A DNA stretch of 64,000 nt from Lysinibacillus xylanilyticus (GTDB taxonomy: Bacteria > Bacillota > Bacilli > Bacillales_A > Planococcaceae). The stretch is from contig NZ_MDDN01000003.1 of assembly GCF_001708185.1 (NCBI RefSeq), positions 1 to 64,000 of the forward strand. The letters run 5' to 3'. The stretch's first letter is position 1, and each line of letters begins with the position of its first letter. A program made the translations under genes and the position numbers. Shown here in pieces: positions 1-64,000 of the stretch. The notes beneath the pieces are model-generated. The model saw only the letters and a program-made list of their open reading frames with translations. It was not told the DNA's origin and made no database searches.

Positions 1-88
1 GAATAAGTTCTTGAAAGTTGCATTTCACCTTATTACACACGGCATATTGTACGATTATGAGTCCGCACTACCAGCTCTGAAATCGTAA
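1..88 (+). CDS. 3' end of an unrecognised gene cut by the window edge
   Basis: One frame is open from base 2 to a TAA at 86-88 and gives a 28-residue tail ending ALPALKS. It is followed by AT-rich sequence and then by the palindrome at 164-207, which could act as its terminator. Too little is visible to name a family, and a chance open stretch is the alternative. Confidence 0.3.
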   Translation, partial: NKFLKVAFHLITHGILYDYESALPALKS

Positions 89-163
89 CCAAGTTTATAT
101 TTACTATAACACACCGACCTTTCGAAAAAAAGAAAATCGTAAGGTCTTTTAGTCGTGCGAAAA

Positions 164-207
164 TTTAGTTGTAGTTGGGAGGGGTACCCCTCCCAGCTAC
201 AACTAAA
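164..207. repeat. 44-bp palindrome without a loop
   Basis: Two 22-base arms (164-185 and 186-207) meet at the centre GGGGT|ACCCC and match at 21 of 22 positions; the one difference is a G-U compatible pair. There is no spacer, so in RNA it would fold with a tight turn, and in DNA it could extrude as a cruciform. It lacks a T-run, so it is not a standard terminator. Confidence 0.85.
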
Positions 208-313
208 TCAAAAAACAAAAGAAATTAAAGAATTACACTTGACTGGAGGTAAGAAGGAGGCTGGGACATAAGTACATATTAAAAGCAAAATTCAAAAAAA
301 TCACATCAGAAAA

Positions 314-357
314 GCGCGAGAAATCAACGTTTCTACCATTGATTTCTCGCGCCTTTT
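314..357 (+). terminator. hairpin with T-run inside a larger paired element
   Basis: Arms 314-327 and 339-352 pair perfectly over 14 bp (GCGCGAGAAATCAA and its complement) around an 11-base loop and run into TTTTT. Outside it, GCTGGGAC near 260-267 can pair with GTCTCAAC at 376-383 with one mismatch, making a longer element of about 125 bases. No gene lies directly upstream, so this may be a dispersed non-coding element rather than a gene terminator. Confidence 0.6.
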
Positions 358-540
358 TAGATTTTGTGCAGTTTTGTCTCAACTTCATATTAGGATAAGC
401 CCTAGTGAGATAAATGTGCTTTATTGGAGGTTAATTAACGAAAATCACACCACGTTTTTTTCTGCAGTTAGTCAGCTTTAAATGAAAAAAAGACCATCAA
501 ATTGACGATCTTCGTTATTAAATAAATCTACCCAATTGCA

Positions 541-846
541 TTATATTGTAATTTTGTCACGGTACAAAACAAATGTAACTACGTTTAATAATATAGTAAC
601 GCTGACAAGTATTGCTGAAACAAAAGCCATAGTACCCATTGTATCCATCAGAGAAGCAAAATCTTCATTTTTCACCAATATATAGCTATAAAACATTTGT
701 AAACAAATTGCGATTGCGCACGCGCTAAAACTAATAATAGAAAATGCGACCCATTTCTTGCTCTTTTGTTTTTTATATCCTAAAAGATTAACAAATGAGG
801 CAATCAAAGCTACTAATCCAAGTACTATGCTAAATAAATTAATCAT
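541..846 (-). CDS. small three-helix membrane protein
   Basis: A 101-residue protein with a good ribosome site (GAGGAGGG) just ahead of its ATG. Three hydrophobic segments at about residues 3-22, 33-54 and 70-93 are separated by a lysine-rich loop (residues 25-31), which suggests a small integral membrane protein with the loop in the cytoplasm. I do not recognise the family. It stands alone, with non-coding sequence on both sides. Confidence 0.7.
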   Translation of the reverse strand: MINLFSIVLGLVALIASFVNLLGYKKQKSKKWVAFSIISFSACAIAICLQMFYSYILVKNEDFASLMDTMGTMAFVSAILVSVTILLNVVTFVLYRDKITI

Positions 847-1013
847 AAAAATACTCCCTCCTCATATCTTCAAACGAAAAATAGTTAAATAAGTTACCTA
901 CTAATTACTTAACATTTGTTCATAATTATTGTAAATAGACTTGTGAGGGAGAGTTTAAGGAGTTGACAATTTTGCTACACTCAAACCCTCTTGGCATTGT
1001 CGTGGTTAAAAAA

Positions 1014-1042
1014 GGATCCCCATCGTATGTGAATGGGGACTC
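1014..1042 (-). terminator. terminator of the DUF2599-like gene
   Basis: GATCCCCAT and ATGGGGACTC form a hairpin around a short loop. Read on the minus strand it is followed by six T residues, and it sits about 12 bases past the stop codon at 1054. Confidence 0.7.
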
Positions 1043-1053
1043 TTTATTGTTGT

Positions 1054-1720
1054 TTAATTACATGTTATAACACTAGTTGCTTTTTTGCTAGGTTCTATAT
1101 TCCAAGGAATTTTACCTGTATATGGCGGAATAGGTCTAGCGTGACAATTAAATTGCTTTTCTAGGGATGTTTCATTTTTCCAGTCGTAATAGTGAGAAAA
1201 GTTATTCTTTAATTCTGCGAATGCTTTTTCTTTTGTCCAACCTTTGGCAGATTTATTTGGATATATAGAGATTGATTTTACGCCACTTCTATCTATCCAA
1301 TATGCTTTAGTAATATATGTAGCCCCACCTGGGTCAATTCTGAAAGGTCACTGCAGGTAGTGAGTCTAATATTATATTTTCTTTTATTTGTAGTTCGGAA
1401 TCAATTGTGACCCATTCAAAAGTATCGTCCTCACTAAATTCATTAGTATATAGAGGGACCCCAAAAGTAAACTCAATTCCAGAAGGCAGTGTTGCTTGTC
1501 CCGAGTTAAATTGAGTACTTTGTAATATTTCATCTTTTTCTTCATCAGTCATAGATTCATATAACTTTTCATCTTCTAACGTCAATACTTCTAAAGCCAC
1601 TTCTAAGCTTGGTAATACATCCTCAGCATTATTAGAACTTGAATTTACATTAATACTTGGAAAAACAAATGATAAGATTAAAATAAAACTTAAAGAAAAC
1701 AAATACATTTTCTTATTCAA
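1054..1720 (-). pseudogene. secreted DUF2599-like protein, broken by a one-base frameshift
   Basis: The first frame (1720 down to 1334) encodes a signal peptide (MNKKMYLFSLSFILILSFVF) and an acidic region, then stops. A second frame continues without a gap: from RIDPGGATYITKAYW it runs open to a TAA at 1054-1056 and ends near the pattern CHARPIPP...PWNIEPSK, which resembles my recollection of the DUF2599 C-terminus (a conserved WNLEP-type ending). Removing one T from the run at about 1343-1346 joins both parts as AVTFRIDPGG. The whole would be about 220 residues and exported. It is either a recent pseudogene or a base-calling error in a homopolymer. Confidence 0.7.
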
Positions 1721-1838
1721 TTTTAAATACCTCCTTTTTTACTTTTTCCTGGATATATTTATAACTTATCATTAGACATAATAATTTCAAAATCAATTTT
1801 TGTTAATAATTGAACAAAAATTGATAATAGTCAGAAAA

Positions 1839-2221
1839 TTATCTAAAATTCAAAGATATTATAAATATCTTCAAACCATACTCAAAAATTTGCCCTCTAA
1901 GTAATGTAAATGACGCTGAAATAGCTGTAATAGTCCCTTCACGTGGAACTGTGAAGGCTGGATAAAGAATCTCGCTAAGTTTTTTGTATTGTCTATAATA
2001 ACTACATCATTTATAGCGGTACTAAATCCTATAAGACTAGCTGTTTTAACATCGATTATTTCATTAATTATGGATTGTGTATTGCCAGAGGAGAATGGAA
2101 TAATCGAGCCATCGGCAGGGGTAGAAGTGTTTATACTGTTGGCATCAGCAGCCGAAAATGTCCCGAATTTATCGCATTTTTTAGATGTTGACGAGTCATT
2201 ATTACATTCAAAATTATTCAT
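1839..2221 (-). pseudogene. BclB-like exosporium protein C-terminal domain, frameshifted
   Basis: The N-terminal frame contains PADGSIIPFSSGN and ASLIGFSTAINDVVI, matching the C-terminal domain of BclB-type exosporium glycoproteins (GxIIPYASG, ALIGFG). The frame is then lost in an A-run (minus strand; T residues at 1980-1985), but the other frame carries AFTVPREGTITAISAS, the expected continuation. Adding one A restores the join. After about 20 more residues the sequence no longer looks like the family and stops at 1839, so the 3' part also seems missing. There is no collagen-like GXY region. A ribosome site (AAGGGGA) precedes the ATG. Confidence 0.65.
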
Positions 2222-2240
2222 AGACTTTTTCCCCTTTTAG

Positions 2241-2700
2241 TATTTATCCTATGTGGTTAAGAGTAGGGGATAAATGTAAAAACCTCATTTATTGGTAATT
2301 ATCAAACAACGTGGTGGTCGTACACAAATAAATAGCAGGCCAAATATAGAGAATGCTGGAAGGGTAGATAGGGGAGTAGTAGATGTGGAAGAACAAAACA
2401 AATAACAATGTGTGACATTTTAGCTTTCAGAATGTCTAAATTTCTTGAAGCCAATTTACAAGAAAAAAATAAAAAAGATTGAAGTAAATTAGCCTCAACC
2501 TTTCTTACACACGCATGCATGTACATACGCTTTGCCGTATATTATTAGCCCCATTTAGACCGAAGTTACCCTTAACAGAGCCCCAACAAGCCTTAATTTG
2601 AAGCATTATTTTACATCATATAAAATTCAGAAATAATAGCAAAACCTTGATAACACGGCATTATTCAAACGAATTGATTTCACTTTGCATGTTGACTAAA
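2241..2700. other. 460 bases without a supported gene
   Basis: AT-rich spacer. A 74-codon open frame on the minus strand (2302-2526) has no ribosome site and an unconvincing composition. A 34-codon stretch on the plus strand at about 2304-2405 has coding-like residues (ends VDVEEQNK) but no start codon. Both may be decayed fragments. Confidence 0.4.
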
Positions 2701-2772
2701 TTAGTCCGTGAAGCATAAAGATGATAAATAACCTAACATTAATAAAAGACCAATACCCATTGCGATTTCCAT
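2701..2772 (-). CDS. 23-residue hydrophobic peptide with strong ribosome site
   Basis: MEIAMGIGLLLMLGYLSSLC followed by FTD and TAA. The ATG is preceded by AAAGGAGGT at ideal spacing, which is why I keep so short an ORF. The peptide is essentially one membrane helix. It lies divergently upstream of ypjP, separated by about 190 bases. It may be a small membrane peptide or a type I toxin-like product; no antisense RNA can be judged from sequence alone. Confidence 0.5.
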   Translation of the reverse strand: MEIAMGIGLLLMLGYLSSLCFTD

Positions 2773-2960
2773 GCTTGTACCTCCTTTTAAAAAACGACAC
2801 ATTTTTCCCACAAATAAATGGAAGTAAATGCTGACTGAGTTTTCACTTTATACATAAATATTGTACAATGAAATATGGAAATATGAAACCTTTTATTGGC
2901 TTATGCGTATATATTAGTAGTAGAGTTACCAATTTGTACATAAAGAGAAGGTGTTAATTA

Positions 2961-3569
2961 ATGAAAAAGTGGTTTAAAAAGAGTATCGTCATCATGGTTG
3001 CGTTTTTAACATTAGGATTAATTACGCCAACACATGAAATATGGGATGCATTCGATCAAAATGCTTCAAATCGTTCTTCAATTGATTCAGCACCAGGGAC
3101 AAGCACTGCCGTTGCAACTGAACCAAATGCAGCAATAGAAGAAAAGACCGAGATACATCAGGAACCGGTTGACTACGGATCATTGCTTGTTGATGCCGCT
3201 AAAGAGCAATCCTACATAAAGTTCGGCACAAAAATTGGCCCGAAAATCAGCAATGAATTTGACGCCATTATCTTCCCTAAAATGGAAGAAGCAATTGCCA
3301 TGACAGTAGCGGGCTTAGACGATGCATCATTAGCATCCTTATCAATTTCAGAAAAGCCAAGTGGGAATTATGGCGAAAAAATTTTTAATATTACTAGCAA
3401 TGAAACAGGCAAGGATTTAATTCGCTTCCATGTCCGTACAGAAAAAAGACCGCAGGAAGGCTATTATTACAACTTCCACTACCACAGTGCAGAGGACAGT
3501 TTTATGGCACACAACAATTTAGGGGATATTTATTGGGAGAAAAATACACCTCCGAAGTGGTTATCCTAA
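2961..3569 (+). CDS. ypjP: YpjP-like protein
   Basis: A 202-residue protein close in layout to B. subtilis YpjP. It has an N-terminal membrane anchor or signal (residues 5-24, basic MKKWFKK start), a low-complexity linker, then a conserved domain with EQSYIKFGTKIGP, LIRFHVRTE, NFHYH and LGDIYWEKNTPPKW near the end. The function of YpjP is not known to me. In B. subtilis the gene sits beside the thymidylate synthase and dihydrofolate reductase genes; here thyA is 28 kb away and dfrA 50 kb away. Ribosome site GAGAAGGTG precedes the ATG, and a terminator follows. Confidence 0.85.
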   Translation: MKKWFKKSIVIMVAFLTLGLITPTHEIWDAFDQNASNRSSIDSAPGTSTAVATEPNAAIEEKTEIHQEPVDYGSLLVDAAKEQSYIKFGTKIGPKISNEFDAIIFPKMEEAIAMTVAGLDDASLASLSISEKPSGNYGEKIFNITSNETGKDLIRFHVRTEKRPQEGYYYNFHYHSAEDSFMAHNNLGDIYWEKNTPPKWLS

Positions 3570-3578
3570 AAGTTACGA

Positions 3579-3608
3579 AACACTCGTTTAAAATACGAGT
3601 GTTTTTTG
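3579..3608 (+). terminator. ypjP terminator
   Basis: AACACTCGT and ACGAGTGTT pair over 9 bp around a 7-base loop and continue into a T-run, 10 bases past the ypjP stop. Confidence 0.85.
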
Positions 3609-3722
3609 TTTGAAAACATTGATATATCAACGTTTGTATTAGAATGGTAAGTTGTTATATTTGTATGCCGTTCTAAAGGTGAAGGAGAGAGAAAAGTATG
3701 TACCCAAAAATGTACCCCAAAT

Positions 3723-3838
3723 TCATCGTTTTTCAATTTCCTCAGATTCTACAAATGAACTCAAATTGATAATTTCAATCATAATATTAGAGGCGTGTAC
3801 TTCATCTTTTTCAAATGAATATGCATAATTCCTGTAGG
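3723..3838 (-). pseudogene. C-terminal fragment of an unrecognised gene
   Basis: A minus-strand frame is open across this stretch and reads YAYSFEKDEVHASNIMIE and then SSFVESEEIEKR before TGA at 3723. It has the look of coding sequence but no start; its 5' side runs into the duplicated block at 3830. I read it as the tail of a gene cut off by rearrangement. Confidence 0.3.
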
Positions 3839-3927
3839 AGCTCGAACGCGTCAACAAACGGCAACGATGCTTAAACGCGATCATGATAAATATATTAAGT
3901 AATCGTCAAGGCAAGCAAAGCTAAAAA
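3830..3927 (+). repeat. direct repeat, copy 1
   Basis: About 95 bases are nearly identical to 4304-4403. One frame in both copies encodes a common peptide tail: copy 1 reads ARTRQQTATMLKRDHDKYIK and then TAA. Neither copy has a start codon. Confidence 0.8.
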
Positions 3928-3980
3928 TTATTTTTGAGCATTGGCGTTTTTATTATTGTACTGTGAAACTATATGAGGAT

Positions 3981-4160
3981 TCATTTCTTTGGATCAAGTT
4001 TTAAACTGAGCACCAAACTAAAGATTACTATAATACAAAGAATAATTAAATCAATATTATAAATGGAAACTATTGTATTTCCTGATTTCGCGATATCATA
4101 AATTCTAATAATAATACCTAGAAAGGAACAAATTAGTACTAGAATAGCAATTTTTTTCAT
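3981..4160 (-). CDS. 59-residue two-helix membrane protein
   Basis: A short gene starting MKKIAILVLICSFLGIIIRI, with ribosome site AGAAGGGA seven bases ahead of the ATG. Two hydrophobic segments (about residues 4-20 and 37-53) flank a polar turn, and the C-terminus is KLDPKK. It lies between the two copies of the direct repeat and is transcribed against them. I do not recognise it. Confidence 0.65.
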   Translation of the reverse strand: MKKIAILVLICSFLGIIIRIYDIAKSGNTIVSIYNIDLIILCIIVIFSLVLSLKLDPKK

Positions 4161-4303
4161 GTTTTCCCTTCTGAATTTATATTATTATAATATTATGTAA
4201 TTTAGATAAATATTAAAAAATCTATTCACCACTATTAAATGTTTGTGTATTATTGGAAATAATAAAGGAGTATATCGACTAAAGGCGATGGAAAAAATAC
4301 AAA

Positions 4304-4403
4304 TCCTGCAGTAGCTCTAACGTGTCAACAAACGGCAACGATGCTTAAACGCGATCTTGATAAATATATTAAGTAATCGTCAAAACCAGCAAAGCTAAAA
4401 AAA
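4304..4403 (+). repeat. direct repeat, copy 2
   Basis: Second copy of the block at 3830. Here the shared frame is open further upstream (from about 4277, KGDGKNTNPAVALTCQQ) and ends TMLKRDLDKYIK. A terminator follows at once, so this copy looks like the real 3' end of a lost gene and copy 1 a duplicate. Confidence 0.8.
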
Positions 4404-4427
4404 ATTAGCCAAGCTGGTCTTTTTTTA
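4385..4427 (+). terminator. intrinsic terminator after repeat copy 2
   Basis: ACCAGC (4385-4390) pairs with GCTGGT (4413-4418), with an inner pair GCTAA/TTAGC, and is followed by a run of T. Confidence 0.85.
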
Positions 4428-4490
4428 TTGCACAACGCCAAACAAAATACCTTGTAAGTTAAATTGTATTCAAAACACCCTTTACTAATT

Positions 4491-4820
4491 TTATATTGAA
4501 TTTCGATAAGCCTTTAATGTTGAATTGTACTTAGAGTTTGATAAAAATTTTTGGAGGTTGTATTGCCCCCATGGTCCTAATTTAGTAGTACTAGAGCCTA
4601 ATAAACCATCCTTAGCAGCACTTTTAAGTGTTTCAATCTGTTTACTAGAGAGTTTAGATGTTTTACTTTCTTCGATAATTTTATTAACATTGTTTAATCT
4701 TTCTTCACTCTTGGAAGTACGGTTAATTTCGTTACTGTTTTGTTGAGTGAGCCCATATTGTTTATAGGATCTACGTGCCATTAAATATTGCATAGTTGTT
4801 GAATTTCTTGAAGTAATCAT
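4491..4820 (-). CDS. basic, helix-rich hypothetical protein
   Basis: A 109-residue soluble protein rich in Ser, Asn and Lys. The ATG has a ribosome site (AAGGTGG). The N-terminus contains MARRSYKQYG, the middle (residues 35-75) is predicted helical and charged, and the C-terminus has LGPWGQYNLQKFL. There is no signal or membrane segment. I do not recognise the family. Confidence 0.55.
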   Translation of the reverse strand: MITSRNSTTMQYLMARRSYKQYGLTQQNSNEINRTSKSEERLNNVNKIIEESKTSKLSSKQIETLKSAAKDGLLGSSTTKLGPWGQYNLQKFLSNSKYNSTLKAYRNSI

Positions 4821-4979
4821 AAAAGTCTTCCACCTTTTTAGTTAATTGAATTTTTAGTATTTACCTTACTTATTATAATATCGACCAGTATTTTAAATAA
4901 ATTAGTCTTTGTGAATATTTTACTATTAAATATAATTATAGATATTACTATTGTGAAGCGGGGGACCTATTTTAAGTTT

Positions 4980-5282
4980 CTACTCATCAACATCGAATTT
5001 GATGTTGTTTTTAATTTTTACAGAGCAACTAGCACGGGGAGATGACAAAACAAACAAATGTTTGGTGTGATGTTTAGGAGATTTGGCTAATTGGGATAAA
5101 ATAATTGCCAGCTGCGTCTTTTCTAATTTCAATCTACTCGAATCTTCAGCTGCAGCCATCTCCTCAAACTGACGATTAGAAGTACGCAACTCTCTGATTG
5201 CTCTCGATCGAGCAGTTGCGCCTGTCTTTCCCATGCGAATTGGAATGTCTTCTACTTCATTTAATGTATGCTCATATTTCAT
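4980..5282 (-). CDS. hypothetical protein, possibly with an altered C-terminus
   Basis: A 100-residue ORF. Residues 1-60 look like a normal soluble protein (charged, helical, IPIRMGKTGATARSRAIREL), whereas the last 35 residues (HHTKHLFVLSSPRASCSVK) differ in character, as if out of frame. The ribosome site is weak. It may be a truncated or frameshifted gene; no family recognised. Confidence 0.4.
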   Translation of the reverse strand: MKYEHTLNEVEDIPIRMGKTGATARSRAIRELRTSNRQFEEMAAAEDSSRLKLEKTQLAIILSQLAKSPKHHTKHLFVLSSPRASCSVKIKNNIKFDVDE

Positions 5283-5500
5283 TTCAGTTTTACCATCGTC
5301 CTATGTGCTCTCATTTTCTGAAATCCATACTAAAAACGAAAGTGGAAATAAATAATAAAAAATATATTTTTATGAAACTATTTTTAAACTCAAAACGTTA
5401 TAAACAACTGGGTATATAAACCATTTATACTTATAGTTGGTTCTTATCCAAAAGTTGTAGATGACATTTGTTAAATTATATGTCATGTATATAGGTTGAT

Positions 5501-5644
5501 TGGAGTGAAGACTGGGCGACTCCTTGGGGATTAGCGTCACAGATGAGACCCTGCAGCGAAGCGAAGCGGCTCATCGGACGCCCCCCAGGAAAGCGCCCGG
5601 TCGGAACGGAAATCAACGACACGCTATGGTGATGAGCCGAATGA
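5501..5644. repeat. GC-rich dispersed intergenic repeat, copy 1
   Basis: A block much richer in GC than its surroundings, with GCGAAGCGAAGCGGCTCATC and then GGAAAGCGCCCGGTCGGAAC and AACGGAAATCAAC. Related pieces recur at 6505, 16089, 25329, 38320, 51268 and 61430. Such blocks are non-coding and typical of Bacillaceae and Planococcaceae genomes. It ends a few bases before the ribosome site of the next gene. Confidence 0.75.
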
Positions 5645-5660
5645 TGGAGGAGAAAGAAAT

Positions 5661-6206
5661 ATGACAGTTAGTTATTGGAAAGGACCAAATCTTACACTAC
5701 GAGCGATACAACCGGAAGATATCGTTGTATTTGAATTATTAGATGATGAAATTCTTCGCAATATGGATTCCATACATTTTCCTCGCTCTGCGGATCAAAT
5801 GAGTGAGTGGGTGGAGGAACAATTATCTGAAGAAGATGATGAATTCCGCTTTATTGCAGTAGATCAAGACAATAATATTGTTGGTATGATTGAAACCTTT
5901 GATTGTGATTTGAAGAATGGTATTTTTGATTATTATTTAGCTGTATTTGAGCCATACAGAGGTAAAGGGTATGCAAAAGAAATGATTCTTATGGTTCTTC
6001 GCTTTTTCTTCTCAGAGCGTGCATATCAAAAAGTCAATACAACCGTTTACTCTTTCAATGAGCCATCCATGCGCTTGCATGAGAAATTAGGTTTCGTGAA
6101 AGAGGGGCAACTAAGAAATATCCTTTTCACAAAAGGAACTTATCATGATGGTATTTGCTATGGAATGCTAAAACAAGAGTTTGAACAGAATCATGGAATT
6201 CTGTAA
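5661..6206 (+). CDS. GNAT N-acetyltransferase, RimJ/RimL type
   Basis: A 181-residue protein of the GNAT fold that transfers acetyl from acetyl-CoA to an amine. Motif A, which holds the CoA pyrophosphate, is PYRGKGYAKE at residues 98-107, and the C-terminal part SFNEPSMRLHEKLGFVKEG is typical of the RimJ/RimL branch, whose members modify ribosomal proteins, spermidine or antibiotics. The substrate cannot be told. Ribosome site AGGAGAAAG precedes the ATG. It stands alone between repeat blocks. Confidence 0.85.
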   Translation: MTVSYWKGPNLTLRAIQPEDIVVFELLDDEILRNMDSIHFPRSADQMSEWVEEQLSEEDDEFRFIAVDQDNNIVGMIETFDCDLKNGIFDYYLAVFEPYRGKGYAKEMILMVLRFFFSERAYQKVNTTVYSFNEPSMRLHEKLGFVKEGQLRNILFTKGTYHDGICYGMLKQEFEQNHGIL

Positions 6207-6299
6207 AAAGGAATAATCAACAAATTAACAGGACCAATGGAATTGTTTTTGTTGATATTCCCTTCCTTTGAGGAGATTGACTTAGGAATGTGAAAACGA

Positions 6300-6560
6300 A
6301 ATGTCCTGGATCATGTGCTACAGGAGCATCCTATGATAAGCGTGGCTCAAACATCTAGGCGTTTCCTCGTTTGTTTTGACGGTTACGTAAGTAGATAAAT
6401 GTGAATGGTCTAGTTGTCGATGAAAGAAGATCCTCGATTGTTCCATTTATTGACGGTAAAACAGCATTGGTTCGCGGATATTATTGGCTGTTTCATCACT
6501 AGCCATCCGAAGCCCCTTGAAAGCACCCAGTCGGAACGGAAATCAACCACACATTGTGAG
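6300..6560. repeat. non-coding region with partial GC-rich repeat
   Basis: No gene is visible between the acetyltransferase and the polymerase (6207-6687). At 6505-6557 there is a copy of the dispersed repeat core (GCACCCAGTCGGAACGGAAA), and upstream a degenerate, less GC-rich stretch. Confidence 0.55.
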
Positions 6561-6687
6561 CCGAATTTCTAACAATACTAACAAAAATAGTAAATAACTA
6601 TATTAACCAAACGATCATTATGATATACTATTTTTGTTTTACATATTTGGGAATAATTTAAAGGTTAGGGAGGGAACATCTTAGGGT

Positions 6688-8007
6688 GTGGAAGGCATGA
6701 AAAAATTATTTGGAAAATTAAATAAAATCGACACATTTTCACCGTATTTCTTTTTACCGTTTATTTTAATACTCTATTTCTTTACGAGTATGTTTGATTG
6801 GCATAAGTTTGAGCAGTTCAATATACATGTATCTATTTGGCCAGCTGTTATTTTAGCGGTTATTTGCTATTACATAGGTGTGTATGTTATAGATAAGCTG
6901 AATTGGACGATCCCTTCATTTGGTCTATCGTTTTTAAGCAAATATGTGATTCATTTTATTGTGTTTCTGACGTTACTTGGTTTAGGTGCCTTCATACTGA
7001 TGACTTTTGAAGGCGGCTTTGGAATTTCGGATGAGTCAAATCGACGAAATCTTGATCCAAAGCTAAACTTCTTTAGTCAATTACTATGGTTTGGCGTTTT
7101 ATTGCTACTATCTTATAAAATGATTTTGGAAAAGAATATGACATGGAAAAAAGCATTCGTCTATGGTTCTATCTTTGCAGGCGTCATCTTTTTATTCTTG
7201 TTAATGGCCTATCGAACACCATTAATTATTATGCTATTTACAGGAATCATCATTTTCCACTATGTAGTGAAACGAGTCAAATTAACGTGGTTTTTAACAA
7301 CGCTGCTAGTTATTGGTGTAGCTTTCTCTATGTTTAGTTTTATTCGTGTGTTAACGGAAGATAGGTCATTAGAATTCAATGACCGGAGACAACCTGATGT
7401 AGAACTGACGGAAGACGAGAGAGAGAACCTGTTAACGGCAGAACAAAAGGTTAACCAAACGCCGTTATGGATACGTGCACTAAATGAGGAGAGTGTAACA
7501 GGTCATATCGTGTTAAGTACAATTATTGAGTATACACAGGAAAACGGATATTTAAATGGAGAAATCCATAAAGGTATCTTTAGTACGTTATTACCTGGTG
7601 AGCAAACTTCACCTCGTATGGAGGTAACGGAGGTTGTCAATTCCGTAAGTGTGGAGAAGGGTAAGAATATTACACGTGAAAACCGAACAACGACACCAAC
7701 CTTTATCGGTCAATTGTTTTTAGATGGCGGCTATTTATTAGTGGCAATTGGCTTCTTTTTATACGGAGCTTTAATTTCACTTATTTACAATAAAGTGAAG
7801 CAGGAAGGTATTCGTAGTTTCCATACTGTCGCATATGCATTCACTATTACGGTATTTACGGTTTCTATGCATACAGGTCTACTCGATTTAATCATTATAC
7901 TAATGCTTGGTTTCGTCATTATTGCATCGTCTATTATTAATATGGAAAATAAAACAGCTTCGGTCATCTTGAAAAAGACGGCTTTGGCTAACCATATGAA
8001 TTCTTAA
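6688..8007 (+). CDS. oligosaccharide repeat unit polymerase (Wzy-like)
   Basis: A 439-residue integral membrane protein with about ten to twelve hydrophobic segments and one long polar loop (about residues 230-340), the layout of O-antigen or capsule repeat polymerases, which join lipid-linked sugar repeats outside the membrane. The loop contains EDRSLEFNDRR and, later, TTPTFIGQLFLDGGY, typical of the family. The GTG at 6688 is eleven bases after AGGGAGGG; the ATG at 6697 is an alternative start. No glycosyltransferase lies next to it, so the polymer it makes is unknown. Confidence 0.75.
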   Translation: MEGMKKLFGKLNKIDTFSPYFFLPFILILYFFTSMFDWHKFEQFNIHVSIWPAVILAVICYYIGVYVIDKLNWTIPSFGLSFLSKYVIHFIVFLTLLGLGAFILMTFEGGFGISDESNRRNLDPKLNFFSQLLWFGVLLLLSYKMILEKNMTWKKAFVYGSIFAGVIFLFLLMAYRTPLIIMLFTGIIIFHYVVKRVKLTWFLTTLLVIGVAFSMFSFIRVLTEDRSLEFNDRRQPDVELTEDERENLLTAEQKVNQTPLWIRALNEESVTGHIVLSTIIEYTQENGYLNGEIHKGIFSTLLPGEQTSPRMEVTEVVNSVSVEKGKNITRENRTTTPTFIGQLFLDGGYLLVAIGFFLYGALISLIYNKVKQEGIRSFHTVAYAFTITVFTVSMHTGLLDLIIILMLGFVIIASSIINMENKTASVILKKTALANHMNS

Positions 8008-8042
8008 GTCATTGTAAGTAAATTTGAAAATTGGATATCAAA

Positions 8043-8070
8043 AAGCCTTCCCCGTCATTGGAGAAGGCTT
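8043..8070. terminator. bidirectional terminator between convergent genes
   Basis: AAGCCTTC (8043-8050) and GAAGGCTT (8063-8070) form a hairpin with an A-run before and T-rich sequence after, serving both the polymerase gene and the FusB-like gene on the opposite strand. Confidence 0.8.
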
Positions 8071-8074
8071 AATT

Positions 8075-8725
8075 TTATTGAGTAATGCGCTCGAAAAACG
8101 CTTTTGTTTTTTCAATATCCGTAACATGCTGATTGCACTGTTGGCTATCTGCGCAAATGTAATTACTATAATTCGTGAACGTTCCAACGACTTGCCCTTT
8201 TACGGAAGTAGTAAATAGACCTACTACGGAATGGTGATTGCAAATTGCGCATATTCCTTTAATTGTATCGTTAGAGAAAATGCCCTTAATCGCTTTTAGC
8301 TGTTCATCTTGTTCAATTACAACATATTTTCGATGTGTTCCAGGATCATCCCAAGCTAAATAACATGTCTGTTGAAAATCCATGTCCTCAAGCTTCGGTA
8401 GCTTCAGCTTTTTTTCCTTTTTAAATAGGCTTTTCAGTGTGCTGGCAGTCAGTGCTTTGAACGGGATGACATATGGTTTTAATTGCTCTAAATATGCTTC
8501 ACCTTGTGCACGATCTTTAACATCAAAAAGCTGTTCGATTAGCTGAGCATCTGCAGCGGACAACGCTACTTTTGCAGTAATTTCGCTTTCAACAATACCA
8601 TGTACGGCAAGGATGACGTCTTTATCTTTTGTCGTTGCAAGTGTTTGGATGATTTTGTTCATTTGCTGTTCAAGTAAATTATAGTTTGCGACCGTTAGAA
8701 ACGGCTGAATTGTTTGGTTTTCCAT
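8075..8725 (-). CDS. FusB/FusC-type EF-G-binding protein
   Basis: A 216-residue two-domain protein. The N-terminal 100 residues are helical; the C-terminal domain is a zinc-binding treble clef with C159-x2-C162 and C191-x5-C197, as in FusB, FusC and their chromosomal relatives. These bind elongation factor G and release it from fusidic-acid-stalled ribosomes. Chromosomal homologues are common in Bacillales, so resistance cannot be assumed. The ATG at 8725 has ribosome site AGGAG. Upstream on the same strand is a 20-codon ORF with competing hairpins (8746-8874), which suggests attenuation control. Confidence 0.85.
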   Translation of the reverse strand: MENQTIQPFLTVANYNLLEQQMNKIIQTLATTKDKDVILAVHGIVESEITAKVALSAADAQLIEQLFDVKDRAQGEAYLEQLKPYVIPFKALTASTLKSLFKKEKKLKLPKLEDMDFQQTCYLAWDDPGTHRKYVVIEQDEQLKAIKGIFSNDTIKGICAICNHHSVVGLFTTSVKGQVVGTFTNYSNYICADSQQCNQHVTDIEKTKAFFERITQ

Positions 8726-8745
8726 TTGAAATCACTCCTGTATAT

Positions 8746-8847
8746 TAGGCTTTTAATAAAGGTTTTTGGCCTAAAGAGATCCTTCAATTGATGTTATTTG
8801 TGTTAACTTTTCTAGACCTCTTTGACCTGGGAAGTGTTTGGTCTAGA
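8746..8847 (-). promoter_or_regulatory. possible attenuator with mutually exclusive hairpins
   Basis: Three stems can form in the leader of the FusB-like gene. Stem A pairs 8840-8847 with 8811-8818 (TCTAGACC/GGTCTAGA, perfect 8 bp, overlapping the leader ORF and its stop). Stem B pairs 8815-8823 with 8773-8781 (nine pairs, one G-U). Stem C pairs 8769-8773 with 8746-8750. A and B share bases and cannot coexist; B and C meet at 8773. This is the layout of leader-peptide attenuation, but function is inference. Confidence 0.45.
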
Positions 8848-8874
8848 GCAAGCATTACAAAAGAATGCGTCCAT
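8812..8874 (-). CDS. 20-residue leader peptide candidate
   Basis: MDAFFCNACSRPNTSQVKEV, ending in TAG. Its ATG has a near-perfect ribosome site (TCAAGGAGGAA) at good spacing, better than many full genes here. It lies 86 bases ahead of the FusB-like gene on the same strand, and its last codons form one arm of a hairpin. It could instead be the remnant of a zinc-ribbon protein (C-x2-C present). Confidence 0.5.
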   Translation of the reverse strand: MDAFFCNACSRPNTSQVKEV

Positions 8875-9036
8875 TTCGATTCCTCCTTGAAAAGAAAACT
8901 ACTATTATAATAGCATCTTTTGGGAACTTGATAAATGAAAAAGGTGTAGTAATTCACATTTTTTTGTAAAATCAGATATGAAATAAATTGGTAAATTTGG
9001 TACAATTGTAATATTGGTTTGAAAGGGGGAATTTTT

Positions 9037-9093
9037 ATGAGACAGGTTATGTATGATAAAAGTTTGGTTATTTGGAGCGGGATGAAAATTTAA
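9037..9093 (+). CDS. 18-residue upstream ORF
   Basis: MRQVMYDKSLVIWSGMKI, preceded by GAAAGGGGGA at good spacing and ending 24 bases before the methyltransferase ATG. It may be a leader peptide or a chance ORF that happens to follow a good ribosome site. Confidence 0.35.
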   Translation: MRQVMYDKSLVIWSGMKI

Positions 9094-9117
9094 GGGAACA
9101 ACAGGAGGAACAACTAT

Positions 9118-9762
9118 ATGCTAAATCAACAAGGATTTAATTTATGGGCTGACGGTTATGATAAAACGGTTCAGCTTAGTGAGGAAAGTAATCAATACCC
9201 ATTTGCAGGTTACAAGGCCGTATTAAATACGATTTTTAACGAGGTCATGTACAGTCCAAAATCAACTGTACTGGACATTGGCTTTGGGACAGGGGTATTA
9301 ACAGCGAAGCTTTATGATAATGGCCATATGATTAATGGGTTCGATTTCTCCTCGAAAATGATCGACATTGCGAAGGAAAAAATGCCGGATGCTAACTTAA
9401 TGGAATGGGATTTATCAAAAGGCTTGCCACCAGCGCTACTGGATCAAACATATGATGCCATTATTAGTACCTATGCGCTGCATCATTTTACAGATGACAT
9501 GAAAGTACAATACATCACAGCATTATTGCAGCAATTAACACCCACAGGAAAAATTTTCATTGGTGATATCGCTTTTGAAACAAAAGAGCAGTTGGAAAAA
9601 TGTCGTCAAGACAGTAGTAGCTATTGGGATGATGATGAGTTTTACTTTATCTATGAGGAAATTGGCCCCTTATTAAAAGGACTATGCCAACTAGAGTTTC
9701 ACCCAATTTCGCATTGTGGTGGGGTTTTTGTTATTTCGAATTTTGCTCAGGAAGATATTTAA
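9118..9762 (+). CDS. class I SAM-dependent methyltransferase
   Basis: A 214-residue Rossmann-fold methyltransferase. Motif I, the SAM-binding glycine loop, is VLDIGFGTG at residues 51-59; GFDFSSKMI follows as the acidic end of strand 2, and STYALHHFTDD is motif IV/post-IV. It resembles the YrrT-type group of small-molecule methyltransferases; the substrate is unknown. Ribosome site AGGAGG. Its TAA touches the GTG of the HD protein gene, so both are translated from one message. Confidence 0.8.
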   Translation: MLNQQGFNLWADGYDKTVQLSEESNQYPFAGYKAVLNTIFNEVMYSPKSTVLDIGFGTGVLTAKLYDNGHMINGFDFSSKMIDIAKEKMPDANLMEWDLSKGLPPALLDQTYDAIISTYALHHFTDDMKVQYITALLQQLTPTGKIFIGDIAFETKEQLEKCRQDSSSYWDDDEFYFIYEEIGPLLKGLCQLEFHPISHCGGVFVISNFAQEDI

Positions 9763-10626
9763 GTGTTTATTTCGGATTATATATACGGGCAATTCGAGAT
9801 TGAGGATGTGTTAGAAGAACTTATTTCGAGTAAACCGATGCAAAGGTTAAAAGGTATTCATCAAGGTGGGGCAAGTTATCTTGTGAATAGTCAATGGAAT
9901 GTAACGCGTTATGAGCATTCGGTTGGTGTTATGCTGCTAATTAAACAGCTTGGCGGTTCTTTAGAGGAGCAAATAGCGGGATTATTGCACGATGTTTCAC
10001 ATACTGCCTTTTCGCATGTCATTGATTTCGTCCTTGATCATGATGCTGAAGACTATCATGAAGAAATATTTATGGATGTGCTGAGGAATTCGGAAATCCC
10101 AATGATACTTAAAAAGTATAACTATAATTACGAACATATCTTGTTGAATAGCTCGAAATGGACTTTACTTGAACAGCCAGCTCCGGATTTATGTGCAGAT
10201 CGCGTCGATTATACTTTACGAGATATGTATAAATATGGACAAGTTTCATTAGAGGATATACAAAAGTTTTTAAATGATATTATTATTTTTCAAGGGAAGA
10301 TGTGCCTTCAAAGCATCGAACGTGCAGAATGGTTTGTGAAAACATATTATCAAGAAGTGCTTGATTTCTTCATGGATCCGTTAAATATATATGCCTATCA
10401 TAAATTGGCGCAAACGTTAAAGTTATCATTAGAAAAAAAGGTCCTGACGCTCACCGATTTTCTTAAGGAAGATAATGAACTAATTGAACAGATGAGATCT
10501 TCAAATGATATTCAAGTGCAGAGTCTATTAAAGCAACTTCATCCATGTGTAAAAGTGAGGGTGGATCATACAGAATTTGATATTCATCAAAAAAATAAAG
10601 TGCGACTGATTGATCCTTTACTATAA
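9763..10626 (+). CDS. HD-domain phosphohydrolase
   Basis: A 287-residue metal-dependent hydrolase of the HD superfamily. The motif residues are visible: H52 in RYEHSVG, H76-D77 in GLLHDVSH, and D at about 147 in ADRVDYTLRD. The similarity to dGTPase-like and YdhJ-like proteins suggests action on a nucleotide phosphate, but the substrate is inference. It starts with GTG directly at the stop of the methyltransferase gene, with no ribosome site of its own, so it depends on translational coupling. Confidence 0.8.
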   Translation: MFISDYIYGQFEIEDVLEELISSKPMQRLKGIHQGGASYLVNSQWNVTRYEHSVGVMLLIKQLGGSLEEQIAGLLHDVSHTAFSHVIDFVLDHDAEDYHEEIFMDVLRNSEIPMILKKYNYNYEHILLNSSKWTLLEQPAPDLCADRVDYTLRDMYKYGQVSLEDIQKFLNDIIIFQGKMCLQSIERAEWFVKTYYQEVLDFFMDPLNIYAYHKLAQTLKLSLEKKVLTLTDFLKEDNELIEQMRSSNDIQVQSLLKQLHPCVKVRVDHTEFDIHQKNKVRLIDPLL

Positions 10627-10627
10627 T

Positions 10628-10735
10628 ATGGGAAATAAATTACTAAAGGCAAGTGATTTATCAGAAGAAGTTAAAAAAATGAATGCAGATGCTAAAGAAA
10701 AATTCAAACAGGGTATGTTTGTGAAAATACTTTAA
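10628..10735 (+). CDS. 35-codon ORF after the HD gene
   Basis: MGNKLLKASDLSEEVKKMNA and on to FVKIL. It begins one base after the HD gene stop and is charged and helix-forming. There is no separate ribosome site. It may be a small coupled gene or a truncated N-terminus of a lost gene. Confidence 0.3.
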   Translation: MGNKLLKASDLSEEVKKMNADAKEKFKQGMFVKIL

Positions 10736-10740
10736 TTTTC

Positions 10741-10811
10741 TCGATAAATCACAAAAAAGTTTCGATAAATTAACAATATTAGTCGATAAATTCACGAGTT
10801 TTCTCGATAAA
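10741..10811. repeat. 21-bp phased array of TCGATAAA (4 units)
   Basis: The 8-base core TCGATAAA occurs at 10741, 10762, 10783 and 10804, exactly 21 bp apart each time, with unrelated AT-rich spacers. The array lies between convergent genes, just before a terminator. The spacing equals two helical turns. Confidence 0.95.
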
Positions 10812-10821
10812 CGAAAGAGAA

Positions 10822-10850
10822 GGGGCTGTCTACTGGCAGCACCTTTTTTT
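10822..10850 (+). terminator. terminator after the HD operon
   Basis: GGGGCTGTC and GGCAGCACC form an imperfect hairpin followed by seven T residues. Confidence 0.7.
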
Positions 10851-11184
10851 ATGCAAACATCGACATAATATACTTACCTGATAACATAAAAACGGCATAA
10901 ACTGCGAGTGCGCTAATTACGGAAATACTTGGTTTAAACCAGTATGTTAATAAAAATGCAAGAACCGTGAAAAGTAACATGCCTACAGCACCAAACACAG
11001 TATTTTGTAAAACGCTATGGAAAGTATCTTCTTTCATATTTTTCATCTGCATGCCCATATTGATAAGTGTTAGGATAGGCAACGCCGTAATGATGCCTGA
11101 TAAAAACAAATATTTTGATTGGCTTAACAGTAATGCTAATACCATGATAGAGCCGCCCACTATAAAATATAGAATATATAACAT
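10849..11184 (-). CDS. GlpM/DUF3147-like membrane protein
   Basis: A 111-residue protein with four hydrophobic segments (about 3-21, 27-45, 58-80, 86-106). The stretch LLSQSKYLFLSGIITALPIL resembles the start of GlpM-family proteins, small inner-membrane proteins of uncertain role. It is transcribed against the HD operon and away from the MarR operon, whose second gene (11835) belongs to the same broad group of four-helix proteins. Confidence 0.6.
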   Translation of the reverse strand: MLYILYFIVGGSIMVLALLLSQSKYLFLSGIITALPILTLINMGMQMKNMKEDTFHSVLQNTVFGAVGMLLFTVLAFLLTYWFKPSISVISALAVYAVFMLSGKYIMSMFA

Positions 11185-11379
11185 ATGAAACCCTCGATCT
11201 TGTGTTCAGAATAGTGTAATAATACTTTACGAAATAACTATTTACAAGCCCTTGTTTTGAGTATTTAGCAAGAAACTAAGAAAGATAGATTTTTATCAAA
11301 AATAACGAGAATATTTCGATAAATAGGACATGCTTTTAAAAAAATATCTGAAAATATAAACTTTATCAAATCTCTTTTT

Positions 11380-11420
11380 ATATATCGTGTTATACGATAC
11401 AATCGAATCGAACGATATAT
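11380..11420. promoter_or_regulatory. nested palindromes, probable MarR operator
   Basis: ATATATCGT (11380-11388) is the exact inverse of ACGATATAT (11412-11420). Inside, TATCGT (11383-11388) also pairs with ACGATA (11394-11399). The right arm ends three bases before the ribosome site of the MarR-type gene, as expected for autoregulation. Confidence 0.6.
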
Positions 11421-11436
11421 TGAAGGAGTAAATTTG

Positions 11437-11835
11437 ATGATTACAGACATAAATAATTATTTTACATCAATTTTTTATCATCTACATACCGCACATGAAG
11501 ATGTGATTTCGCATCAAAGCGTACGTATTTTACAGATGATTCAGAAGGAAGAGGAAGTAACAGTTCGCGATATCGCAGGGTTACTGAATATTTCTCAAAA
11601 TACTGCCTCTGAGCACGTAAAAAAGCTGGAGCGTAACGGCTGGGTGAAAAAAGAGCGAGACATCGATGATCAACGCAAAGTAAATCTGCATTTAACAGCG
11701 GAAGGGCTTCAGATCGTCAAGAAAAACACAGAATTAGATGATGACAAACTGCAATATGCATTAAATCAATTATCAGAACAACAACAACAAACGATTTTAC
11801 AGGCATTTCGTCTATTAAGCGAGGTGTCTAAATAA
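11437..11835 (+). CDS. MarR-family transcriptional regulator
   Basis: A 132-residue winged-helix regulator. The DNA-binding region runs from about residue 35 to 95 (VRDIAGLLNISQNTASEHVK as helix-turn-helix, then KERDIDDQRKVNLHLT as the wing with the DxR motif of the MarR family). The ATG at 11437 is eight bases after AAGGAG; the TTG just before is less likely. Its TAA overlaps the ATG of the DUF3147 gene by one base, so the two are co-translated. The palindromes at 11380-11420 are the likely operator. Confidence 0.9.
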   Translation: MITDINNYFTSIFYHLHTAHEDVISHQSVRILQMIQKEEEVTVRDIAGLLNISQNTASEHVKKLERNGWVKKERDIDDQRKVNLHLTAEGLQIVKKNTELDDDKLQYALNQLSEQQQQTILQAFRLLSEVSK

Positions 11836-12182
11836 TGTATACACTTGTGAAAATTCTCTGCTCAGCAGCTATAATCGGTATTGTAACAGAAGTTGCGAGA
11901 AGATTTCCTTCCTATGGTGGCATGATTGCAGCACTACCTCTTGTTAGTATTTTAAGTATCATTTGGCTAACTGTGCAAAGTGAGTCGAGTGAGCATATTC
12001 AGCGATTTACTTATGGTGTAATCGTTGGACTACCAGCAACTATGTTCATGCTATTTGTAATATATATGGCGATGAAATCATCGATCCATATTGTTTTTGC
12101 CATTGGACTAGGAATCGTTTCGTGGGCGGTATTTCTTGGGGTTCAAAAAGCCATTGCTGGTATTTTTAATATTTCTATTTAG
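11835..12182 (+). CDS. DUF3147 family membrane protein
   Basis: A 115-residue protein with four membrane segments (about 5-20, 28-47, 60-79, 86-108). The motif EVARRFPSYGGMIAALPLVS is characteristic of DUF3147. The function is unknown, possibly export. It overlaps the stop of the MarR gene (ATG at 11835), so the regulator probably controls this protein as its main target. The acetyltransferase gene follows 15 bases later. Confidence 0.8.
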   Translation: MYTLVKILCSAAIIGIVTEVARRFPSYGGMIAALPLVSILSIIWLTVQSESSEHIQRFTYGVIVGLPATMFMLFVIYMAMKSSIHIVFAIGLGIVSWAVFLGVQKAIAGIFNISI

Positions 12183-12197
12183 GTAGGAGAATAATAG

Positions 12198-12683
12198 ATG
12201 ACAGTAATTTCTATTCAACAGTTACCTCAAACGGATGTGTTGCAGTTTTTTACAGAGCATTGGGGAAGTACAGAAATGGTTATTTCTAGCGGAGTTTATG
12301 ACTGTAGCAAATTACATGGTTTTGCCTATGTAGATAAACAAAATACTATTTTAGGTCTTATAACGTATAGTATTCGTCATAAAGAATGTGAAATTATTTC
12401 TCTTGACAGTATTTTAGAGGGAAGAGGGATTGGTTCATTACTTGTACAAGCTGTTGAACAAAAAGCATCCGAACAAAACTGTACAATGATTACCCTCATT
12501 ACGACCAATGATAATTTACACGCGTTAAGATTTTATCAAAAACGTGGCTATCACTTAGTCGAAATATTACAGAATGCTGTAGAAAAAGCACGAGTATATA
12601 AACCTGAAATTCCTTTAATCGGCAATGACGGGATTCCAATACGTGATGAAATACGACTAGAAAAACAATCTGGCTCTAGATGA
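12198..12683 (+). CDS. GNAT N-acetyltransferase
   Basis: A 161-residue acetyl-CoA-dependent transferase. Motif A is GRGIG at residues 75-79, preceded by the strand IISLDSIL; LRFYQKRGYHLVEI is the usual C-terminal motif B. The ribosome site is TAGGAGA. It is the third gene of the MarR operon, so its substrate may be linked to whatever the regulator senses. The terminator begins inside its last codons. Confidence 0.85.
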   Translation: MTVISIQQLPQTDVLQFFTEHWGSTEMVISSGVYDCSKLHGFAYVDKQNTILGLITYSIRHKECEIISLDSILEGRGIGSLLVQAVEQKASEQNCTMITLITTNDNLHALRFYQKRGYHLVEILQNAVEKARVYKPEIPLIGNDGIPIRDEIRLEKQSGSR

Positions 12684-12699
12684 GTCAGATTGTTTTTTT
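12663..12699 (+). terminator. terminator overlapping the end of the MarR operon
   Basis: AAACAATCTG (12663-12672) pairs with CAGATTGTTT (12686-12695) and runs into T residues. The stop codon at 12681-12683 lies in the loop. Confidence 0.9.
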
Positions 12700-12835
12700 C
12701 TTCATTCACAAATGTTTTCTGTAGCAAAAGAAAAAAGTCAGCTAAAATTACGCCAAGGCGAAATTGATATTCTAGGTATCATCACCTGCCATTTCTCGCT
12801 ATACTTGATGGAGAGCTAGAAAGTGAGGAATTTAT

Positions 12836-13300
12836 ATGAAAAAAATACTATTTGTTTTATTATTTAGCGTTCTTATGGTGGGAGCGGGCTTCATCATTTA
12901 TTTAAAAAGCAATCCACCACTTGTCATGAACAGCTATACGAATCCTACTGATGATTCAACCATTAGAATTGTTGAAATCGAGAATAAAGGACTACATGAG
13001 ATTCAGCTTCAGCAAATACTCGTTAATGATAAAATGCCTGAAAATGTCGAGCTTGTCGTTAGTAAGTCTGAACCGTTTGAAGCGGAAACGAAACTGGAGG
13101 ATAACCCGAATATTACATATCATAAGTTAAGACAAATTAACATTTTTCCTAGTAAATACATAGATCGCGAAGCCGTTGGAAAGCAGCCTCAGCATTATGC
13201 TGTAAAGGTTGAGGCACCAAATATTAAGACCATAACGATTAAGTACAATTATTTAAAAATCCCATTTACATTAACAGCTGAGTTACAGGCTAAAAAATAA
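12836..13300 (+). CDS. membrane-anchored hypothetical protein
   Basis: A 154-residue protein with an N-terminal signal anchor (residues 3-23) and a predicted beta-rich extracellular domain (IRIVEIENKGLHEIQLQQIL). Ribosome site GTGAGGA precedes the ATG. No known motif. The 140 bases upstream hold a 35-codon stretch (from ATG 12713, MFSVAKEKSQLKLRQGEIDI) that looks like part of a lost gene. Confidence 0.6.
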   Translation: MKKILFVLLFSVLMVGAGFIIYLKSNPPLVMNSYTNPTDDSTIRIVEIENKGLHEIQLQQILVNDKMPENVELVVSKSEPFEAETKLEDNPNITYHKLRQINIFPSKYIDREAVGKQPQHYAVKVEAPNIKTITIKYNYLKIPFTLTAELQAKK

Positions 13301-13351
13301 AGGGTTTCGTCTATTCACATTATCCCGCATGTCATTTCATAAGAGTATTTT

Positions 13352-13396
13352 AAAGCTATTCATAGGAGGAATATACCTCTTGAATAGCTTTTTTAT
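13352..13396 (+). terminator. intrinsic terminator
   Basis: AAAGCTATTCA (13352-13362) pairs with TGAATAGCTTT (13381-13391), with an inner AGGAGG/CCTCT pairing, then T-rich sequence. Confidence 0.85.
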
Positions 13397-13464
13397 TTGA
13401 CAGGAAAAAAACGGAACCTATTCCAGTGGATTTCGTAAAATATAAAAAGGAAGGGGTGTCTATA

Positions 13465-14085
13465 TTGTATTCATTACTATACTATAAGGAAAAACCTTGG
13501 GAGATTGACGATGAGGAGGAATTTACTCAATATGCCCAAAAGCTTCAAAAGCACATTGCCATCTTAACCTATGGGAATAATCTAGATGAAGAAGCCTTTG
13601 ATGAGCTGATTGCAAACTATTTAACAGAGGAAAGTAGCGAAGATCCAACTAAATTTAAGATAAGATATGATACATATGATGCTAATGTGAATAGTCCACA
13701 TAGGAATAATTGGCTTTTTGGTTTTCAGATGAATGATGAGCAGTTTTTAGCGTTTGAAGCGGCTATCCATCGTTTAGATGGGACACATGTCAGAATTCAC
13801 CATAGGAGTAGAGGCCATTATGAAGTAGAGATTGATGGTAAACGATATTCCACAAGGGTTTATCGTACTAGAGATTGCTCTAAGGTTTATCGAGAGCCCG
13901 TAGAGGGGAGATACTTACTTTTTATCGACGAGGAGTCCGAAGATAATGAGTTGTTAAGAAGTAAGATGCATACGATACCAGAAAAATTGCAATCGCTCTC
14001 CTTATCAGTGACAATTCCTTATGAAGAGTGGGAAGTATATGTACGGGATTGGATCAAACGATTACTCAAAATCATACAAGAGTAA
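13465..14085 (+). CDS. hypothetical acidic protein
   Basis: I choose TTG at 13465 as start because AAGGAAGGGG ends eight bases before it; the frame is open upstream to a GTG at 13426. The product is about 206 residues, soluble and acidic, with WEIDDEEEF near the start and RVYRTRDCSKVYREPVEGRY in the middle. There is no membrane segment or known motif. It precedes the amj gene on the same strand by 36 bases and is probably co-transcribed. Confidence 0.6.
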   Translation: MYSLLYYKEKPWEIDDEEEFTQYAQKLQKHIAILTYGNNLDEEAFDELIANYLTEESSEDPTKFKIRYDTYDANVNSPHRNNWLFGFQMNDEQFLAFEAAIHRLDGTHVRIHHRSRGHYEVEIDGKRYSTRVYRTRDCSKVYREPVEGRYLLFIDEESEDNELLRSKMHTIPEKLQSLSLSVTIPYEEWEVYVRDWIKRLLKIIQE

Positions 14086-14121
14086 CAGCCAATCAACAAC
14101 AAAAAAAGAAGGTAAAATACT

Positions 14122-14937
14122 TTGGATATTTTGACAGATAAATTAATAATGATTGGTTTGTTTATTCTCATCATTCATTCGATAGAAACACTTGCGTATG
14201 CAGTTCGATTATCAGGTGCACGTGTGAAATTATTAGCCTCTGCACTATCCTTATTCAATATCATTGTCATGGTTTCAAGACTTGCAAATATGATGCAGCA
14301 ACCTTTTACTGGAAGTTTGACTGACACAGCACCAAAGGAAAACACATTAGCATTTGTGGAGCAGCAGTTTCGCGTACTTATTGGCGCCGCTTCACTAGGT
14401 ACATTGGTAGGTATTTTTCTATTGCCGACATTTGTAGCAATTTTTTCAAGGGCTATAATCCATTTGTCTGAGGAAAGAGGCTCCATTCCAGCATTATTCA
14501 AAAAAAGCTTTAGTATCGAGTATGTCAAACGGGGAATAAAACATATTCATATGCCGAGTTTTTCATACTTAAAGGGCATTAGTTGGCGTGATATACCTAT
14601 TAAATTATTTGTCGTTAATGTAGCCATTACGGCCATTTATACAATTGGTGTCCTATCTGCACTTTACGCCTCTTTATTAGTTCCTGAAAGATCGACAACT
14701 GCTGTGATGTCGTCAGGGCTTATTAATGGTGTAGCAACGATGTTATTAATTATCTTTATTGACCCTAAAATTTCCATTCTAGCTGATGATGTAATCAATC
14801 AAAGAGGCAGCTACTTAAGTCTTAAACGAGCTTCTGTGATGATGATGGGTTCAAGGCTGCTAGGCACATTCGTTGCGCAGCTTTTATTTATTCCTGGGGC
14901 AAAATACATTGCCTGGTTTACACAATTTATGACTTAG
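14122..14937 (+). CDS. amj: Amj-type lipid II flippase
   Basis: A 271-residue protein with about six membrane segments and the features of Amj (B. subtilis YdaH), an alternative to MurJ that flips the peptidoglycan precursor lipid II across the membrane: IHSIETLAYAVRLSGARV near the N-terminus, an ERGSIPALFKKSF loop, and DPKISILADDVINQRGSY late in the protein. It starts with TTG after GAAGGTAAAA. It is followed ten bases later by another gene on the same strand. Confidence 0.85.
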   Translation: MDILTDKLIMIGLFILIIHSIETLAYAVRLSGARVKLLASALSLFNIIVMVSRLANMMQQPFTGSLTDTAPKENTLAFVEQQFRVLIGAASLGTLVGIFLLPTFVAIFSRAIIHLSEERGSIPALFKKSFSIEYVKRGIKHIHMPSFSYLKGISWRDIPIKLFVVNVAITAIYTIGVLSALYASLLVPERSTTAVMSSGLINGVATMLLIIFIDPKISILADDVINQRGSYLSLKRASVMMMGSRLLGTFVAQLLFIPGAKYIAWFTQFMT

Positions 14938-14947
14938 GAGGATTAAT

Positions 14948-15559
14948 ATGAATCAAGAATCTTATGAACGTCCAACAGATTATTATGACAACCAGCTGTT
15001 TACTATCGATGAACAAATTTGTGCACTAATAAATCAGCGTAACCAACTGTCAAATAAAAATCCTGGTTTTCCACCGGATGAAGCACTCGATCGCTGGGCT
15101 AAAAAATATGGTTTTTATGAAGCCTATCTTGCATCATTATTTGGGATGATGAGAACAGAAGAGTATTATAAACCTCGCGTAGAGCCGACCGGTTTTAGAA
15201 AACATATCCCGGTATTAAAGTCAGTTGAAGTTGATGAACAATTCTATACGGTAACTTATATTCGGCAGTATCAAAATGCAAGTGTTGTACAGTTATTAAT
15301 GGATTGGGATCCTCGACAAGAATCAAATGTTCATGTCAGACACAATTATACGCATAACAGTTTTGAGTTGTTTGTAGGAGAAGAATACGAATGTTGGATA
15401 GATAGCGGAGGGGGAACAAACGGCCATGACAGTTGCACTTTTATCGTTTCACCTCCGTTACCTGATAGTATTGAAGGTTTAGATTTTGTCTTTAAAGAAC
15501 ATAGCGACGCCTTTGGGGAAAAACCGACTGGATTGGTGATAACTATTCAAGCTAAGTAA
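14948..15559 (+). CDS. hypothetical protein
   Basis: A 203-residue soluble protein. The N-terminal 60 residues are helical (ICALINQRNQLSNKNPGFPP resembles the first helix of chorismate-mutase-like proteins, with no catalytic evidence). The rest is predicted beta-rich (VHVRHNYTHNSFELFVGEEY). Ribosome site AGGAGG precedes the ATG, ten bases after amj. Function unknown; position suggests co-transcription with amj. Confidence 0.65.
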   Translation: MNQESYERPTDYYDNQLFTIDEQICALINQRNQLSNKNPGFPPDEALDRWAKKYGFYEAYLASLFGMMRTEEYYKPRVEPTGFRKHIPVLKSVEVDEQFYTVTYIRQYQNASVVQLLMDWDPRQESNVHVRHNYTHNSFELFVGEEYECWIDSGGGTNGHDSCTFIVSPPLPDSIEGLDFVFKEHSDAFGEKPTGLVITIQAK

Positions 15560-15641
15560 TAACTTACTCGAAAAATAAAGAAGGATAGATTGAAGTTGAT
15601 ATTATCATGATAACTTTCAAGGAAAGGGAAATCGGAATTCA

Positions 15642-16013
15642 ATGAAAAAATTATGCTTCCTAATTATGATGTTTTTTGTGTTAGCTGCTTGTAGTACGGG
15701 TCAACAAGAAGAAGTGCATTACAAAGCGAAAAGTGAGCACTGGAAGGCTGTTTATGATAGTAATGCAGAGGATGGTTTAAGGATTTTCTATTTAGGTGAA
15801 AACAAAGACTTGGGTGATTTACAAATTTCGATTGAAGGTGCAAAAAACTCACTAGGGCTGTCAGACGTACGCGTAAATACAGAAGGACAATTAACCTTAA
15901 CGAAAAAAGAAAGTGAGCAGATTTTTAAAGAGGATACTTCACCCATCATTCATATTCAATGGCAGTCTTATGACGAGACATTAGAAGTGCAAAATAATAG
16001 GCGTGTTGATTAG
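15642..16013 (+). CDS. small lipoprotein
   Basis: A 123-residue exported lipoprotein: MKKLCFLIMMFFVLAACSTG has a lysine-rich start, a hydrophobic core and the lipobox LAAC, so Cys17 would be lipidated. The mature part is charged and has no known domain. The ribosome site is AGGAAAGGG. The next ORF on the strand (16032) is cut short at a repeat element. Confidence 0.75.
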   Translation: MKKLCFLIMMFFVLAACSTGQQEEVHYKAKSEHWKAVYDSNAEDGLRIFYLGENKDLGDLQISIEGAKNSLGLSDVRVNTEGQLTLTKKESEQIFKEDTSPIIHIQWQSYDETLEVQNNRRVD

Positions 16014-16031
16014 GAAAAGGTAGGTTTATTA

Positions 16032-16088
16032 TTGAGCGAAAAAAGATTTTTTGTTGCTATTTTGCTAATATATACCCATTTTAACTGA
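16032..16088 (+). pseudogene. truncated N-terminus of a membrane protein
   Basis: TTG at 16032 follows AAAAGGTAGG and gives MSEKRFFVAILLIYTHFN before TGA at 16086. This looks like a signal or membrane segment of a normal gene that is lost at the border of the GC-rich repeat beginning here. Confidence 0.4.
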
Positions 16089-16330
16089 TTGTAGCGTAGG
16101 GCTACTCAAGTGCTCCTGTCGCTTCGCTTACATTGCAGAGCAAAGCTTCCCGCGGGAAAGCGAGACAGATGAGACCTGAGGCCAACACGATGTTGGTCAC
16201 GAATGTATTGTCACAGTACGTGACTTGTTCCTTTAGCGAAGGAAGCGGCTCGACGCTCGCCTGCAGGAAGCCTTGCTTTGTGCGAAAGCGAAGCGTCAGC
16301 AACAAAGCGAGTAGCCCGTAGCGGAAATCA
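16089..16330. repeat. GC-rich dispersed intergenic repeat, largest copy
   Basis: About 240 bases rich in GCTTCGCTT, GCGGGAAAGCGAG and AAGCGAAGCGTC blocks with internal inverted repeats; CGTAGGGCTACTC at the left end answers GAGTAGCCCGTAG at the right end, so the ends are inverted repeats of about 11 bp. Open frames of 60-80 codons crossing it are chance. Both flanking ORFs are broken at its borders. Confidence 0.75.
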
Positions 16331-16486
16331 GAGCCTTCTAATACATGTCAAAATCATGTTATTTTTGATGATACTTTCAATGCATACTTTTGTGCTTCCT
16401 GTAATGACTGGAAAGAAGAAAAATGCAGTGATTCCCATTGCTACTACTGTCTACAAAGACCAGAGTGTCCATTACCAAGCAAATAG
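16331..16486 (+). pseudogene. C-terminal remnant of a small cysteine-rich protein
   Basis: The frame ending in TAG at 16484 reads HVIFDDTFNAYFCASCNDW and then EEKCSDSHCYYCLQRPECP. Six cysteines in C-x2-C and C-x4-C-x2-C arrangement suggest a zinc-binding protein. No start codon is present; the frame is blocked by a stop within the adjacent repeat. I take it as the 3' part of a gene interrupted by the repeat. Confidence 0.4.
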
Positions 16487-16570
16487 GTATGAATTGAGTT
16501 GGTATTTATTTTTTTAGTAAAATACTCTATTCTTGCAATTAATATTATGAAAAAAGTAAAATTTCAACTA

Positions 16571-16599
16571 TTGACAAGTATTGGTGTATTCTTTATAGT
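16571..16599 (+). promoter_or_regulatory. sigma-A promoter of the thrS leader
   Basis: TTGACA (16571-16576) and TATAGT (16594-16599) are 17 bp apart, placing the start of transcription just ahead of the T-box leader. Confidence 0.85.
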
Positions 16600-16605
16600 A
16601 AATAA

Positions 16606-16867
16606 CAATTTCATCAAACAATGGAATTGGCGATGACGAGGACACGAGGTTTGAAAAGCGATTTACAGAGAGGGAGGCATTGGCTGAAAGCTTCCTAATG
16701 AAGCTATCAAAGCTTACTACCTTTGAGCTGTGCTTGGAAACTTGCACCGTATTTGCAACGTTACTGCAAAATCAATGAGCCACTAGTGCATCTAGTGGGA
16801 ATTTGGGTGGAACCACGGGTAATCAACACATACTCGTCCCTTTATGGGACGAATATGTGTTTTTTTA
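16606..16867 (+). promoter_or_regulatory. T-box riboswitch controlling thrS
   Basis: The leader has the parts of a T-box: stem I region with GATGACGAGGACACGAGG, a probable specifier ACC (threonine) at 16719-16721 within TTACTACCTTTG, the T-box core GGGTGGAACCACGGGT at 16805-16820, and a terminator at 16826-16867. Uncharged tRNA-Thr pairing with the specifier and with GGAACC's antiterminator bulge would let transcription continue into thrS. Confidence 0.92.
16826..16867 (+). terminator. T-box terminator
   Basis: ACACATA-C-TCGTCCC pairs with GGGACGA-A-TATGTGT around a 5-base loop and is followed by seven T residues. Confidence 0.95.
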
Positions 16868-16897
16868 TTTTAAAAAAGGTTAAAAGGAGTAGAGAAC

Positions 16898-18826
16898 ATG
16901 TCAAATCAATTAATTAATATTCAATTTCCAGATGGGAAACAACAAGCTTTTTCAAAAGGTGTTACACTAACCGACATTGCACAAGCGATTAGCCCTGCTT
17001 TACGCAAAAAAGCAATCGTAGGGAGTGTGAACGGAACCATCATTGATTTGACGCGCCCGCTTTTGGAAGATACACAAATTTCCCTGTACGATGCTAGCTC
17101 AAAAGAAGGAATTCAGGTTATTCGTCATTCAACGGCCCATTTATTAGCCCAAGCAATTAAGCGTTTATACCCGGATGCTCAATTTGGGGTTGGACCCGTA
17201 ATAGAAAATGGCTTTTATTATGATATTGACATTGCGCATTCACTAGCACCTAGTGATTTACAACAAATTGAAAAAATGATGAAGCAAATCGTTCAAGAAA
17301 ATATACAAATACAGCGCAAAGAAGTAACACGATCAGAGGCTCAGCAGCTATTTGCTCAGGATGCGCTTAAGCTAGAGCTACTAGAGGATATTCCTGAACA
17401 TGAAGTTGTGACGGTTTATGAACAAGGAGAATTTTACGATTTATGCCGTGGACCGCATGTACCCTCTACAGGAAAAATACAACACTTTAAATTAATGCAT
17501 GTGTCAGGAGCGTATTGGCGTGGAGATAGTAATAATCAAATGCTTCAACGTATATATGGTGTAGCATTTGCCTCAAAAAAAGAACTGGAGGAATACTTTG
17601 TTTTCTTAGAAGAAGCAGAGAAGCGTAATCACCGTAAGCTTGGAAAAGAGCTAGAGCTTTTTATGTTTTCAGAAGAAGCACCTGGGATGCCGTTTTATTT
17701 AGCGAATGGGCAGATTATACGCAATGAATTGGAGTCCTATTTACGTAATTTGCAAACGAAATTTGATTATCAAGAAGTACGGACGCCATTAATGATGAAT
17801 CAGCGTTTATGGGAACAGTCAGGGCATTGGGATCATTATAAAGAAAATATGTACTTTACACAGGTCGACAACCAGAGTTTCGCATTAAAGCCCATGAACT
17901 GTCCTGGTCATATGTTGATCTTTAAAAATGATTTGCATTCATACCGAGATCTTCCGATTCGTATGGCTGAATTCGGTCAAGTTCATCGACATGAATTTAG
18001 TGGTGCATTAAATGGACTTTTACGAGTACGAACTTTTTGCCAAGATGATGCACATATTTTTGTCACGCCACAGCAAATTGAGGATGAAATTACGCTTGCT
18101 TTGAAAATTATTGATGAAGTGTATCAAGTTTTTGGCTTCCACTACGACATTGAATTATCAACAAGACCAGATAATTATATGGGCGATATTGAACTTTGGA
18201 ATCAGGCAGAAGCGGCGTTAGAAAATGTACTTCAAAATTTAGGCTTCCCTTATACAATAAATGAAGGTGACGGAGCATTTTATGGACCGAAAATTGATAT
18301 TCATATTAAAGATGCCATTCATCGTAGCCATCAATGTGCAACCGTGCAGCTCGATTTCCAGCTACCCGAGAAGTTCGATTTAACGTATATCAATGAACAA
18401 AATGAAAAAGTAAGACCTGTCGTTATTCATCGAGCAGTATTTGGCTCAATTGATCGCTTCCTAGGTATCTTAATAGAGCATTTTAGCGGCGCGTTCCCAA
18501 CATGGCTTGCACCTCAACAAGTAACAGTGATTGGTGTTGCCGACCAGCATCAACACTATGTACAGCAAGTAGTAGAGGCTCTCCAAAAGGAACAAATACG
18601 TGTAAAGATCGATAATCGTCAAGAAAAGCTCGGTAAAAAAATTCGTGAAGCGCAACTGAAAAAAATACCGTATATTTTAGTGCTTGGGGATAAGGAAATG
18701 GATCATCAAAATGTCACTGTTCGTCAATATGGTCAGCAAGCTTTATCCGAAAAATCATTAGCGCAGTTTATCGAGGAGATTAAGCTAGAGATACAACAAA
18801 AAGCTTTATCTTATGAAGGAAATTAA
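16898..18826 (+). CDS. thrS: threonyl-tRNA synthetase
   Basis: A 642-residue class II synthetase that charges tRNA-Thr. Domains in order: TGS (1-63), the second additional domain with the editing-site histidines (HSTAHLLAQAIKRLYP at about 75), the catalytic core with motif 2 (MAEFGQVHRHEFSG) and motif 3 (FGSIDRFLGILIEHFSG), and the C-terminal anticodon-binding domain (VTVIGVADQHQHY onward). Zinc ligand Cys in MNCPGH is present. Length is normal for the family. AAGGAGTAGAG precedes the ATG. It is controlled by the T-box upstream. Bacilli often have two copies (thrS and thrZ); which one this is cannot be told. Confidence 0.97.
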   Translation: MSNQLINIQFPDGKQQAFSKGVTLTDIAQAISPALRKKAIVGSVNGTIIDLTRPLLEDTQISLYDASSKEGIQVIRHSTAHLLAQAIKRLYPDAQFGVGPVIENGFYYDIDIAHSLAPSDLQQIEKMMKQIVQENIQIQRKEVTRSEAQQLFAQDALKLELLEDIPEHEVVTVYEQGEFYDLCRGPHVPSTGKIQHFKLMHVSGAYWRGDSNNQMLQRIYGVAFASKKELEEYFVFLEEAEKRNHRKLGKELELFMFSEEAPGMPFYLANGQIIRNELESYLRNLQTKFDYQEVRTPLMMNQRLWEQSGHWDHYKENMYFTQVDNQSFALKPMNCPGHMLIFKNDLHSYRDLPIRMAEFGQVHRHEFSGALNGLLRVRTFCQDDAHIFVTPQQIEDEITLALKIIDEVYQVFGFHYDIELSTRPDNYMGDIELWNQAEAALENVLQNLGFPYTINEGDGAFYGPKIDIHIKDAIHRSHQCATVQLDFQLPEKFDLTYINEQNEKVRPVVIHRAVFGSIDRFLGILIEHFSGAFPTWLAPQQVTVIGVADQHQHYVQQVVEALQKEQIRVKIDNRQEKLGKKIREAQLKKIPYILVLGDKEMDHQNVTVRQYGQQALSEKSLAQFIEEIKLEIQQKALSYEGN

Positions 18827-18857
18827 ACTACTTTGATGCTTGTATAATAAATAAAAA

Positions 18858-18937
18858 GGCTTGTAGCTCGACATCTAGGCATTTATGTGAAACTAATCGA
18901 AATTAGTCACTGCCCTAGAGTCGAGCTAAAACAAGCC
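18858..18937 (+). terminator. long hairpin after thrS
   Basis: GGCTTGTAGCTCGAC at 18858-18872 pairs with GTCGAGCT...ACAAGCC at 18920-18937, with CTAGG/CCTAG pairing inside. The stem has bulges and covers 80 bases. It lies 30 bases past the thrS stop and lacks a strong T-run, so it may be a processing or stability hairpin instead of a simple terminator. Confidence 0.6.
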
Positions 18938-18939
18938 AT

Positions 18940-19376
18940 GAAAGCAATGTTGTGAAAAACTATTTTTTTGTAATTTACTTAAAATTGTTAGTTTTTTTAT
19001 TTATTTGCTACTATTAATCAATTTTCAAGCATACAATAAATTAAATAACAAACGAACTATATACGAAAAGGTGCTATTGTTTTGATGTTAATTTCTATTG
19101 AATGGTTTCTGTCTCAGCATCGATGATAGGTATTTAGAAAGCATGCTAAAAATATACTTGTCAATTGGAATGAGTAAAAGTATGTTGAGAGGTCTATTTT
19201 TCATGTATACAATTTGAGTTTTAGATGAAATGTTTCCTCAGCCTTCGGACACTCTAAGGCTTTGTTTGACGAAAATTCAAGGTAGCATTTGTTCTATTCT
19301 TCATCAATTGTCTGGTGTAATTGATGAAAAAATCGTTTTCAGTACGAAATGATTGATATTGATTATTAGGATATTA
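18940..19376. other. no gene seen
   Basis: About 440 bases of AT-rich sequence with stops in all frames. A weak hairpin (AGCCTT...AAGGCT near 19240-19262) is the only structure noted. Confidence 0.5.
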
Positions 19377-19590
19377 TTAAGATGTAGTTTCAGATGGTTT
19401 GCTAAGTGTAGGTGCTGTGTTTTCTACTGAATCTTGAGGCTACGGTAGTAAAAAGCTTGAAATATCGACCAATGTTGGGCCTCCTTTTTCGTGTTATAAA
19501 GAAGATTTTACTGATTGTATTGATGTATACCTAATTGTAGACATGACATCAGGATCAAATGTTTCTTTATAACGGGAACCTAGTACAAGA
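19377..19590 (-). pseudogene. decayed gene with two in-frame stops
   Basis: One minus-strand frame reads GSRYKETFDPDVMSTIRYTS, IQSVKSSL, stop, HEKGGPTLVDISSFLLP, stop, PQDSVENTAPTLSKPSETTS, then TAA at 19377. The residues on both sides of each stop have the same coding character, so a once-intact gene has acquired nonsense mutations. I do not recognise the family. Confidence 0.4.
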
Positions 19591-19671
19591 TAAAACTAGT
19601 CAAATCATTGAAATATTGGACTGGCTTTACTTTATCGATCGTTTAGTATTTTCAATAAATGCTCATTACAA

Positions 19672-19833
19672 TTAGGAAGCATTTAAATACTTATTTAATA
19701 GGACATCTAATTCTTGACTACAATCTACCACACTAGGATGGGTGAAACCTAAATCCATAGCCTTTCTATACATAATTCTTCTTTTAACTTCAATTTCCAT
19801 TTTTAAAAATTGTTTACGCGATTTAATTCCCAA
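19672..19833 (-). CDS. Spo0E-like aspartyl-phosphate phosphatase
   Basis: A 53-residue protein starting at TTG (19833) eight bases after AGGAGGAA. It carries the family signature SQELDVLLNKY near the C-terminus and two predicted helices, the antiparallel hairpin of Spo0E, YisI and YnzD. These remove phosphate from Spo0A and so delay sporulation. The length is typical of the short members. It is alone, with decayed sequence on both sides; intact signature residues suggest it is still functional. Confidence 0.8.
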   Translation of the reverse strand: MGIKSRKQFLKMEIEVKRRIMYRKAMDLGFTHPSVVDCSQELDVLLNKYLNAS

Positions 19834-20344
19834 GATCTTTTCCTCCTAATTTCTTCTCAATATTCTTGTAATAAAATATTTATATGACCTCGATTCAACT
19901 TTTTCATTGTATCTCACTTAAAATAAAAAATATGTCATATTGTGTATAGGGTGAGAAATTCGTAATATAGTCACAGGAAATTATCCTAATTCTTAAAAGA
20001 GGGGAAAGATAAAAGGTTTCAATATAAAGTGTTTAGACCTATTTCGATTTACTTTTATTGTTATTTTATGCATTCTAATGCCTTATATACGACTATATTA
20101 AAGTTTTTTATTGCTAGACGATAGAAAACGTGTAGAGATAGGTTTAATAGATTTGCAACTTTTTTACTATAAAGATTTAACTTGTATGGAACTTCGTATC
20201 TTGTCATAATTTATCAAATAAACTTTTTTGTTGTTTGTTATTGAGGAGATTTCATTTTGTTTAATAATGTTGAGAATTTTCGAAATAAATGGAATAATAG
20301 GTAAATAGAGATGTGATATAAGGGCATTCCTAGAGGAGGTTATA
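19834..20344. other. no gene seen
   Basis: About 500 bases of very AT-rich sequence without a convincing ORF. It contains the promoter region of the Spo0E-like gene and the ribosome site AGAGGAGG of the phosphatase gene at its right end. Confidence 0.5.
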
Positions 20345-20900
20345 ATGACCGTAATTTACTTTGTAAGACATGCTCATTCTTATTATACAGCTGATGAGTA
20401 CAACCGCCCGCTTTCTGACAAAGGGTTTGAGGATAGGGAGCATGTCACTGAATTATTTAAAGATAAAATAATCCACGCAGCCTATTTCAAGTCCATATAA
20501 AAGAGCCATCCAAACGGTCGAAGGCATAGCGCAGGAACATAATCTACAGATTAATAGGATGGATACTTTAAGAGAACGAATACTATCTAATAGGAAGATC
20601 ATTGATTTTGACGATGCCATTTATCAATTATGGAGTCAGCCAAATTTTGCATTTGAGGGTGGTGAATCAAATGAATCCGCAATGGAACGAGCAATTACCA
20701 CCTTGCAAAAAATAGTACTTACACATCCAAATGACAATGTAGTAATTGGGACACATGGCAATATCATGGTTTTGATGATGCACTATTTTGATCCACAATT
20801 TGATTACACTTTTTGGAAGGAACTTGCCATGCCGGATGTCTATGAACTTACATTTGAAAACTTCGAGTTAAGGGATGTTCAGAGAATTTGGAGAGAGTAG
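20345..20900 (+). pseudogene. histidine phosphatase family protein, frameshifted
   Basis: The ATG at 20345 follows AGAGGAGG and gives MTVIYFVRHAHSYYTADEYN, with the RH(A/G) catalytic motif of the phosphoglycerate-mutase-like superfamily. The frame ends at 20515, but another frame continues with SSPYKRAIQTVEGIAQEHNL and later VVIGTHGNIMVLMMHYFDP, the second catalytic His. Removing one T at about 20483 joins them as HAAISSPYKRA. The whole would be about 184 residues, normal for the family. Its TAG is ten bases before the DUF4440 relic. Confidence 0.8.
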
Positions 20901-20910
20901 GATAAGAGAA

Positions 20911-21241
20911 GTGGAACAAGAATTATGTGAACAAATAATGAAGCTAGAAAAGCAATTAAAGCATGAGAGGAAAGCGGATTTTGAGAATATATTGGCTGAT
21001 AATTATCGAGAATGTGGAAGTTTGGGCACAATGTATGATAAATTAATACAATTAAATTCGCTGGAGAACGAAGGTGGATTTCAGAATATCCCATTTGTTG
21101 TTAGATTTTGCGATCCAGCAATGCTACATATTGTACAACTTCAATTGCAAGCGACAAAAAATCATTAAGAAGCTCTATTGCGGACTCAGAGTGGAAAATG
21201 TATTTCATCAGGGAACCCCAACTTTAAACGCTCGTATGTAA
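20911..21241 (+). pseudogene. DUF4440 (NTF2-like) protein with two frameshifts
   Basis: GTG 20911 starts VEQELCEQIMKLEKQLKHER, followed by NILADNYRECGSLGTMYDKL, the pattern of DUF4440 proteins with an NTF2-like fold. The frame stops at 21168, yet RSSIADSEWKMYF follows in a second frame and HQGTPTL in a third; together they give the family ending RSSIW...W.M.FHQGTP. One missing A (A6 run near 21156) and one missing T (near 21215) would restore it. A terminator overlaps the end. Confidence 0.7.
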
Positions 21242-21258
21242 TATGACATACGAGCGTT
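21227..21258 (+). terminator. terminator of the phosphatase/DUF4440 unit
   Basis: AACGCTCGTATGT (21227-21239) pairs perfectly with ACATACGAGCGTT (21246-21258). Confidence 0.85.
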
Positions 21259-21317
21259 ATTGAGTTTGGCTGAAGTGGCAGCCCCTTATTTCGTTTTATC
21301 GAGAAAATCAAGGATTT

Positions 21318-21866
21318 TTATCTGGGCCATTCTTCTCGTAATAGACCAAATAATAGTAGATCATAAAACTTGCCGAAGCGGAATATCTCATTTCTTAAAG
21401 TACCTTCTTTTGTAAAGCCACATTTTTCATAGGAACGTACTGCTGCTTCATTAAAGCTAAACACCTGAAGCTTAATCTTATTAATGGAAATGTAATTAAA
21501 TATAAAATGAATAAGGGTTTTCATGGCATCTGTTCCAAGTCCTTTTCCTTGCCATTGTTCACCGATTGAAATGCCTACAAAGCATGTGCTATTTTGCCAG
21601 TTAATTGCATAAACGGCGCAGGAGCCGATTAGTTCATTAGATGACTTTTCAAATATCCCGAAGATAAATTCTTCTTTCTTGCCACTAATACTTTGAAAAA
21701 ATGAGGAGTGATCCTCAAAGGTTTTTGGAAAGGGGATCTCGTCATTCGCAAGTAATAACGATTTTTTTTCACTTTCAATTTTTACAAATGCTTCTAAGTC
21801 AGAAGATGTCATTTGCTGTAAAGTAATAGATTGACCTGTAAGAAATTCTTTAAAATAATTTTCCAT
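21318..21866 (-). CDS. GNAT N-acetyltransferase, RimJ/RimL type
   Basis: A 182-residue acetyl-CoA-dependent transferase. QWQGKGLGTDAM near residue 104 is the CoA-binding motif A, and SFNEAAVRSYEKCGFTKEGT is the C-terminal motif shared with the gene at 5661. The two proteins are diverged paralogues. AAGGGAG precedes the ATG by eleven bases. Its start overlaps the end of a 38-codon ORF, which may couple their translation. Confidence 0.85.
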   Translation of the reverse strand: MENYFKEFLTGQSITLQQMTSSDLEAFVKIESEKKSLLLANDEIPFPKTFEDHSSFFQSISGKKEEFIFGIFEKSSNELIGSCAVYAINWQNSTCFVGISIGEQWQGKGLGTDAMKTLIHFIFNYISINKIKLQVFSFNEAAVRSYEKCGFTKEGTLRNEIFRFGKFYDLLLFGLLREEWPR

Positions 21867-21966
21867 TAGTTTGGTTTTCTCCCTTGTTCAAGGGCTGCAG
21901 TTTGAGCGATATCCCTTGATTTATTTGTTGAATAAACAAAACATCTACTGCACTTTTCGCACTCAT
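21850..21966 (-). CDS. 38-residue upstream ORF overlapping the acetyltransferase start
   Basis: MSAKSAVDVLFIQQINQGIS and on to GENQTNGKLF. Its ATG has AAGGAG at good spacing, and its stop lies 17 bases inside the acetyltransferase gene in another frame. This resembles translational coupling. It could also be the beginning of a gene whose rest was replaced. Confidence 0.4.
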   Translation of the reverse strand: MSAKSAVDVLFIQQINQGISLKLQPLNKGENQTNGKLF

Positions 21967-22038
21967 TGGCAAAACTCCTTATGTTTGAATATTTTCATAA
22001 TAACATTTTTAGGGATTTATAGAAATATATAATTTAAA

Positions 22039-22629
22039 TTACCTTTTATTTGAAGGGTGCCAATTTGTTTGATCATTTATATCTTGTTGCTCCATCCACT
22101 GAAGGAAAGTTTCCGTGTCTCGAATATTGTGATCTAATACAGCTTGATAGACATAGATTGAAGGAAGTATTAGCGTTTTGTGTAGCAGCTCTTCTTTTAT
22201 TTTTAAAATACACTTTCGACGATCAATTGTTAAAGAATCATTCATAAGCGAAACTAAATCTCTTGATAAAGGGCCATTTCGTGTTTCTGAAAACAGCCAC
22301 ATATCAATATTCCAAATGTCTGAAGGAGTATGCTGATATTGTATTTTAAAATAGTAACCATGATAGGCTGTTTCAAAATAATTACGGTACTTTACCTCTA
22401 AAACTTTAGGATGGTTAGTTAAATCCGATAGTATCGTCATGGCTTCAGCCGGATTAGGACTGACACTGAAGGTTTCGATATCGATATCTTGATCTACTAG
22501 TAAATCATAGGCCGTAGCTCCAACAACATATACTTGTCCGATTTTATTCCATTTTTCTAATAACGCCAATTCGTTTAGAATCGTCAAGGCAGTTTCTTTT
22601 CGCTCTTGCGCTCTCTTTAATATTTCCAA
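22039..22629 (-). CDS. putative nucleotidyltransferase-like protein
   Basis: A 196-residue protein with VYVVGATAYDLLVDQDIDIE, a glycine followed by D-x-D, the core of the nucleotidyltransferase fold used by antibiotic-modifying and toxin-type enzymes. LTIDRRKCILKIKEELLH lies in the helical C-terminal half. There is only a weak ribosome site. The assignment to the fold rests on this motif alone; the reaction is unknown. Confidence 0.55.
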   Translation of the reverse strand: MEILKRAQERKETALTILNELALLEKWNKIGQVYVVGATAYDLLVDQDIDIETFSVSPNPAEAMTILSDLTNHPKVLEVKYRNYFETAYHGYYFKIQYQHTPSDIWNIDMWLFSETRNGPLSRDLVSLMNDSLTIDRRKCILKIKEELLHKTLILPSIYVYQAVLDHNIRDTETFLQWMEQQDINDQTNWHPSNKR

Positions 22630-22848
22630 AATTTACACCTACCCTTAAATTAATTTCTAAATCATGTTAGAATACATTATATTTGTCATTTGTTCAATAT
22701 TATATCAGGGATGTTGAATAGGAAGATATAGAGTTATTCTTGATCAAAACAAGGATTTTTTTGCTGCTGTATGCCCATTTTTAGTTGATGAATAGAATAT
22801 GATGTACTAATGCTATGAACAATATCAGACAGAAAGAAGGAATAATAC

Positions 22849-23442
22849 ATGCGTACTTTTACTCCATATTTTAATGGTCTAATGCAATACTTACCTGAAG
22901 AGGAGCAGCTTCAATTACAACGGGCAATCGGAGCAACAGAGTCTCAGATACAATTATTACTTAAAGTGTTTCCTGAGTGTCCGGAGTCACTTATGAATCT
23001 ATTAAAGGATGTTAATGGAACGTACTATTGTAAGCATGGTGATGAAACGATTTGTGTACTTGTACTCGGCTCGGGTCTTGATGAATATCCATATTATTTA
23101 AAGTCCGTCGAGCAAATCATTAAAGATTACCGAGTAGAAGATAGTGTAAGTATTTATGATCGTTATAAGGATTTTTTAGATTTTGTAGAAGTGGATGAGC
23201 GTATTAATCTTCACGTACCGCTAAAAGAACGATTATGCTTTTCGGATTGCATGAACAATGGGGGTACGTCTAGTTTATATATTGACTTCAAGCCGAATGA
23301 TTGTGGGATAGTAGGACAAGTGATTCGCTATATGCATGACCCAGATAGCTATGAAGTGATTGCACCTTCCTTTGACGCATATTTACAGCAGCTGATGGAT
23401 GGGGAATATGAATTTACTGCGCTCTATGAGGAGGACTACTAA
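22849..23442 (+). CDS. SMI1/KNR4 (SUKH) domain protein
   Basis: A 197-residue SUKH-fold protein. Signature stretches are FPECPESLMNLLKDVNGTYY and the C-terminal GIVGQVIRYMHDPDSYEVIA followed by SFDAYLQQLMDGEYE. SUKH proteins often serve as immunity proteins against contact-dependent or secreted toxins, but many stand alone; no toxin gene is visible nearby. AAGAAGGAA precedes the ATG. Its TAA overlaps the ATG of the next gene. Confidence 0.85.
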   Translation: MRTFTPYFNGLMQYLPEEEQLQLQRAIGATESQIQLLLKVFPECPESLMNLLKDVNGTYYCKHGDETICVLVLGSGLDEYPYYLKSVEQIIKDYRVEDSVSIYDRYKDFLDFVEVDERINLHVPLKERLCFSDCMNNGGTSSLYIDFKPNDCGIVGQVIRYMHDPDSYEVIAPSFDAYLQQLMDGEYEFTALYEEDY

Positions 23443-24347
23443 TGTCGGAAGAGACAGCTTCTATAAGATTAAAGTTTCTAGAAGAAAATGATGATCACTT
23501 GATTGAACGATATACTATAACTAAGGAGCAACTTCGCTATACGAAGTCTCCAATGGATAGCATTGAATTAGTGAAGCAGGACAAAAACCGCTATGCGATT
23601 TTGGCAATAGATGGAGACAAACTCGTAACTTTCTTTGTGCTCCATGAAAAAGAAGGCGTCAAGCCATATTCCTCCAATAAACAGTCGATATTAATCCGTG
23701 CCTTTTCAACAGATTTTTATGAACAAGGTAAAGGCTATGCGAAGGCAACTTTACAGCTATTGCCGGACTTTGTTACGAAGCATTTTCCTCATATAAATGA
23801 GCTTGTATTAGGCGTTAATTTACCGAATACTGCTGCACAGGCATTGTATAAAAAATGTGGATTTGTCGATGAAGGCAAGATGGCAGTTGGATTTACGGAC
23901 ATTAAGGTGATGAGTTATTACATAAGTGAGTCACAAGTAATCGAAGCATGTATGGAGCAATTTGAGGAGATATGTGCGATTGATCAAGATGTAATTGGAG
24001 ATTTCTCAAGAAGTGAAACTATTCGCACGGCCGTTCAAGAAAAACGTTGTCTTATTCAACAGTCCGAACAGGGGATTGCTGGTTTCCTCATTTTTACAAA
24101 TGACTTTTTTGACAATAACTTTATTTCACTAATCATCGTCAAGCCATCTGAGAGACGAAAGGGTGTTGCTACTGCATTATTAGCTTTTTATGTAGAAATG
24201 GCAGACACAAGAAAAATCTTCTCTTCGACGAACCAATCAAATACGAGTATGCACAAAGTATTTGAAGCAGCAGGATTTGTAAAAAGTGGCTATATTGAAA
24301 ATTTAGACGATGATGATCCAGAGATAATCTATGTGAAAATGAAGTAA
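23442..24347 (+). CDS. tandem GNAT protein (two acetyltransferase domains)
   Basis: A 301-residue protein with two GNAT units. The first has EQGKGYAKATLQLLPDF as motif A (about residue 98) and ALYKKCGFVDEGK; the second has PSERRKGVATALLAFYVEMA (about residue 230) and HKVFEAAGFVKSGY. Such doubles may have one catalytic and one structural half. The ATG overlaps the stop of the SUKH gene (TAATG), so the two are co-translated. Substrate unknown. Confidence 0.8.
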   Translation: MSEETASIRLKFLEENDDHLIERYTITKEQLRYTKSPMDSIELVKQDKNRYAILAIDGDKLVTFFVLHEKEGVKPYSSNKQSILIRAFSTDFYEQGKGYAKATLQLLPDFVTKHFPHINELVLGVNLPNTAAQALYKKCGFVDEGKMAVGFTDIKVMSYYISESQVIEACMEQFEEICAIDQDVIGDFSRSETIRTAVQEKRCLIQQSEQGIAGFLIFTNDFFDNNFISLIIVKPSERRKGVATALLAFYVEMADTRKIFSSTNQSNTSMHKVFEAAGFVKSGYIENLDDDDPEIIYVKMK

Positions 24348-24390
24348 ATGGCAAGTCTCGTAGCATGTTTACTGCGAGACTTGCCATTCG
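24347..24390. terminator. bidirectional terminator
   Basis: AATGGCAAGTCTCG and CGAGACTTGCCATT form a perfect 14-bp stem between the convergent GNAT and methyltransferase genes; both stop codons abut it. Confidence 0.85.
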
Positions 24391-25128
24391 TTATTTTCTT
24401 GCCTTTATGAATAAAAAGGAAGGGCGACTAATCTCTTTTTTGAGAGAAGGCAGCTGTTGCATAGCTTCATCGCTAGGAATCGGTTCTAGTATTTTTTCAA
24501 TCGTCAAGCCATGCGCGATTAAGGTATTGATTATTGTAGAAACACTGCGGTGATATTTGACAACGCCATCTACAAACCACGTTTGCTCACGCTTGCCCTC
24601 ATCATGGTAATGGTCGACTGCATAATGGCTTCTATTGCCATGTTCATCATAAAACCAGTTGCCCTCTATCGTTTTACGAGCTGTAGTAATCGGGTGCTCA
24701 ACTGAGAAAATAAACAAGCCATTAGGACGAAGCATTCTTGTAATGTTTTCAATTACGCCATTGAAATCAGCTATATAATGTAATGAAAGAGAGCTTGTAA
24801 TACAATCATAGCTTTCTGGGGCAGCATGATAATCCTCTAATGCTTGCAAATGGTAGTCTATGTTTGCATGAGCATGTTCACGTTGAGCAATTGACAGCAT
24901 ATTTTTGGAAACATCAATTGCTGTAACATGCTTTGCGCCATTTTCAATACAATAGTATGCGAATTCTCCCATTCCACAGCCGATATCAAGCATTTGTAAA
25001 TGGATTAAATCAGGGAGCAATGATTTGAATGCCGGTTGCTCCAGTAAACGGTTATAGTTATAAGGTGTTTGCCGTAATTTCCGGTATTGTTGGAAAAATT
25101 CTAGATGATCATAAATGTTTTGTTTCAT
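24391..25128 (-). CDS. class I SAM-dependent methyltransferase
   Basis: A 245-residue methyltransferase. Motif I is MLDIGCGMGEFAY at about residue 46, followed by VTAIDVSKNML (strand 2), and SLSLHYIADF as motif IV. The middle contains SVEHPITTARKTIEGNWFYD, which is frequent in a group of uncharacterised Bacillus methyltransferases acting on small molecules. The substrate is unknown. A ribosome site (GGAGGTTTGAC) precedes the ATG. Confidence 0.85.
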   Translation of the reverse strand: MKQNIYDHLEFFQQYRKLRQTPYNYNRLLEQPAFKSLLPDLIHLQMLDIGCGMGEFAYYCIENGAKHVTAIDVSKNMLSIAQREHAHANIDYHLQALEDYHAAPESYDCITSSLSLHYIADFNGVIENITRMLRPNGLFIFSVEHPITTARKTIEGNWFYDEHGNRSHYAVDHYHDEGKREQTWFVDGVVKYHRSVSTIINTLIAHGLTIEKILEPIPSDEAMQQLPSLKKEISRPSFLFIKARK

Positions 25129-25328
25129 GTCAAACCTCCAATAGTTTTACATAACGTTATGTAACATTTGCGCATAATTATTGTCCCATAGCTATTGAAA
25201 AAGAAATAGACTTATATTTCAAATTTTAGTAAGATGTAGATAGAGGCCTGTCAATTTTTTCAATTGCAGCTGACCTAAAAGTAAATATAAAATGGTTAAA
25301 GAAATTCTATAATGTTATTTTTTGATTT

Positions 25329-25448
25329 AAAGGTAAAAATCTGCAGACTCCTGCGGGGAAAGCAAGAGCACGAGACCCAACAGGGAGCGTTAGCGACCGA
25401 TGTGGCTCGTAACTTGCCCCGCGGAAAGCGAAGCGGATTTTTACCTTT
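25329..25448. repeat. GC-rich repeat with 13-bp inverted ends
   Basis: AAAGGTAAAAATC (25329-25341) and GATTTTTACCTTT (25436-25448) are perfect inverted repeats enclosing a GC-rich core with CTGCGGGGAAAGC and CCCCGCGGAAAGCGAAGCGG. The core belongs to the dispersed family at 5501 and 16089. The whole can fold as one hairpin. No ORF. Confidence 0.8.
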
Positions 25449-25509
25449 TACAATTATGCTAGGATTCTCATGAAGGATTTTTTTATGATGAAATCGGGGA
25501 GGGAGTTAA

Positions 25510-26289
25510 CTGAAAAAATATGTACTATTGTCTTCAACTTTATGTATATATGTCCTCACCATGGTGTTTCATTTTTCCTTGAATTCCTTTGAAAATGGAA
25601 GAGCCTTTTTAGGATTTACAATGTTGATTCCACTCCTTACTGTTTTCCTCGTTCAAAAAATGGGGGGAAGGCTACCTATTCATACATTTTCTTTGACAAA
25701 GCCCTCGAGTAAATGGGTATTCCTAAGCATTATTGTTCCGATCGTAATGGGCATTGGGCTTCATACCTATTTTTATGTCACACATGGAGATTTTTTTCTC
25801 ATTACTAAACCTACGCAATTCATAGCCTTACTACTTATAGGACTTACGATTAGCGCGTTTTCTGCATTAGTGGAGGAAGTGGTATGGCGGGGGAATTATC
25901 ATTATTATTTGCGTCAACGTTTTAGTTTTTGGCCTACTGCTTTGTTCATAGGTGTGATGTGGTCATTATGGCATTTGCCCATCGCCTTATTATACAAATC
26001 TTATACAACCCCCGTTCTTTCAGTTCCTGTATATTTGTTCATACTTTTTGCCTTGTCACTAGTTCTTTCTATTATAAGAGAAGTTGCTCAATCTATTATT
26101 CCAGTCGCACTATTACATGGTATGATGAATGTTTTTTATTTAAGTGATGGCCAACAAATGTCTGTGACAACAGATTTTCAAGAATGGCTAAAATGTATCG
26201 GAATGGTATTACTGTGCATTGTTTGTATCCTCCTTTCGTGTCATAAAATTGTAACAATTCAAAAAATAAACGTGTTTAAAGGGAAATGA
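25510..26289 (+). CDS. CPBP family intramembrane metalloprotease
   Basis: A 259-residue membrane protein with about seven hydrophobic segments. The catalytic signature EEVVWRGNYHYYL (EExxxR) and the later HLPIALLY and LLHGMMNVFY histidine motifs define the CPBP (Abi/Rce1) family, which cleaves or processes membrane peptides and sometimes confers bacteriocin immunity. I place the start at CTG 25510: GGGGAGGGAG lies five bases upstream, TAA is the codon just before, and the resulting MKKYVLLSSTL is a proper membrane N-terminus. The next start codon in frame, TTG 25528, has no ribosome site. Confidence 0.8.
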   Translation: MKKYVLLSSTLCIYVLTMVFHFSLNSFENGRAFLGFTMLIPLLTVFLVQKMGGRLPIHTFSLTKPSSKWVFLSIIVPIVMGIGLHTYFYVTHGDFFLITKPTQFIALLLIGLTISAFSALVEEVVWRGNYHYYLRQRFSFWPTALFIGVMWSLWHLPIALLYKSYTTPVLSVPVYLFILFALSLVLSIIREVAQSIIPVALLHGMMNVFYLSDGQQMSVTTDFQEWLKCIGMVLLCIVCILLSCHKIVTIQKINVFKGK

Positions 26290-26371
26290 TGGCACTTTTT
26301 TTAATGAATGACGTTATTTTCATTGGGAGTAAATATCTAGTTTCCCAAATAATACATTGGAGGATTGTACA

Positions 26372-27541
26372 TTGAGTAAAGAAGAATTATTAAGCTTGAG
26401 TAGTAATTCATTGTTCGTGGCCTTTATTTTACTGCTAATCGCTATTATACCGATTGGACTTGCCGTGAAATCAAAAGGAAAAATGTTTGGTAAAGTAGGG
26501 CTTATACTTACTTATATTGCCTTTACTTTGCAACTAGTTTATTTTGTTCTAAGGTGGATTGCTGTTGACCACGCACCTGTTAGTAATATGTATGAGTTTA
26601 TGACGTTTTTTGGCATCATGCTTACGGGTAGTTATTTGATTATTCATTTTTTATATAAGCAAATCGTTGTTGGCTTGTTCACTATTCCAGTGTCATTAAT
26701 TATTCTCGGTTATGGAAGTGTTTTTACAAAAGAAGTTTCACCACTTGTTCCATCGCTGCAAAGTCACTGGTTAACGATTCACGTTATGACAGTTGCATTT
26801 TCAAGTGCTATACTATCGATTTCATTCGCAACAGGTATTATTTATTTATTAAGAACATTAGATGTTTCTAAATTTTCGATTCGTACATTTGCCTTGGAAT
26901 TTGTCATGTATTGTTTAGTTGTCGTGATTGGCTTTATCGGTGTGGGCACTTATTTTAACTTAGCAGCAGATAAACTCGAGGTTCATTTTGAAAATGTACA
27001 AGAAAAAGAAGAAACAGCCGTTTATACGATGAAGCCGCTCATTGTCACGAAAGATGCAGTAACATCTAGTGGGGAACAGGTTGGCGTTTTACAGATTACA
27101 AATAAGATAGACGCGAAGAAATTGAATTCGATCGTATGGGCATTTATAGTTGGAACAATTTTATATGCTGTCATTTTACTCATTGCGAGAAGACCGTTAA
27201 TTGTTTTATTAAAGCCCTTAACAAACCGTGTACAACCAGCATTAATAGATGAGATTACATATCGAGCCGTTGTTATAGGTTTCCCGTTATTTGCTTTAGG
27301 AGGACTTTTGTTTGCCATGATTTGGGCACAGATTGCCTGGAGTAGGTATTGGGGCTGGGACCCTAAGGAAGTATGGGCTCTAATTACGTTTTTATTTTAT
27401 GCTGCTTTCCTTCATTTACGACTTTCTAAAGGCTGGGAAGGAGAGAGGACAGCTTGGTTAGCGATTGTTGGTTTTGGCATTATCGTGTTTAATCAGGTAT
27501 TTGTGAATTTAGTCATTGCAGGTTTACATTCTTATGCATAA
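26372..27541 (+). CDS. ccsB: c-type cytochrome biogenesis protein CcsB (ResC-like)
   Basis: A 389-residue haem-handling membrane protein. The tryptophan-rich WWD motif (WSRYWGWDPKEVWALITFLF) near residue 330 binds haem, and conserved histidines in VDHAPVSNMYEF and SHWLTIHVMT flank it. It works with a ResB-type partner to attach haem to cytochrome c outside the membrane. Start TTG 26372 follows TGGAGG by eight bases; the TTG 15 bases earlier overlaps that site. No resA or resB gene is adjacent, unlike the usual resABC operon. Confidence 0.88.
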   Translation: MSKEELLSLSSNSLFVAFILLLIAIIPIGLAVKSKGKMFGKVGLILTYIAFTLQLVYFVLRWIAVDHAPVSNMYEFMTFFGIMLTGSYLIIHFLYKQIVVGLFTIPVSLIILGYGSVFTKEVSPLVPSLQSHWLTIHVMTVAFSSAILSISFATGIIYLLRTLDVSKFSIRTFALEFVMYCLVVVIGFIGVGTYFNLAADKLEVHFENVQEKEETAVYTMKPLIVTKDAVTSSGEQVGVLQITNKIDAKKLNSIVWAFIVGTILYAVILLIARRPLIVLLKPLTNRVQPALIDEITYRAVVIGFPLFALGGLLFAMIWAQIAWSRYWGWDPKEVWALITFLFYAAFLHLRLSKGWEGERTAWLAIVGFGIIVFNQVFVNLVIAGLHSYA

Positions 27542-27573
27542 GAGGCTACATTAATTTATATTAGAACCTAAAA

Positions 27574-27604
27574 AGAGACATCCGCAATTGGGATGTCTCT
27601 TGAA
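27574..27604. terminator. terminator between ccsB and the cold-shock gene
   Basis: AGAGACATCC and GGATGTCTCT form a 10-bp stem with a 7-base loop. It lies between convergent genes; an A-run precedes it, favouring use on both strands. Confidence 0.8.
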
Positions 27605-27631
27605 TTTGCACAGTTTATTCTAATGCTGAAA

Positions 27632-27832
27632 TTATAGCTTTACAACATTCGTTGCTTGTGGTCCGCGGTTACCTTCTTCTACACCGAATTCCACTTTTTG
27701 GCCTTCTTCTAAAGTTTTAAAGCCATCAGATTGAATAGCAGAGAAATGTACGAATACATCATTTCCACCTTCTACCTCGATAAAACCAAAACCTTTTTCT
27801 GCGTTAAACCATTTTACTGTACCTTGTGTCAT
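27632..27832 (-). CDS. cold-shock protein (CspA family)
   Basis: A 66-residue single-stranded nucleic-acid chaperone with the two RNA-binding motifs KGFGFIEV (RNP1) and VFVHFSAI (RNP2). Length and sequence are typical of Bacillus CspB/C/D. I start at ATG 27832, seven bases after GGGAGG; the longer frame begins ahead of this site. The long AT-rich leader upstream (27833-28000) is usual for cold-shock genes and may hold regulatory RNA structure. Confidence 0.95.
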
Positions 27833-28049
27833 GTGAACAACCTCCCAAAAAAATTCAACAATCAAATTCCTTCAAACATTCGCAAAAAATCACGAACTCA
27901 AAAGCTCGTATTACTTTTGAATACGTTTTTTTAATGATTAAGATGAAGTAATGTAATTATTATTTTTATTATATAACAACTTTGTATATTTATCCAGTAT
28001 ATTCCGAATTTAGAAAGAAAAATTTACATTGCATCGTTTTTCTGTATTA

Positions 28050-28676
28050 TTAATTGATCCATGCTTTCTCTTTAGCGACGATTACTGCCTCTGCCCGAGA
28101 TTCTACATTTAGTTTGACAAAAAGTTTGGATAAATAGTTTTCAACGGTGCGTTGAGTAACCCCAATGGCTGAAGCGATTGCTTTATTCGTACAGCCTTGT
28201 GCGACAAGCTGTAAAATTTCTTGCTCCTTGTCGCTTAGTAAAACGTCTTGCTGAACATTTGATCGATTGGTGCGCTGATGTACAAAATCTAAAAAATCTG
28301 CTGCTAATAAGATTTCACCTCTTAGTGCGGCTTGAATCGTTTGAATCACTTGCTCTTTCGTGGCAAGCTTTGATAATAGTCCATCGACTTTTTTCTCAAT
28401 AAGTAGTTCGTAATAGTCGGAAAGTTCGTATCCAGTATAGAGTAAAATAAGTGCTTCTGGTTGCTTTTTCTTAATCATTTCTGAAAGCTGGATGCCGTTG
28501 AGTGGTTTCATATTAATATCAATCAAAAATAATTGGAAATCTTGAGCATCCATTCTCGACAGTACAGAAGCACTATCCTGCTCAGTGTCTATACGAACAT
28601 TTGTTAAATCCTGTAATAATGTTTTTGTACCATCTAAAACGACAGGATGGTCATCGACAATTAGAATATCAATCAT
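28050..28676 (-). CDS. NarL/ComA-type response regulator
   Basis: A 208-residue two-domain regulator. The receiver domain (1-115) has the acidic pair DD at 8-9, the phosphorylation site D53 (FLIDINMKP) and the conserved Lys near 103. The C-terminal LuxR-type helix-turn-helix (about 143-205, LSDKEQEILQLVAQGCTNKA) binds DNA. The gene overlaps the kinase gene by eight bases, so the pair is one operon. Likely binding sites are the TTTCGG repeats at 30938-31020. Confidence 0.92.
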   Translation of the reverse strand: MIDILIVDDHPVVLDGTKTLLQDLTNVRIDTEQDSASVLSRMDAQDFQLFLIDINMKPLNGIQLSEMIKKKQPEALILLYTGYELSDYYELLIEKKVDGLLSKLATKEQVIQTIQAALRGEILLAADFLDFVHQRTNRSNVQQDVLLSDKEQEILQLVAQGCTNKAIASAIGVTQRTVENYLSKLFVKLNVESRAEAVIVAKEKAWIN

Positions 28677-30879
28677 TTGATTTCACGTCCTCTTGTATTT
28701 GAATAAATATATGCATTCCTTCATTTTGACTAGAAGTTATGGCGATATTTCCATTAAAAGCACGGACACGTTCTCGAATACCGTTAATGCCCATAGATGT
28801 TGAAGATTGCAGTAAATCTTCAATATCACAGCCAATGCCATTATCGTCGTATTGGAGGACAAAGCCACGATGGGTCGCTTGTAGTTTTAGTGATACCTCG
28901 GTAGCCTCAGCATGCTTGATTGCATTATTTAAAAGTTCTTGCACTAGGCGATAAACGACTAAATGTAAGGTTGCATCATGAAATTGAACCCGTTCTATTT
29001 CCGTGGCTAATATAAAGTCGGCACGTATTTTCACTTTTTGTATCAGTTTTTTCAATGCCATTTGTAACCCAAATGTGTCGAGCAAAGGAGGGCTTAGATT
29101 CTCGCAATATTCACGTAAATCTTTCGTTGCATTTAGTAATTGCTCCCGAATATTTAAGACTTTTTCCTTTTTTATCATCGATGAGCCAGCTAACACATCT
29201 AATTCTCTCGCTATATGAAGCTGCTCCTGCAAAATAGTGTCATGTAATTCTTGTGCTAAAATACTCTTTTCTTTTTCAGTGATCGTCCATAACAATTTAT
29301 CGAGCCAAGGAAGCTGTGTATCATGGTTATCCTTCATATCCTGTATTTCACACACTAAATCTTCAATGAGCTTTAAATTATCTATAAACATGGAAACATA
29401 GAGTGCAAGTAACTCCAACCAAAGACGTTCTTCTTTGTGTAGGGCATGGCTAATTTTTAAAATAATCTTTTCTTCACCCGTATCATGTAATAACAGATAA
29501 GTCATGTCAGCCTCTGCGCTAACCTCACCAGGGCTAATTGGCACATCTTCCGTTATTGTTGTAATGGTAAAGGATGCAGTACCAAGCTTTTCTATTATTT
29601 CATATTTAAACAGATTAAGTAATTCTTGCTGATTTTTTGCTTTACCCATACGGTTAACGGCACCATATAAATTATGTACATAATTGCCAGTAGAAGAAAA
29701 GATAACTTTTCGATACTTATAATCAAGCTGCTCCTTAATATAGAAACAAGCAACGAAAATAAGGAAAGCAATGATAAAGACACTCGTAATTTTAACAATC
29801 GACAATTGGTCTAAAAACACGATCATCATGCTCGAAGTCAATAATAATGTACTAAAAAAGGCTAATGTTGAATAATATCGTAAACGAGATAATTGATATT
29901 CAATATCGAATAATCGTTCGTTCACTTGAATGAAGATAAAAGAAAAAGGAATAAACAATAAAAATAATGCAGCTACGTCAGATTTTAAAATAGGTTGATG
30001 CCCTAATATTTCAGGTATGACGAAAAACAGTAAAAAGGGCAGAAATGGAGTTATAAATGCAATAGCGATAAGACGGATCTTGGCCAATTTCGTTCGTAAA
30101 TAACTTGTTAGTAAAATATAGATGGCATAAAGTACAAGAACAGCAAACATAGCAAGGTTTACGATACCCGCTATATTAAATTTGGAATTAAATACTTCAA
30201 TGAGAATAAAGCAAGGTATAAGTAGCGGTATTCCATATAGCCATTTGGTATTGATATAGGGCCATTTTATATGAAGATAGCGGAAATAGTATTGTAAAAA
30301 GTGAATAAATATCACAAGACATAAATCAATACAAATACCTATGATTAACCTTCCGATTACATCTCCTCTAGCTGAGGCTCCTGTACTTATATAGGCTAGT
30401 GAACATGTCAATAAAAATAATATTAGTAAATTTGTTAGTTGATGATCTTTCTTACTTTGCCATAAGTAGATGGCAACGACAAAAGATAAGATGAAATAAA
30501 ATAGTGGAAATATAACTTGTAAATATAATTCTTCGGGAATATCTTTATGCTGAACTAAAATATTGTGAATTTCACCATTTGGTTTGGAAATTGTTAGCTC
30601 ATTTGCACTTCTAGCGAGAGAATAGCGTTGAATTGAGCTAAAATCTTGTGCTGGCTTGCCATCGATTGTTAGTAAAATATCACCTTTTTCAATGTTTTGT
30701 TGCTGTGCCCAGTCAGGATAATAGAAATCAACAATAACTGGTTGCCCGCTAGTTGTGTCTACGGAAATACTAATAAAAGGTACTCGTATTGCTACTACGA
30801 GCACATAAATACCGAGAAGTAGGTATGTTATAAAAATACTATAAGTCCATTTGCTTATCATTCTCTTGTCTATTTGCAT
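28669..30879 (-). CDS. ComP-like sensor histidine kinase
   Basis: A 736-residue kinase. After a first membrane helix comes an extracytoplasmic PDZ-like stretch (about residues 50-105, NIEKGDILLTIDGKPAQDFS), then about seven more helices to residue 390, as in ComP. The kinase core has the HisKA_3 motif AQELHDTILQEQ with the phospho-accepting His546, and an ATPase domain with NNAIKHA (about 650), DNGIG (about 679) and GINGIRERV. No comQ or comX gene is adjacent, so the signal is unknown. The divergent gene at 31065 is a probable target. Confidence 0.88.
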   Translation of the reverse strand: MQIDKRMISKWTYSIFITYLLLGIYVLVVAIRVPFISISVDTTSGQPVIVDFYYPDWAQQQNIEKGDILLTIDGKPAQDFSSIQRYSLARSANELTISKPNGEIHNILVQHKDIPEELYLQVIFPLFYFILSFVVAIYLWQSKKDHQLTNLLILFLLTCSLAYISTGASARGDVIGRLIIGICIDLCLVIFIHFLQYYFRYLHIKWPYINTKWLYGIPLLIPCFILIEVFNSKFNIAGIVNLAMFAVLVLYAIYILLTSYLRTKLAKIRLIAIAFITPFLPFLLFFVIPEILGHQPILKSDVAALFLLFIPFSFIFIQVNERLFDIEYQLSRLRYYSTLAFFSTLLLTSSMMIVFLDQLSIVKITSVFIIAFLIFVACFYIKEQLDYKYRKVIFSSTGNYVHNLYGAVNRMGKAKNQQELLNLFKYEIIEKLGTASFTITTITEDVPISPGEVSAEADMTYLLLHDTGEEKIILKISHALHKEERLWLELLALYVSMFIDNLKLIEDLVCEIQDMKDNHDTQLPWLDKLLWTITEKEKSILAQELHDTILQEQLHIARELDVLAGSSMIKKEKVLNIREQLLNATKDLREYCENLSPPLLDTFGLQMALKKLIQKVKIRADFILATEIERVQFHDATLHLVVYRLVQELLNNAIKHAEATEVSLKLQATHRGFVLQYDDNGIGCDIEDLLQSSTSMGINGIRERVRAFNGNIAITSSQNEGMHIFIQIQEDVKSND

Positions 30880-30937
30880 GATCGAAATGCCCCGTTCTTC
30901 ATTATGTATGCTATATATTATCCATAATTTTTGGTAA

Positions 30938-31020
30938 TTTTGGAATACCGAAATATGGGGTTTCGGAAAACCACTATTACTTTTTCGGAATAACGAAATA
31001 GTCTTTTCGGAGAAGGATAT
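30938..31020. promoter_or_regulatory. four phased TTTCGG sites, probable response-regulator operators
   Basis: TTTTGG-AATA-CCGAAA (30938-30953) is a palindrome with the 6-4-6 layout of the ComA box (TTGCGG-N4-CCGCAA). TTTCGG recurs at 30961, 30983 (with AATA-ACGAAA) and 31005, at steps of 23, 22 and 22 bp, two helical turns apart. The region lies between the kinase gene and the divergent gene at 31065. Confidence 0.65.
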
Positions 31021-31064
31021 GATAGTGTAAACCTAGCATATGTGACGAAAAGGGGGAGCGTTGC

Positions 31065-31985
31065 ATGAAAAAGAGTGGATTGTCACTGATCCTTTTTTTT
31101 CTAGTCGTCATAATGTCGTACCCAATGACAACGATCGCTAAGAACTTTGAATATGATGTGGTGAAAGTAGATATTTGCATTATCGGGGGTGACAATCATT
31201 TTGTTTATAAGATTCCAAAACATTTACATAATAATACGCCGTATTATGAAATGAAGAATAACATTGAATCTTCATTAGAGAGGCATTGGAAGGTCGGGGA
31301 TGCCCATTATGAAGCCAAACAGTCGGAAGTTACGTATACTTTTTTTATTAATGATTTAATTCATGAACAACAAGATGGGCAGATGAAGGTAGCGATACCT
31401 TATAATATTTTACTAGGAATGTTTGGTGAAAATGATGCCATTCAATTACGTATTTTGGCGAGCAAACTAACTAACTGGAAAGTAAACGCAACGGATTGGA
31501 CAACTCTCGGATTTGTGGAACCGCTCAGTTATTTTAGTGATCAGGAATATGTATTTGAGGGAGCGATTAACGAGCTATTACAACAGCGAGTAGGACATTT
31601 TAATGGAACAGTTATAAAAGGTCAAATGATGCTACAATGTATCATTTATTTTAATTTTATGATTGCACAGCTTATTGCCTGTATACTTTTATCAAGGCGT
31701 TTTAAAAAGAGAATTATTGAAGATCCAGAAACGATGCATCAGTTCCGAAAGCTCAAATATATGTATCAAATCGTTCCGTTAATAATTATTGTTGTGCAAA
31801 TGGTTTTTCTAGTCATGTCAGGGTTAGTGACTGCGTTTGGTCTTTATTTCAAGCCAGGCATTGATCTATTATTTATTATTGGCCCTATTGTATTTAATAT
31901 TATGTTGTTGCCAATGTTTTTCTTTACGACTGCAAGCGAAATTTCAAAGGAGCTAGAATACAATTCCTTTGGCTCAGGCTTGTAA
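31065..31985 (+). CDS. exported membrane protein, possible target of the kinase pair
   Basis: A 306-residue protein with a signal sequence (residues 5-25), a soluble extracytoplasmic region of about 170 residues and three membrane helices at about 202-222, 236-258 and 270-292. AAGGGGGAG precedes the ATG. No family recognised. The divergent position next to a ComP-like kinase, with TTTCGG sites in between, suggests regulation by or input to that system. Confidence 0.7.
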   Translation: MKKSGLSLILFFLVVIMSYPMTTIAKNFEYDVVKVDICIIGGDNHFVYKIPKHLHNNTPYYEMKNNIESSLERHWKVGDAHYEAKQSEVTYTFFINDLIHEQQDGQMKVAIPYNILLGMFGENDAIQLRILASKLTNWKVNATDWTTLGFVEPLSYFSDQEYVFEGAINELLQQRVGHFNGTVIKGQMMLQCIIYFNFMIAQLIACILLSRRFKKRIIEDPETMHQFRKLKYMYQIVPLIIIVVQMVFLVMSGLVTAFGLYFKPGIDLLFIIGPIVFNIMLLPMFFFTTASEISKELEYNSFGSGL

Positions 31986-32076
31986 ACATGGAATGATTGT
32001 TTTTATTTTTGGTCGACCAAATGTAGTTATTAGATTATAATGGTCAACAGCATACTTGAAGGAGCTGTTGATTGAC

Positions 32077-33054
32077 ATGACGCACCCAGAAATCGCGTAC
32101 TTAAATTTACTACAACATATATTAGATAATGGAGTTAAAAGAGAAGATCGTACAGGAACAGGTACTTATAGTGTATTTGGCTATCAAATGCGATTTGATT
32201 TAAGTAAAGGTTTTCCTCTTTTAACGACTAAACGTGTACCTTTTAAGCTTGTAGCAAGCGAGCTACTTTGGTTTATTAAAGGGGATACAAATATTCGTTA
32301 TCTACTGCAAAACAACAATCATATTTGGGATGAATGGGCTTTTAAAAAATGGGTTGAGTCTGATGAATATTCAGGTCCTGATATGACAGATTTTGGACGT
32401 CGTTGCTTAGTGGACGAGTCTTTTAATGCTGTTTATCAACAAGAGTTAGCATCGTTTTGTGAGCGAATTTTATCAGACGATGAATTTGCACGTCAATACG
32501 GAGAGCTTGGGAATGTTTACGGTAAGCAGTGGCGTAATTGGACAACATCAACAGGAGAAAGTATTGACCAATTACAAGATGTGATCAACCAAATTAAGCA
32601 CAATCCAGATTCACGACGCATTATTGTCAATGCATGGAATCCTGAGGATGTGATCAATGCTGGAGCGAAAGGCAGTAAAGCCGCATTACCTCCGTGTCAT
32701 GTAATGTTTCAATTTTATGTGGCGAATGGAAAGTTAAGCTGTCAGCTAATGCAAAGAAGTCTTGATACATTGTTGGGCTGTCCATTTAATATTGCGTCCT
32801 ATGCATTACTAACACATTTAATTGCCCATGAATGTGGCTTAGAAGTTGGCGAATTTATTCATAGCATTGGGGATGCTCATATATATTTAAATCACGTGGA
32901 GCAAGTGAACGAACAGCTATCACGCGAGCCTAGGGAACTACCAACCTTAAAAATCAATCCGGATAAAACGTCAATTTTTGATATAGAACTCGAAGATCTT
33001 TCTATTGAGGGCTATGATCCACATCCTGCAATTAAAGCACCAATTGCCGTATAA
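32077..33054 (+). CDS. thyA: thymidylate synthase
   Basis: A 325-residue enzyme that methylates dUMP to dTMP using methylene-tetrahydrofolate. The catalytic Cys is in [10 protein letters not shown], the phosphate-binding arginines in [10 protein letters not shown] and the dUMP site in [13 protein letters not shown] long insert (about 85-140) places it with the larger ThyA type of staphylococci and lactic bacteria. AAGGAG lies 15 bases before ATG 32077; the frame is open a little further up. A strong terminator follows. dfrA is 20 kb away. Confidence 0.97.
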
Positions 33055-33061
33055 CCTAAAG

Positions 33062-33090
33062 CAGCAACCGATTTTGGTTGCTGTTTTTTT
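33062..33090 (+). terminator. thyA terminator
   Basis: CAGCAACC (33062-33069) pairs with GGTTGCTG (33076-33083), then seven T residues. Confidence 0.9.
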
Positions 33091-33103
33091 ATGAAGATTG
33101 AAG

Positions 33104-33482
33104 CGATGGATAGAAAAGCCAGAGCGATGGATTGAAGAGGTAAAAAGACAGACAGAACCTGCAAAGTGATGGATAAAATCAGAGCGACTGAATGATGAGG
33201 TGGGGCGATGGATAGAAAGGCCAGAGCGCGGAAAGAAAGGTCAGAGCGATGGAAAGAACAGACCAAACGACGGATAGAAGAGCCAAAATCGTGGATAGAA
33301 GAGCAAAAGTCGTGGATAGAACCCTTAAAGTCGCGGATAAAAAGGCCAAAGTGACGGAAAGAAATGAGAGCGACGGAAAGAAAGGCCAGAGCGACGGAAA
33401 GAACAGGTCAAACGACGGAAAGAACAGGTCAAACGACGGAAAGAACCCTCAGAGCGACGGAAAGAACACGCCAAACGACGGA
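33104..33482. repeat. 21-bp phased array of CGAYGGA (about 19 units)
   Basis: Cores of the form CGATGGA, CGTGGA, CGCGGA or CGACGGA occur at 33104, 33125, 33167, 33206, 33227, 33247, 33268, 33290, 33311, 33332, 33352, 33371, 33392, 33413, 33434, 33455 and 33476, mostly 21 bp apart. Units on the left are degenerate, those on the right nearly perfect (CGACGGAAAGAA). Open frames across it in both strands are by-products. It begins just after the thyA terminator. Confidence 0.93.
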
Positions 33483-33635
33483 AAGAACCCTCAAAGCACA
33501 AGATAAAATGCCAAAAGAATAAGCCAAATACCAAATTCTCTAGCACTTTATAAGACGGATGTTTTAATTTATGAAATTTTTTCCGATATAAGTTTTAAAC
33601 TGGAAATGGTTTATAAAAATGGAGAGGTGAGTGGT

Positions 33636-33848
33636 GTGGGGATGTCAATGGTGTTTCAAATAGATGAAGGAGAAAATGAACAACATTTAAGGAGACAATT
33701 ACTTTTGAGGACTTTTCAACAGGAACAGGAATTTACTCAACGACATGAGCTAGCACACACCTCTGCAACATTAACACAGGAGCAAATATTTAAAATGATG
33801 CAGGTCATTGAGGAGATCCGCCTAAAACGTTATGAAGAAACACTATAA
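33636..33848 (+). CDS. small helical hypothetical protein
   Basis: About 70 residues, charged and predicted helical (NEQHLRRQLLLRTFQQEQEF, then IFKMMQVIEEIRLKRYEETL). GGAGAGG ends eight bases before GTG 33636; ATG 33642 is an alternative. No known domain. It is followed 42 bases later by another small gene. Confidence 0.55.
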   Translation: MGMSMVFQIDEGENEQHLRRQLLLRTFQQEQEFTQRHELAHTSATLTQEQIFKMMQVIEEIRLKRYEETL

Positions 33849-33890
33849 ATGTAAGCGCCTTCTAAGCTATAATAGCTGAGGAGGTGTTTA

Positions 33891-34100
33891 ATGATGAACG
33901 TGATCTTTATAGAAGCGGTTTCAGGTACAGAACTTTTACAAATGGTGTCACATGATGTGGCCGGCATATTAGCAGCGGCACAGGGCGAAAGTGTGACGTT
34001 CCCAGTTGGGCATTTTAAGTATGAATTTCATAATTTAGATTTTTATGAAGAAGATGGAGAAATACGACAAGAATTAGTCATTTACTTAAATAAAATATAA
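33891..34100 (+). CDS. small hypothetical protein
   Basis: A 69-residue acidic protein (FIEAVSGTELLQMVSHDVAG, then KYEFHNLDFYEEDGEIRQEL) with a very good ribosome site, GAGGAGGTG. No membrane segment. The family is not recognised. It is probably co-transcribed with the gene at 33636. Confidence 0.65.
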   Translation: MMNVIFIEAVSGTELLQMVSHDVAGILAAAQGESVTFPVGHFKYEFHNLDFYEEDGEIRQELVIYLNKI

Positions 34101-34160
34101 TCATCGAATAGTACTTCTCAAAACGAAGAAATAAATACAGGTGCAAATAGAACAATTCAT

Positions 34161-34196
34161 TTGCTTTTATTCAAACCTGTAACTATAATGGTTACA
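34161..34196 (+). promoter_or_regulatory. promoter with Rrf2-type operator 1
   Basis: TTGCTT (34161) and TATAAT (34184) are 17 bp apart. The palindrome TGTAAC-N7-GTTACA at 34178-34196 covers the -10 box, so a bound repressor would block RNA polymerase. The same operator appears before the next gene. Confidence 0.75.
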
Positions 34197-34212
34197 ACGG
34201 GTGGTGATACAT

Positions 34213-34623
34213 ATGGTGAACAGTCGGTTTTCGGTAGCGATCCATATACTTTCGCTCATTGCAACAACATCTGATAAAAGTCAGTTGACATCTGATTATA
34301 TCGCAGGGAGTGTCAATACAAATCCGGTTGTCGTACGACGAATGATCGGAGTGTTGAAAAAAGCGGGTTTGCTTACATCGCAAACAGGTATTGCAGGCTA
34401 TGACCTTTTAGTAGAGCCAAAAGATTTAACGCTATTAGCTATTTACCAAGCGATTAATGGGCCCGAGCAGCTTTTTGCGATTCATGATGAGCCAAATCCA
34501 GATTGTACGGTTGGTCGAAAAATTCAATGTACATTGGAAGGTGTTTATACATCTGTTTGGCATGCAATGGAAGAACAGCTTCAAGCACAAACTTTACAGG
34601 ATGTGCTAGATCAACTTCGTTAA
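34213..34623 (+). CDS. ywnA: Rrf2-family regulator (YwnA-like)
   Basis: A 136-residue winged-helix repressor. The helix-turn-helix is at about 20-60 (LTSDYIAGSVNTNPVVVRRM). Cysteines in NPDCTVGRKIQCTLE may act as a redox or metal switch, although the three-Cys cluster of IscR and NsrR is absent. ATG 34213 fits the site GGTGGTG. It is followed by a NAD(P)-binding reductase, the same order as ywnA-ywnB of B. subtilis, and both genes carry the TGTAAC-N7-GTTACA operator. Confidence 0.85.
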   Translation: MVNSRFSVAIHILSLIATTSDKSQLTSDYIAGSVNTNPVVVRRMIGVLKKAGLLTSQTGIAGYDLLVEPKDLTLLAIYQAINGPEQLFAIHDEPNPDCTVGRKIQCTLEGVYTSVWHAMEEQLQAQTLQDVLDQLR

Positions 34624-34652
34624 ATAACGAAGTCGGTCTTTTGTATCTAACC

Positions 34653-34671
34653 TGTAACTAAAATGGTTACA
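34653..34671 (+). promoter_or_regulatory. Rrf2-type operator 2
   Basis: TGTAAC-TAAAATG-GTTACA is the same palindrome as at 34178, with one base different in the spacer. It lies 24 bases before the ywnB-like gene, giving that gene its own control site. Confidence 0.8.
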
Positions 34672-34694
34672 AATGAAATTGGGAGGAACTAAAT

Positions 34695-35324
34695 ATGAAA
34701 ATTGCAGTAATCGGTGCAACAGGAAAAGCGGGACAAAAAATTGCGGAGGAGGCACTACAACGTGGTCATGAGGTAACTGCGATTGTACGTACTGCTTCAA
34801 AAGTAACAGCAACTATTGACGTTATTGAAAAAGATGTTTTCGAATTAACGAAAGAAGATGTAAAAAGCTTCGACGTTGTTGTGAATGCATTCGGTGCTCC
34901 TATTGGTCAAGAGGAGTTACATGTAAAAGCTGGCCGTCATTTAATTGATATTTTCACGGGCATTGAGACAAAATTATTTGTTGTCGGTGGTGCAGGTAGT
35001 TTGTTTGTAGACACAGAAAAAACAGTTCGCTTAATGGATACGCCAGACTTCCCTGAAATGTTCTTTGCAACAGCTAAAAACCAAGGAGAAAACCTACAAG
35101 ACTTACACCAATCAACAATAACTTGGACATTTTTAAGCCCATCCGCTTTCTTTGATCCTGAAGGTCCACGCACAGGCAGCTATACGACTGGCATTGACCA
35201 TTTATTAATCAATGCAGCTGGTGAAAGTTATGTTAGTTATACAGATTATGCCGTTGCTGTGTTAGATGAAATTGAAAATCCAAAGCATGTAAACAGCCGT
35301 TTTACAGTGACTTCAAATAATTAA
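34695..35324 (+). CDS. ywnB: NAD(P)-binding oxidoreductase (YwnB-like)
   Basis: A 209-residue atypical short-chain dehydrogenase of the NmrA-like group. The Rossmann glycine motif is IGATGKAGQKI at residues 6-16, and RTASK binds NADP phosphate. The usual YxxxK catalytic pair is absent, as in other members. AACTTGGTFL-like WTFLSPSAFFDPEGPRTG is the conserved C-terminal region. GGGAGG precedes the ATG. Regulation by the neighbouring Rrf2 repressor suggests a role in redox or electrophile stress. Confidence 0.85.
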   Translation: MKIAVIGATGKAGQKIAEEALQRGHEVTAIVRTASKVTATIDVIEKDVFELTKEDVKSFDVVVNAFGAPIGQEELHVKAGRHLIDIFTGIETKLFVVGGAGSLFVDTEKTVRLMDTPDFPEMFFATAKNQGENLQDLHQSTITWTFLSPSAFFDPEGPRTGSYTTGIDHLLINAAGESYVSYTDYAVAVLDEIENPKHVNSRFTVTSNN

Positions 35325-35342
35325 ATCAATAGGTACCCCAAA

Positions 35343-35376
35343 AAAGGCAGAATCTTTATGATGCTGTCTTTTTTTT
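35343..35376 (+). terminator. ywnB terminator
   Basis: AAGGCAGAATC and GATGCTGTCTT form an imperfect stem around TTTAT and run into a stretch of T. Confidence 0.65.
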
Positions 35377-35542
35377 CGCTAAGACCAGCAATCGTTTGTT
35401 ATTACAAAATTGGATGTATTTGGTGGATTAAGTATGGTCGATTGCTCTATAATTTTAGTTAAATAGGATTTCCATTAACTGTGCAATTTAAACTATAAAT
35501 GTCTTATATGCAGAATATAATGTTAAAGAAGGGGGAGACTAA

Positions 35543-35848
35543 ATGAGGTATACTCGTTATTACTTTGGATTAGTATTATTCCTTTTGATCGCAGGTGCAT
35601 TCTTTTTTTATCTGATTAATGACACTTATGTAGAAGCTGTTTATCAAATTGGAGAAGAAAATTTGGTGGAGGAAAATGGTGATTATTACCTTATGTTGGA
35701 TAATCGCAAATTAACTTTACCTGAAAGACTGTATGACGAAATTAAATGGGAAAAAAATGATGAATACCATGTAGAATATGAATATAAAAGTTTTTCAAAA
35801 AATAATGGTGATGTTGTCATGTTAAAAAAATATGGCTATTCACCTTGA
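35543..35848 (+). CDS. membrane-anchored hypothetical protein
   Basis: A 101-residue protein with one N-terminal helix (residues 8-26) and a polar, probably extracytoplasmic domain rich in Tyr, Glu and Lys (HVEYEYKSFSKNNGDVVMLK). AAGGGGGAGAC precedes the ATG. The layout recalls small YxeA-type proteins, without clear similarity. Confidence 0.6.
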   Translation: MRYTRYYFGLVLFLLIAGAFFFYLINDTYVEAVYQIGEENLVEENGDYYLMLDNRKLTLPERLYDEIKWEKNDEYHVEYEYKSFSKNNGDVVMLKKYGYSP

Positions 35849-36025
35849 GTTCATATGCAACAATATGAGCAATTACTTGTTAATGTTACAGAGGAGCAGT
35901 CATTTTTTAGCGAAAAATGAGCTTTTTTCACAGAATTTTTCATTTTACAGAAAAATGCCTGTTTACAATACTCCATTAATTAGCTACTATCAAGTGTGAG
36001 TATTACATCAAAGGAGACGACAATT

Positions 36026-37444
36026 ATGTCCACACAACGTATAGAAAAAGACTTTTTAGGTGAACGTGTATTACCAAGCAATGCTTATTATGGAATTCAA
36101 ACGCTTCGTGCAACTGAAAATTTCCCAATTACAGGTTACACGATTCACTCATCTCTTATTAAAGCAATGGGTATCGTAAAAAAAGCAGCTGCATTAGGGA
36201 ATATGGAAGTACACCTACTTTCAAAAGAAATCGGAGATGCAATTGTCGAAGCTGCACAAGAAGTTATTGATGGTAAGTGGGATTCAGAATTTATCGTAGA
36301 TCCAATCCAAGGCGGTGCTGGCACATCTATTAATATGAATGCCAATGAAGTCATTGCTAACCGTGCCTTAGAGATTTTAGGCAAAGAAAAAGGGGACTAC
36401 CAAGCAATTAGCCCAAACAGCCATGTTAATATGTCACAATCAACAAATGATGCTTTCCCAACAGCTATTCATATCGCTGTTTTGAATTTAATAGATGAAT
36501 TACTTTTAACAATGGAAAATATGCAAGTGGTGTTCCACCAAAAAGCGGAGCAATTTGCACATGTTATTAAAATGGGTCGTACGCATTTACAAGACGCAGT
36601 GCCGATTCGATTAGGGCAAGAATTTGAAGCATACTCTCGTGTAATTAGCCGTGATATTGTTCGTATTCGTCAAACTCGCCCAAACCTTTATGATGTGAAT
36701 ATGGGGGCAACTGCAGTTGGTACAGGCTTAAATGCCTTCCCAGATTATATTCAATCAGTAGATGTTCATCTTGCTGAAATTTCAGGTTTGCCGTTAAAAG
36801 GCGCTTCTCATCTAGTGGATGCAACACAAAATACAGATGCTTATACAGAAGTATCAGGTGCATTAAAAATCTGTATGATCAACATGTCTAAAATTGCCAA
36901 TGACCTTCGTTTAATGGCATCTGGTCCACGTGCAGGTTTAGGCGAAATCATTTTACCAGCTCGTCAACCTGGTTCTTCTATTATGCCAGGGAAAGTAAAC
37001 CCTGTTATGCCAGAAGTTCTTAACCAAGTTGCCTTCCAAGTAATTGGTAATGACCATACAATTTCATTAGCATCTGAAGCAGGACAATTAGAATTAAACG
37101 TTATGGAGCCTGTACTTGTCTTTAACTTAATTCAATCGATTAGTATTATGAATAATGTTTTCCGAGCATTTACTCAAAATTGCTTGAAGGATATTGAAGC
37201 AAACGAAGAGCGTATGAAAGAATATGTGGAAAAAAGCGTTGGTGTACTAACAGCAGTAAACCCACATATTGGTTATGAAGTAGCTGCACGACTTGCGCGT
37301 GAAGCAATTTTAACTGGTCGTTCTATTCGAGAGCTTTGCCTTGAATCAGGTGTATTAACGAAAGAACAATTAGATTTAATTTTAGACCCATATGAAATGA
37401 CACATCCAGGTATTGCTGGTTCAAGTATGATGAAATTAAAATAA
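36026..37444 (+). CDS. aspA: aspartate ammonia-lyase
   Basis: A 472-residue enzyme of the fumarase/aspartase superfamily that converts aspartate to fumarate and ammonia. The signature GSSIMPGKVNPVMPE (catalytic Ser loop) is at about residue 315; GRTHLQDAVPIRLGQEF and NMSQSTNDAFPTA hold other active-site residues. Start ATG 36026 follows AAAGGAGACG; the longer frame lacks such a site. Fumarase is excluded in favour of aspartase by overall similarity to Bacillus AnsB/AspA type. No ansA is adjacent. Confidence 0.93.
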   Translation: MSTQRIEKDFLGERVLPSNAYYGIQTLRATENFPITGYTIHSSLIKAMGIVKKAAALGNMEVHLLSKEIGDAIVEAAQEVIDGKWDSEFIVDPIQGGAGTSINMNANEVIANRALEILGKEKGDYQAISPNSHVNMSQSTNDAFPTAIHIAVLNLIDELLLTMENMQVVFHQKAEQFAHVIKMGRTHLQDAVPIRLGQEFEAYSRVISRDIVRIRQTRPNLYDVNMGATAVGTGLNAFPDYIQSVDVHLAEISGLPLKGASHLVDATQNTDAYTEVSGALKICMINMSKIANDLRLMASGPRAGLGEIILPARQPGSSIMPGKVNPVMPEVLNQVAFQVIGNDHTISLASEAGQLELNVMEPVLVFNLIQSISIMNNVFRAFTQNCLKDIEANEERMKEYVEKSVGVLTAVNPHIGYEVAARLAREAILTGRSIRELCLESGVLTKEQLDLILDPYEMTHPGIAGSSMMKLK

Positions 37445-37452
37445 TGATGATG

Positions 37453-37484
37453 AAAGCACTTTGCGAAAAGCAAAGTGCTTTTTC
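37453..37484 (+). terminator. aspA terminator
   Basis: AAAGCACTTTGC and GCAAAGTGCTTT pair perfectly over 12 bp, followed by T residues. Confidence 0.92.
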
Positions 37485-37485
37485 T

Positions 37486-37572
37486 ATGCAAGCAGTCAAT
37501 ACGGTGGTATCACAAGACTTATGTGAACAAGCCGAAAATTTACAAAAGCTTACACAGCGATTTAATGGATAA
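37486..37572 (+). pseudogene. C-terminal remnant resembling a chemoreceptor tail
   Basis: A 28-codon ORF, MQAVNTVVSQDLCEQAENLQ and KLTQRFNG. The pattern matches the extreme C-terminus of methyl-accepting chemotaxis proteins (AxxLAxxAExLQxLVxxF). There is no ribosome site and it starts inside the aspA terminator region, so it is probably a remnant. Confidence 0.35.
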
Positions 37573-37608
37573 TAATTGAAAACAATATCATTTGATAAAT
37601 AACAAAAG

Positions 37609-37656
37609 AGGCTATTTTGCGAAAGACTAATTTTCTGCAAAATAGCCTTTTTTTAT
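37609..37656 (+). terminator. terminator after the chemoreceptor remnant
   Basis: AGGCTATTTTGC (37609-37620) pairs with GCAAAATAGCCT (37637-37648) and runs into seven T residues. Confidence 0.88.
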
Positions 37657-37688
37657 TAAATTTACGTTTTCCACCTAGCAACTTCCAA

Positions 37689-38126
37689 TTAAGTATTAAA
37701 TAAGCCGAAAAAGTCGGTTTTTATCGTCAAAAATATTATGCTAATCATAAACATCATTTCTGCGATAGTAGCAACAAAAGCTCTTTTATTTTCTGCGTAT
37801 TTCCATTCCATAAATGCACGTAACATGTCAGAGGCTACTAAAAAGACAATTATGATAAACCATATTTCATAATACCAAGCAATTTCAACAGTATCATTGT
37901 AGTTCGTATAATACGAACTAGCTAATACTAAAATCATGAAAATTATTCGTACCAATAAATCTAATTTTTTATGTCTTTCGTTAAGGTAATTATAGGAAAA
38001 ACATTTCTTTCTCTCGACACCTAGCAACTTTCTAATTACAAACCCAAAAATACTAATTATTAAAAGGAGTACTAGGAGAAAAAGTATTAATGTTCCAAAA
38101 TCGATCGTAATAGTATTCAATTTCAT
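37689..38126 (-). CDS. DUF4181-like membrane protein
   Basis: A 145-residue protein with four membrane helices (about 10-32, 55-75, 84-103, 118-137). The pattern FVIRKLLGVERKKCFSYNYL then NERHKKLDLLVRI and a central ASDMLRAFMEWKYAENKRAF fits DUF4181, a family of unknown function in Bacillus. GAGGTGAAATG surrounds the start. A promoter-like repeat module (38181-38225) is upstream. It is the first of the minus-strand small-gene array up to 43.2 kb. Confidence 0.7.
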   Translation of the reverse strand: MKLNTITIDFGTLILFLLVLLLIISIFGFVIRKLLGVERKKCFSYNYLNERHKKLDLLVRIIFMILVLASSYYTNYNDTVEIAWYYEIWFIIIVFLVASDMLRAFMEWKYAENKRAFVATIAEMMFMISIIFLTIKTDFFGLFNT

Positions 38127-38180
38127 TCACCTCTTTAATCTAACCTTTTCTTAACTAAATGGAAATTCATTCCACAAAGA

Positions 38181-38225
38181 GATTGTAGCACAATAGAGTA
38201 AAAGTTGGTAGGGAATTGGAAAATT
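38181..38225 (-). promoter_or_regulatory. shared promoter module A
   Basis: On the minus strand it reads CCCTACCAAC, TTTTACTCTATTG and TGCTACAAT, an extended -10 box. The same module occurs at 41488-41530 and 42532-42575, each time upstream of a minus-strand gene. Confidence 0.6.
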
Positions 38226-38226
38226 T

Positions 38227-38400
38227 GCAACCATAGAGATTGCCAGTTACAAGTATCGATAACAGTATCAACTTGTAGCTGACTATTTGCATTATTCAGC
38301 TAAAAGTTGGTATACATTAGCCTCGGGAAAGCGCCTAGTCAAAACGGAAATTAACCTCACGTTATGGAGATTAGCGAATATTATTGGTATAATATTGAAA
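38227..38400. other. intergenic sequence with partial repeat copies
   Basis: Contains GAGATTGCCAGTTAC (38236-38250), shared with 41596-41610, and at about 38320-38380 a short copy of the GC-rich dispersed repeat (GGGAAAGCGCCTAGTC). No gene. Confidence 0.6.
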
Positions 38401-38419
38401 AAAAGGGGTGCAGAATTGG

Positions 38420-39886
38420 ATGGGGATAAATTTCAATAGCTTTTTCAGAGAAGAATTGTCAGTACAAGATATTCAAGTAGCTATGGAACAGGGAGAAATA
38501 ACATCTAAAGAATTAACAATGTATTATTTACACAGAATCGCTAAGTATGATCAAGATGGGCGAAAAATTAATTCTATGCTTGAAATTAATCCTGAAGCGC
38601 TATTTATTGCAGAAGCGTTAGATGAAGAAAGAGTAACAAGGGGTGTTAGAGGACCTTTACACGGGATTCCGGTTGTTTTAAAGGACAATATTGAAACGAA
38701 AGATTTCATGCATACTAGTGCAGGTACTATAGCTTTAGAAAATTATCTAGCTGAGCAGGATGCATTTATTGTAAAAAAGTTACGTGAAGCAGGGGCAGTT
38801 ATTTTAGGGAAAACAAATATGACTGAATTAGCAAACGCAATGTCGAGTACGATGTGGGCGGGTTATAGTTCTCGAGGTGGGCAAACACTAAATCCTTATG
38901 GTGATCCAAATCTTTATGTGGGTGGATCAAGTTCTGGATCGGCGGTTGCAGTAGCATCGAATTTTTCAGTTTTATCAATTGGAACGGAGACAGACGCCTC
39001 GATTCTAAGTCCTGCTATTCAAAATTCAGTAGTCGGCATAAAACCGACTGTTGGACTCATTAGCCGCCGAGGCATTATCCCATTTACATACTCTCAAGAT
39101 ACCGCAGGGCCATTTGCAAGAACAGTGACAGATGCAGCTATTTTATTGGGCGTATTAACAGGAGTAGATCAAGACGACGTCGCTACACATAAAAGTGAAA
39201 GAAGGATATATCAAGATTACACAAATTTTTTAGATGCTACAGGTTTGAAGGGTGCTAGAATTGGCGTGTATAATAATGCCTTAAAAGAGTACTATGAGTC
39301 AGCGGAGTATGATGAAACACTTTTTAATAATGCCATCCAGGTTTTAAGAGAGCAAGGAGCCGTTATTATTGAAGATATCGATATCCCTTCTTTTCATAGA
39401 GACTGGAAATGGGATGTAGGACGATATGAATTAAAACATAGTTTAAATAATTTCCTTATCAATCTACCTTCGCATATGCCTGTACATTCTATCTCTGAGC
39501 TCATTCAATTTAATGAACGTTCAAAAGAAAAGTGTTTGAAATATGGGCAGGATAAATTGGAAATGAGAGAGGGTCTATCAAATACGTTAAGAAATGCTGA
39601 ATATTTACATGCAAAATTAGAGGATCTGTATTTTGCGCAAGATCAAGGAATTGATTTTACATTGAAAAAATATGAATTAGATGCGATTATCTTTCCATCA
39701 TATATAGGTTCGACAGTTTGTGCGAAAGCTGGGTATCCCTCTATTGCAATTCCAGCCGGGTATATGAAAAATGGGCGACCGTTTGGCATAACTTTCGCAG
39801 GAACTGCATTTAGTGAGGACGTTCTTATAAAACTCGCTTTTGCATTTGAACAAGCAACTAAATTTAGAAAAGCACCGAAATTGTAA
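38420..39886 (+). CDS. amidase signature family enzyme
   Basis: A 488-residue hydrolase of the amidase signature family. The Ser-cisSer-Lys triad is visible: Lys in GIPVVLKDNIETKD (about 90), the cis-Ser in the GGSSSGSAVAVAS loop and the nucleophile Ser in the following ETDASILSPAI segment (the family usually has TDTGGS/TETDGS). GatA is unlikely because gatB and gatC are absent and the C-terminus differs. AAAAGGGG is eleven bases before ATG 38420. It is the only plus-strand gene in this stretch. Confidence 0.88.
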   Translation: MGINFNSFFREELSVQDIQVAMEQGEITSKELTMYYLHRIAKYDQDGRKINSMLEINPEALFIAEALDEERVTRGVRGPLHGIPVVLKDNIETKDFMHTSAGTIALENYLAEQDAFIVKKLREAGAVILGKTNMTELANAMSSTMWAGYSSRGGQTLNPYGDPNLYVGGSSSGSAVAVASNFSVLSIGTETDASILSPAIQNSVVGIKPTVGLISRRGIIPFTYSQDTAGPFARTVTDAAILLGVLTGVDQDDVATHKSERRIYQDYTNFLDATGLKGARIGVYNNALKEYYESAEYDETLFNNAIQVLREQGAVIIEDIDIPSFHRDWKWDVGRYELKHSLNNFLINLPSHMPVHSISELIQFNERSKEKCLKYGQDKLEMREGLSNTLRNAEYLHAKLEDLYFAQDQGIDFTLKKYELDAIIFPSYIGSTVCAKAGYPSIAIPAGYMKNGRPFGITFAGTAFSEDVLIKLAFAFEQATKFRKAPKL

Positions 39887-39997
39887 TATGATTTCCTAGC
39901 TAGGATATAAAACTAGAAGAACGAGCTTAAAATTTCCGTACCAACACTTCTTTTAAAGAAGTTGTGCTATTCACAATTAATATGCAAAGCAACTACT

Positions 39998-40035
39998 ACC
40001 TCTCACATTTCTAACATTGATGAGAGGTGGTTTTT
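39998..40035 (+). terminator. terminator after the amidase gene
   Basis: ACCTCTCA (39998-40005) pairs with TGAGAGGT (40021-40028), then GG and six T residues. Confidence 0.8.
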
Positions 40036-40066
40036 TAATGCTAAAAACGATTGTGAGGGCAAAATA

Positions 40067-40110
40067 AAAGGACTTGTGTGCATGAGTAAAATCATACCCA
40101 CAAGTCCTTT
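40067..40110 (-). terminator. terminator of the YrvL-like gene (hairpin family member 1)
   Basis: AAAGGACTTGTG and CACAAGTCCTTT form a perfect 12-bp stem. On the minus strand it is followed by T-rich sequence. The arm and the inner ATCATA are shared with the hairpins at 41751 and 42708. Confidence 0.75.
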
Positions 40111-40174
40111 CTAGATGGCGGTGTTGTTAAATTCAATCCTATTTCGTGAATTGGATGTTGCAAAATTGCGCATT

Positions 40175-40624
40175 TTACTCCACTTGTTGAATCTCTTCAT
40201 CAGATTTTTTTATCAAATCACCTATTTTTGCAAGTATATAAACGAATCCATAGGTAATAGTGAAGTAGATGAATTTATTAGCAATATCACTAAATTGTAC
40301 AATTGAAAAATTAGATATTAATAAATCCATAAAAAAGAGGAACAAGGTAAATTGAATAATTTGAATCAAAAAATAGATTCCCTTACTTTTTATACCTATA
40401 TGCAGGGCAAATGATTCTAATATAATGCTTATTGGTATTAAAAGAATAAAACCAATGATGATTCCAATTGATAAAAAAATTGAGCTATATATACTTGTGA
40501 ATCTAAAATCTAGAATAAGACTAGCTATATATTGAACGCCCATTAGTAAACTTATAATAATAGCTAAAACAGCGACCAGAAAAGCAGGAATTAAAAAATA
40601 GTCTCTTGTTTTCATAATTTTCAT
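40175..40624 (-). CDS. four-helix membrane protein, possibly YrvL-like
   Basis: A 149-residue protein with four hydrophobic segments (about 11-33, 44-68, 80-102, 115-132) and a charged tail (KKSDEEIQQVE). Length and layout recall YrvL, a membrane regulator of the sigma-O system in B. subtilis, but the similarity is weak and no sigO-rsoA genes are near. An alternative is another short membrane protein of the array. The ribosome site AGAAGGA fits ATG 40624. Confidence 0.55.
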   Translation of the reverse strand: MKIMKTRDYFLIPAFLVAVLAIIISLLMGVQYIASLILDFRFTSIYSSIFLSIGIIIGFILLIPISIILESFALHIGIKSKGIYFLIQIIQFTLFLFFMDLLISNFSIVQFSDIANKFIYFTITYGFVYILAKIGDLIKKSDEEIQQVE

Positions 40625-40702
40625 ACAAATCCTTCTTAGAAGTACTCATTATTTCACGTTTTAATTGAAATAGGGAATTAAATTTTTGAAAACTGCGTTC
40701 GT

Positions 40703-40891
40703 TTAGTTACTTCTCGCAGCAATTAATATTCTATGTTTGCGTAAGCCTAAATCAATACACCAAGTCACAACAATCATCAAAATTAAAATAATGAGGAAGC
40801 AACTACTTGGAAAGGTATCTCTCATGGCAGAATTGATTAAATCTATACAACCAAAATAAATAAGTAATAAAGTTCCTATGTTGAGAATGAA
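40703..40891 (-). pseudogene. 5'-truncated membrane protein
   Basis: One minus-strand frame is open from about 40889 to TAA at 40703: LNIGTLLLIYFGCIDLINSA, then IILILMIVVTWCIDLGLRKH. It has two hydrophobic segments and coding character, but a stop lies upstream and there is no start codon with a ribosome site. The 5' part is missing. Confidence 0.4.
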
Positions 40892-40979
40892 TCATTCATA
40901 CAAGGTTGTCTAATCGTTTGTTATAGAGCTATCTACAGAAGCGGTTAGGGATAACGGGAGTTTGATAATAACCCCGTAT

Positions 40980-41429
40980 CTAATCAGTTGAAATATAACC
41001 AACCTTTTCTAGTAATTTCAATGTTGTATAATTTAAATTTGGAAGTTTTTCTAAAGGGAAATATTCTAAGTTTTTACTTTCCTCATTTTGAGTAATAGTG
41101 CCTTTTACAGCAGTTGCCTTAAAAATTGCCGTAGCATTATAAATTTCATCCCCATGTGGAAATTTATAATATAACTCTCTCCCTGAAGCTAAGCCAAGTA
41201 ATTTCAATTCTTGGGCGATTAAGCCTGTTTCCTCATACAACTCTTTTTGAGCAGTTTCTTCAAAACTATCTCCTATTTCCATTCCACCACCTGGAAGCCC
41301 CCAATCATTTGTATCTGAACGTAATTGCAAAAGTATTTCATTCTTTTCGTTTAAAACAATGATTGCTGAACCTGGTGCAATAATAGGACTTGTTCCAACA
41401 TATTGTCGTAAAGATTTTATATAATTCAT
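40980..41429 (-). CDS. Nudix hydrolase
   Basis: A 149-residue hydrolase of nucleoside diphosphate-linked compounds. The Nudix box GGGMEIGDSFEETAQKELYEETGL (residues about 47-70) is intact apart from Lys in place of the usual Arg in REU. The N-terminus resembles MutT-like proteins with LRQYVGTSPIIAPGSAIIVL. TTGGAGGAA precedes the ATG. Module B (41488) supplies a promoter. The substrate is unknown. Confidence 0.88.
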   Translation of the reverse strand: MNYIKSLRQYVGTSPIIAPGSAIIVLNEKNEILLQLRSDTNDWGLPGGGMEIGDSFEETAQKELYEETGLIAQELKLLGLASGRELYYKFPHGDEIYNATAIFKATAVKGTITQNEESKNLEYFPLEKLPNLNYTTLKLLEKVGYISTD

Positions 41430-41487
41430 GTTTCCTCCAATGTTTAATCCAATTTCTTAATTAAATGAAAAATTCTGTCTGTAAAAT

Positions 41488-41530
41488 ATCATAACATAGC
41501 AAAGTTTTTGTTGGTAGGGAAATGGTAAAT
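41488..41530 (-). promoter_or_regulatory. shared promoter module B
   Basis: On the minus strand TTTACCATTTCCCTACCAAC then CTATGTTATGAT. It differs from modules A and C mainly in the spacer and -10 box. It lies 60 bases upstream of the Nudix gene. Confidence 0.55.
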
Positions 41531-41750
41531 GCGTATTGAAGAGGATTAATCGTTACAGCATGGGGAGACGATGAGGTCTAAACAGTTTCAACTTTGAGAT
41601 TGCGAGTAACTATAGTGGTCAAACCTCATACAAGCTTGTGAGGGTTGAGAAAGAGGTAGAGAATCGTTTGTACAAGTGTCTTATGGTTGCTACAGAGATA
41701 TGAGTGGAACTATAGGACCGAATTATGTGAAAGTATTAGTGCATATCAAA
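41531..41750. other. intergenic module region
   Basis: No gene. Three blocks recur elsewhere: GAGACGATGAGGTCTAAA (41565-41582; again at 63268), GAGATTGCGAGTAAC (41596-41610; again at 38236) and GTCTTATGGTTGCTACAGAG (41678; again at 42649). Confidence 0.7.
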
Positions 41751-41791
41751 AGGACTTGCATATACGAGATTCAATCATACATACAAGTCCT
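41751..41791 (-). terminator. hairpin family member 2
   Basis: AGGACTTG and CAAGTCCT pair, with TATGTATGATT/AATC inner similarity to the hairpins at 40067 and 42708. On the minus strand T residues follow. It ends the VanZ/peptide unit. Confidence 0.7.
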
Positions 41792-41851
41792 ATTCTTATT
41801 GAAATAAAGCTCCACGTTTGTTAAAAATTTTTAATATGATAACTATTAAAG

Positions 41852-41998
41852 TCACTGAAACAATTCAAATACCCACACAATTAGGTAAAGTGGAATTGCC
41901 ACTATTAACATACCAGCAATTAAGTACCCTAGACTTTGTAATACAAACTTTATTACATCGTATATTGCACCAGCCAAGTCATCAATAAACTTTGCCAT
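41852..41998 (-). CDS. 48-residue membrane peptide in the VanZ operon
   Basis: MAKFIDDLAGAIYDVIKFVL then a hydrophobic stretch (residues about 20-44, YLIAGMLIVAIPLYLIVWVF). AAGGGGTGG precedes the ATG. It begins 27 bases after the VanZ-like gene on the same strand and is closed by the hairpin at 41751. The acidic amphipathic N-terminus plus single helix suggests a small membrane partner. Not recognised. Confidence 0.65.
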   Translation of the reverse strand: MAKFIDDLAGAIYDVIKFVLQSLGYLIAGMLIVAIPLYLIVWVFELFQ

Positions 41999-42025
41999 AG
42001 TAATCCACCCCTTAACTATCTCTTT

Positions 42026-42478
42026 TTAAGAGACTACTTTAAAGATATTTTTGTACGTTATAAATAGCATGAAGCCTATAATACAACTGAGTAGATTTAG
42101 TATAATGTCATCTATATCAAAACTACCTAAAAATAAAATGATTTGTAGAATCTCTATGCTGAAAATCAATAATAAACTGGAAATTATCGTTTTAAATACA
42201 TTTCTTTGCGAGGGAAAAGCCATAGGTATGATAAATCCCATCGGTATAAAAGGAATAATATTACCTAAGGTGTTTATTATAGAGACACTATCATTTATAT
42301 CACTTATATATGCTCCAATTGTGCTAAAAGGAATTAGATTTACACCAACCCCTCTGTCCTTATTGGTTCGAATAGTATTGATAACGCTGTATACATCTCC
42401 ATTGAACTTAAACACAACAAAAATAAGTAACATTAATATATATATAGTAAAAAAACTTTTCCAAATCGTTTTAAACAT
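42026..42478 (-). CDS. VanZ-like membrane protein
   Basis: I start at ATG 42478 because promoter module C covers the longer frame. The 150-residue product has four to five membrane helices and the VanZ pattern VGVNLIPFSTIGAYISD, NTLGNIIPFIPMGFIIP and DIDDIILNLLSCIIGF. VanZ lowers teicoplanin sensitivity by an unknown route; most family members have no known role and are not linked to vanA genes. Confidence 0.8.
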   Translation of the reverse strand: MFKTIWKSFFTIYILMLLIFVVFKFNGDVYSVINTIRTNKDRGVGVNLIPFSTIGAYISDINDSVSIINTLGNIIPFIPMGFIIPMAFPSQRNVFKTIISSLLLIFSIEILQIILFLGSFDIDDIILNLLSCIIGFMLFITYKNIFKVVS

Positions 42479-42531
42479 TCTTGAAAATTCCTGCCCATCT
42501 CTTAATTTGCTGAAAATTATTTCTGTATAAG

Positions 42532-42575
42532 GATTGTAGCATAGTAGAGTAAATGTTGGTAGATAAATGGTAAAA
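42532..42575 (-). promoter_or_regulatory. shared promoter module C
   Basis: On the minus strand TTTACCATTTATCTACCAAC, ATTTACTCTACTA, TGCTACAAT. It agrees with module A at nearly every base from CTACCAAC to the -10 box. It lies 54 bases upstream of VanZ ATG 42478. Confidence 0.6.
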
Positions 42576-42707
42576 AAAGTCTTCAGATGTGTATAAAGAG
42601 TATGTGAGCATTGATAGTGGAGAAGAAAGGAAAACATTTATATAAGTAGTCTTATGGGTGCTAAAGAGCTATGTGTTAAGCAGAAGCGATTATGGGGGCG
42701 TAACAAT

Positions 42708-42748
42708 AGTACTTGTATTTATGAAGATTAATCATAAATACAAGTACT
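42708..42748 (-). terminator. hairpin family member 3, terminator of the DUF5071 gene
   Basis: AGTACTTGTATTTATGA (42708-42724) pairs perfectly over 17 bp with 42732-42748. It is related in sequence to the hairpins at 40067 and 41751. Confidence 0.8.
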
Positions 42749-42794
42749 TATCCTAATTAAACTATAGCTGGTATCGTTGAATAAGGGATATTTT

Positions 42795-43181
42795 TTAAAT
42801 TGTTACCAAAATCTCTTTTGCGATTTCATCAATTTCTTCTGCGAGTTCATTATGTGTAGGTGTTTCAGCCACTCTTGTTAAATACTCTCTAAACTGAACC
42901 TTTGACTCAATTGGTAATTTTATAACCAAAAAGTGTAAAACAAACCACTTCCAATTATCATCATCTGAAGATAAAACATCTTGCACATGTGGGACAATTT
43001 CTTCTGGAAAAGTTAAAAGTAATCCTAATATGCTTGTTGCCACTGGCCAATTCATATCTTGAATCCATTCGAGGAGGTTAGGCAGTAAAGGCAATATTAT
43101 ATCTCTATCCATTTTTTTAATTATTTCTACTCTATCATTATCAAATTTATGTCTTGGCAAAAGATCTTCAAAGTTTTCCAT
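42795..43181 (-). CDS. DUF5071 protein
   Basis: A 128-residue helical protein. DLLPRHKFDNDRVEIIKKMD followed by LLEWIQDMNWPVATSILGLL and WKWFVLHFLVIKLP matches DUF5071, a HEAT-like family often found in immunity-gene clusters beside SUKH proteins. No toxin is visible. GGAGG precedes the ATG. It ends the small-gene array. Confidence 0.75.
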   Translation of the reverse strand: MENFEDLLPRHKFDNDRVEIIKKMDRDIILPLLPNLLEWIQDMNWPVATSILGLLLTFPEEIVPHVQDVLSSDDDNWKWFVLHFLVIKLPIESKVQFREYLTRVAETPTHNELAEEIDEIAKEILVTI

Positions 43182-43373
43182 ATGTATTCCTCCCTTAGAT
43201 TTTTATATATGGCAATCTATTTATTATATCAGTCTTTATTAAACTAATTGTCGAGCGTGAATATAAGCAATTTTTACAAGGTGTGATCGCGTATTAAAAC
43301 AGGCAAAGAAACTGTGCAATGTTTGTAAATAACTTACAGGTAAAGGTGGTTTCTCACGCTGGGCAGGGAAATA

Positions 43374-43463
43374 CCCGCGGAAACAGAACAAATACCCGCG
43401 ATTGGGGAGAGAATATCCGCGTAAGAGGAGCAAATATCCGCGCGAAACAGGAGAATACCCGCG
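43374..43463. repeat. 21-bp phased array of (C/T)CCGCG (5 units)
   Basis: AATA(C/T)CCGCG-type units have their core at 43374, 43395, 43416, 43437 and 43458, exactly 21 bp apart; a degenerate sixth (ACGCG) is near 43477. Spacers are purine-rich and not conserved. It lies between two minus-strand genes. Confidence 0.95.
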
Positions 43464-43556
43464 GGAGCAGAGTAAAACGCGCAATCAGTCGAATCTTGCA
43501 TATATCACAAAAAACAGGACATGCATATAAAACCATGTCCTGTTTTATTCTAAGAA

Positions 43557-45497
43557 TTATTTAATGCAATGCATCGCTGCCTCAGCTTCATGCCACGGAA
43601 CGGAGTAGCCTTTGCCTTTTGCACAAAATATACTAGAGGATGTATAGTCAGGATCAGCATTTTTATCGTAGCCGATTTGCGCGATAACTTCTTCTGTATT
43701 ATGGCACACATCATAGCCATCAAATTGCAATGAGAGTACACCCTTCCCATTGGTGTAGGCGGCAAAGGTTGTGCTGTAGTTCATAAATGTTGCGACAGGG
43801 GCACGTCCAGTTAAGATGACGTTATTTTCAGTTAAGATTGGTGCGTCAAATGTACCTGAAGCTTGCTGAATATCGGTCATCATGCGGCCGATAAAATCAC
43901 TAGGGGCTTTAAGCTTAAAGCGATAGTAAGGCTCTAGTAATATATTTTCTGCTTGCTCAAGACCTTGCCGTAATGCCCGAAATGTTGCCTCGCGGAAATC
44001 GCCACCCTCAGTATGCTTAATATGCGCTCGTCCCGTTAAGAGTGTGAAACGAATATCCGTGACAGGAAAACCTGTTAATAAGCCATGATGATCCCGTTCG
44101 AATACATGTTTTTCTATGAGTCGCTGATTGCCAACCGATAAATCATCCGCATGGCATGCATTGACAAATGTAATGCCAGCACCACGTGTGTTTGGCTCCA
44201 TCAATAAATGTACCTCGGCGTAGTGCTTTAATGGCTCAAAATGGCCGTAGCCTGTTACAGTTGAGGCGATTGTTTCCATATATAAAATTTGTGGCTCACC
44301 AAATGAGACAGCTAGTGAGAAACGTTTGTGAAGGACTTCGGCAAGCACCTCGAGCTGGATGACGCCCATAATATGGACATGAATCTCTTGAAATTTTTCA
44401 TGCCATACGACGCGTAAAGTTGGTTCTTCGGCTTCAAGGATACGGAAAATTTTTAACACTTCTTTTATATGCTGATCGCCTGCATATTGGACTTTTGCTT
44501 GCAAGGTCGGTACTAACTCATAGGGCTGCGGGTTAGTCGTACTACCGATGATATCACCGATGTTTGCGAGACTTAGCCCTTTGACTGCGAAAATCTCCCC
44601 AGCTTCAACCTCTTGGACTGTTTCATAGCGATTTCCATTATATAATCGAATTTCCGTCACTTTTTCAGTTAGATCTCCAAACGAAAATTCATCACGAACA
44701 CGCAGAGTTCCTTGTAATGCCTTCATAAAAGTTAAGCGTTGATGTCCATCATGACGAATTTTAAATACTTCTCCTTGGAACGTTCCATTGTTGTTAAAAT
44801 GTGTCTCAGTAAGTAGAGGGAGCTGTGAAATGAATTCTTTTATCCCAGTATCTTTTAAGGCAGAGCCAGTAAAACATAAAAAGGCCTTTTCCTGTTTAAT
44901 CATCGCTTGTATATGAGTCAGGCAGTTAACGCTATCCAACGTCTCGTTAAGAAAAGCATCGAGAAGCTGCTCATCACGCTCAGCAAGCCACTCCATCATG
45001 TGATTGGAAACAAAATCAGAACGGAGCGGTTCATCTACTAATAGTACATCCTTAGAGCAGTCTTTTTGAAGCAGTGTCATAACGGCTTCGACATCTGCAC
45101 CTTCACGATCTATTTTGTTAATAAAGAAGAAGGTAGGGACATGATATTTGCGTAAAAGTTGCCACACGGTTTCAGTATGACCTTGTACTCCTTCGACCGC
45201 ACTAATAACAATGATGGCATAATCCATAACACGAATAACACGTTCCATTTCTGGCGAAAAATCGACGTGCCCAGGTGTATCGATTAACGTATATGTATCG
45301 TTTCCAATCGTCATGCGACCTTGTTCCGCAAAAATAGTAATGCCTCGCTGACGCTCGAGTTCATGATTATCTAGAAATGTATCTTGATGATCAACTCGAC
45401 CACGGGCTTGAATACTGTTTGTATGGAATAGTAACTGCTCAGAAAATGTTGTTTTTCCTGCATCGACGTGAGCGAGTACACCAATTGTTTTATGCAT
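43557..45497 (-). CDS. TetM-like ribosomal protection GTPase
   Basis: A 646-residue translational GTPase with the size and domain order of TetM/TetO and EF-G: G1 AHVDAGKTT, G2 around RGITIFAEQ, G3 DTPGHVDF, G4 NKID, then domains II-V. It removes tetracycline from ribosomes in the well-known members; chromosomal homologues in soil Bacillales may have other ribosomal roles. ATG 45497 follows GAGGA; the longer frame is less likely. The tip of domain IV should be compared with true TetM before calling it a resistance gene. Confidence 0.82.
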   Translation of the reverse strand: MHKTIGVLAHVDAGKTTFSEQLLFHTNSIQARGRVDHQDTFLDNHELERQRGITIFAEQGRMTIGNDTYTLIDTPGHVDFSPEMERVIRVMDYAIIVISAVEGVQGHTETVWQLLRKYHVPTFFFINKIDREGADVEAVMTLLQKDCSKDVLLVDEPLRSDFVSNHMMEWLAERDEQLLDAFLNETLDSVNCLTHIQAMIKQEKAFLCFTGSALKDTGIKEFISQLPLLTETHFNNNGTFQGEVFKIRHDGHQRLTFMKALQGTLRVRDEFSFGDLTEKVTEIRLYNGNRYETVQEVEAGEIFAVKGLSLANIGDIIGSTTNPQPYELVPTLQAKVQYAGDQHIKEVLKIFRILEAEEPTLRVVWHEKFQEIHVHIMGVIQLEVLAEVLHKRFSLAVSFGEPQILYMETIASTVTGYGHFEPLKHYAEVHLLMEPNTRGAGITFVNACHADDLSVGNQRLIEKHVFERDHHGLLTGFPVTDIRFTLLTGRAHIKHTEGGDFREATFRALRQGLEQAENILLEPYYRFKLKAPSDFIGRMMTDIQQASGTFDAPILTENNVILTGRAPVATFMNYSTTFAAYTNGKGVLSLQFDGYDVCHNTEEVIAQIGYDKNADPDYTSSSIFCAKGKGYSVPWHEAEAAMHCIK

Positions 45498-45539
45498 AAA
45501 AAATCCTCGTTTCTTTTTTTCGTCCAATATCATTGTAAC

Positions 45540-45835
45540 AGAAATAAAATAAAGTAAAGACTACTAATCAGTGAGGGTTTCGCCACCCCAACTCGATAGA
45601 GGAACACCCTGTTGTCCTAAAGTAATAGGGCATTTCCGGGCTGTTAATCTTCCGTTAAACTTCTTGGCTATCTGCTAGTTATGTGGAACAAAAATATTTC
45701 ATGTAAAATAGTTAGTGTTTATGTCGAAATAGTGCTACTATATTCATAATACTTATTTTTCTATTTTTTCGAGAGATTGCGAACATAAATTTCTTCTGCT
45801 AGTCTAACAATATCATTTTTAAAAAATAATAGATG
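45540..45835. other. no gene seen
   Basis: About 300 bases upstream of the riboswitch and of the TetM-like gene. It must contain the promoters of both. No ORF with a ribosome site. Confidence 0.5.
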
Positions 45836-46030
45836 TATTGGTGCAAATGATTTGTCATTTGCTTAAAAGGGAAATCGGTGCGAATCCGATGCTGTCCCGC
45901 AACTGTAAATGGGGAGTCTATACAAGATGCCACTGTAGCCATGCTATGGGAAGGCGTATAGATGATGAACCTAAGCCAGGATACCTGCCAATATGTAATC
46001 TTTGCTTAAACCACGAGGATGGGGCTAGTG
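45836..46030 (+). promoter_or_regulatory. cobalamin riboswitch
   Basis: The consensus blocks of the adenosylcobalamin riboswitch are present in order: AAAAGGGAAATCGGTGCGAA, ATCCGATGCTGTCCCGCAAC followed by TGTAA, and the B12 box AAGCCAGGATACCTGCC near 45972-45990. The ORF across it is not real. It should shut off downstream expression when cobalamin is plentiful. Confidence 0.95.
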
Positions 46031-46062
46031 AATAGGTTGTAGAACCCATCTTTCACTATGCG

Positions 46063-46090
46063 AACCTCTTGGAAACAAGGGGTTTTTTTA
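46063..46090 (+). terminator. riboswitch terminator
   Basis: AACCTCTT (46063-46070) pairs with AAGGGGTT (46077-46084) and is followed by seven T residues. It is the likely expression platform. Confidence 0.85.
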
Positions 46091-46116
46091 TGCCCTTTTT
46101 AACTTATGTTTAGCGG

Positions 46117-46337
46117 GTGTGGATTCGGTAAGGTGGTCTTAGGGGATGTTAGCCTAAAACCACAGCATCGTTGCGATAACGGCTAACTGACCTGCATCGG
46201 TGCTGTGTTGCCGCTGCCGCTACGCTTTCGCGCAGTTAAAACCCTTTTGCTGGCCTAAGCACAAAAAACATTTGTTGCTGACGCTTCGCTTTCGCACAAA
46301 AAACATTTGCTGGCCTAAGCACAAAGCCGAATCCGGA
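46117..46337. repeat. repeat element between riboswitch and its genes
   Basis: About 220 bases bounded by GGATTCGG (near 46119) and CCGAATCC (near 46328), with an internal duplication of AAAAAACATTTG...GGCCTAAGCACAAA and the GCTTCGCTTTCGC motif of the dispersed family. It fills most of the space between terminator and ATG. Confidence 0.7.
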
Positions 46338-46426
46338 CGCAATTATGCCGAGGTATAATTGATCATTCAGTAGCGAGGAAGTCAAGGGATTTCTTTCTAT
46401 ATATTTGACACAAAGGAGACGAGGAC

Positions 46427-47422
46427 ATGAAAAAATGGAAAAGCTTGTGGCTTGTCTTTGCAATAGCAATAATCGCTATTCTAGGAGCATGTAATGCAAA
46501 GGACAAATCAGAATCAGCTGCACAAGGTGAGAAGGTAGAGCCTGCACAAACTGACAAGACAGAGATCACAATTGACAATAATGGAACGACACAAGTGTAT
46601 ACAGAAGCACCCAAAAAAGCGATTAGCTTAAATCAACATGTAACAGAAATTATGTTGGCATTAGGCTTGGAAGATTCTATGGTAGGTACCGCCTATTTAG
46701 ATGACAATATTTATGAGCCCCTACAAGCTGCCTACGATAAAGTGCCTGTGTTAGCTAAACAGTATCCTTCAAAGGAACAGGTTATTGATGCAGAAGCAGA
46801 TTTTTTATACGGCGGTTGGAAAAGCGCCTTTGGAGAGAAAGGTGTTGGTACACAGGAAGAGCTTGAGGCATTAGGGATTCACACTTATTTACATACAGCC
46901 TCAAGTATGACGAAACCAACATTAGAAGATATTTTCACAGATATCCGAAATATCGCAAAAATATTCCGTGTCGAAGAACGTGGAGATGCTTTAATTGCAC
47001 AAATGACCAAAGATGTAGAAGCTGTACGTGCGAAATTACCACAAAATGGGGAAGAACTGCGTGTATTAGTGTTTGATAGTGGTGATAAAGATGTCCTTAC
47101 TGCTGGACAAAACTTTATGAATGAGCTTGTGACGATTGCTGGTGGTAAAAATATTTTTGGTGATGTGGAATCAGGATGGACTACGGTATCAAAAGAAGAT
47201 GCAGTAGATCGTAATCCAGAAGTCGTTGTTGTTGTTGATTACGGAGAAACAAAGGCGGAACAAAAAATTAACTTCTTAAAAAATGATCCTGCCTTAAAAG
47301 AAATGGAAGCTGTTAAAAATGAACACTTTGTGATCTTACCGCTTTCTGCTGCATCAGAAGGGGTTCGTGCTGCAGAAGCTATTCAAATTTTAGCAAAAGG
47401 CTTTTACCCTGAAAACTTTTAG
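46427..47422 (+). CDS. BtuF-like ABC transporter binding lipoprotein
   Basis: A 331-residue substrate-binding lipoprotein of the corrinoid/siderophore type. The signal ends in the lipobox ILGAC, so the mature protein is lipid-anchored. The two-lobed FecB/BtuF fold is seen in KKAISLNQHVTEIMLALGLE, EADFLYGGWKSAFG and KNIFGDVESGWTTVSKEDAV. ACAAAGGAGACG precedes the ATG. The riboswitch upstream makes cobalamin the likely ligand. No permease or ATPase gene follows, so it must share a transporter encoded elsewhere. Confidence 0.87.
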   Translation: MKKWKSLWLVFAIAIIAILGACNAKDKSESAAQGEKVEPAQTDKTEITIDNNGTTQVYTEAPKKAISLNQHVTEIMLALGLEDSMVGTAYLDDNIYEPLQAAYDKVPVLAKQYPSKEQVIDAEADFLYGGWKSAFGEKGVGTQEELEALGIHTYLHTASSMTKPTLEDIFTDIRNIAKIFRVEERGDALIAQMTKDVEAVRAKLPQNGEELRVLVFDSGDKDVLTAGQNFMNELVTIAGGKNIFGDVESGWTTVSKEDAVDRNPEVVVVVDYGETKAEQKINFLKNDPALKEMEAVKNEHFVILPLSAASEGVRAAEAIQILAKGFYPENF

Positions 47423-47431
47423 ACTAAATAA

Positions 47432-47460
47432 GGAGCTAGCGACTTGCTAGTTCTTTTTTT
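47432..47460 (+). terminator. weak terminator between the cobalamin-linked genes
   Basis: GGAGCTAGC and GCTAGTTCT pair imperfectly and run into T residues, which would lower expression of the following gene. Confidence 0.5.
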
Positions 47461-47476
47461 ATAAGGAGAGTTATAA

Positions 47477-48136
47477 ATGAATGCATTTTGTAAAAATATA
47501 CCGGACAAAACATTTGAAAAGCTAAATCATAATGGAGAGTTTACACGACTTGCAGTTAGCCCGGGTATTATTAATAAACATTATACCCCTGCACAATTTC
47601 AAGCAATGGCAAAGGTTGTAGGAGAAATTGGTGCAATCAAATACTCCACTTCTTACAGTATATTATTATCTATTCCGACAGTAGATGTAGCAGATACGAC
47701 TAAGGAGCTACAAGATGCTGGCCTGTATGTGGCAAAGCAAGGACCAATTGTTGTGATGAAGGCTTGCGATTTCTGTGATGGGGATAAGATGGAGGCAGCA
47801 CCGATTACTGAACAGCTATTTCATTCATTAGAAGGAATATTGGTCCCTACAAGATTACGTTTAAACGTAAATGGCTGTGCCTCTGCCTGCTACAATGCAG
47901 TGTATGATGATATTGGCCTTGTTTATCAAAAAGATAGCTTTGATGTCTATTTAGGGGCGGTGCCAATGGGGGCAAATGCGCAAGCTGGGACGCTCTTTGC
48001 TAAAAGGGTGGCAGTTGACAGTATTGAAAGTTTACTTCATGAAATCATTCGACTCTATAATGAGCATGCTCGTCCGAATGAACCTTTTTATAAATTTTAT
48101 CGCAGAACAAATTCTGCTGAGTATTGGAAAATGTAA
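47477..48136 (+). CDS. short nitrite/sulfite reductase-like protein
   Basis: A 219-residue protein with one half of the nitrite/sulfite reductase (NIR_SIR) fold. It has cysteines in KACDFCDGDK (C-x2-C) and NVNGCASACYN (C-x3-C), the second matching the Fe4S4-sirohaem site and the first deviating from the usual C-x5-C. The second half and any FAD domain are missing. AAGGAGAG precedes the ATG. Being downstream of a cobalamin riboswitch, it may relate to corrinoid metabolism, as the NIR_SIR protein CobG does, but this is inference. Confidence 0.75.
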   Translation: MNAFCKNIPDKTFEKLNHNGEFTRLAVSPGIINKHYTPAQFQAMAKVVGEIGAIKYSTSYSILLSIPTVDVADTTKELQDAGLYVAKQGPIVVMKACDFCDGDKMEAAPITEQLFHSLEGILVPTRLRLNVNGCASACYNAVYDDIGLVYQKDSFDVYLGAVPMGANAQAGTLFAKRVAVDSIESLLHEIIRLYNEHARPNEPFYKFYRRTNSAEYWKM

Positions 48137-48187
48137 AAAAGTGATGATAAAACACGCTACTTTTTTTGAGTTTTAGACCATCTTTTT

Positions 48188-48327
48188 GTTTCTTCTATTG
48201 GAATACTCGAGCCAACTTTCATGGTATTTTTGACAATAATCCAGCGCCAATATGTTCATCTCCTCGTGAAGCTATTTCTCAAGTATTAGTAATAGGAGAG
48301 CGTTTAGGTAAAAGTTGCATACTTTGA
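48188..48327 (+). pseudogene. C-terminal fragment of an unrecognised gene
   Basis: The frame ending in TGA at 48325 reads NTRANFHGIFDNNPAPICSS and REAISQVLVIGERLGKSCIL. It has clear coding character but no start. The rest of the gene is gone. Confidence 0.35.
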
Positions 48328-48518
48328 AATAAATTATATCCGTAGATCTTCGTCATTATTGCGAAGCAGCTACTTTTTTTCAGTGTATGTTTTTAAACAT
48401 CTCAAATAAGGTATAACACGGGTAATTTTAAAAATTTTCTGTTTATAAGGAGGAATAATACTTAGGGCGTCGAAATATTGTACTATGTAATGCAATTAAC
48501 AAAAAGGGGCGGGAAAAT

Positions 48519-50507
48519 ATGACATCCAAACAAGGGATTAAACCGGAAGATCTATATCAATTAAAATCAGTGGCAAATCCACAAGTATCACCTGATGGAA
48601 CAGAAGTAGTCTATGTAGGGACTTATATCGACGACAAGAAAAAAGACTATGTGTCTAATTTATATTACATAAACTTGGATGAAAAAATTCCTCAACAATG
48701 GACATTTGGTGAAGATAAAACAAATTCACCTATTTGGTCTCCAGATGGCAGTAAAATCGCGTTTGTGTCAACGAGAAATGGCAAACCACAAATTTTTGTG
48801 CTTTCTAAAACAGGTGGAGAGGCGAAGCAAGTGACTCATTGTAAAAACGGTGCGACATCACCTGTTTGGTCGCCGTGTGGCAAGAAAATAGCCTTCTCTG
48901 TAAAGCTTGGTAAAAATGAAAGCATTGATGATCAAGCTGAACATGATAAGAAAGAAGACAAAGAACTAAAACCACTTGAAATTGAAAAGATGAAACATAA
49001 GTCAGATGCAGCTGGATTTCTGGATATGGAGCAATTTACTCAAATTGCAAGCGTCAATCTTGAATCTGGGAAATTAGAGCTGATGACGGAAGGAAAACAT
49101 CATTTCCAGGTTGGTACATGGTCTCCAAACGGTAAATATCTTTCTTACAGTGCAGACGTAACAGAGGATCTAGATTTTTCATTCATGAGTGATCTGTACT
49201 TATTGGATGTAGAAACGAAACATGCGCGCAAGCTAACGGAAGGAACAGGGATGTTCTACCAAACTTCATGGTCTCCGAACAGTCGCTACATAGCTTATGT
49301 TGGAAGTGAAAGAGAATTTGAAAATGCGACACATGCCAAGCTTTGGATTTATGATTTGGAACATAACCTTACGACATGTGTAACGAGTGAATTTGACGCG
49401 CCTGTCGGTGATTTTGTTGTGGGTGATTTCCTTCAAGGTGTTGTTGCTCCGCGTGTTCAATGGTTGGAGGATAGTGAAAGCTTTTACTTCCAAGTGACAG
49501 ATCACGGAAATACAGCCATTTATTTTGGCAACCTTTCTGGAGAATTATATCCCGCTATTCATGATGATCAGTATGTATATGGTTTTTCACTTGATCCAAA
49601 AAATGATAAAGCGGTAGTCGCGATTAGCACGACGACAAATCCTGGCGACCTATTTTACGTAAATTTAAATACTGGTGAAAAGGAACAGCTGACTAGGGTG
49701 AATGAAGAATTTTTAAAGACGAGAGAATTATCTGTGCCAGAAGCAATTGAATATGAAGGGGCAGATGGCTGGAAAGTAAGCGGCTGGATGATGAAGCCAA
49801 TCGGCTATGAAGAAGGGGAAAAATATCCACTTATTCTTGAAATCCATGGTGGTCCGCATGCGATGTATGCCAACACCTATTTTAATGAATTTCAAATCCT
49901 TGCTGCACAAGGCTTTGCGGTTCTCTATACGAATCCACGGGGAAGTCATGGATACGGACAGAAATTTGTTGATGCAGTCCGTGGTGATTATGGCGGCAAT
50001 GATTATCATGATCTAATGGCTGCTGTTGATTTTGCATTGGAGCATTATGATTTTATTGATCAAGACCGTCTCGGTGTAACAGGTGGGAGTTACGGGGGCT
50101 TTATGACAAACTGGATTGTCGGACATACCAATCGCTTTAAAGCCGCTGTTACGCAACGTTGCATTTCTAACTGGATTAGCTTTTACGGCGTAAGTGATAT
50201 CGGCTATTACTTCAATGACTGGCAAATCCAAGCGGGACTAGACAATATAGAGAAGCTATGGCATCATTCACCGCTTAAATATGTGGACAATGTGGAGACG
50301 CCGCTGTTAATTTTACACAGCGAAAAAGACTATCGTTGTCCGATTGAACAGGCAGAGCAATTATTTATCGCCTTGAAACACCGTAAAAAAGAAACAAAAT
50401 TTGTTCGCTTCCCTGAATCCAATCACGAACTTTCAAGGAGCGGAAAACCAACGTTAAGAATCAATAGACTAGAATATATTAGGGATTGGTTTGTGGAATA
50501 TCTGTAA
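48519..50507 (+). CDS. S9 family peptidase (acylaminoacyl-peptidase type)
   Basis: A 662-residue serine peptidase. The N-terminal half is a beta-propeller with repeated SPDG/WSPxGxKIAF motifs; the C-terminal alpha/beta-hydrolase domain carries GGSYGGFMTNW (nucleophile Ser), the acid in LILHSEKDYRCP and the His in ESNHELSR. It cleaves short peptides in the cytoplasm. There is no signal peptide. GGGGCGGG precedes the ATG. Length matches the family. Confidence 0.93.
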   Translation: MTSKQGIKPEDLYQLKSVANPQVSPDGTEVVYVGTYIDDKKKDYVSNLYYINLDEKIPQQWTFGEDKTNSPIWSPDGSKIAFVSTRNGKPQIFVLSKTGGEAKQVTHCKNGATSPVWSPCGKKIAFSVKLGKNESIDDQAEHDKKEDKELKPLEIEKMKHKSDAAGFLDMEQFTQIASVNLESGKLELMTEGKHHFQVGTWSPNGKYLSYSADVTEDLDFSFMSDLYLLDVETKHARKLTEGTGMFYQTSWSPNSRYIAYVGSEREFENATHAKLWIYDLEHNLTTCVTSEFDAPVGDFVVGDFLQGVVAPRVQWLEDSESFYFQVTDHGNTAIYFGNLSGELYPAIHDDQYVYGFSLDPKNDKAVVAISTTTNPGDLFYVNLNTGEKEQLTRVNEEFLKTRELSVPEAIEYEGADGWKVSGWMMKPIGYEEGEKYPLILEIHGGPHAMYANTYFNEFQILAAQGFAVLYTNPRGSHGYGQKFVDAVRGDYGGNDYHDLMAAVDFALEHYDFIDQDRLGVTGGSYGGFMTNWIVGHTNRFKAAVTQRCISNWISFYGVSDIGYYFNDWQIQAGLDNIEKLWHHSPLKYVDNVETPLLILHSEKDYRCPIEQAEQLFIALKHRKKETKFVRFPESNHELSRSGKPTLRINRLEYIRDWFVEYL

Positions 50508-50519
50508 GAGAAAATATTG

Positions 50520-50558
50520 GTGGCTTAAAACGTGAAAATACTTTTTAAGCCACTTTTT
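50520..50558 (+). terminator. terminator of the peptidase gene
   Basis: GTGGCTTAAAA and TTTTAAGCCAC form an 11-bp stem followed by T residues. Confidence 0.88.
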
Positions 50559-50644
50559 TAATTTACATTGTGAGGGAGAATGCTTTGTTTTAATCAACAT
50601 TGAAAAGGCACCAGATAGTAGGAACACCTTTTTGAGAGACTAGG

Positions 50645-51187
50645 CTATTTATTAATGATCCCATAATAAACTATATCCTCGTATTTACCATCTTTTATGA
50701 CGTGATCCTTTAAAATTCCTTCTTGTTTCATACCAATCTTCTCCATTACTTTTCCTGAAGCGGGGTTCGATGAAAAATAGCGGGCAAACACTTTGTGCAG
50801 TTTCTTTTCTTCAAAAGCAAATTGTAGAATCGCCTGCGCCGCCTCCGTAGCATAGCCTTTTCCCCAATATGGCTCGCCAATCCAATAGGCTATTTCACCT
50901 TGGTTAAAATCAATATTGTTCGATAATCCAATTGATCCATATAATTCGCCAGTCTCCTTATCTGTAACTGCAAACTCATACGAAAAATCCTCGATAAGAT
51001 TATCATAATGGAATTCAATCCATGATAATGCATCATCTATACTATACGGAAAAGGTAGGTACATCGTGCTTTTATAAATATTATAATTATTGCAAAGTGT
51101 CGCAACCGTTTCTGCATCAGATGTTTGAAATAATCTAAGAACAAGCCTTTTTGTTGTAATCATTAATTTTTCAGGAACATATGCCAT
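50645..51187 (-). CDS. GNAT N-acetyltransferase, RimJ/RimL type
   Basis: A 180-residue acetyltransferase: TKRLVLRLFQTSDAETVATL at the start, GEIAYWIGEPYWGKGYATEA (motif A, about residues 95-115) and FSSNPASGKVMEKIGMKQEG. This is the RimJ/RimL branch that often modifies ribosomal proteins. It is the fifth GNAT gene of the window. The ribosome site is weak. Substrate unknown. Confidence 0.87.
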   Translation of the reverse strand: MAYVPEKLMITTKRLVLRLFQTSDAETVATLCNNYNIYKSTMYLPFPYSIDDALSWIEFHYDNLIEDFSYEFAVTDKETGELYGSIGLSNNIDFNQGEIAYWIGEPYWGKGYATEAAQAILQFAFEEKKLHKVFARYFSSNPASGKVMEKIGMKQEGILKDHVIKDGKYEDIVYYGIINK

Positions 51188-51267
51188 TCAATCATCTCCA
51201 TTAAATTATTATTTCGAACTCATCACCAAAAATTGAGGATGACATATGTTAAACGTATGCCATGGGA

Positions 51268-51343
51268 TACGTTGATGTCCGTTCCGACTGGACGCCCTAG
51301 AAAAGTGCCCAGTCGGAACGAACATTAACCCCACGTTATGGTG
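51268..51343. repeat. dispersed repeat copy with hairpin
   Basis: GTTCCGACTGG (51280-51290) and CCAGTCGGAAC (51309-51319) are perfect inverted repeats of 11 bp, enclosing ACGCCCTAGAAAAGTG. The right side continues AACATTAACCCCACGTTATG, as in the copies at 5600 and 38340. Confidence 0.75.
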
Positions 51344-51441
51344 AAAGAACTATAATTTGTAAATTACATTATATGACAAGCGGAAAATTTGGACAATGAC
51401 ACGAGAGGGGGTTATCATAAAAAAATTTTCCCAAACAAAAA

Positions 51442-51471
51442 AGACAGAATGCTAAGAAAGCGATTCTGTCT
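51442..51471 (-). terminator. terminator of the RlmI-like gene
   Basis: AGACAGAAT and ATTCTGTCT form a 9-bp stem; on the minus strand six T residues follow. Confidence 0.88.
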
Positions 51472-51480
51472 GTGTAGTAT

Positions 51481-52677
51481 TTAGTTGAGTTTTTCTATAA
51501 AAACAACCTTTAAATAATTGAATTCAGGATATTCACGTGTCACACGGAAATCCTTTGGTAGGCCGTATTCTTCAACAATTTTATAGCGTGTTTTTGTTTC
51601 TTTAAAGGCTTGGTCAATGAAGCTTTTGAACTTTTTCATACCGAAGCTTGCATTGTTCGTTGATGCAATAATGATACCATTTTTCTCGGTAATGGCGATT
51701 GTATCCATCAGTAATTTAGGATAGTCCTTCGCAGTTGAGAATGTTCTTTCCTTCGTACGTGCAAAGCTAGGTGGATCTAAAACAACAAGATCGAATTTTA
51801 AATTATGGCGCTGAGCATATTTAAAATAGTTAAAGACATCCATCACTTTAATATCCTGTGCTTCGTAATCAATGCTATTGACGCTAAATTGCTCAATTGT
51901 TTTAGCTAAACTACGCTTTGCCACATCTACACTTGTTGTTTTTACTGCGCCTCCAAGTGCCGCCGCGACAGAAAATGCACCAGTATATGAGAATGTATTT
52001 AGCATGTTTTTACCCTCTGCAAAACGTTCACGAATGGCAAGTCTCACTTCTCGTTGATCGAGGAAAATACCTGTCATTGCCCCATCATTTAAATTGACAG
52101 CGTATTGCATACTATTTTCCGATACGATAATCGGAAATTCGCCAGGTGTTCCCATGACGAAATCGTCCTGTTCCATATATTGACCTTTAGTATCGAAACG
52201 CTTTTTCTCATAAATGGCTTTGTAGTTTACAGTCTCTGCAAGTGCTTCATATATCGTTTCTTTAAATGAATAAATGCCTGCGCTATACCAGCTCACCATA
52301 TAGTAAGAATCGTAAAAGTCAATTGTTAAACCGCCAATACCATCACCCTCGCCATTAAAGATACGAAAGGCTGTTGTGTGAGGATCATTGAAAAATGCTT
52401 CCCGATTTTGAATGGCCTTTTTAAACTTTTTAATAAAATAATCTTTGTCTATTTTTTCATTAGCATCGGTTGTTAGTACCCATCCAATACCTTTGTTTTG
52501 TAAGCCGAAGTATCCAGTGCCGATAAAGCGGTTATGAACATCCGTAAGTCTTAATAGTGCGCCTTCCTCTTTTGGAAGATGACGTGCATCAACGGCATCC
52601 TTTGAAATAAGAGGATAGCCTTTTTTTAATTGATCAGAAAAGGGTTTGTTAATTTGTAAAGCAATTGTTTGTGTCAT
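51481..52677 (-). CDS. RlmI-like rRNA (cytosine) methyltransferase
   Basis: A 398-residue SAM-dependent methyltransferase of the RlmI/YwbD group. An N-terminal PUA-like RNA-binding domain (LQINKPFSDQLKKGYPLISK) is followed by a Rossmann domain with NTFSYTGAFSVAAALGGA (motif I) and VVLDPPSFAR (catalytic DPPS motif). ATG 52677 follows AAGGATGA and matches the usual N-terminus; the longer frame does not. Members methylate a cytosine in 23S rRNA; the exact site is inferred. Confidence 0.88.
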   Translation of the reverse strand: MTQTIALQINKPFSDQLKKGYPLISKDAVDARHLPKEEGALLRLTDVHNRFIGTGYFGLQNKGIGWVLTTDANEKIDKDYFIKKFKKAIQNREAFFNDPHTTAFRIFNGEGDGIGGLTIDFYDSYYMVSWYSAGIYSFKETIYEALAETVNYKAIYEKKRFDTKGQYMEQDDFVMGTPGEFPIIVSENSMQYAVNLNDGAMTGIFLDQREVRLAIRERFAEGKNMLNTFSYTGAFSVAAALGGAVKTTSVDVAKRSLAKTIEQFSVNSIDYEAQDIKVMDVFNYFKYAQRHNLKFDLVVLDPPSFARTKERTFSTAKDYPKLLMDTIAITEKNGIIIASTNNASFGMKKFKSFIDQAFKETKTRYKIVEEYGLPKDFRVTREYPEFNYLKVVFIEKLN

Positions 52678-52739
52678 GTTGTCATCCTTTAAAAAACATT
52701 TTGCTCTATTATCGCATTCTTTTATATGAATAGACAAAC

Positions 52740-53663
52740 TTATTTCACGAAATGAGCGATTTTTTCAACTGTGTCAATCGTTGCTGCCTCAAAAAACGCC
52801 ATTTTGCTGAAGTAACTATGAATTAATCCAGGCATATGAATATGCTCTACTTCTACATTTGCCTCAGCTAGTTTTTGCGCGTATTCAAGGCCTTCATCAT
52901 AAAGAACATCTGCCTCTGCTGCAATAATCATTGTTTTCGGTAAAACGCTTAAGTCTTCCATATGAAGTGGGGAAACAAGTGGATTTTTATAGTTTTGTCT
53001 ATCTGTGTAATGACCCGCAAACCATTGCATTCCTTGTTTGTCTAAACCATAATCTTCCCCATAAGCACTGTAGGAATCCGTTGTAAAATCAACATTGACT
53101 ACAGGATAAATAAGTGCCTGAGCTGTAATCTTTGGTCCATTTAATGTAGCGGCTAAGTAAGCTACAACGGTTGCTAAGTTTCCACCGGCACTATCACCAG
53201 CCACTGTGATTGTTGATGCATCTCCGCCAAAATGTTGGATGTTTTCGTCAACCCATTCTAAAGCGTCATAGGCATCGTAGAGTGGGGTAGGAAATGGGTA
53301 TTCTGGTGCTAAGCGATAATCGACCGAGACAACGATGGCTTGGGCTTTTTCTGCTAATAGCTGGCAACCTGCATCTGTAGAGTCTAAATTTCCAAATACC
53401 CAGCCGCCTCCATGATAATAAACAATGACAGGAAGTATTTTGTCTAATACAGGTCTATAAATGCGCACATTAATTTGTGCGCCATCTCGAACCGATATTT
53501 TGCAATTTTCGATTGCCGCAAGCTGTGGGCTATGTGGTGACGTCCATTTTGGCACTACTTTTATTGCTCGCGCTTCTTGAGGTGTTAAATCATAGTACTT
53601 CATAGAAGAATCACTTGCTTTTATATAACGGATCGCTTCATTTTTTAATGTTGTCATCATCAT
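52740..53663 (-). CDS. alpha/beta hydrolase (hormone-sensitive lipase type)
   Basis: A 307-residue esterase. The oxyanion motif YYHGGGWVFG (HGGG) is at about residue 80, the nucleophile Ser in GDSAGGNLA (about 155), the acid in AEADVLYDEG and the His in PGLIHSYFS. These features define bacterial HSL-family esterases acting on short acyl esters. ATG 53663 or 53660 follows AAAGGATT. No signal peptide, so it is cytoplasmic. Confidence 0.9.
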   Translation of the reverse strand: MMMTTLKNEAIRYIKASDSSMKYYDLTPQEARAIKVVPKWTSPHSPQLAAIENCKISVRDGAQINVRIYRPVLDKILPVIVYYHGGGWVFGNLDSTDAGCQLLAEKAQAIVVSVDYRLAPEYPFPTPLYDAYDALEWVDENIQHFGGDASTITVAGDSAGGNLATVVAYLAATLNGPKITAQALIYPVVNVDFTTDSYSAYGEDYGLDKQGMQWFAGHYTDRQNYKNPLVSPLHMEDLSVLPKTMIIAAEADVLYDEGLEYAQKLAEANVEVEHIHMPGLIHSYFSKMAFFEAATIDTVEKIAHFVK

Positions 53664-53832
53664 CAATCCTTTTTCATTGCATTTGTTAATCCTATTATAA
53701 ACTATTCATATAATTTTACTAGGATTTAATATGTGAAAAAGAAAATTATTTTATGACAAAGCAGAAATAATCCGATTGTAAAGTAAAAATATGTTTATAA
53801 TATAGTGAACAATGTATTTGGAGGGACAATAG

Positions 53833-54312
53833 ATGATTTCTTTAATAGTGGCACATGATACGAATTATGTGATTGGATATGAAAATGGTATGCCGTGGCA
53901 TTTGCCTGGGGATTTACAATATTTTAAGGATAAAACGATGGGGAAGCCAATGATCATGGGACGAAAAACATTCGAATCCATCGGTAGACCGCTTCCAGGG
54001 CGTCGTAATATTGTTATTACTCGTGATGAAAACTATCATGCGGATGGGATTGAAGTGGTGACAAGTGTAGAGGATGCCCTCGCTCTTGCTGGAGATGTTC
54101 CAGAAATTATGATTATTGGTGGCGAGCAAATTTTCCGCTTATCCATGGAAATCGCCGATCGCCTATACATTACAAAAATCAATCATTCCTTTAATGGGGA
54201 TACATATTTCCCAAACTACGAACAGGATTTTGTGGAAATATCCTCAGAAGAGCCTGTGACAGCAAAAGAAGGCTATACATTCCAATATCAGATTTTTGAA
54301 CGTAAAAACTAA
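53833..54312 (+). CDS. dfrA: dihydrofolate reductase
   Basis: A 159-residue enzyme that reduces dihydrofolate with NADPH. VIGYENGMPWHLPGDLQYFK holds the Met20 loop and substrate-binding Trp and Asp/Glu positions; MIMGRKTFESIG and VMIIGGEQIF-type IMIIGGEQIFRL bind NADPH. Length is normal. GGAGGGAC precedes the ATG. In B. subtilis dfrA follows the thymidylate synthase gene; here thyA is elsewhere. Confidence 0.97.
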   Translation: MISLIVAHDTNYVIGYENGMPWHLPGDLQYFKDKTMGKPMIMGRKTFESIGRPLPGRRNIVITRDENYHADGIEVVTSVEDALALAGDVPEIMIIGGEQIFRLSMEIADRLYITKINHSFNGDTYFPNYEQDFVEISSEEPVTAKEGYTFQYQIFERKN

Positions 54313-54329
54313 ACAAATAGGAATTGGTA

Positions 54330-54359
54330 AGCGCGGTGATCTAATGACCGTGCTTTTTT
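54330..54359 (+). terminator. dfrA terminator
   Basis: AGCGCGGT (54330-54337) pairs with ACCGTGCT (54347-54354, one G-U pair), then T residues. Confidence 0.85.
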
Positions 54360-54512
54360 GTATAACGGAAGGCGTTTGGAAATATTTGTGGAATAAATGA
54401 TTATAAGGCTTATCATCATAACGTGAGGTTGATTGGTGCATTCGACGTCTATCAATGTAAAAATCTTACCAGTAAATCCGTTTTACCCGATCGGCGGACA
54501 TAAACCTGGCCT

Positions 54513-54631
54513 TGACGGATGAACTTTTAAGCGATGAATAGAGCTACCGAAACGACGGATAGAAAAGTCAAAGTGACGGAAAGAGCGGAAAGAGTCACCG
54601 AAGCGACAGATAGAAATATCGAAATGCCGGA
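54513..54631. repeat. degenerate 21-bp phased array of CGACGGA
   Basis: Cores (TGACGGA, CGATGAA, CGACGGA, TGACGGA, CGACAGA, TGCCGGA) at 54513, 54532, 54553, 54574, 54604 and 54625. Steps are 19, 21, 21, 30 and 21 bp. It is a decayed relative of the arrays at 33104 and 59791. Confidence 0.75.
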
Positions 54632-54746
54632 TAGTTCCTGAGGGCAATCGATGAGATTTTTTACTGCTTAACATTCCAACAATTACATTCAAAAGAGGGG
54701 GGACAACTGTGAGGAAAATAACATTGGCAAATGGAAAAAGGTAGAA

Positions 54747-55245
54747 GTGGAATGTTTGAGCTGTGCCATAACGAGCGGATATCCGCCGGAGGCTTCAACT
54801 TCCTTCAACGGGTGTTTGGACACCCGCTGAAAGAAGTTGAACCAGATGGAGGTGTGGTGATTGAAACGGACTACTTTCATGCCCATCAAGATGTTGCTTA
54901 TCCGATCAAGGGATTAATCATTCTAGCTTCAAAGCGCCATATTACATGTTTGGATGTGCTTAACGATGAGGAGAAAATGGATTACATAAACCTTTTATCA
55001 AAAATTAGAAAGGAACAAAGGGAAGTATTAGGTATAGAACATGTCTATTATTTCTATAATGGAAGATACGACACACCATTTTCATACTTGGATGGTGCCG
55101 CGCTATGAATGGATGTCTGCATTCGGACGCTCCGTAGAATCGATGAGACCTGTTTTACTTCATGCTAGAAATGAATCATGAAGAAAATATTCGAGAGGTC
55201 ATGCATGCAGTCAAGGCATTAACGAAGGAAATAAGTAGTGAATAG
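54747..55245 (+). pseudogene. HIT family hydrolase broken by an insertion and frameshifts
   Basis: GTG 54747 begins VECLSCAITSGY, then a 56-base hairpin element (54783-54838) interrupts the frame, after which EPDGGVVIETDYFHAHQDVA continues. Further on, one extra G near 55062 shifts the frame; DTTHHFHTWMVPRYEWMSAF holds the HxHxH-like active-site motif, and a third shift near 55168 leads to EMNHEENIREVMHAVKALTK and TAG at 55243. The parts together are a HIT-family protein of about 145 residues. Confidence 0.7.
54794..54841. repeat. 22-bp stem hairpin inserted in the HIT gene
   Basis: Arms 54794-54815 and 54820-54841 match at 20 of 22 positions around the loop TTGG. Left arm begins TTCAACTTCCTTCAACGGGT. 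There is no T-run. Both strands are open across it. Confidence 0.9.
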
Positions 55246-55254
55246 TAAATACAC

Positions 55255-55292
55255 CAAAAAATCGCTCCTTTTGTCTAAGAGAGCGATTTTTT
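55255..55292. terminator. bidirectional terminator
   Basis: AAAAAATCGCTC and GAGCGATTTTTT form a 12-bp stem between the HIT relic and the convergent hemolysin III gene. Confidence 0.88.
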
Positions 55293-55300
55293 GTTAATAC

Positions 55301-55936
55301 CTACAAGTAAAAATAAACACAAGCATACATAGAGCCACAACCAGCTAACACAAAGAGGTGCCAAATTGCATGATTGTAGGGCAGGGATCTCCATGCGTAA
55401 AAGATGGCGCCAATCGTATAGAAAAGCCCACCTGCTAACAGTAAAGCAAAGCCATTAACACCTAAGTAAAGATAGACAGGCTTAATGGCAAAAATAATTA
55501 ACCAACCCATACCGATGTAAAAAATTAAAGAAAGCTTCTCAAATCGATTAATGAAGAAGCATTTAAAAATAACGCCTAATAACGCAAGTGACCAAATAAT
55601 ACATAATAATGTAATACCTAACGTGCCACCAATCGCAATTAGTAGAAATGGTGTATACGTTCCGGCAATTAAAATATAAATAGAAGAATGGTCAAGAATG
55701 GCGAAAATGTGTTTATATTTTTCAGGCATGCTATGTAGCAGCGTCGACATTAAAAATAAAATGATGACTGAGGCACCAAAAATACTAAACGTTGTAATTT
55801 GGAGCGCACTTCCGGTTTGTACAGCTGCTAAAATAAGTACAACTAGCGCTGGAATACTTGCGATAAATCCAATGCCATGAGTAATGGCATTCCACAATTC
55901 TTCCTTCCATGTTTTATAGTCAAATGAATCTAGCAT
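55301..55936 (-). CDS. hemolysin III family protein (PAQR type)
   Basis: A 211-residue protein with seven membrane helices. The conserved NAITHGIGFIASIPALVVL, MSTLLHSMPEKYKHIFAILDHSSIYILIAGTYTPF and LPYNHAIWHLFVL carry the metal-binding Ser, Asp and His residues of the PAQR/HlyIII family. Haemolytic activity is not assured; a role in membrane homeostasis is likely. ATG 55936 follows AAAGGAG. It corresponds to YplQ of B. subtilis, near dfrA there too. Confidence 0.9.
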   Translation of the reverse strand: MLDSFDYKTWKEELWNAITHGIGFIASIPALVVLILAAVQTGSALQITTFSIFGASVIILFLMSTLLHSMPEKYKHIFAILDHSSIYILIAGTYTPFLLIAIGGTLGITLLCIIWSLALLGVIFKCFFINRFEKLSLIFYIGMGWLIIFAIKPVYLYLGVNGFALLLAGGLFYTIGAIFYAWRSLPYNHAIWHLFVLAGCGSMYACVYFYL

Positions 55937-56207
55937 AACGAACACTCCTTTCGTGCATATATTTATTATACGCCAATAATTTTTATCCTGCTATTTACAA
56001 TTGTCATGTATTTATTATCAAAATTGTCATAGGTATGGTTATTTGTTTGAAGGTCTTTGTTAGACAAGTACTCGACAAAACGTTATAGTAACCAAGGTAG
56101 TGATTCAAAACGGACTAAATAGAGTGATGTCTAATGACAAATGTCATGTTTACAATGATTCATTAGTCTATATAATTAATTTTAATGATGTAAAAGGATG
56201 TGTCGAA

Positions 56208-57050
56208 GTGGGACGAATTCATATAGTAACGGACTCAACTTGTGATTTAACAAAAGAGGAAGTAGCGCAGCATGGTATACATATTGTGCCTTTATCGATT
56301 CAAATTGATGGAAAAACATATACAGATGGTGTTGATATAGAGCCACAATCTTTTTTAAGCTTTATGCAGAATTCCGAAAATTTGCCTAAAAGCTCGCAGC
56401 CTGCGCCGGGGAAATTCAAAGAACTATTTGATGAACTAGGAAAAGACGGAGATCAAATTATTTCAATTCATATGACTGGTGGCATGAGTGGTACTGTTGA
56501 ATCGGCTCGTCAAGCAGCGCAAATGACTGATGCAAATGTGACTGTTATTGATTCACGTTTTATCGCCTTTGGTCTAGCTTTCCAATTACGAGAAGCTATT
56601 AAAATGCGTGATGCAGGTGCAACTGTCGAGGAAATTATGGCACGTCTGGACAAGGTTCGCGAAAATACGTATTTGTATGTAGTTGTCGACACACTTGATA
56701 ATTTAATTAAAGGCGGACGTATTGGGAAAGGTAAAGGCTTTATCGGTTCTTTACTGAACATCAAAGTAATTGCAAACTTAGAAGGTGGCGCATACAATCC
56801 CGTAACCAAAGTGCGTAGCCATAAACAGGTTGTCAACTACTTATTTAAACAATTCCAAGCAGATACTGCCGGAAAAACAGTTAAGTCAGTTGGAATTTCC
56901 CACGCCGATGGAATGACAACGATGGGTGGACCATTAAAAGAATTGATCGAGGGAACAGGTGTAAATGAAGTAGAAATTGCCTTTACTTCACCAATCATCT
57001 CTACACATACTGGCCCAGGTGCAATTGGTTTCATGTTTTTTGCAGAATAA
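56208..57050 (+). CDS. DegV family fatty-acid-binding protein
   Basis: A 280-residue DegV protein that binds fatty acids for the kinase FakA. IHIVTDSTCDLTKEEVAQHG is the family start; the ligand loop TGGMSGTVESARQAA and the C-terminal PIISTHTGPGAIGFMFF are intact. I start at GTG 56208, after AAAAGGATGTG; the frame is open 36 codons further but reads unlike the family. A terminator follows. Confidence 0.9.
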   Translation: MGRIHIVTDSTCDLTKEEVAQHGIHIVPLSIQIDGKTYTDGVDIEPQSFLSFMQNSENLPKSSQPAPGKFKELFDELGKDGDQIISIHMTGGMSGTVESARQAAQMTDANVTVIDSRFIAFGLAFQLREAIKMRDAGATVEEIMARLDKVRENTYLYVVVDTLDNLIKGGRIGKGKGFIGSLLNIKVIANLEGGAYNPVTKVRSHKQVVNYLFKQFQADTAGKTVKSVGISHADGMTTMGGPLKELIEGTGVNEVEIAFTSPIISTHTGPGAIGFMFFAE

Positions 57051-57058
57051 TATACGAT

Positions 57059-57093
57059 AGCTACTACATAAGTTTTGTAGTGGCTTTTTTTTA
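57059..57093 (+). terminator. degV terminator
   Basis: AGCTACTACA and TGTAGTGGCT pair with one G-U, then eight T residues. Confidence 0.88.
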
Positions 57094-57238
57094 TATGGAA
57101 TGGAAAAATGCATGCCTTAAGAAAGTTATACATTGTGAAAAAATGCGCACTTTTACAGAATACCTAGGTTAGTCACTTTTCATTGCAGCATAAACTATTC
57201 TATAATAGAAGAAACAGCAAATGATGGAAGGTGGTCAA

Positions 57239-58171
57239 ATGAACATTTGGCGTATGCTAATTTTGTCATGTTTGACCGTCTTAGTACTAAGTGGTTGTGA
57301 AATATCAATAGATGAACCGAATCCGCAAGCTGAACCAGAAGGGGAGCAAGCAGGGACGGAGCAAGATATGAGCCAAGATGAGCAACAAACGGAAAATGAG
57401 GAAAAAACCTCAAGGAATGTATTGACGCAGATTTTTGAACATTTTTTTGAACCAACTCCCGAGGATTTACGGCAAATTGATGATGAAAACGCAAAGCAAC
57501 TACAATATTTGGCACTCGGCGATTCTTTAACAGCCGGTGTCGGTGATGAGTATAGTGAAGACGGTTTTGTAGGTAGGTTAGCAGATTCATTGGAAGCTTG
57601 GCCCTCGATTTCTGAAGTTGAGGTCGATAATCGAGGAAAGAGAGGAAGACGTAGTGATCAGCTATTAAAATTAGTGAAAAAAGGGCATTATGATGAAGAG
57701 TTGCAAGAAGCACAACTCATTTCCGTTACAATGGGTGGAAATGATGTCATGAAGATCGTCAGGAAAGATCTGTTGAATTTAAAACGAGATGCTTTTGATA
57801 AAGAATTGCAGGCATTTAAGAAACGCTATAGTAAAATCATTGCCGGCATTCGAGAAAAAAATCCGACAGTGCCCTTATTACTAATCGGTTTTTATAACCC
57901 ATTCTCGATCGTGACAAATGAAGCCAATGAATTTGATTCGATTATTACGGAGTGGAATAAAGTCATTGAAGATGTAGCGAGTGAAGATGTTAATGCTTGC
58001 TACGTATCCGTGGAGGACCTGTTTGTTTCGAATAAGGAGCTCGTTTATCATACGGATTTCTTCCACCCAAATGCAAAAGGATATGAGAAAATGAATGAAC
58101 GTATTTTAGAAGCAATGGAGAAATGTGGTATGGAAGAAAAGATTAACAAGGAAATAGGCTTCGAGGAGTGA
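57239..58171 (+). CDS. ypmR: SGNH/GDSL hydrolase lipoprotein (YpmR-like)
   Basis: A 310-residue secreted lipid-anchored esterase. The signal ends in LVLSGC. After a low-complexity acidic linker the SGNH blocks follow: LALGDSLTAGVG (Ser), VTMGGNDVM (Gly/Asn) and DFFHPNAKGYEKM (Asp/His). ATG 57239 fits GGAAGGTGG; the ORF opens six codons earlier. It precedes ypmS by four bases, the same order as in B. subtilis. Confidence 0.88.
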   Translation: MNIWRMLILSCLTVLVLSGCEISIDEPNPQAEPEGEQAGTEQDMSQDEQQTENEEKTSRNVLTQIFEHFFEPTPEDLRQIDDENAKQLQYLALGDSLTAGVGDEYSEDGFVGRLADSLEAWPSISEVEVDNRGKRGRRSDQLLKLVKKGHYDEELQEAQLISVTMGGNDVMKIVRKDLLNLKRDAFDKELQAFKKRYSKIIAGIREKNPTVPLLLIGFYNPFSIVTNEANEFDSIITEWNKVIEDVASEDVNACYVSVEDLFVSNKELVYHTDFFHPNAKGYEKMNERILEAMEKCGMEEKINKEIGFEE

Positions 58172-58175
58172 CAAA

Positions 58176-58757
58176 ATGAATAAGTGGAAATTCGCATTTT
58201 TTGCCTTAGCGGGCACAGTGCTTTTTGCAATCCTCCTCGTCGTTTATTTAGCAACTAGACCAGTAGATGGAGTAAATTTAGCAGAGAGTTCAGATGGTGA
58301 AAATGAAGTGAAAGGGAATGTTCTCGTTGTCCAAACAACAACGAAGGAATTGGAATCTATATCGAAAAAGTATTTAAAGGATGCTTCTAAAGGATCACCA
58401 TTACCGTTGGACTTTACCATCGATGATGATATTGAATTAAGAAGTACATTAACGGTGTTCTATACAGAAATTCCAATTTCAATGAACTTCGATCCCATTG
58501 TCGATAAGAAAGGTAATATTATTTTAAAACAGACAGGAATGAATGTTGGGCTTTTAAATATTCCGCCGGAGACAGCGATGAAAATTATGCGAGACTCGTT
58601 GGAATTCCCTTCATTTATTACAATCAATCCAAGTAAGGCAGAAATCTATATTGACTTATCGCGCATAGATATTGCTTCAGGATCACGTATCAAAGCAAAA
58701 GAATTAGATTTACCAAACGATAAGATTTTACTGGAAGTTATTGTTCCTGGTGAATAA
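58176..58757 (+). CDS. ypmS: YpmS-like DUF2140 protein
   Basis: A 193-residue membrane-anchored protein: one N-terminal helix (residues 8-27, AGTVLFAILLVVYLATRPVD) and an outside domain with YTEIPISMNFDPIVDKKGN and LNIPPETAMKIMRD, as in YpmS. The function is unknown. GAGGAGTGA precedes the ATG. It lies between ypmR and msrA in one likely operon. Confidence 0.88.
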   Translation: MNKWKFAFFALAGTVLFAILLVVYLATRPVDGVNLAESSDGENEVKGNVLVVQTTTKELESISKKYLKDASKGSPLPLDFTIDDDIELRSTLTVFYTEIPISMNFDPIVDKKGNIILKQTGMNVGLLNIPPETAMKIMRDSLEFPSFITINPSKAEIYIDLSRIDIASGSRIKAKELDLPNDKILLEVIVPGE

Positions 58758-58769
58758 GGAGTGAAATGA

Positions 58770-59303
58770 ATGGCAAAGCAATTCGCAACATTTGCAGGTG
58801 GATGTTTTTGGTGTATGGTCAAGCCCTTCGATGAAACACCTGGCATTGAATCAGTGATTTCAGGTTATACAGGTGGACATGTTATCAATCCAACATATGA
58901 GCAAGTTTGCTCTGAAACGACGGGGCATATTGAAGCGGTTCAAATTACGTTTGATGATGAGTATTATTCGTACGAGCAATTACTTGCGACATTTTGGACA
59001 ATCATTGATCCAACAGATGCAGGTGGACAATTTTATGATCGCGGGGAGTCCTACACAACTGCAATTTTTTATCACAATGAAGAGCAACGCGAATTAGCAG
59101 AACGTTCTAAGGCAGATTTACAGGCATCTGGTAAGTTCGATAAGCCCATTGCAGTAAAAATTTTACCAGCTAGTACGTTTTACCCAGCTGAAGACTATCA
59201 TCAATATTATTATAAGAAAAATCCAATGCATTACGAGCGCTATGCTGTCGGTTCTGGTCGCAAAGCGTTTCAGGAGCAACACTGGGGGCAAAAAAATGAA
59301 TAA
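58770..59303 (+). CDS. msrA: peptide methionine-(S)-S-oxide reductase
   Basis: A 177-residue repair enzyme that reduces the S epimer of methionine sulfoxide. The catalytic Cys is in [10 protein letters not shown] (GCFWC), with [15 protein letters not shown] and [10 protein letters not shown] also conserved. AAGGAGTGAA precedes the ATG. The stop overlaps the start of msrB by eight bases. Confidence 0.95.
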
Positions 59304-59724
59304 AGAACAACGCTTAAAAGAATTAACAGACATGCAGTATTATGTGACCCAAGAAAATGGCACAGAGCCACCATTCCGCAACGAATATGATAAACACTTT
59401 GAAGAAGGTATTTATGTAGATATCGTTTCAGGCAAGCCATTGTTTAGTTCCTTTGATAAATTCGATTCAGGTTGTGGGTGGCCTGCATTTGCAAAGCCAA
59501 TTGAACAGAAAGAAGTCACAGAGCATTTCGATACATCACATGGAATGCGTCGTGTAGAGGTTCGAAGCAGTGAAGCAGATTCTCATTTAGGACATGTTTT
59601 CCCTGATGGACCAAGTGAACGTGGTGGCTTACGCTATTGTATTAACTCCGCTGCACTTCGCTTTGTACCAAAAGAAGATTTAGAAAAAGATGGCTATGTA
59701 GAATATCTTTCATTATTTAAATAA
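59296..59724 (+). CDS. msrB: peptide methionine-(R)-S-oxide reductase
   Basis: A 142-residue partner of MsrA acting on the R epimer. The catalytic Cys lies in [13 protein letters not shown], and [12 protein letters not shown] and [12 protein letters not shown] are family motifs. The zinc-binding CxxC pairs of some MsrB proteins are absent. ATG 59296 lies inside the end of msrA, so the pair is translationally coupled. Confidence 0.95.
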
Positions 59725-59727
59725 GAC

Positions 59728-59767
59728 AAACTCCTAGCAGGATTATATCGTGCTAGGAGTTTTTTTA
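59728..59767 (+). terminator. msrAB operon terminator
   Basis: AAACTCCTAGCA and TGCTAGGAGTTT pair perfectly over 12 bp, followed by T residues. Confidence 0.93.
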
Positions 59768-59790
59768 CTGTTTTAAAATTGTTTCAAAAG

Positions 59791-60437
59791 CGACGGGAAG
59801 AGCGCTCGAAACGACGGAAAGAACAACTGAAACGACGGAAAGAACAACGGAAGCGACGGAAAGAGTCCTCGAAACGACGGAAAGAACAACGGAAGCGACG
59901 GATAGAGTCATCGAAACGACGGAAGAACAAGCAAGCGACGGAAAAAGCCCTCGAACCGACGGAAAGAACAACTGAAGCGACGGAAAGAGTCATCGAAACG
60001 ACGGAAGAACAATCAAGAGACGGAAAGAGCCCTCGAACCGACGGAAAGAACAACTGAAGCGACGGAAAGAGTCGTCGAAAAGACGGAAGAACAATCAAGC
60101 GACGGAAAGAGCCCTCGAATCGACGGAAAGAACAACTGAAGCGACGGAAAGAGTCGTCGAAAAGACGGAAGAACAATCAAGCGACGGAAAAAGCCCTCGA
60201 ACCGACGGAAAGAACAACTGAAGCGACGGAAAGAGTCGTCGAACCGACGGAAGAACAACCAAGCGACGGAAAGAGCCCTCGAAACGACGGAAAGAACAAC
60301 TGAAGCGACGGATAGAGTCATCGAAACGACGGAAGAACAAGCAAGCGACGGAAAAAGCCCTCGAACCGACGGAAAAAACAACTGAAGCGACGGATAGAGT
60401 CATCGAAACGACGGATAAACTCGTCAAACTGATGGAT
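59791..60437. repeat. 21-bp phased CGACGGA array (32 units) with 82-bp higher-order repeat
   Basis: The core CGACGGA (a few AGACGGA, TGATGGA) begins at 59791, 59812, 59833, 59854, 59875, 59896, 59917, 59936, 59957, 59978, 59999, 60018 and so on to 60430. Steps are 21 bp with a 19-bp unit every fourth. The block of 21+21+21+19 = 82 bp starts at 59936, 60018, 60100, 60182, 60264 and 60346. Spacers alternate (AAGAACAACTGAAG, AAGAGTCATCGAAA, AGAACAATCAAG, AAGAGCCCTCGAAC). Long ORFs in several frames here are by-products. Confidence 0.97.
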
Positions 60438-60462
60438 AGAACGTCACAATTGATTAGAAATA

Positions 60463-61206
60463 TTAAATGATTGAACTAGCAATTCTAAATCCGATATCAT
60501 CAATAAAGAAATCAGGCATACTCTTACGTCGACAAGTAGCTCCACATCCACGTTCTTCTTCAGCCCAACTGCCTCCTCGAATTATTCGGTAATTACCAAA
60601 TATCTCTTCATCGTATAAGTCCCAGCACCACTCCCAAACATTTCCTATCATGTCGTACAAGCCCCATTCATTAGGTGTTTTCTCACCAACTTTGTGTACA
60701 TGTTCGTTAGAATTATCTTTATACCAAGCAATGTCATCAATAGTACCATAGCGATATCCTGTTGAATTTGCTTTACATGCATATTGCCATTCAGCATCGG
60801 TCGGTAATCGAAAACCATTAGAACTCGGATTGCATACAACTGATTTACTTTTCTTATCACAATCGTAAAACTTATCATAGCCTAGAGCATCAGACAATGA
60901 ATTACAAAAGTTCACAGCATCTATCCATGAAACATTAACAATTGGTTTTTGATCTTTTGATGTTAAAAAACTCTTCCCCATAATAATCGAATAAAATTCT
61001 TCTGTTACAGTATATTTGGCAAGATAAAATGGCTTTATCTCAACATTCCAAATAACCTCTTTTAAATTTTTTCTTATACCCGGCATTCCAAATTTATAGT
61101 TTGAACTAATCCATTTCTGCTCGTTTCGAAAATCTCGTAATTGGATTTCTCCTTCAGGAATATATACCATTAATTCTTTTAAGTAATGATTTAAGTTCGT
61201 TATCAT
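60463..61206 (-). CDS. SUMF1/formylglycine-generating-type protein
   Basis: A 247-residue protein of the FGE-sulfatase fold. Hallmarks: MVYIPEGEIQLRDF, FYLAKYTVTEEFY, VNVSWIDAVNFCNSLS, GFRLPTDAEWQYACK, NEWGLYDMIGNVWEWCWD and RIIRGGSW with a final DDIGFRIA. The two active-site cysteines of true formylglycine-generating enzymes are not clearly placed, so a non-catalytic or other role is possible. ATG 61206 follows GGAGAG; no sulfatase gene is near. Confidence 0.87.
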   Translation of the reverse strand: MITNLNHYLKELMVYIPEGEIQLRDFRNEQKWISSNYKFGMPGIRKNLKEVIWNVEIKPFYLAKYTVTEEFYSIIMGKSFLTSKDQKPIVNVSWIDAVNFCNSLSDALGYDKFYDCDKKSKSVVCNPSSNGFRLPTDAEWQYACKANSTGYRYGTIDDIAWYKDNSNEHVHKVGEKTPNEWGLYDMIGNVWEWCWDLYDEEIFGNYRIIRGGSWAEEERGCGATCRRKSMPDFFIDDIGFRIASSII

Positions 61207-61218
61207 AGTTCTCTCCAT

Positions 61219-61605
61219 ATCATTAATAATTTTTTTTAGACACTACTTTCATCGTACGATATCCATCCATGGATTAAAATAAATTGCTCATATATTGGTC
61301 GTTCATAATCTAACATCCATACAATAATGATGAACGAAATTTTAAAAACTCCTGCGCTAGATTATGAATCTGCATCATTTATTATGAACATGTTTCAGGG
61401 ACACTTTAAACTTTAAATTCGGAGGCAAGATTCCGCAGACTATCAAATGCTAGGGTGATTGTGGCGAAAGGAGACCCTAGGAAAAGTGAGCAACCCGTAG
61501 CAGAAATAAAGAAAACCTTCCGAAATAAATGTTTCATTGTTATGACTAAGAAGATATTTTCTGATAAACTAGCGGAAAGTAGATGAGTAAAGAGGGGAAA
61601 TTTGT
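61219..61605. other. intergenic region with repeat remnant
   Basis: No gene. At about 61430-61515 there is a low-GC relative of the dispersed repeat (GATTCCGCAGACT, CCTAGGAAAAGTGAG, CCCGTAGCAGAAAT). Confidence 0.5.
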
Positions 61606-61824
61606 ATGAAAAAGAGCTTTTATTTGTATGTACTGACATTCAGAGGTGGGGATTGGTCAGATCCGAAGGTACGATTTGCGGAGGAAATGTTCAATGAGCA
61701 TAATTTTCCGAAGCAAAGCACAGACTTTGATGAGCTATCTACTTATATTGAGTCGTTCGCCACTGACAACTTAACAACAGGTATGTTTGATGAATTATGG
61801 TCTTTATACGTAGACCATGGGTGA
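61606..61824 (+). CDS. yozE: YozE family protein (UPF0346)
   Basis: A 72-residue protein matching Yoz[21 protein letters not shown], then [20 protein letters not shown] and [10 protein letters not shown]. Members form a small helical fold and have no known function. GAGGGGAAA precedes the ATG. Confidence 0.85.
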
Positions 61825-61938
61825 AATTACGTTAAAACAATAGAATTTATTTTAAGTTGCTAGACGTCTAGCATTGCGAAATTATGAGAAACACAGTATT
61901 ATTTAAAGTGATAACTGACAGAAAAGAGGGATTGCAGT

Positions 61939-62646
61939 ATGAGTATTCATATTAATGCAAAAAAAGGCGAAATCGCTGACACAATTTTACTTCCAGGAGA
62001 TCCATTACGTGCTAAATACATTGCTGAAACGTTTTTAGAAGACGTTACTTGCTATAACGAAGTTCGTAATATGTTTGGTTATACAGGTACGTATAAAGGT
62101 AAACGTATTTCTGTACAAGGTACTGGTATGGGCGTGCCTTCAATTTCGATTTACGCTACAGAATTAATGCAAGAATATGACGTTCAAAAATTAATCCGCG
62201 TAGGTACTTGTGGTGCAATTCAAAAAGATGTAAAAGTTCGTGACGTAATTTTAGCGCAAGCAGCAACTTCTGATACACGTATGAACCAAATCATTTGGGG
62301 CAACAATATCGATTTCGCACCGATCTCTGACTTTGATTTACTATTAAAAGCATACAATGCAGGTAAAGAAGCTGGTTTAAACCTACAAGTGGGTAATATC
62401 TTCACAGCAGATATGTTCTACTCTGATGAGCACCAAAACGAAAAATTAGCTCAATACGGCGTACTTGCAGTGGAAATGGAGTCTGCGGCACTTTACACAT
62501 TAGCAGCGAAACATGGCCGTAAAGCACTTTCTATCCTAACAGTAAGTGACCACATTCTAACTGGTGAAGTAACAACAGCAGAAGAACGCCAAACAACGTT
62601 CAACGACATGATCGTTGTTGCTTTAGAAGCAGCTATTCAAGAGTAG
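61939..62646 (+). CDS. deoD: purine nucleoside phosphorylase, DeoD type
   Basis: A 235-residue enzyme that splits purine nucleos(t)ides into base and ribose 1-phosphate. [20 protein letters not shown] holds the phosphate Arg, [17 protein letters not shown] and [10 protein letters not shown] the active site, VEMESAALY binds ribose, and SDHILTGE contains the catalytic Asp. Length is normal. AAAGAGGGA precedes the ATG. Confidence 0.97.
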
Positions 62647-62715
62647 TCTTATCAAGGGTTTGAAGTTTGGAATAAATTTCAAAGGGACTACACTAAAAAT
62701 TAAGAAGTTTTTAAT

Positions 62716-62760
62716 CCTCAATGGGTGACTCGATAAATGAGAGCCTGTTGAGGTTTTTTT
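62716..62760 (+). terminator. deoD terminator
   Basis: CCTCAA (62716-62721) pairs with TTGAGG (62748-62753), then seven T residues. The loop is long (26 bases). Confidence 0.65.
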
Positions 62761-62762
62761 GA

Positions 62763-62957
62763 TTATAAAGAGTTGAAAAGCTCCGTAGCACTATTCTTAG
62801 GATATTTTTGCTGAAGGTTGTTTGCGGCATATAAAGCTATGCCACACGTATGCAGTTCAGCACATAAGGCTTTCACAATGCCATAATAGATTTGATGCCT
62901 TAATAGAATATCATGAAAGCCGTGCTGACCATTCGTTAGATGGTTTGTGAAGTTAAG
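62763..62957 (-). pseudogene. 5'-truncated gene fragment
   Basis: A minus-strand frame without start codon reads NFTNHLTNGQHGFHDILLRH, then YYGIVKALCAELHTCGIALY and KYPKNSATELFNSL before TAA at 62763. It begins right at the end of the small membrane protein gene upstream. The family is not recognised. Confidence 0.4.
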
Positions 62958-63150
62958 TTATGATATTGAACGCAAAGTACATTCCAACTAGGATAGCTAA
63001 CGTAATAAAAGGTTTGAAAACCCACTGTGGGGCTTTAATTATTTTCAAAACCACTCCTATAGCAACACCTGCTACAAGCATGATTATTAGAATAAGAGCT
63101 AATTGAATTGCCATGTTATTTATAACTGAATTATCTATAAAAAAATCCAT
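62953..63150 (-). CDS. 65-residue two-helix membrane protein
   Basis: MDFFIDNSVINNMAIQLALI with helices at about 12-34 and 43-62, joined by VLKIIKAPQWVFKP. AAGGAGGAA is ten bases before the ATG. Upstream (63268) lies an intergenic block shared with the small-gene array at 41.5 kb. No family recognised. Confidence 0.65.
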   Translation of the reverse strand: MDFFIDNSVINNMAIQLALILIIMLVAGVAIGVVLKIIKAPQWVFKPFITLAILVGMYFAFNIIT

Positions 63151-63632
63151 TCTCTATTTCCTCCTTCTTTACATGTAATTGTAAATGAAGAAGCAAGTGA
63201 GAGCATTAATGTATTTTTGATATTAGTAGGATTTGTGCAACTTAATCGTTTGACCGTTACTCATAGCGAGACGATTAGGTCTAAATCATTTTAAGTTTGA
63301 TTTAGCTTACAACAACAATCGTAGCAAGCTTACAGACCCATTTAACGATATTTAAAGATCCTGTAACAGTTGATAGATTTGGCTTGGGCTTGTCTCAATG
63401 GACTTTAGGAAGCTTACATATTTAACAAAAAGGTAAAAATCCAACAATCACTATTTACAACCCTTTCACAGAATCCATATTAAACAATATATGTTAGGGC
63501 TATCATTTATCACTCAATCCTGTTAAATAAAAGAAACATTGACTATTACCCATATCCTAAATATTGGGTTTATGATAACGTATATGAATCTTTTAACTTT
63601 AGAAAATTAGAAAGGAAGTGTAATAATCACAT
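63151..63632. other. intergenic region with array-type module
   Basis: No gene is seen. GAGACGATTAGGTCTAAA at 63268-63285 matches the block at 41565-41582 at 17 of 18 positions. AATCGT (63244) and ACGATT (63271) form inverted repeats around it. Confidence 0.6.
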
Positions 63633-64000
63633 ATGAAAAAGATATTGAAACCATTGATTAGTGTTATTGCCATTGGTGCCCTCTCTCTATCTATAAATAT
63701 AGATAAAAATGTATTAGCTAATAATATTGCAAATACATGTGATTATGATTCGGCATCGAAAGGAAATCCTGATTTTTCCACAATGAACTGTTTGTTAACC
63801 GAAACAGCACTGATTTATGATGTTCCTCCTGAAATTGTGAAGGCAATAGCGGAAGGTGAAAGTGGAAATTGGCGTCATTTCGATAAGAATGGTGAAGCGA
63901 TTGTGACAGCTGATAATGGAATTGGTGTTATGCAAATTACAAATCAAGCCGGCTACAATCAAGATAGACTAAAAAGCGATATTGTCTATAATATTCAAGC
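63633..64000 (+). CDS. secreted lytic-transglycosylase-like protein, cut by the window end
   Basis: The ATG at 63633 follows AAAGGAAGTG and gives a signal peptide (MKKILKPLISVIAIGALSLS) and a mature part with CLLTETALIYDVPPEIVKAI, AEGESGNWRHF and NGIGVMQITNQAG. The Glu in GESGNW and the MQIT motif match the SLT-type lysozyme-like fold that cleaves peptidoglycan. About 122 residues are visible; the rest is outside the window. Confidence 0.75.
   Translation, partial: MKKILKPLISVIAIGALSLSINIDKNVLANNIANTCDYDSASKGNPDFSTMNCLLTETALIYDVPPEIVKAIAEGESGNWRHFDKNGEAIVTADNGIGVMQITNQAGYNQDRLKSDIVYNIQ

Follow-up and report, generated by a model that had tools for sequence, protein, structure and literature searches.

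The window analysed here, a stretch of 64,000 nucleotides of Lysinibacillus xylanilyticus (contig NZ_MDDN01000003.1), carries near its end msrA (PMSR domain, 58770-59303) and msrB (SelR domain, 59296..59724, + strand, start codon chosen by eye), followed by the intrinsic terminator of msrAB (59730..59766, + strand, from hairpin scores, with the stem at about 59730-59761). The first core of a tandem array begins about 24 nt past the end of the T tract of this terminator, and the array occupies 59790..60449 on the + strand. On its other side lies a convergent gene with an FGE-sulfatase domain (60463..61218, - strand), whose stop codon at 60463 is about 14 nt from the last array unit. Genes were called as longest ORFs and not taken from annotation, and terminators by a simple hairpin-plus-T test. 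An earlier note on this DNA had placed the array between convergent genes and outside their terminators. The array does sit behind the msrB terminator, but no terminator of the convergent gene's own was seen in the gap separating the two; a consensus scan of both strands likewise gave none, a weak negative since it also missed the obvious msrB hairpin.

The array belongs to what we call family 1, with the core GYGACGGAWAGAA. As had been read from the letters alone, it comprises 32 units, counted from 59790/59791 to about 60437, and its 31 spacings are 25 of 21 bp and six of 19 bp. The 82-bp higher-order repeat (21+21+21+19) proposed in the same note is real: the six 19-bp units (segment 59916..60344, + strand) begin at 59916, 59998, 60080, 60162, 60244 and 60326, in steps of exactly 82 bp. 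Self-identity of the array, which averages 0.32 over lags 1-199, rises to 0.85 at lag 82, to 0.82 at lag 164 and to 0.56 at lag 21, in agreement with the expected autocorrelation at 82 and 21 bp. Each unit consists of a conserved core (approximately AGYGACGGAWAGAA) and a variable tail, and CGACGGA occurs 36 times in the window versus 2.05 expected from shuffles, 27 of these occurrences falling within the array. The judgement that the repeat encodes nothing credible also holds, and a coding repeat is ruled out, since the frame is lost with each 82-bp block and three ORFs of the array match no Pfam family. At gathering score, Rfam gave no match in the array, the sole match in the whole window being a cobalamin riboswitch (RF00174, 45822-46006). 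An assembly artefact is unlikely because G006 and G014, relatives each assembled almost whole in a single contig, hold dozens of arrays.

A second family 1 array, more decayed, lies behind the thyA terminator (33103..33495, + strand; thyA is coding up to 33051), and a third, short one of 5 units is found downstream of dfrA (53833-54312) at 54531..54644 on the + strand, with a candidate terminator 177 nt before 54531. A mini-array of a second family, five units of AATAYCCGCG with four 21-bp spacings, is located at 43351..43499 (+ strand); its orientation matches that of the other window arrays, and both its flanking genes are on the - strand. Four units of a different 21-bp repeat (TCGATAAATT...) were noticed at 10723-10828, beside an apparent hairpin with a T tract and between convergent genes.

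The window array is one copy of a dispersed multi-locus chromosomal element of Lysinibacillus, which the earlier note had missed. The genome to which the window belongs (G000) contains 554 adjacent core pairs versus none for the reversed pattern, and the stretches of it that were read hold 40 groups of at least 3 units versus 4 for the reversed motif; two 3-unit groups among the 40 (L041, L123) are irregular. Spacings within the groups are 21 bp in 625 cases, 19 bp in 118, and 20 and 18 bp in 12 each. A search in related genomes, an idea of the same note, was positive: among 31 relatives of the same genus, 15 exceed twice their control count with 13 or more core pairs, 12 have 1-9 pairs and 4 have none, so species without or nearly without arrays exist in the genus. 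G006 has 989 family 1 core pairs, and L. sphaericus 2362 has 20 by exact patterns, whereas family 1 BLAST gave no match there. As 40 of 49 first-look candidates in G006 and 40 of 50 in G000 were scored, some arrays were missed. Of 60 stretches returned by an exact scan of the GTGACGGA form in one genome per species (84,980 species), 46 are named Lysinibacillus; the remaining 14, all single or double matches, come from about nine unrelated records, four from one Binatia MAG. GC-rich 21-bp GTGACGGAG repeats seen in a Candidatus Binatia MAG (L113:338-443) are probably unrelated. The 647-bp window array has no match in either the plasmid or the phage collection, and an origin as plasmid or phage cargo is rejected on this ground.

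An unprompted count of octamers biased to the leading strand in 400 kb of G006 gave ATACCCGC (52 to 2) and TACCCGCG (49 to 1), both of which stem from two arrays with another core, AATACCCGCG, mostly in units of 21 and 19 bp. The pattern of this second family is present in 18 of 32 genomes of the genus, the other 14 having no pair, and the spacings in 20 arrays examined are 416 of 21 bp, 68 of 19, 9 of 18 and 7 of 20. Family 2 follows the same rules as family 1 in placement, strand and spacing. The two meet in the G006 array behind the superoxide dismutase gene (Sod_Fe_N in the own-genome orthologue), where both cores stand in one register, and comparison of the 20 family 2 sites with 127 family 1 arrays revealed one G006 site that holds family 1 in another species (L333, L093). 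Other cores exist as well: G023 and G029 have no family 1 pair but 55 and 47 TCGCCGATA pairs, nearly all at 21 bp, and the msrB site of G007, G023 and G029 carries short repeats of other cores (L189, L199, L200). Among single observations, a TCGCCGATA-type array of 65 units (L301, G017:C17) has an unusual 18/20/21-bp spacing pattern and a co-oriented gene upstream. Short TCGCTGATAAA-type arrays with 20-21 bp spacing were seen at L139:16590-16725 and L062:5139-5333, the latter between divergent genes and not behind a terminator. By eye, AATATCCGCG of family 2 is similar to the reverse complement of the family 1 core, a lead only.

Arrays are found predominantly behind co-oriented genes. For 37 own-genome arrays of at least 4 units, an upstream gene is visible in 34 cases and co-oriented in 33; a hairpin with a T tract stands between stop codon and array in 28 of these 33, and the distance from terminator to first unit is usually 10-80 nt (around 30) and once 177. 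Likewise, the upstream gene is co-oriented for 37 of 43 arrays in named Lysinibacillus records (at least 4 units), for 36 of 38 in G006 (at least 5 units, in regions picked from BLAST hits for both flank and strand counts) and for 17 of 20 family 2 arrays, namely those with a fetched locus, taken strongest first. The upstream gene is not co-oriented in the remaining 6, 2 and 3 cases, respectively, and some, not all, of these opposed genes resemble short spurious ORFs. Genes downstream of arrays have either orientation.

The orientation of arrays also follows the replication fork. In G006 (5.49 Mb), the 79 BLAST rows switch strand once: those as far as 2.63 Mb are all + and those from 2.89 Mb onward all -, while GC skew is positive in 10 sampled stretches up to 2.52 Mb and negative in 10 from 3.00 Mb. 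Every one of the 38 G006 arrays with 5 or more units is on the leading strand; in 400 kb sampled as background, 253 of 350 genes are leading and so are 56 of 84 terminators (binomial P 2e-7, Fisher P 1e-5). For G014, where the GC skew of fetched pieces is consistent with the assumed arms, 44 of 49 rows are leading; the other five represent one array (442837-444482) on the lagging strand behind a lagging, co-oriented gene, at a place where local GC skew confirms that + leads. The skew of L. sphaericus 2362 turns at 1.50-1.71 Mb and 3.80-4.01 Mb, and core pairs at its five sites (+ at 0.87, 1.01, 1.04 and 4.53 Mb, - at 1.66 Mb) are all leading, the 1.66 Mb site being near a turning point. Family 2 behaves in the same way, with 23 of 24 BLAST rows leading in G006 and 25 of 26 in G014, and one weak lagging row in each (372152 and 359019, respectively). 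At L261 in G006, a leading array has an upstream neighbour of opposite orientation. Fork orientation and gene orientation are thus strong rules with few exceptions and are not fully separable. The leading strand is purine-rich in own-genome units (A 0.41, G 0.34).

Mean unit spacing is 20.60 bp in G000, 20.67 bp in G006 and 20.60 bp in family 2, so the cores would share one helix face at about 10.3 bp per turn and not at 10.5. The best-aligning helical repeat, averaged per array, is 10.29 in G000 (24 arrays), 10.30 in G006 (29 arrays) and 10.30 in family 2 (12 arrays), for arrays with at least two 19-bp spacings and periods of 10.0-10.8, a best period that largely restates mean spacing. Phase coherence exceeds that of reordered spacings with combined P of 5e-10, 2e-15 and 3e-4 for the three sets, values inflated by the fact that regular spacing of the 19s is partly a by-product of higher-order duplication; single arrays reach p<0.05 in 9 of 24, 17 of 29 and 4 of 12 cases. 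The resultant length R of the window array is 0.92 at 10.27 bp per turn versus 0.31 at 10.5. Among arrays with 12 or more units, best periods span 10.11 to 10.50, and R at 10.5 averages 0.35 and 0.27. These R values rule out exact 10.5-bp phasing for the window array and on average. Of the exact two-turn phasing on one face of the helix claimed by the earlier note, the 21/19-bp rhythm and the single face have stood, while the fit to 10.5 has to be replaced by one to about 10.3. Nor is 10.3 universal, since several species have arrays built purely of 21-bp units, and these fit 10.5. The short spacings, moreover, are 19 bp, whereas pure phasing would favour 20.

Base composition follows a similar rhythm. 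Family 1 has strong G/C and A power at 10.3 bp (29 and 36 arrays), as has family 2 at 10.34-10.36 bp (16 arrays). For A, the 10.3-bp component is equal to or stronger than the 20.6-bp one in family 1 and weaker in family 2; in family 1, G by itself contributes little near 10.3 bp. When the consensus alone is considered, the 10.3-bp G/C component is not significant for family 1 (permutation p 0.31) and has p 0.010 for family 2.

Mismatch between higher-order copies is unevenly distributed along the unit. In family 1 (290 pairs), 0.7-1.7% of comparisons disagree at GGA, compared with 15-19% across the five final tail positions; in family 2 (244 pairs), the figures are 0.4-6.6% for the core and 5-28% for the tail. 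Anchoring the first copy on the motif (family 1) or on AATA (family 2) introduces a mild bias to conserved cores. Sites, in turn, are shared between species: for 24 of 32 own-genome arrays the upstream gene is common with a G006 array, and for 17 the downstream gene also matches. Tail agreement is 0.534 at the 24 orthologous sites, 0.477-0.490 at different loci and 0.494 as expected from composition; core agreement is 0.87-0.89 everywhere, about composition level. The best tail match among 39 is the own orthologue for only 6 of the 24 orthologous arrays. Given shared sites and drifted tails, the arrays look old and inherited in place, without detectable recent copying between loci; recent copying is unsupported in that tails of different loci are no closer than composition. 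Vertical inheritance of each array is suggested by a modest difference of averages (0.534 versus 0.477).

What might such arrays do? Taken together, they suggest a DNA-structure element rather than a gene. Our tentative first choice, which may well be right but falls short of being probable, is a phased tandem DNA site behind the terminators of leading-strand genes, a putative protein-bound or wrapped architectural element; constraint on core, phase, strand and place favours an element of this kind acting at the DNA level. A candidate protein, either a nucleoid-associated protein or a topoisomerase-type wrapping enzyme, would touch the core once per two turns and would bend or wrap array DNA along one face, and the wrapped array might form a topological or architectural site at the ends of co-directional transcription units. 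From the G/C and A/T modulation at about 10.3 bp, seen in both families, it seems that shape and phase persist as the exact sequence turns over. The chromosome-organisation reading already offered in the earlier note fits the coherence, the leading-strand polarity and the conservation of sites and cores, but it lacked the rule of gene and fork orientation, and binding is putative.

A somewhat unlikely, still serious alternative is a selfish or mutational minisatellite with no host function, which would arise by slippage or template switching in one fork orientation only, would persist in the tolerant space from the terminator to the next promoter, and would keep its core as needed for amplification. 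Strict fork orientation could then be a bias of expansion or of stability. Turnover among relatives, where copy number and presence differ greatly, speaks for it: family 1 pairs are absent in 4 of 31 relatives and family 2 pairs in 14 of 32 genomes, and surveys of 30 loci per gene from 32 genomes found arrays at the msrB site in 14 of 30 genomes and at the thyA site in 8 of 30. In G022 (L187) and G028 (L184) one unit is left at the post-msrB site, compared with dozens in relatives, and this single unit is either a collapsed array or an ancestral seed; such lone-unit remnants, like the higher-order duplications, are also what a minisatellite would leave. Since arrays come and go among genomes, no single locus is essential. 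However, the 24 of 32 upstream genes common with G006 arrays, together with tails drifted almost to composition level, point to old residents with a constrained core, and two families with different cores have one 21/19 geometry and a fit to about 10.3 bp per turn.

We regard as improbable an element acting in the transcript, in which read-through array RNA titrates an RNA-binding protein such as CsrA or antisense RNA serves as a Rho-type terminator. Sense RNA would be unstructured with GGA once per unit, and antisense RNA would be pyrimidine-rich and stop transcription from the convergent side, in line with the RNA preferences of CsrA and Rho. Compared with 20 shuffles, both strands of the window array indeed fold less well (z +2.15 and +5.65), and GGA is the best-kept part of family 1; the conserved core of family 2, however, has no GGA, though one often comes next (G 0.55, A 0.69 at the next positions). 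Of 25 convergent genes that face an array, 7 have their own terminator in the gap from the stop codon to the array; in ordinary convergent gaps, 122 of 204 gene ends have one, a contrast that is suggestive of arrays as terminators for the genes facing them. Yet the matter is ambiguous, as 17 of 25, close to the ordinary rate, have one when terminators inside or beyond the array are counted. Helical phase is needless for RNA, and an RNA role is made less likely by the strong terminators that precede arrays and by arrays without a co-oriented upstream gene (L261, window 43351). A polar signal for a DNA motor, like the KOPS/SRS octamers of FtsK/SpoIIIE or Chi of AddAB but concentrated in tandem, would agree with the near-perfect origin-to-terminus polarity and the purine-rich leading strand, but is very improbable because the core changes between and within genomes, different cores coexisting in one genome unlike the target of a motor with one reading domain, while 400 kb of G006 contain few core words outside arrays, and those with little strand bias (GACGGATA 4 versus 1, CGACGGAA 3 versus 2), and BLAST rows, by eye, do not crowd toward the terminus.

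Known repeat systems resemble the arrays in part. A CRISPR array combines repeats of about 24-40 bp with unique spacers and has cas genes close by, whereas the window array has 21/19-bp units with a core of about 14 nt, and its immediate neighbours are msrA, msrB and the FGE-sulfatase gene. Plasmid iterons are direct repeats with protein sites of about 20 bp at a spacing of about two turns, on one DNA face; the arrays differ from them in occupying dozens of chromosomal loci behind terminators, and the window array lies next to msrAB and the FGE-sulfatase gene and not to rep. KOPS/SRS octamers are dispersed as single copies. The arrays share with them leading-strand polarity on both replichores (38/38 in G006, 44/49 rows in G014, 5/5 in L. 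sphaericus 2362), KOPS being oriented from origin to terminus on each chromosome arm according to passages in PMC2680272 and PMC5869595, and differ as tandem arrays with changing cores differ from short octamers; in the 400 kb of G006, the array core words do not behave like one leading-biased octamer spread in single copies.

REP elements are described in passages of PMC2817692 as palindromes in alternating orientation, associated with a tyrosine transposase. Like the REP/BIME-2 elements of enterobacteria, the arrays are many-copy extragenic repeats, and their modulation resembles the phased 10-bp G/C variation that passages of PMC6379681 give for the E. coli gyrase motif, along with an enrichment of gyrase sites in BIME-2 and behind highly transcribed operons; this resemblance is no evidence of gyrase at the arrays. 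The arrays are direct, of single orientation and fork-polar, and palindromic alternating units are not what we see, all units having one orientation and RNA folding worse than shuffles. STAR elements of Staphylococcus aureus, in the passages of PMC3532100, have a 14-bp GC-rich motif, T(G/A/T)TGTTG(G/T)GGCCC(C/A), in repeats of roughly 50 nt, successive motifs being separated by 40 bp or more. The likeness lies in intergenic direct repeats with a short conserved motif, locus-specific variable spacers, variable copy number and no assigned function (PMC3532100). In contrast, the Lysinibacillus arrays have 21/19-bp units, follow terminators, keep to the leading strand and use two cores with one geometry; the main text of that source is without the words 'orientation' and 'terminator', and its passages give no strand rule. 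Unit consensus and 21/19 spacing place the arrays outside STAR, with its 14-bp motif and gaps of at least 40 bp. A limited literature search, over titles and the starts of abstracts, found no description of such arrays and is too narrow to show them undescribed.

Bacterial repeat classes are usually recognised by sequence, while the present arrays preserve position, fork polarity and helical phase from species to species and with either of two cores. This raises the question whether DNA-shape elements mark the joint direction of replication and transcription, or whether fork-linked amplification alone imitates them. We think it rather unlikely that the arrays represent a fork-polar element class with inherited and selected geometry, in which the core is replaceable without loss of layout and a putative protein or topoisomerase reads shape and phase. 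If this were true, an element read by shape and phase could serve as a programmable topological boundary at the ends of leading-strand transcription units. The arrays are also relevant to genome assembly, as contig ends of the draft genome carry 6 of the 40 own-genome groups. Finally, the same genome contains another intergenic tandem repeat, of 35-37 bp and GCTGACGCTTCGCTTTCGCACAGATAAAACA-like, at L143:16402-16570, L153:5479-5624, L157:14126-14472 and L158:10185-10409.
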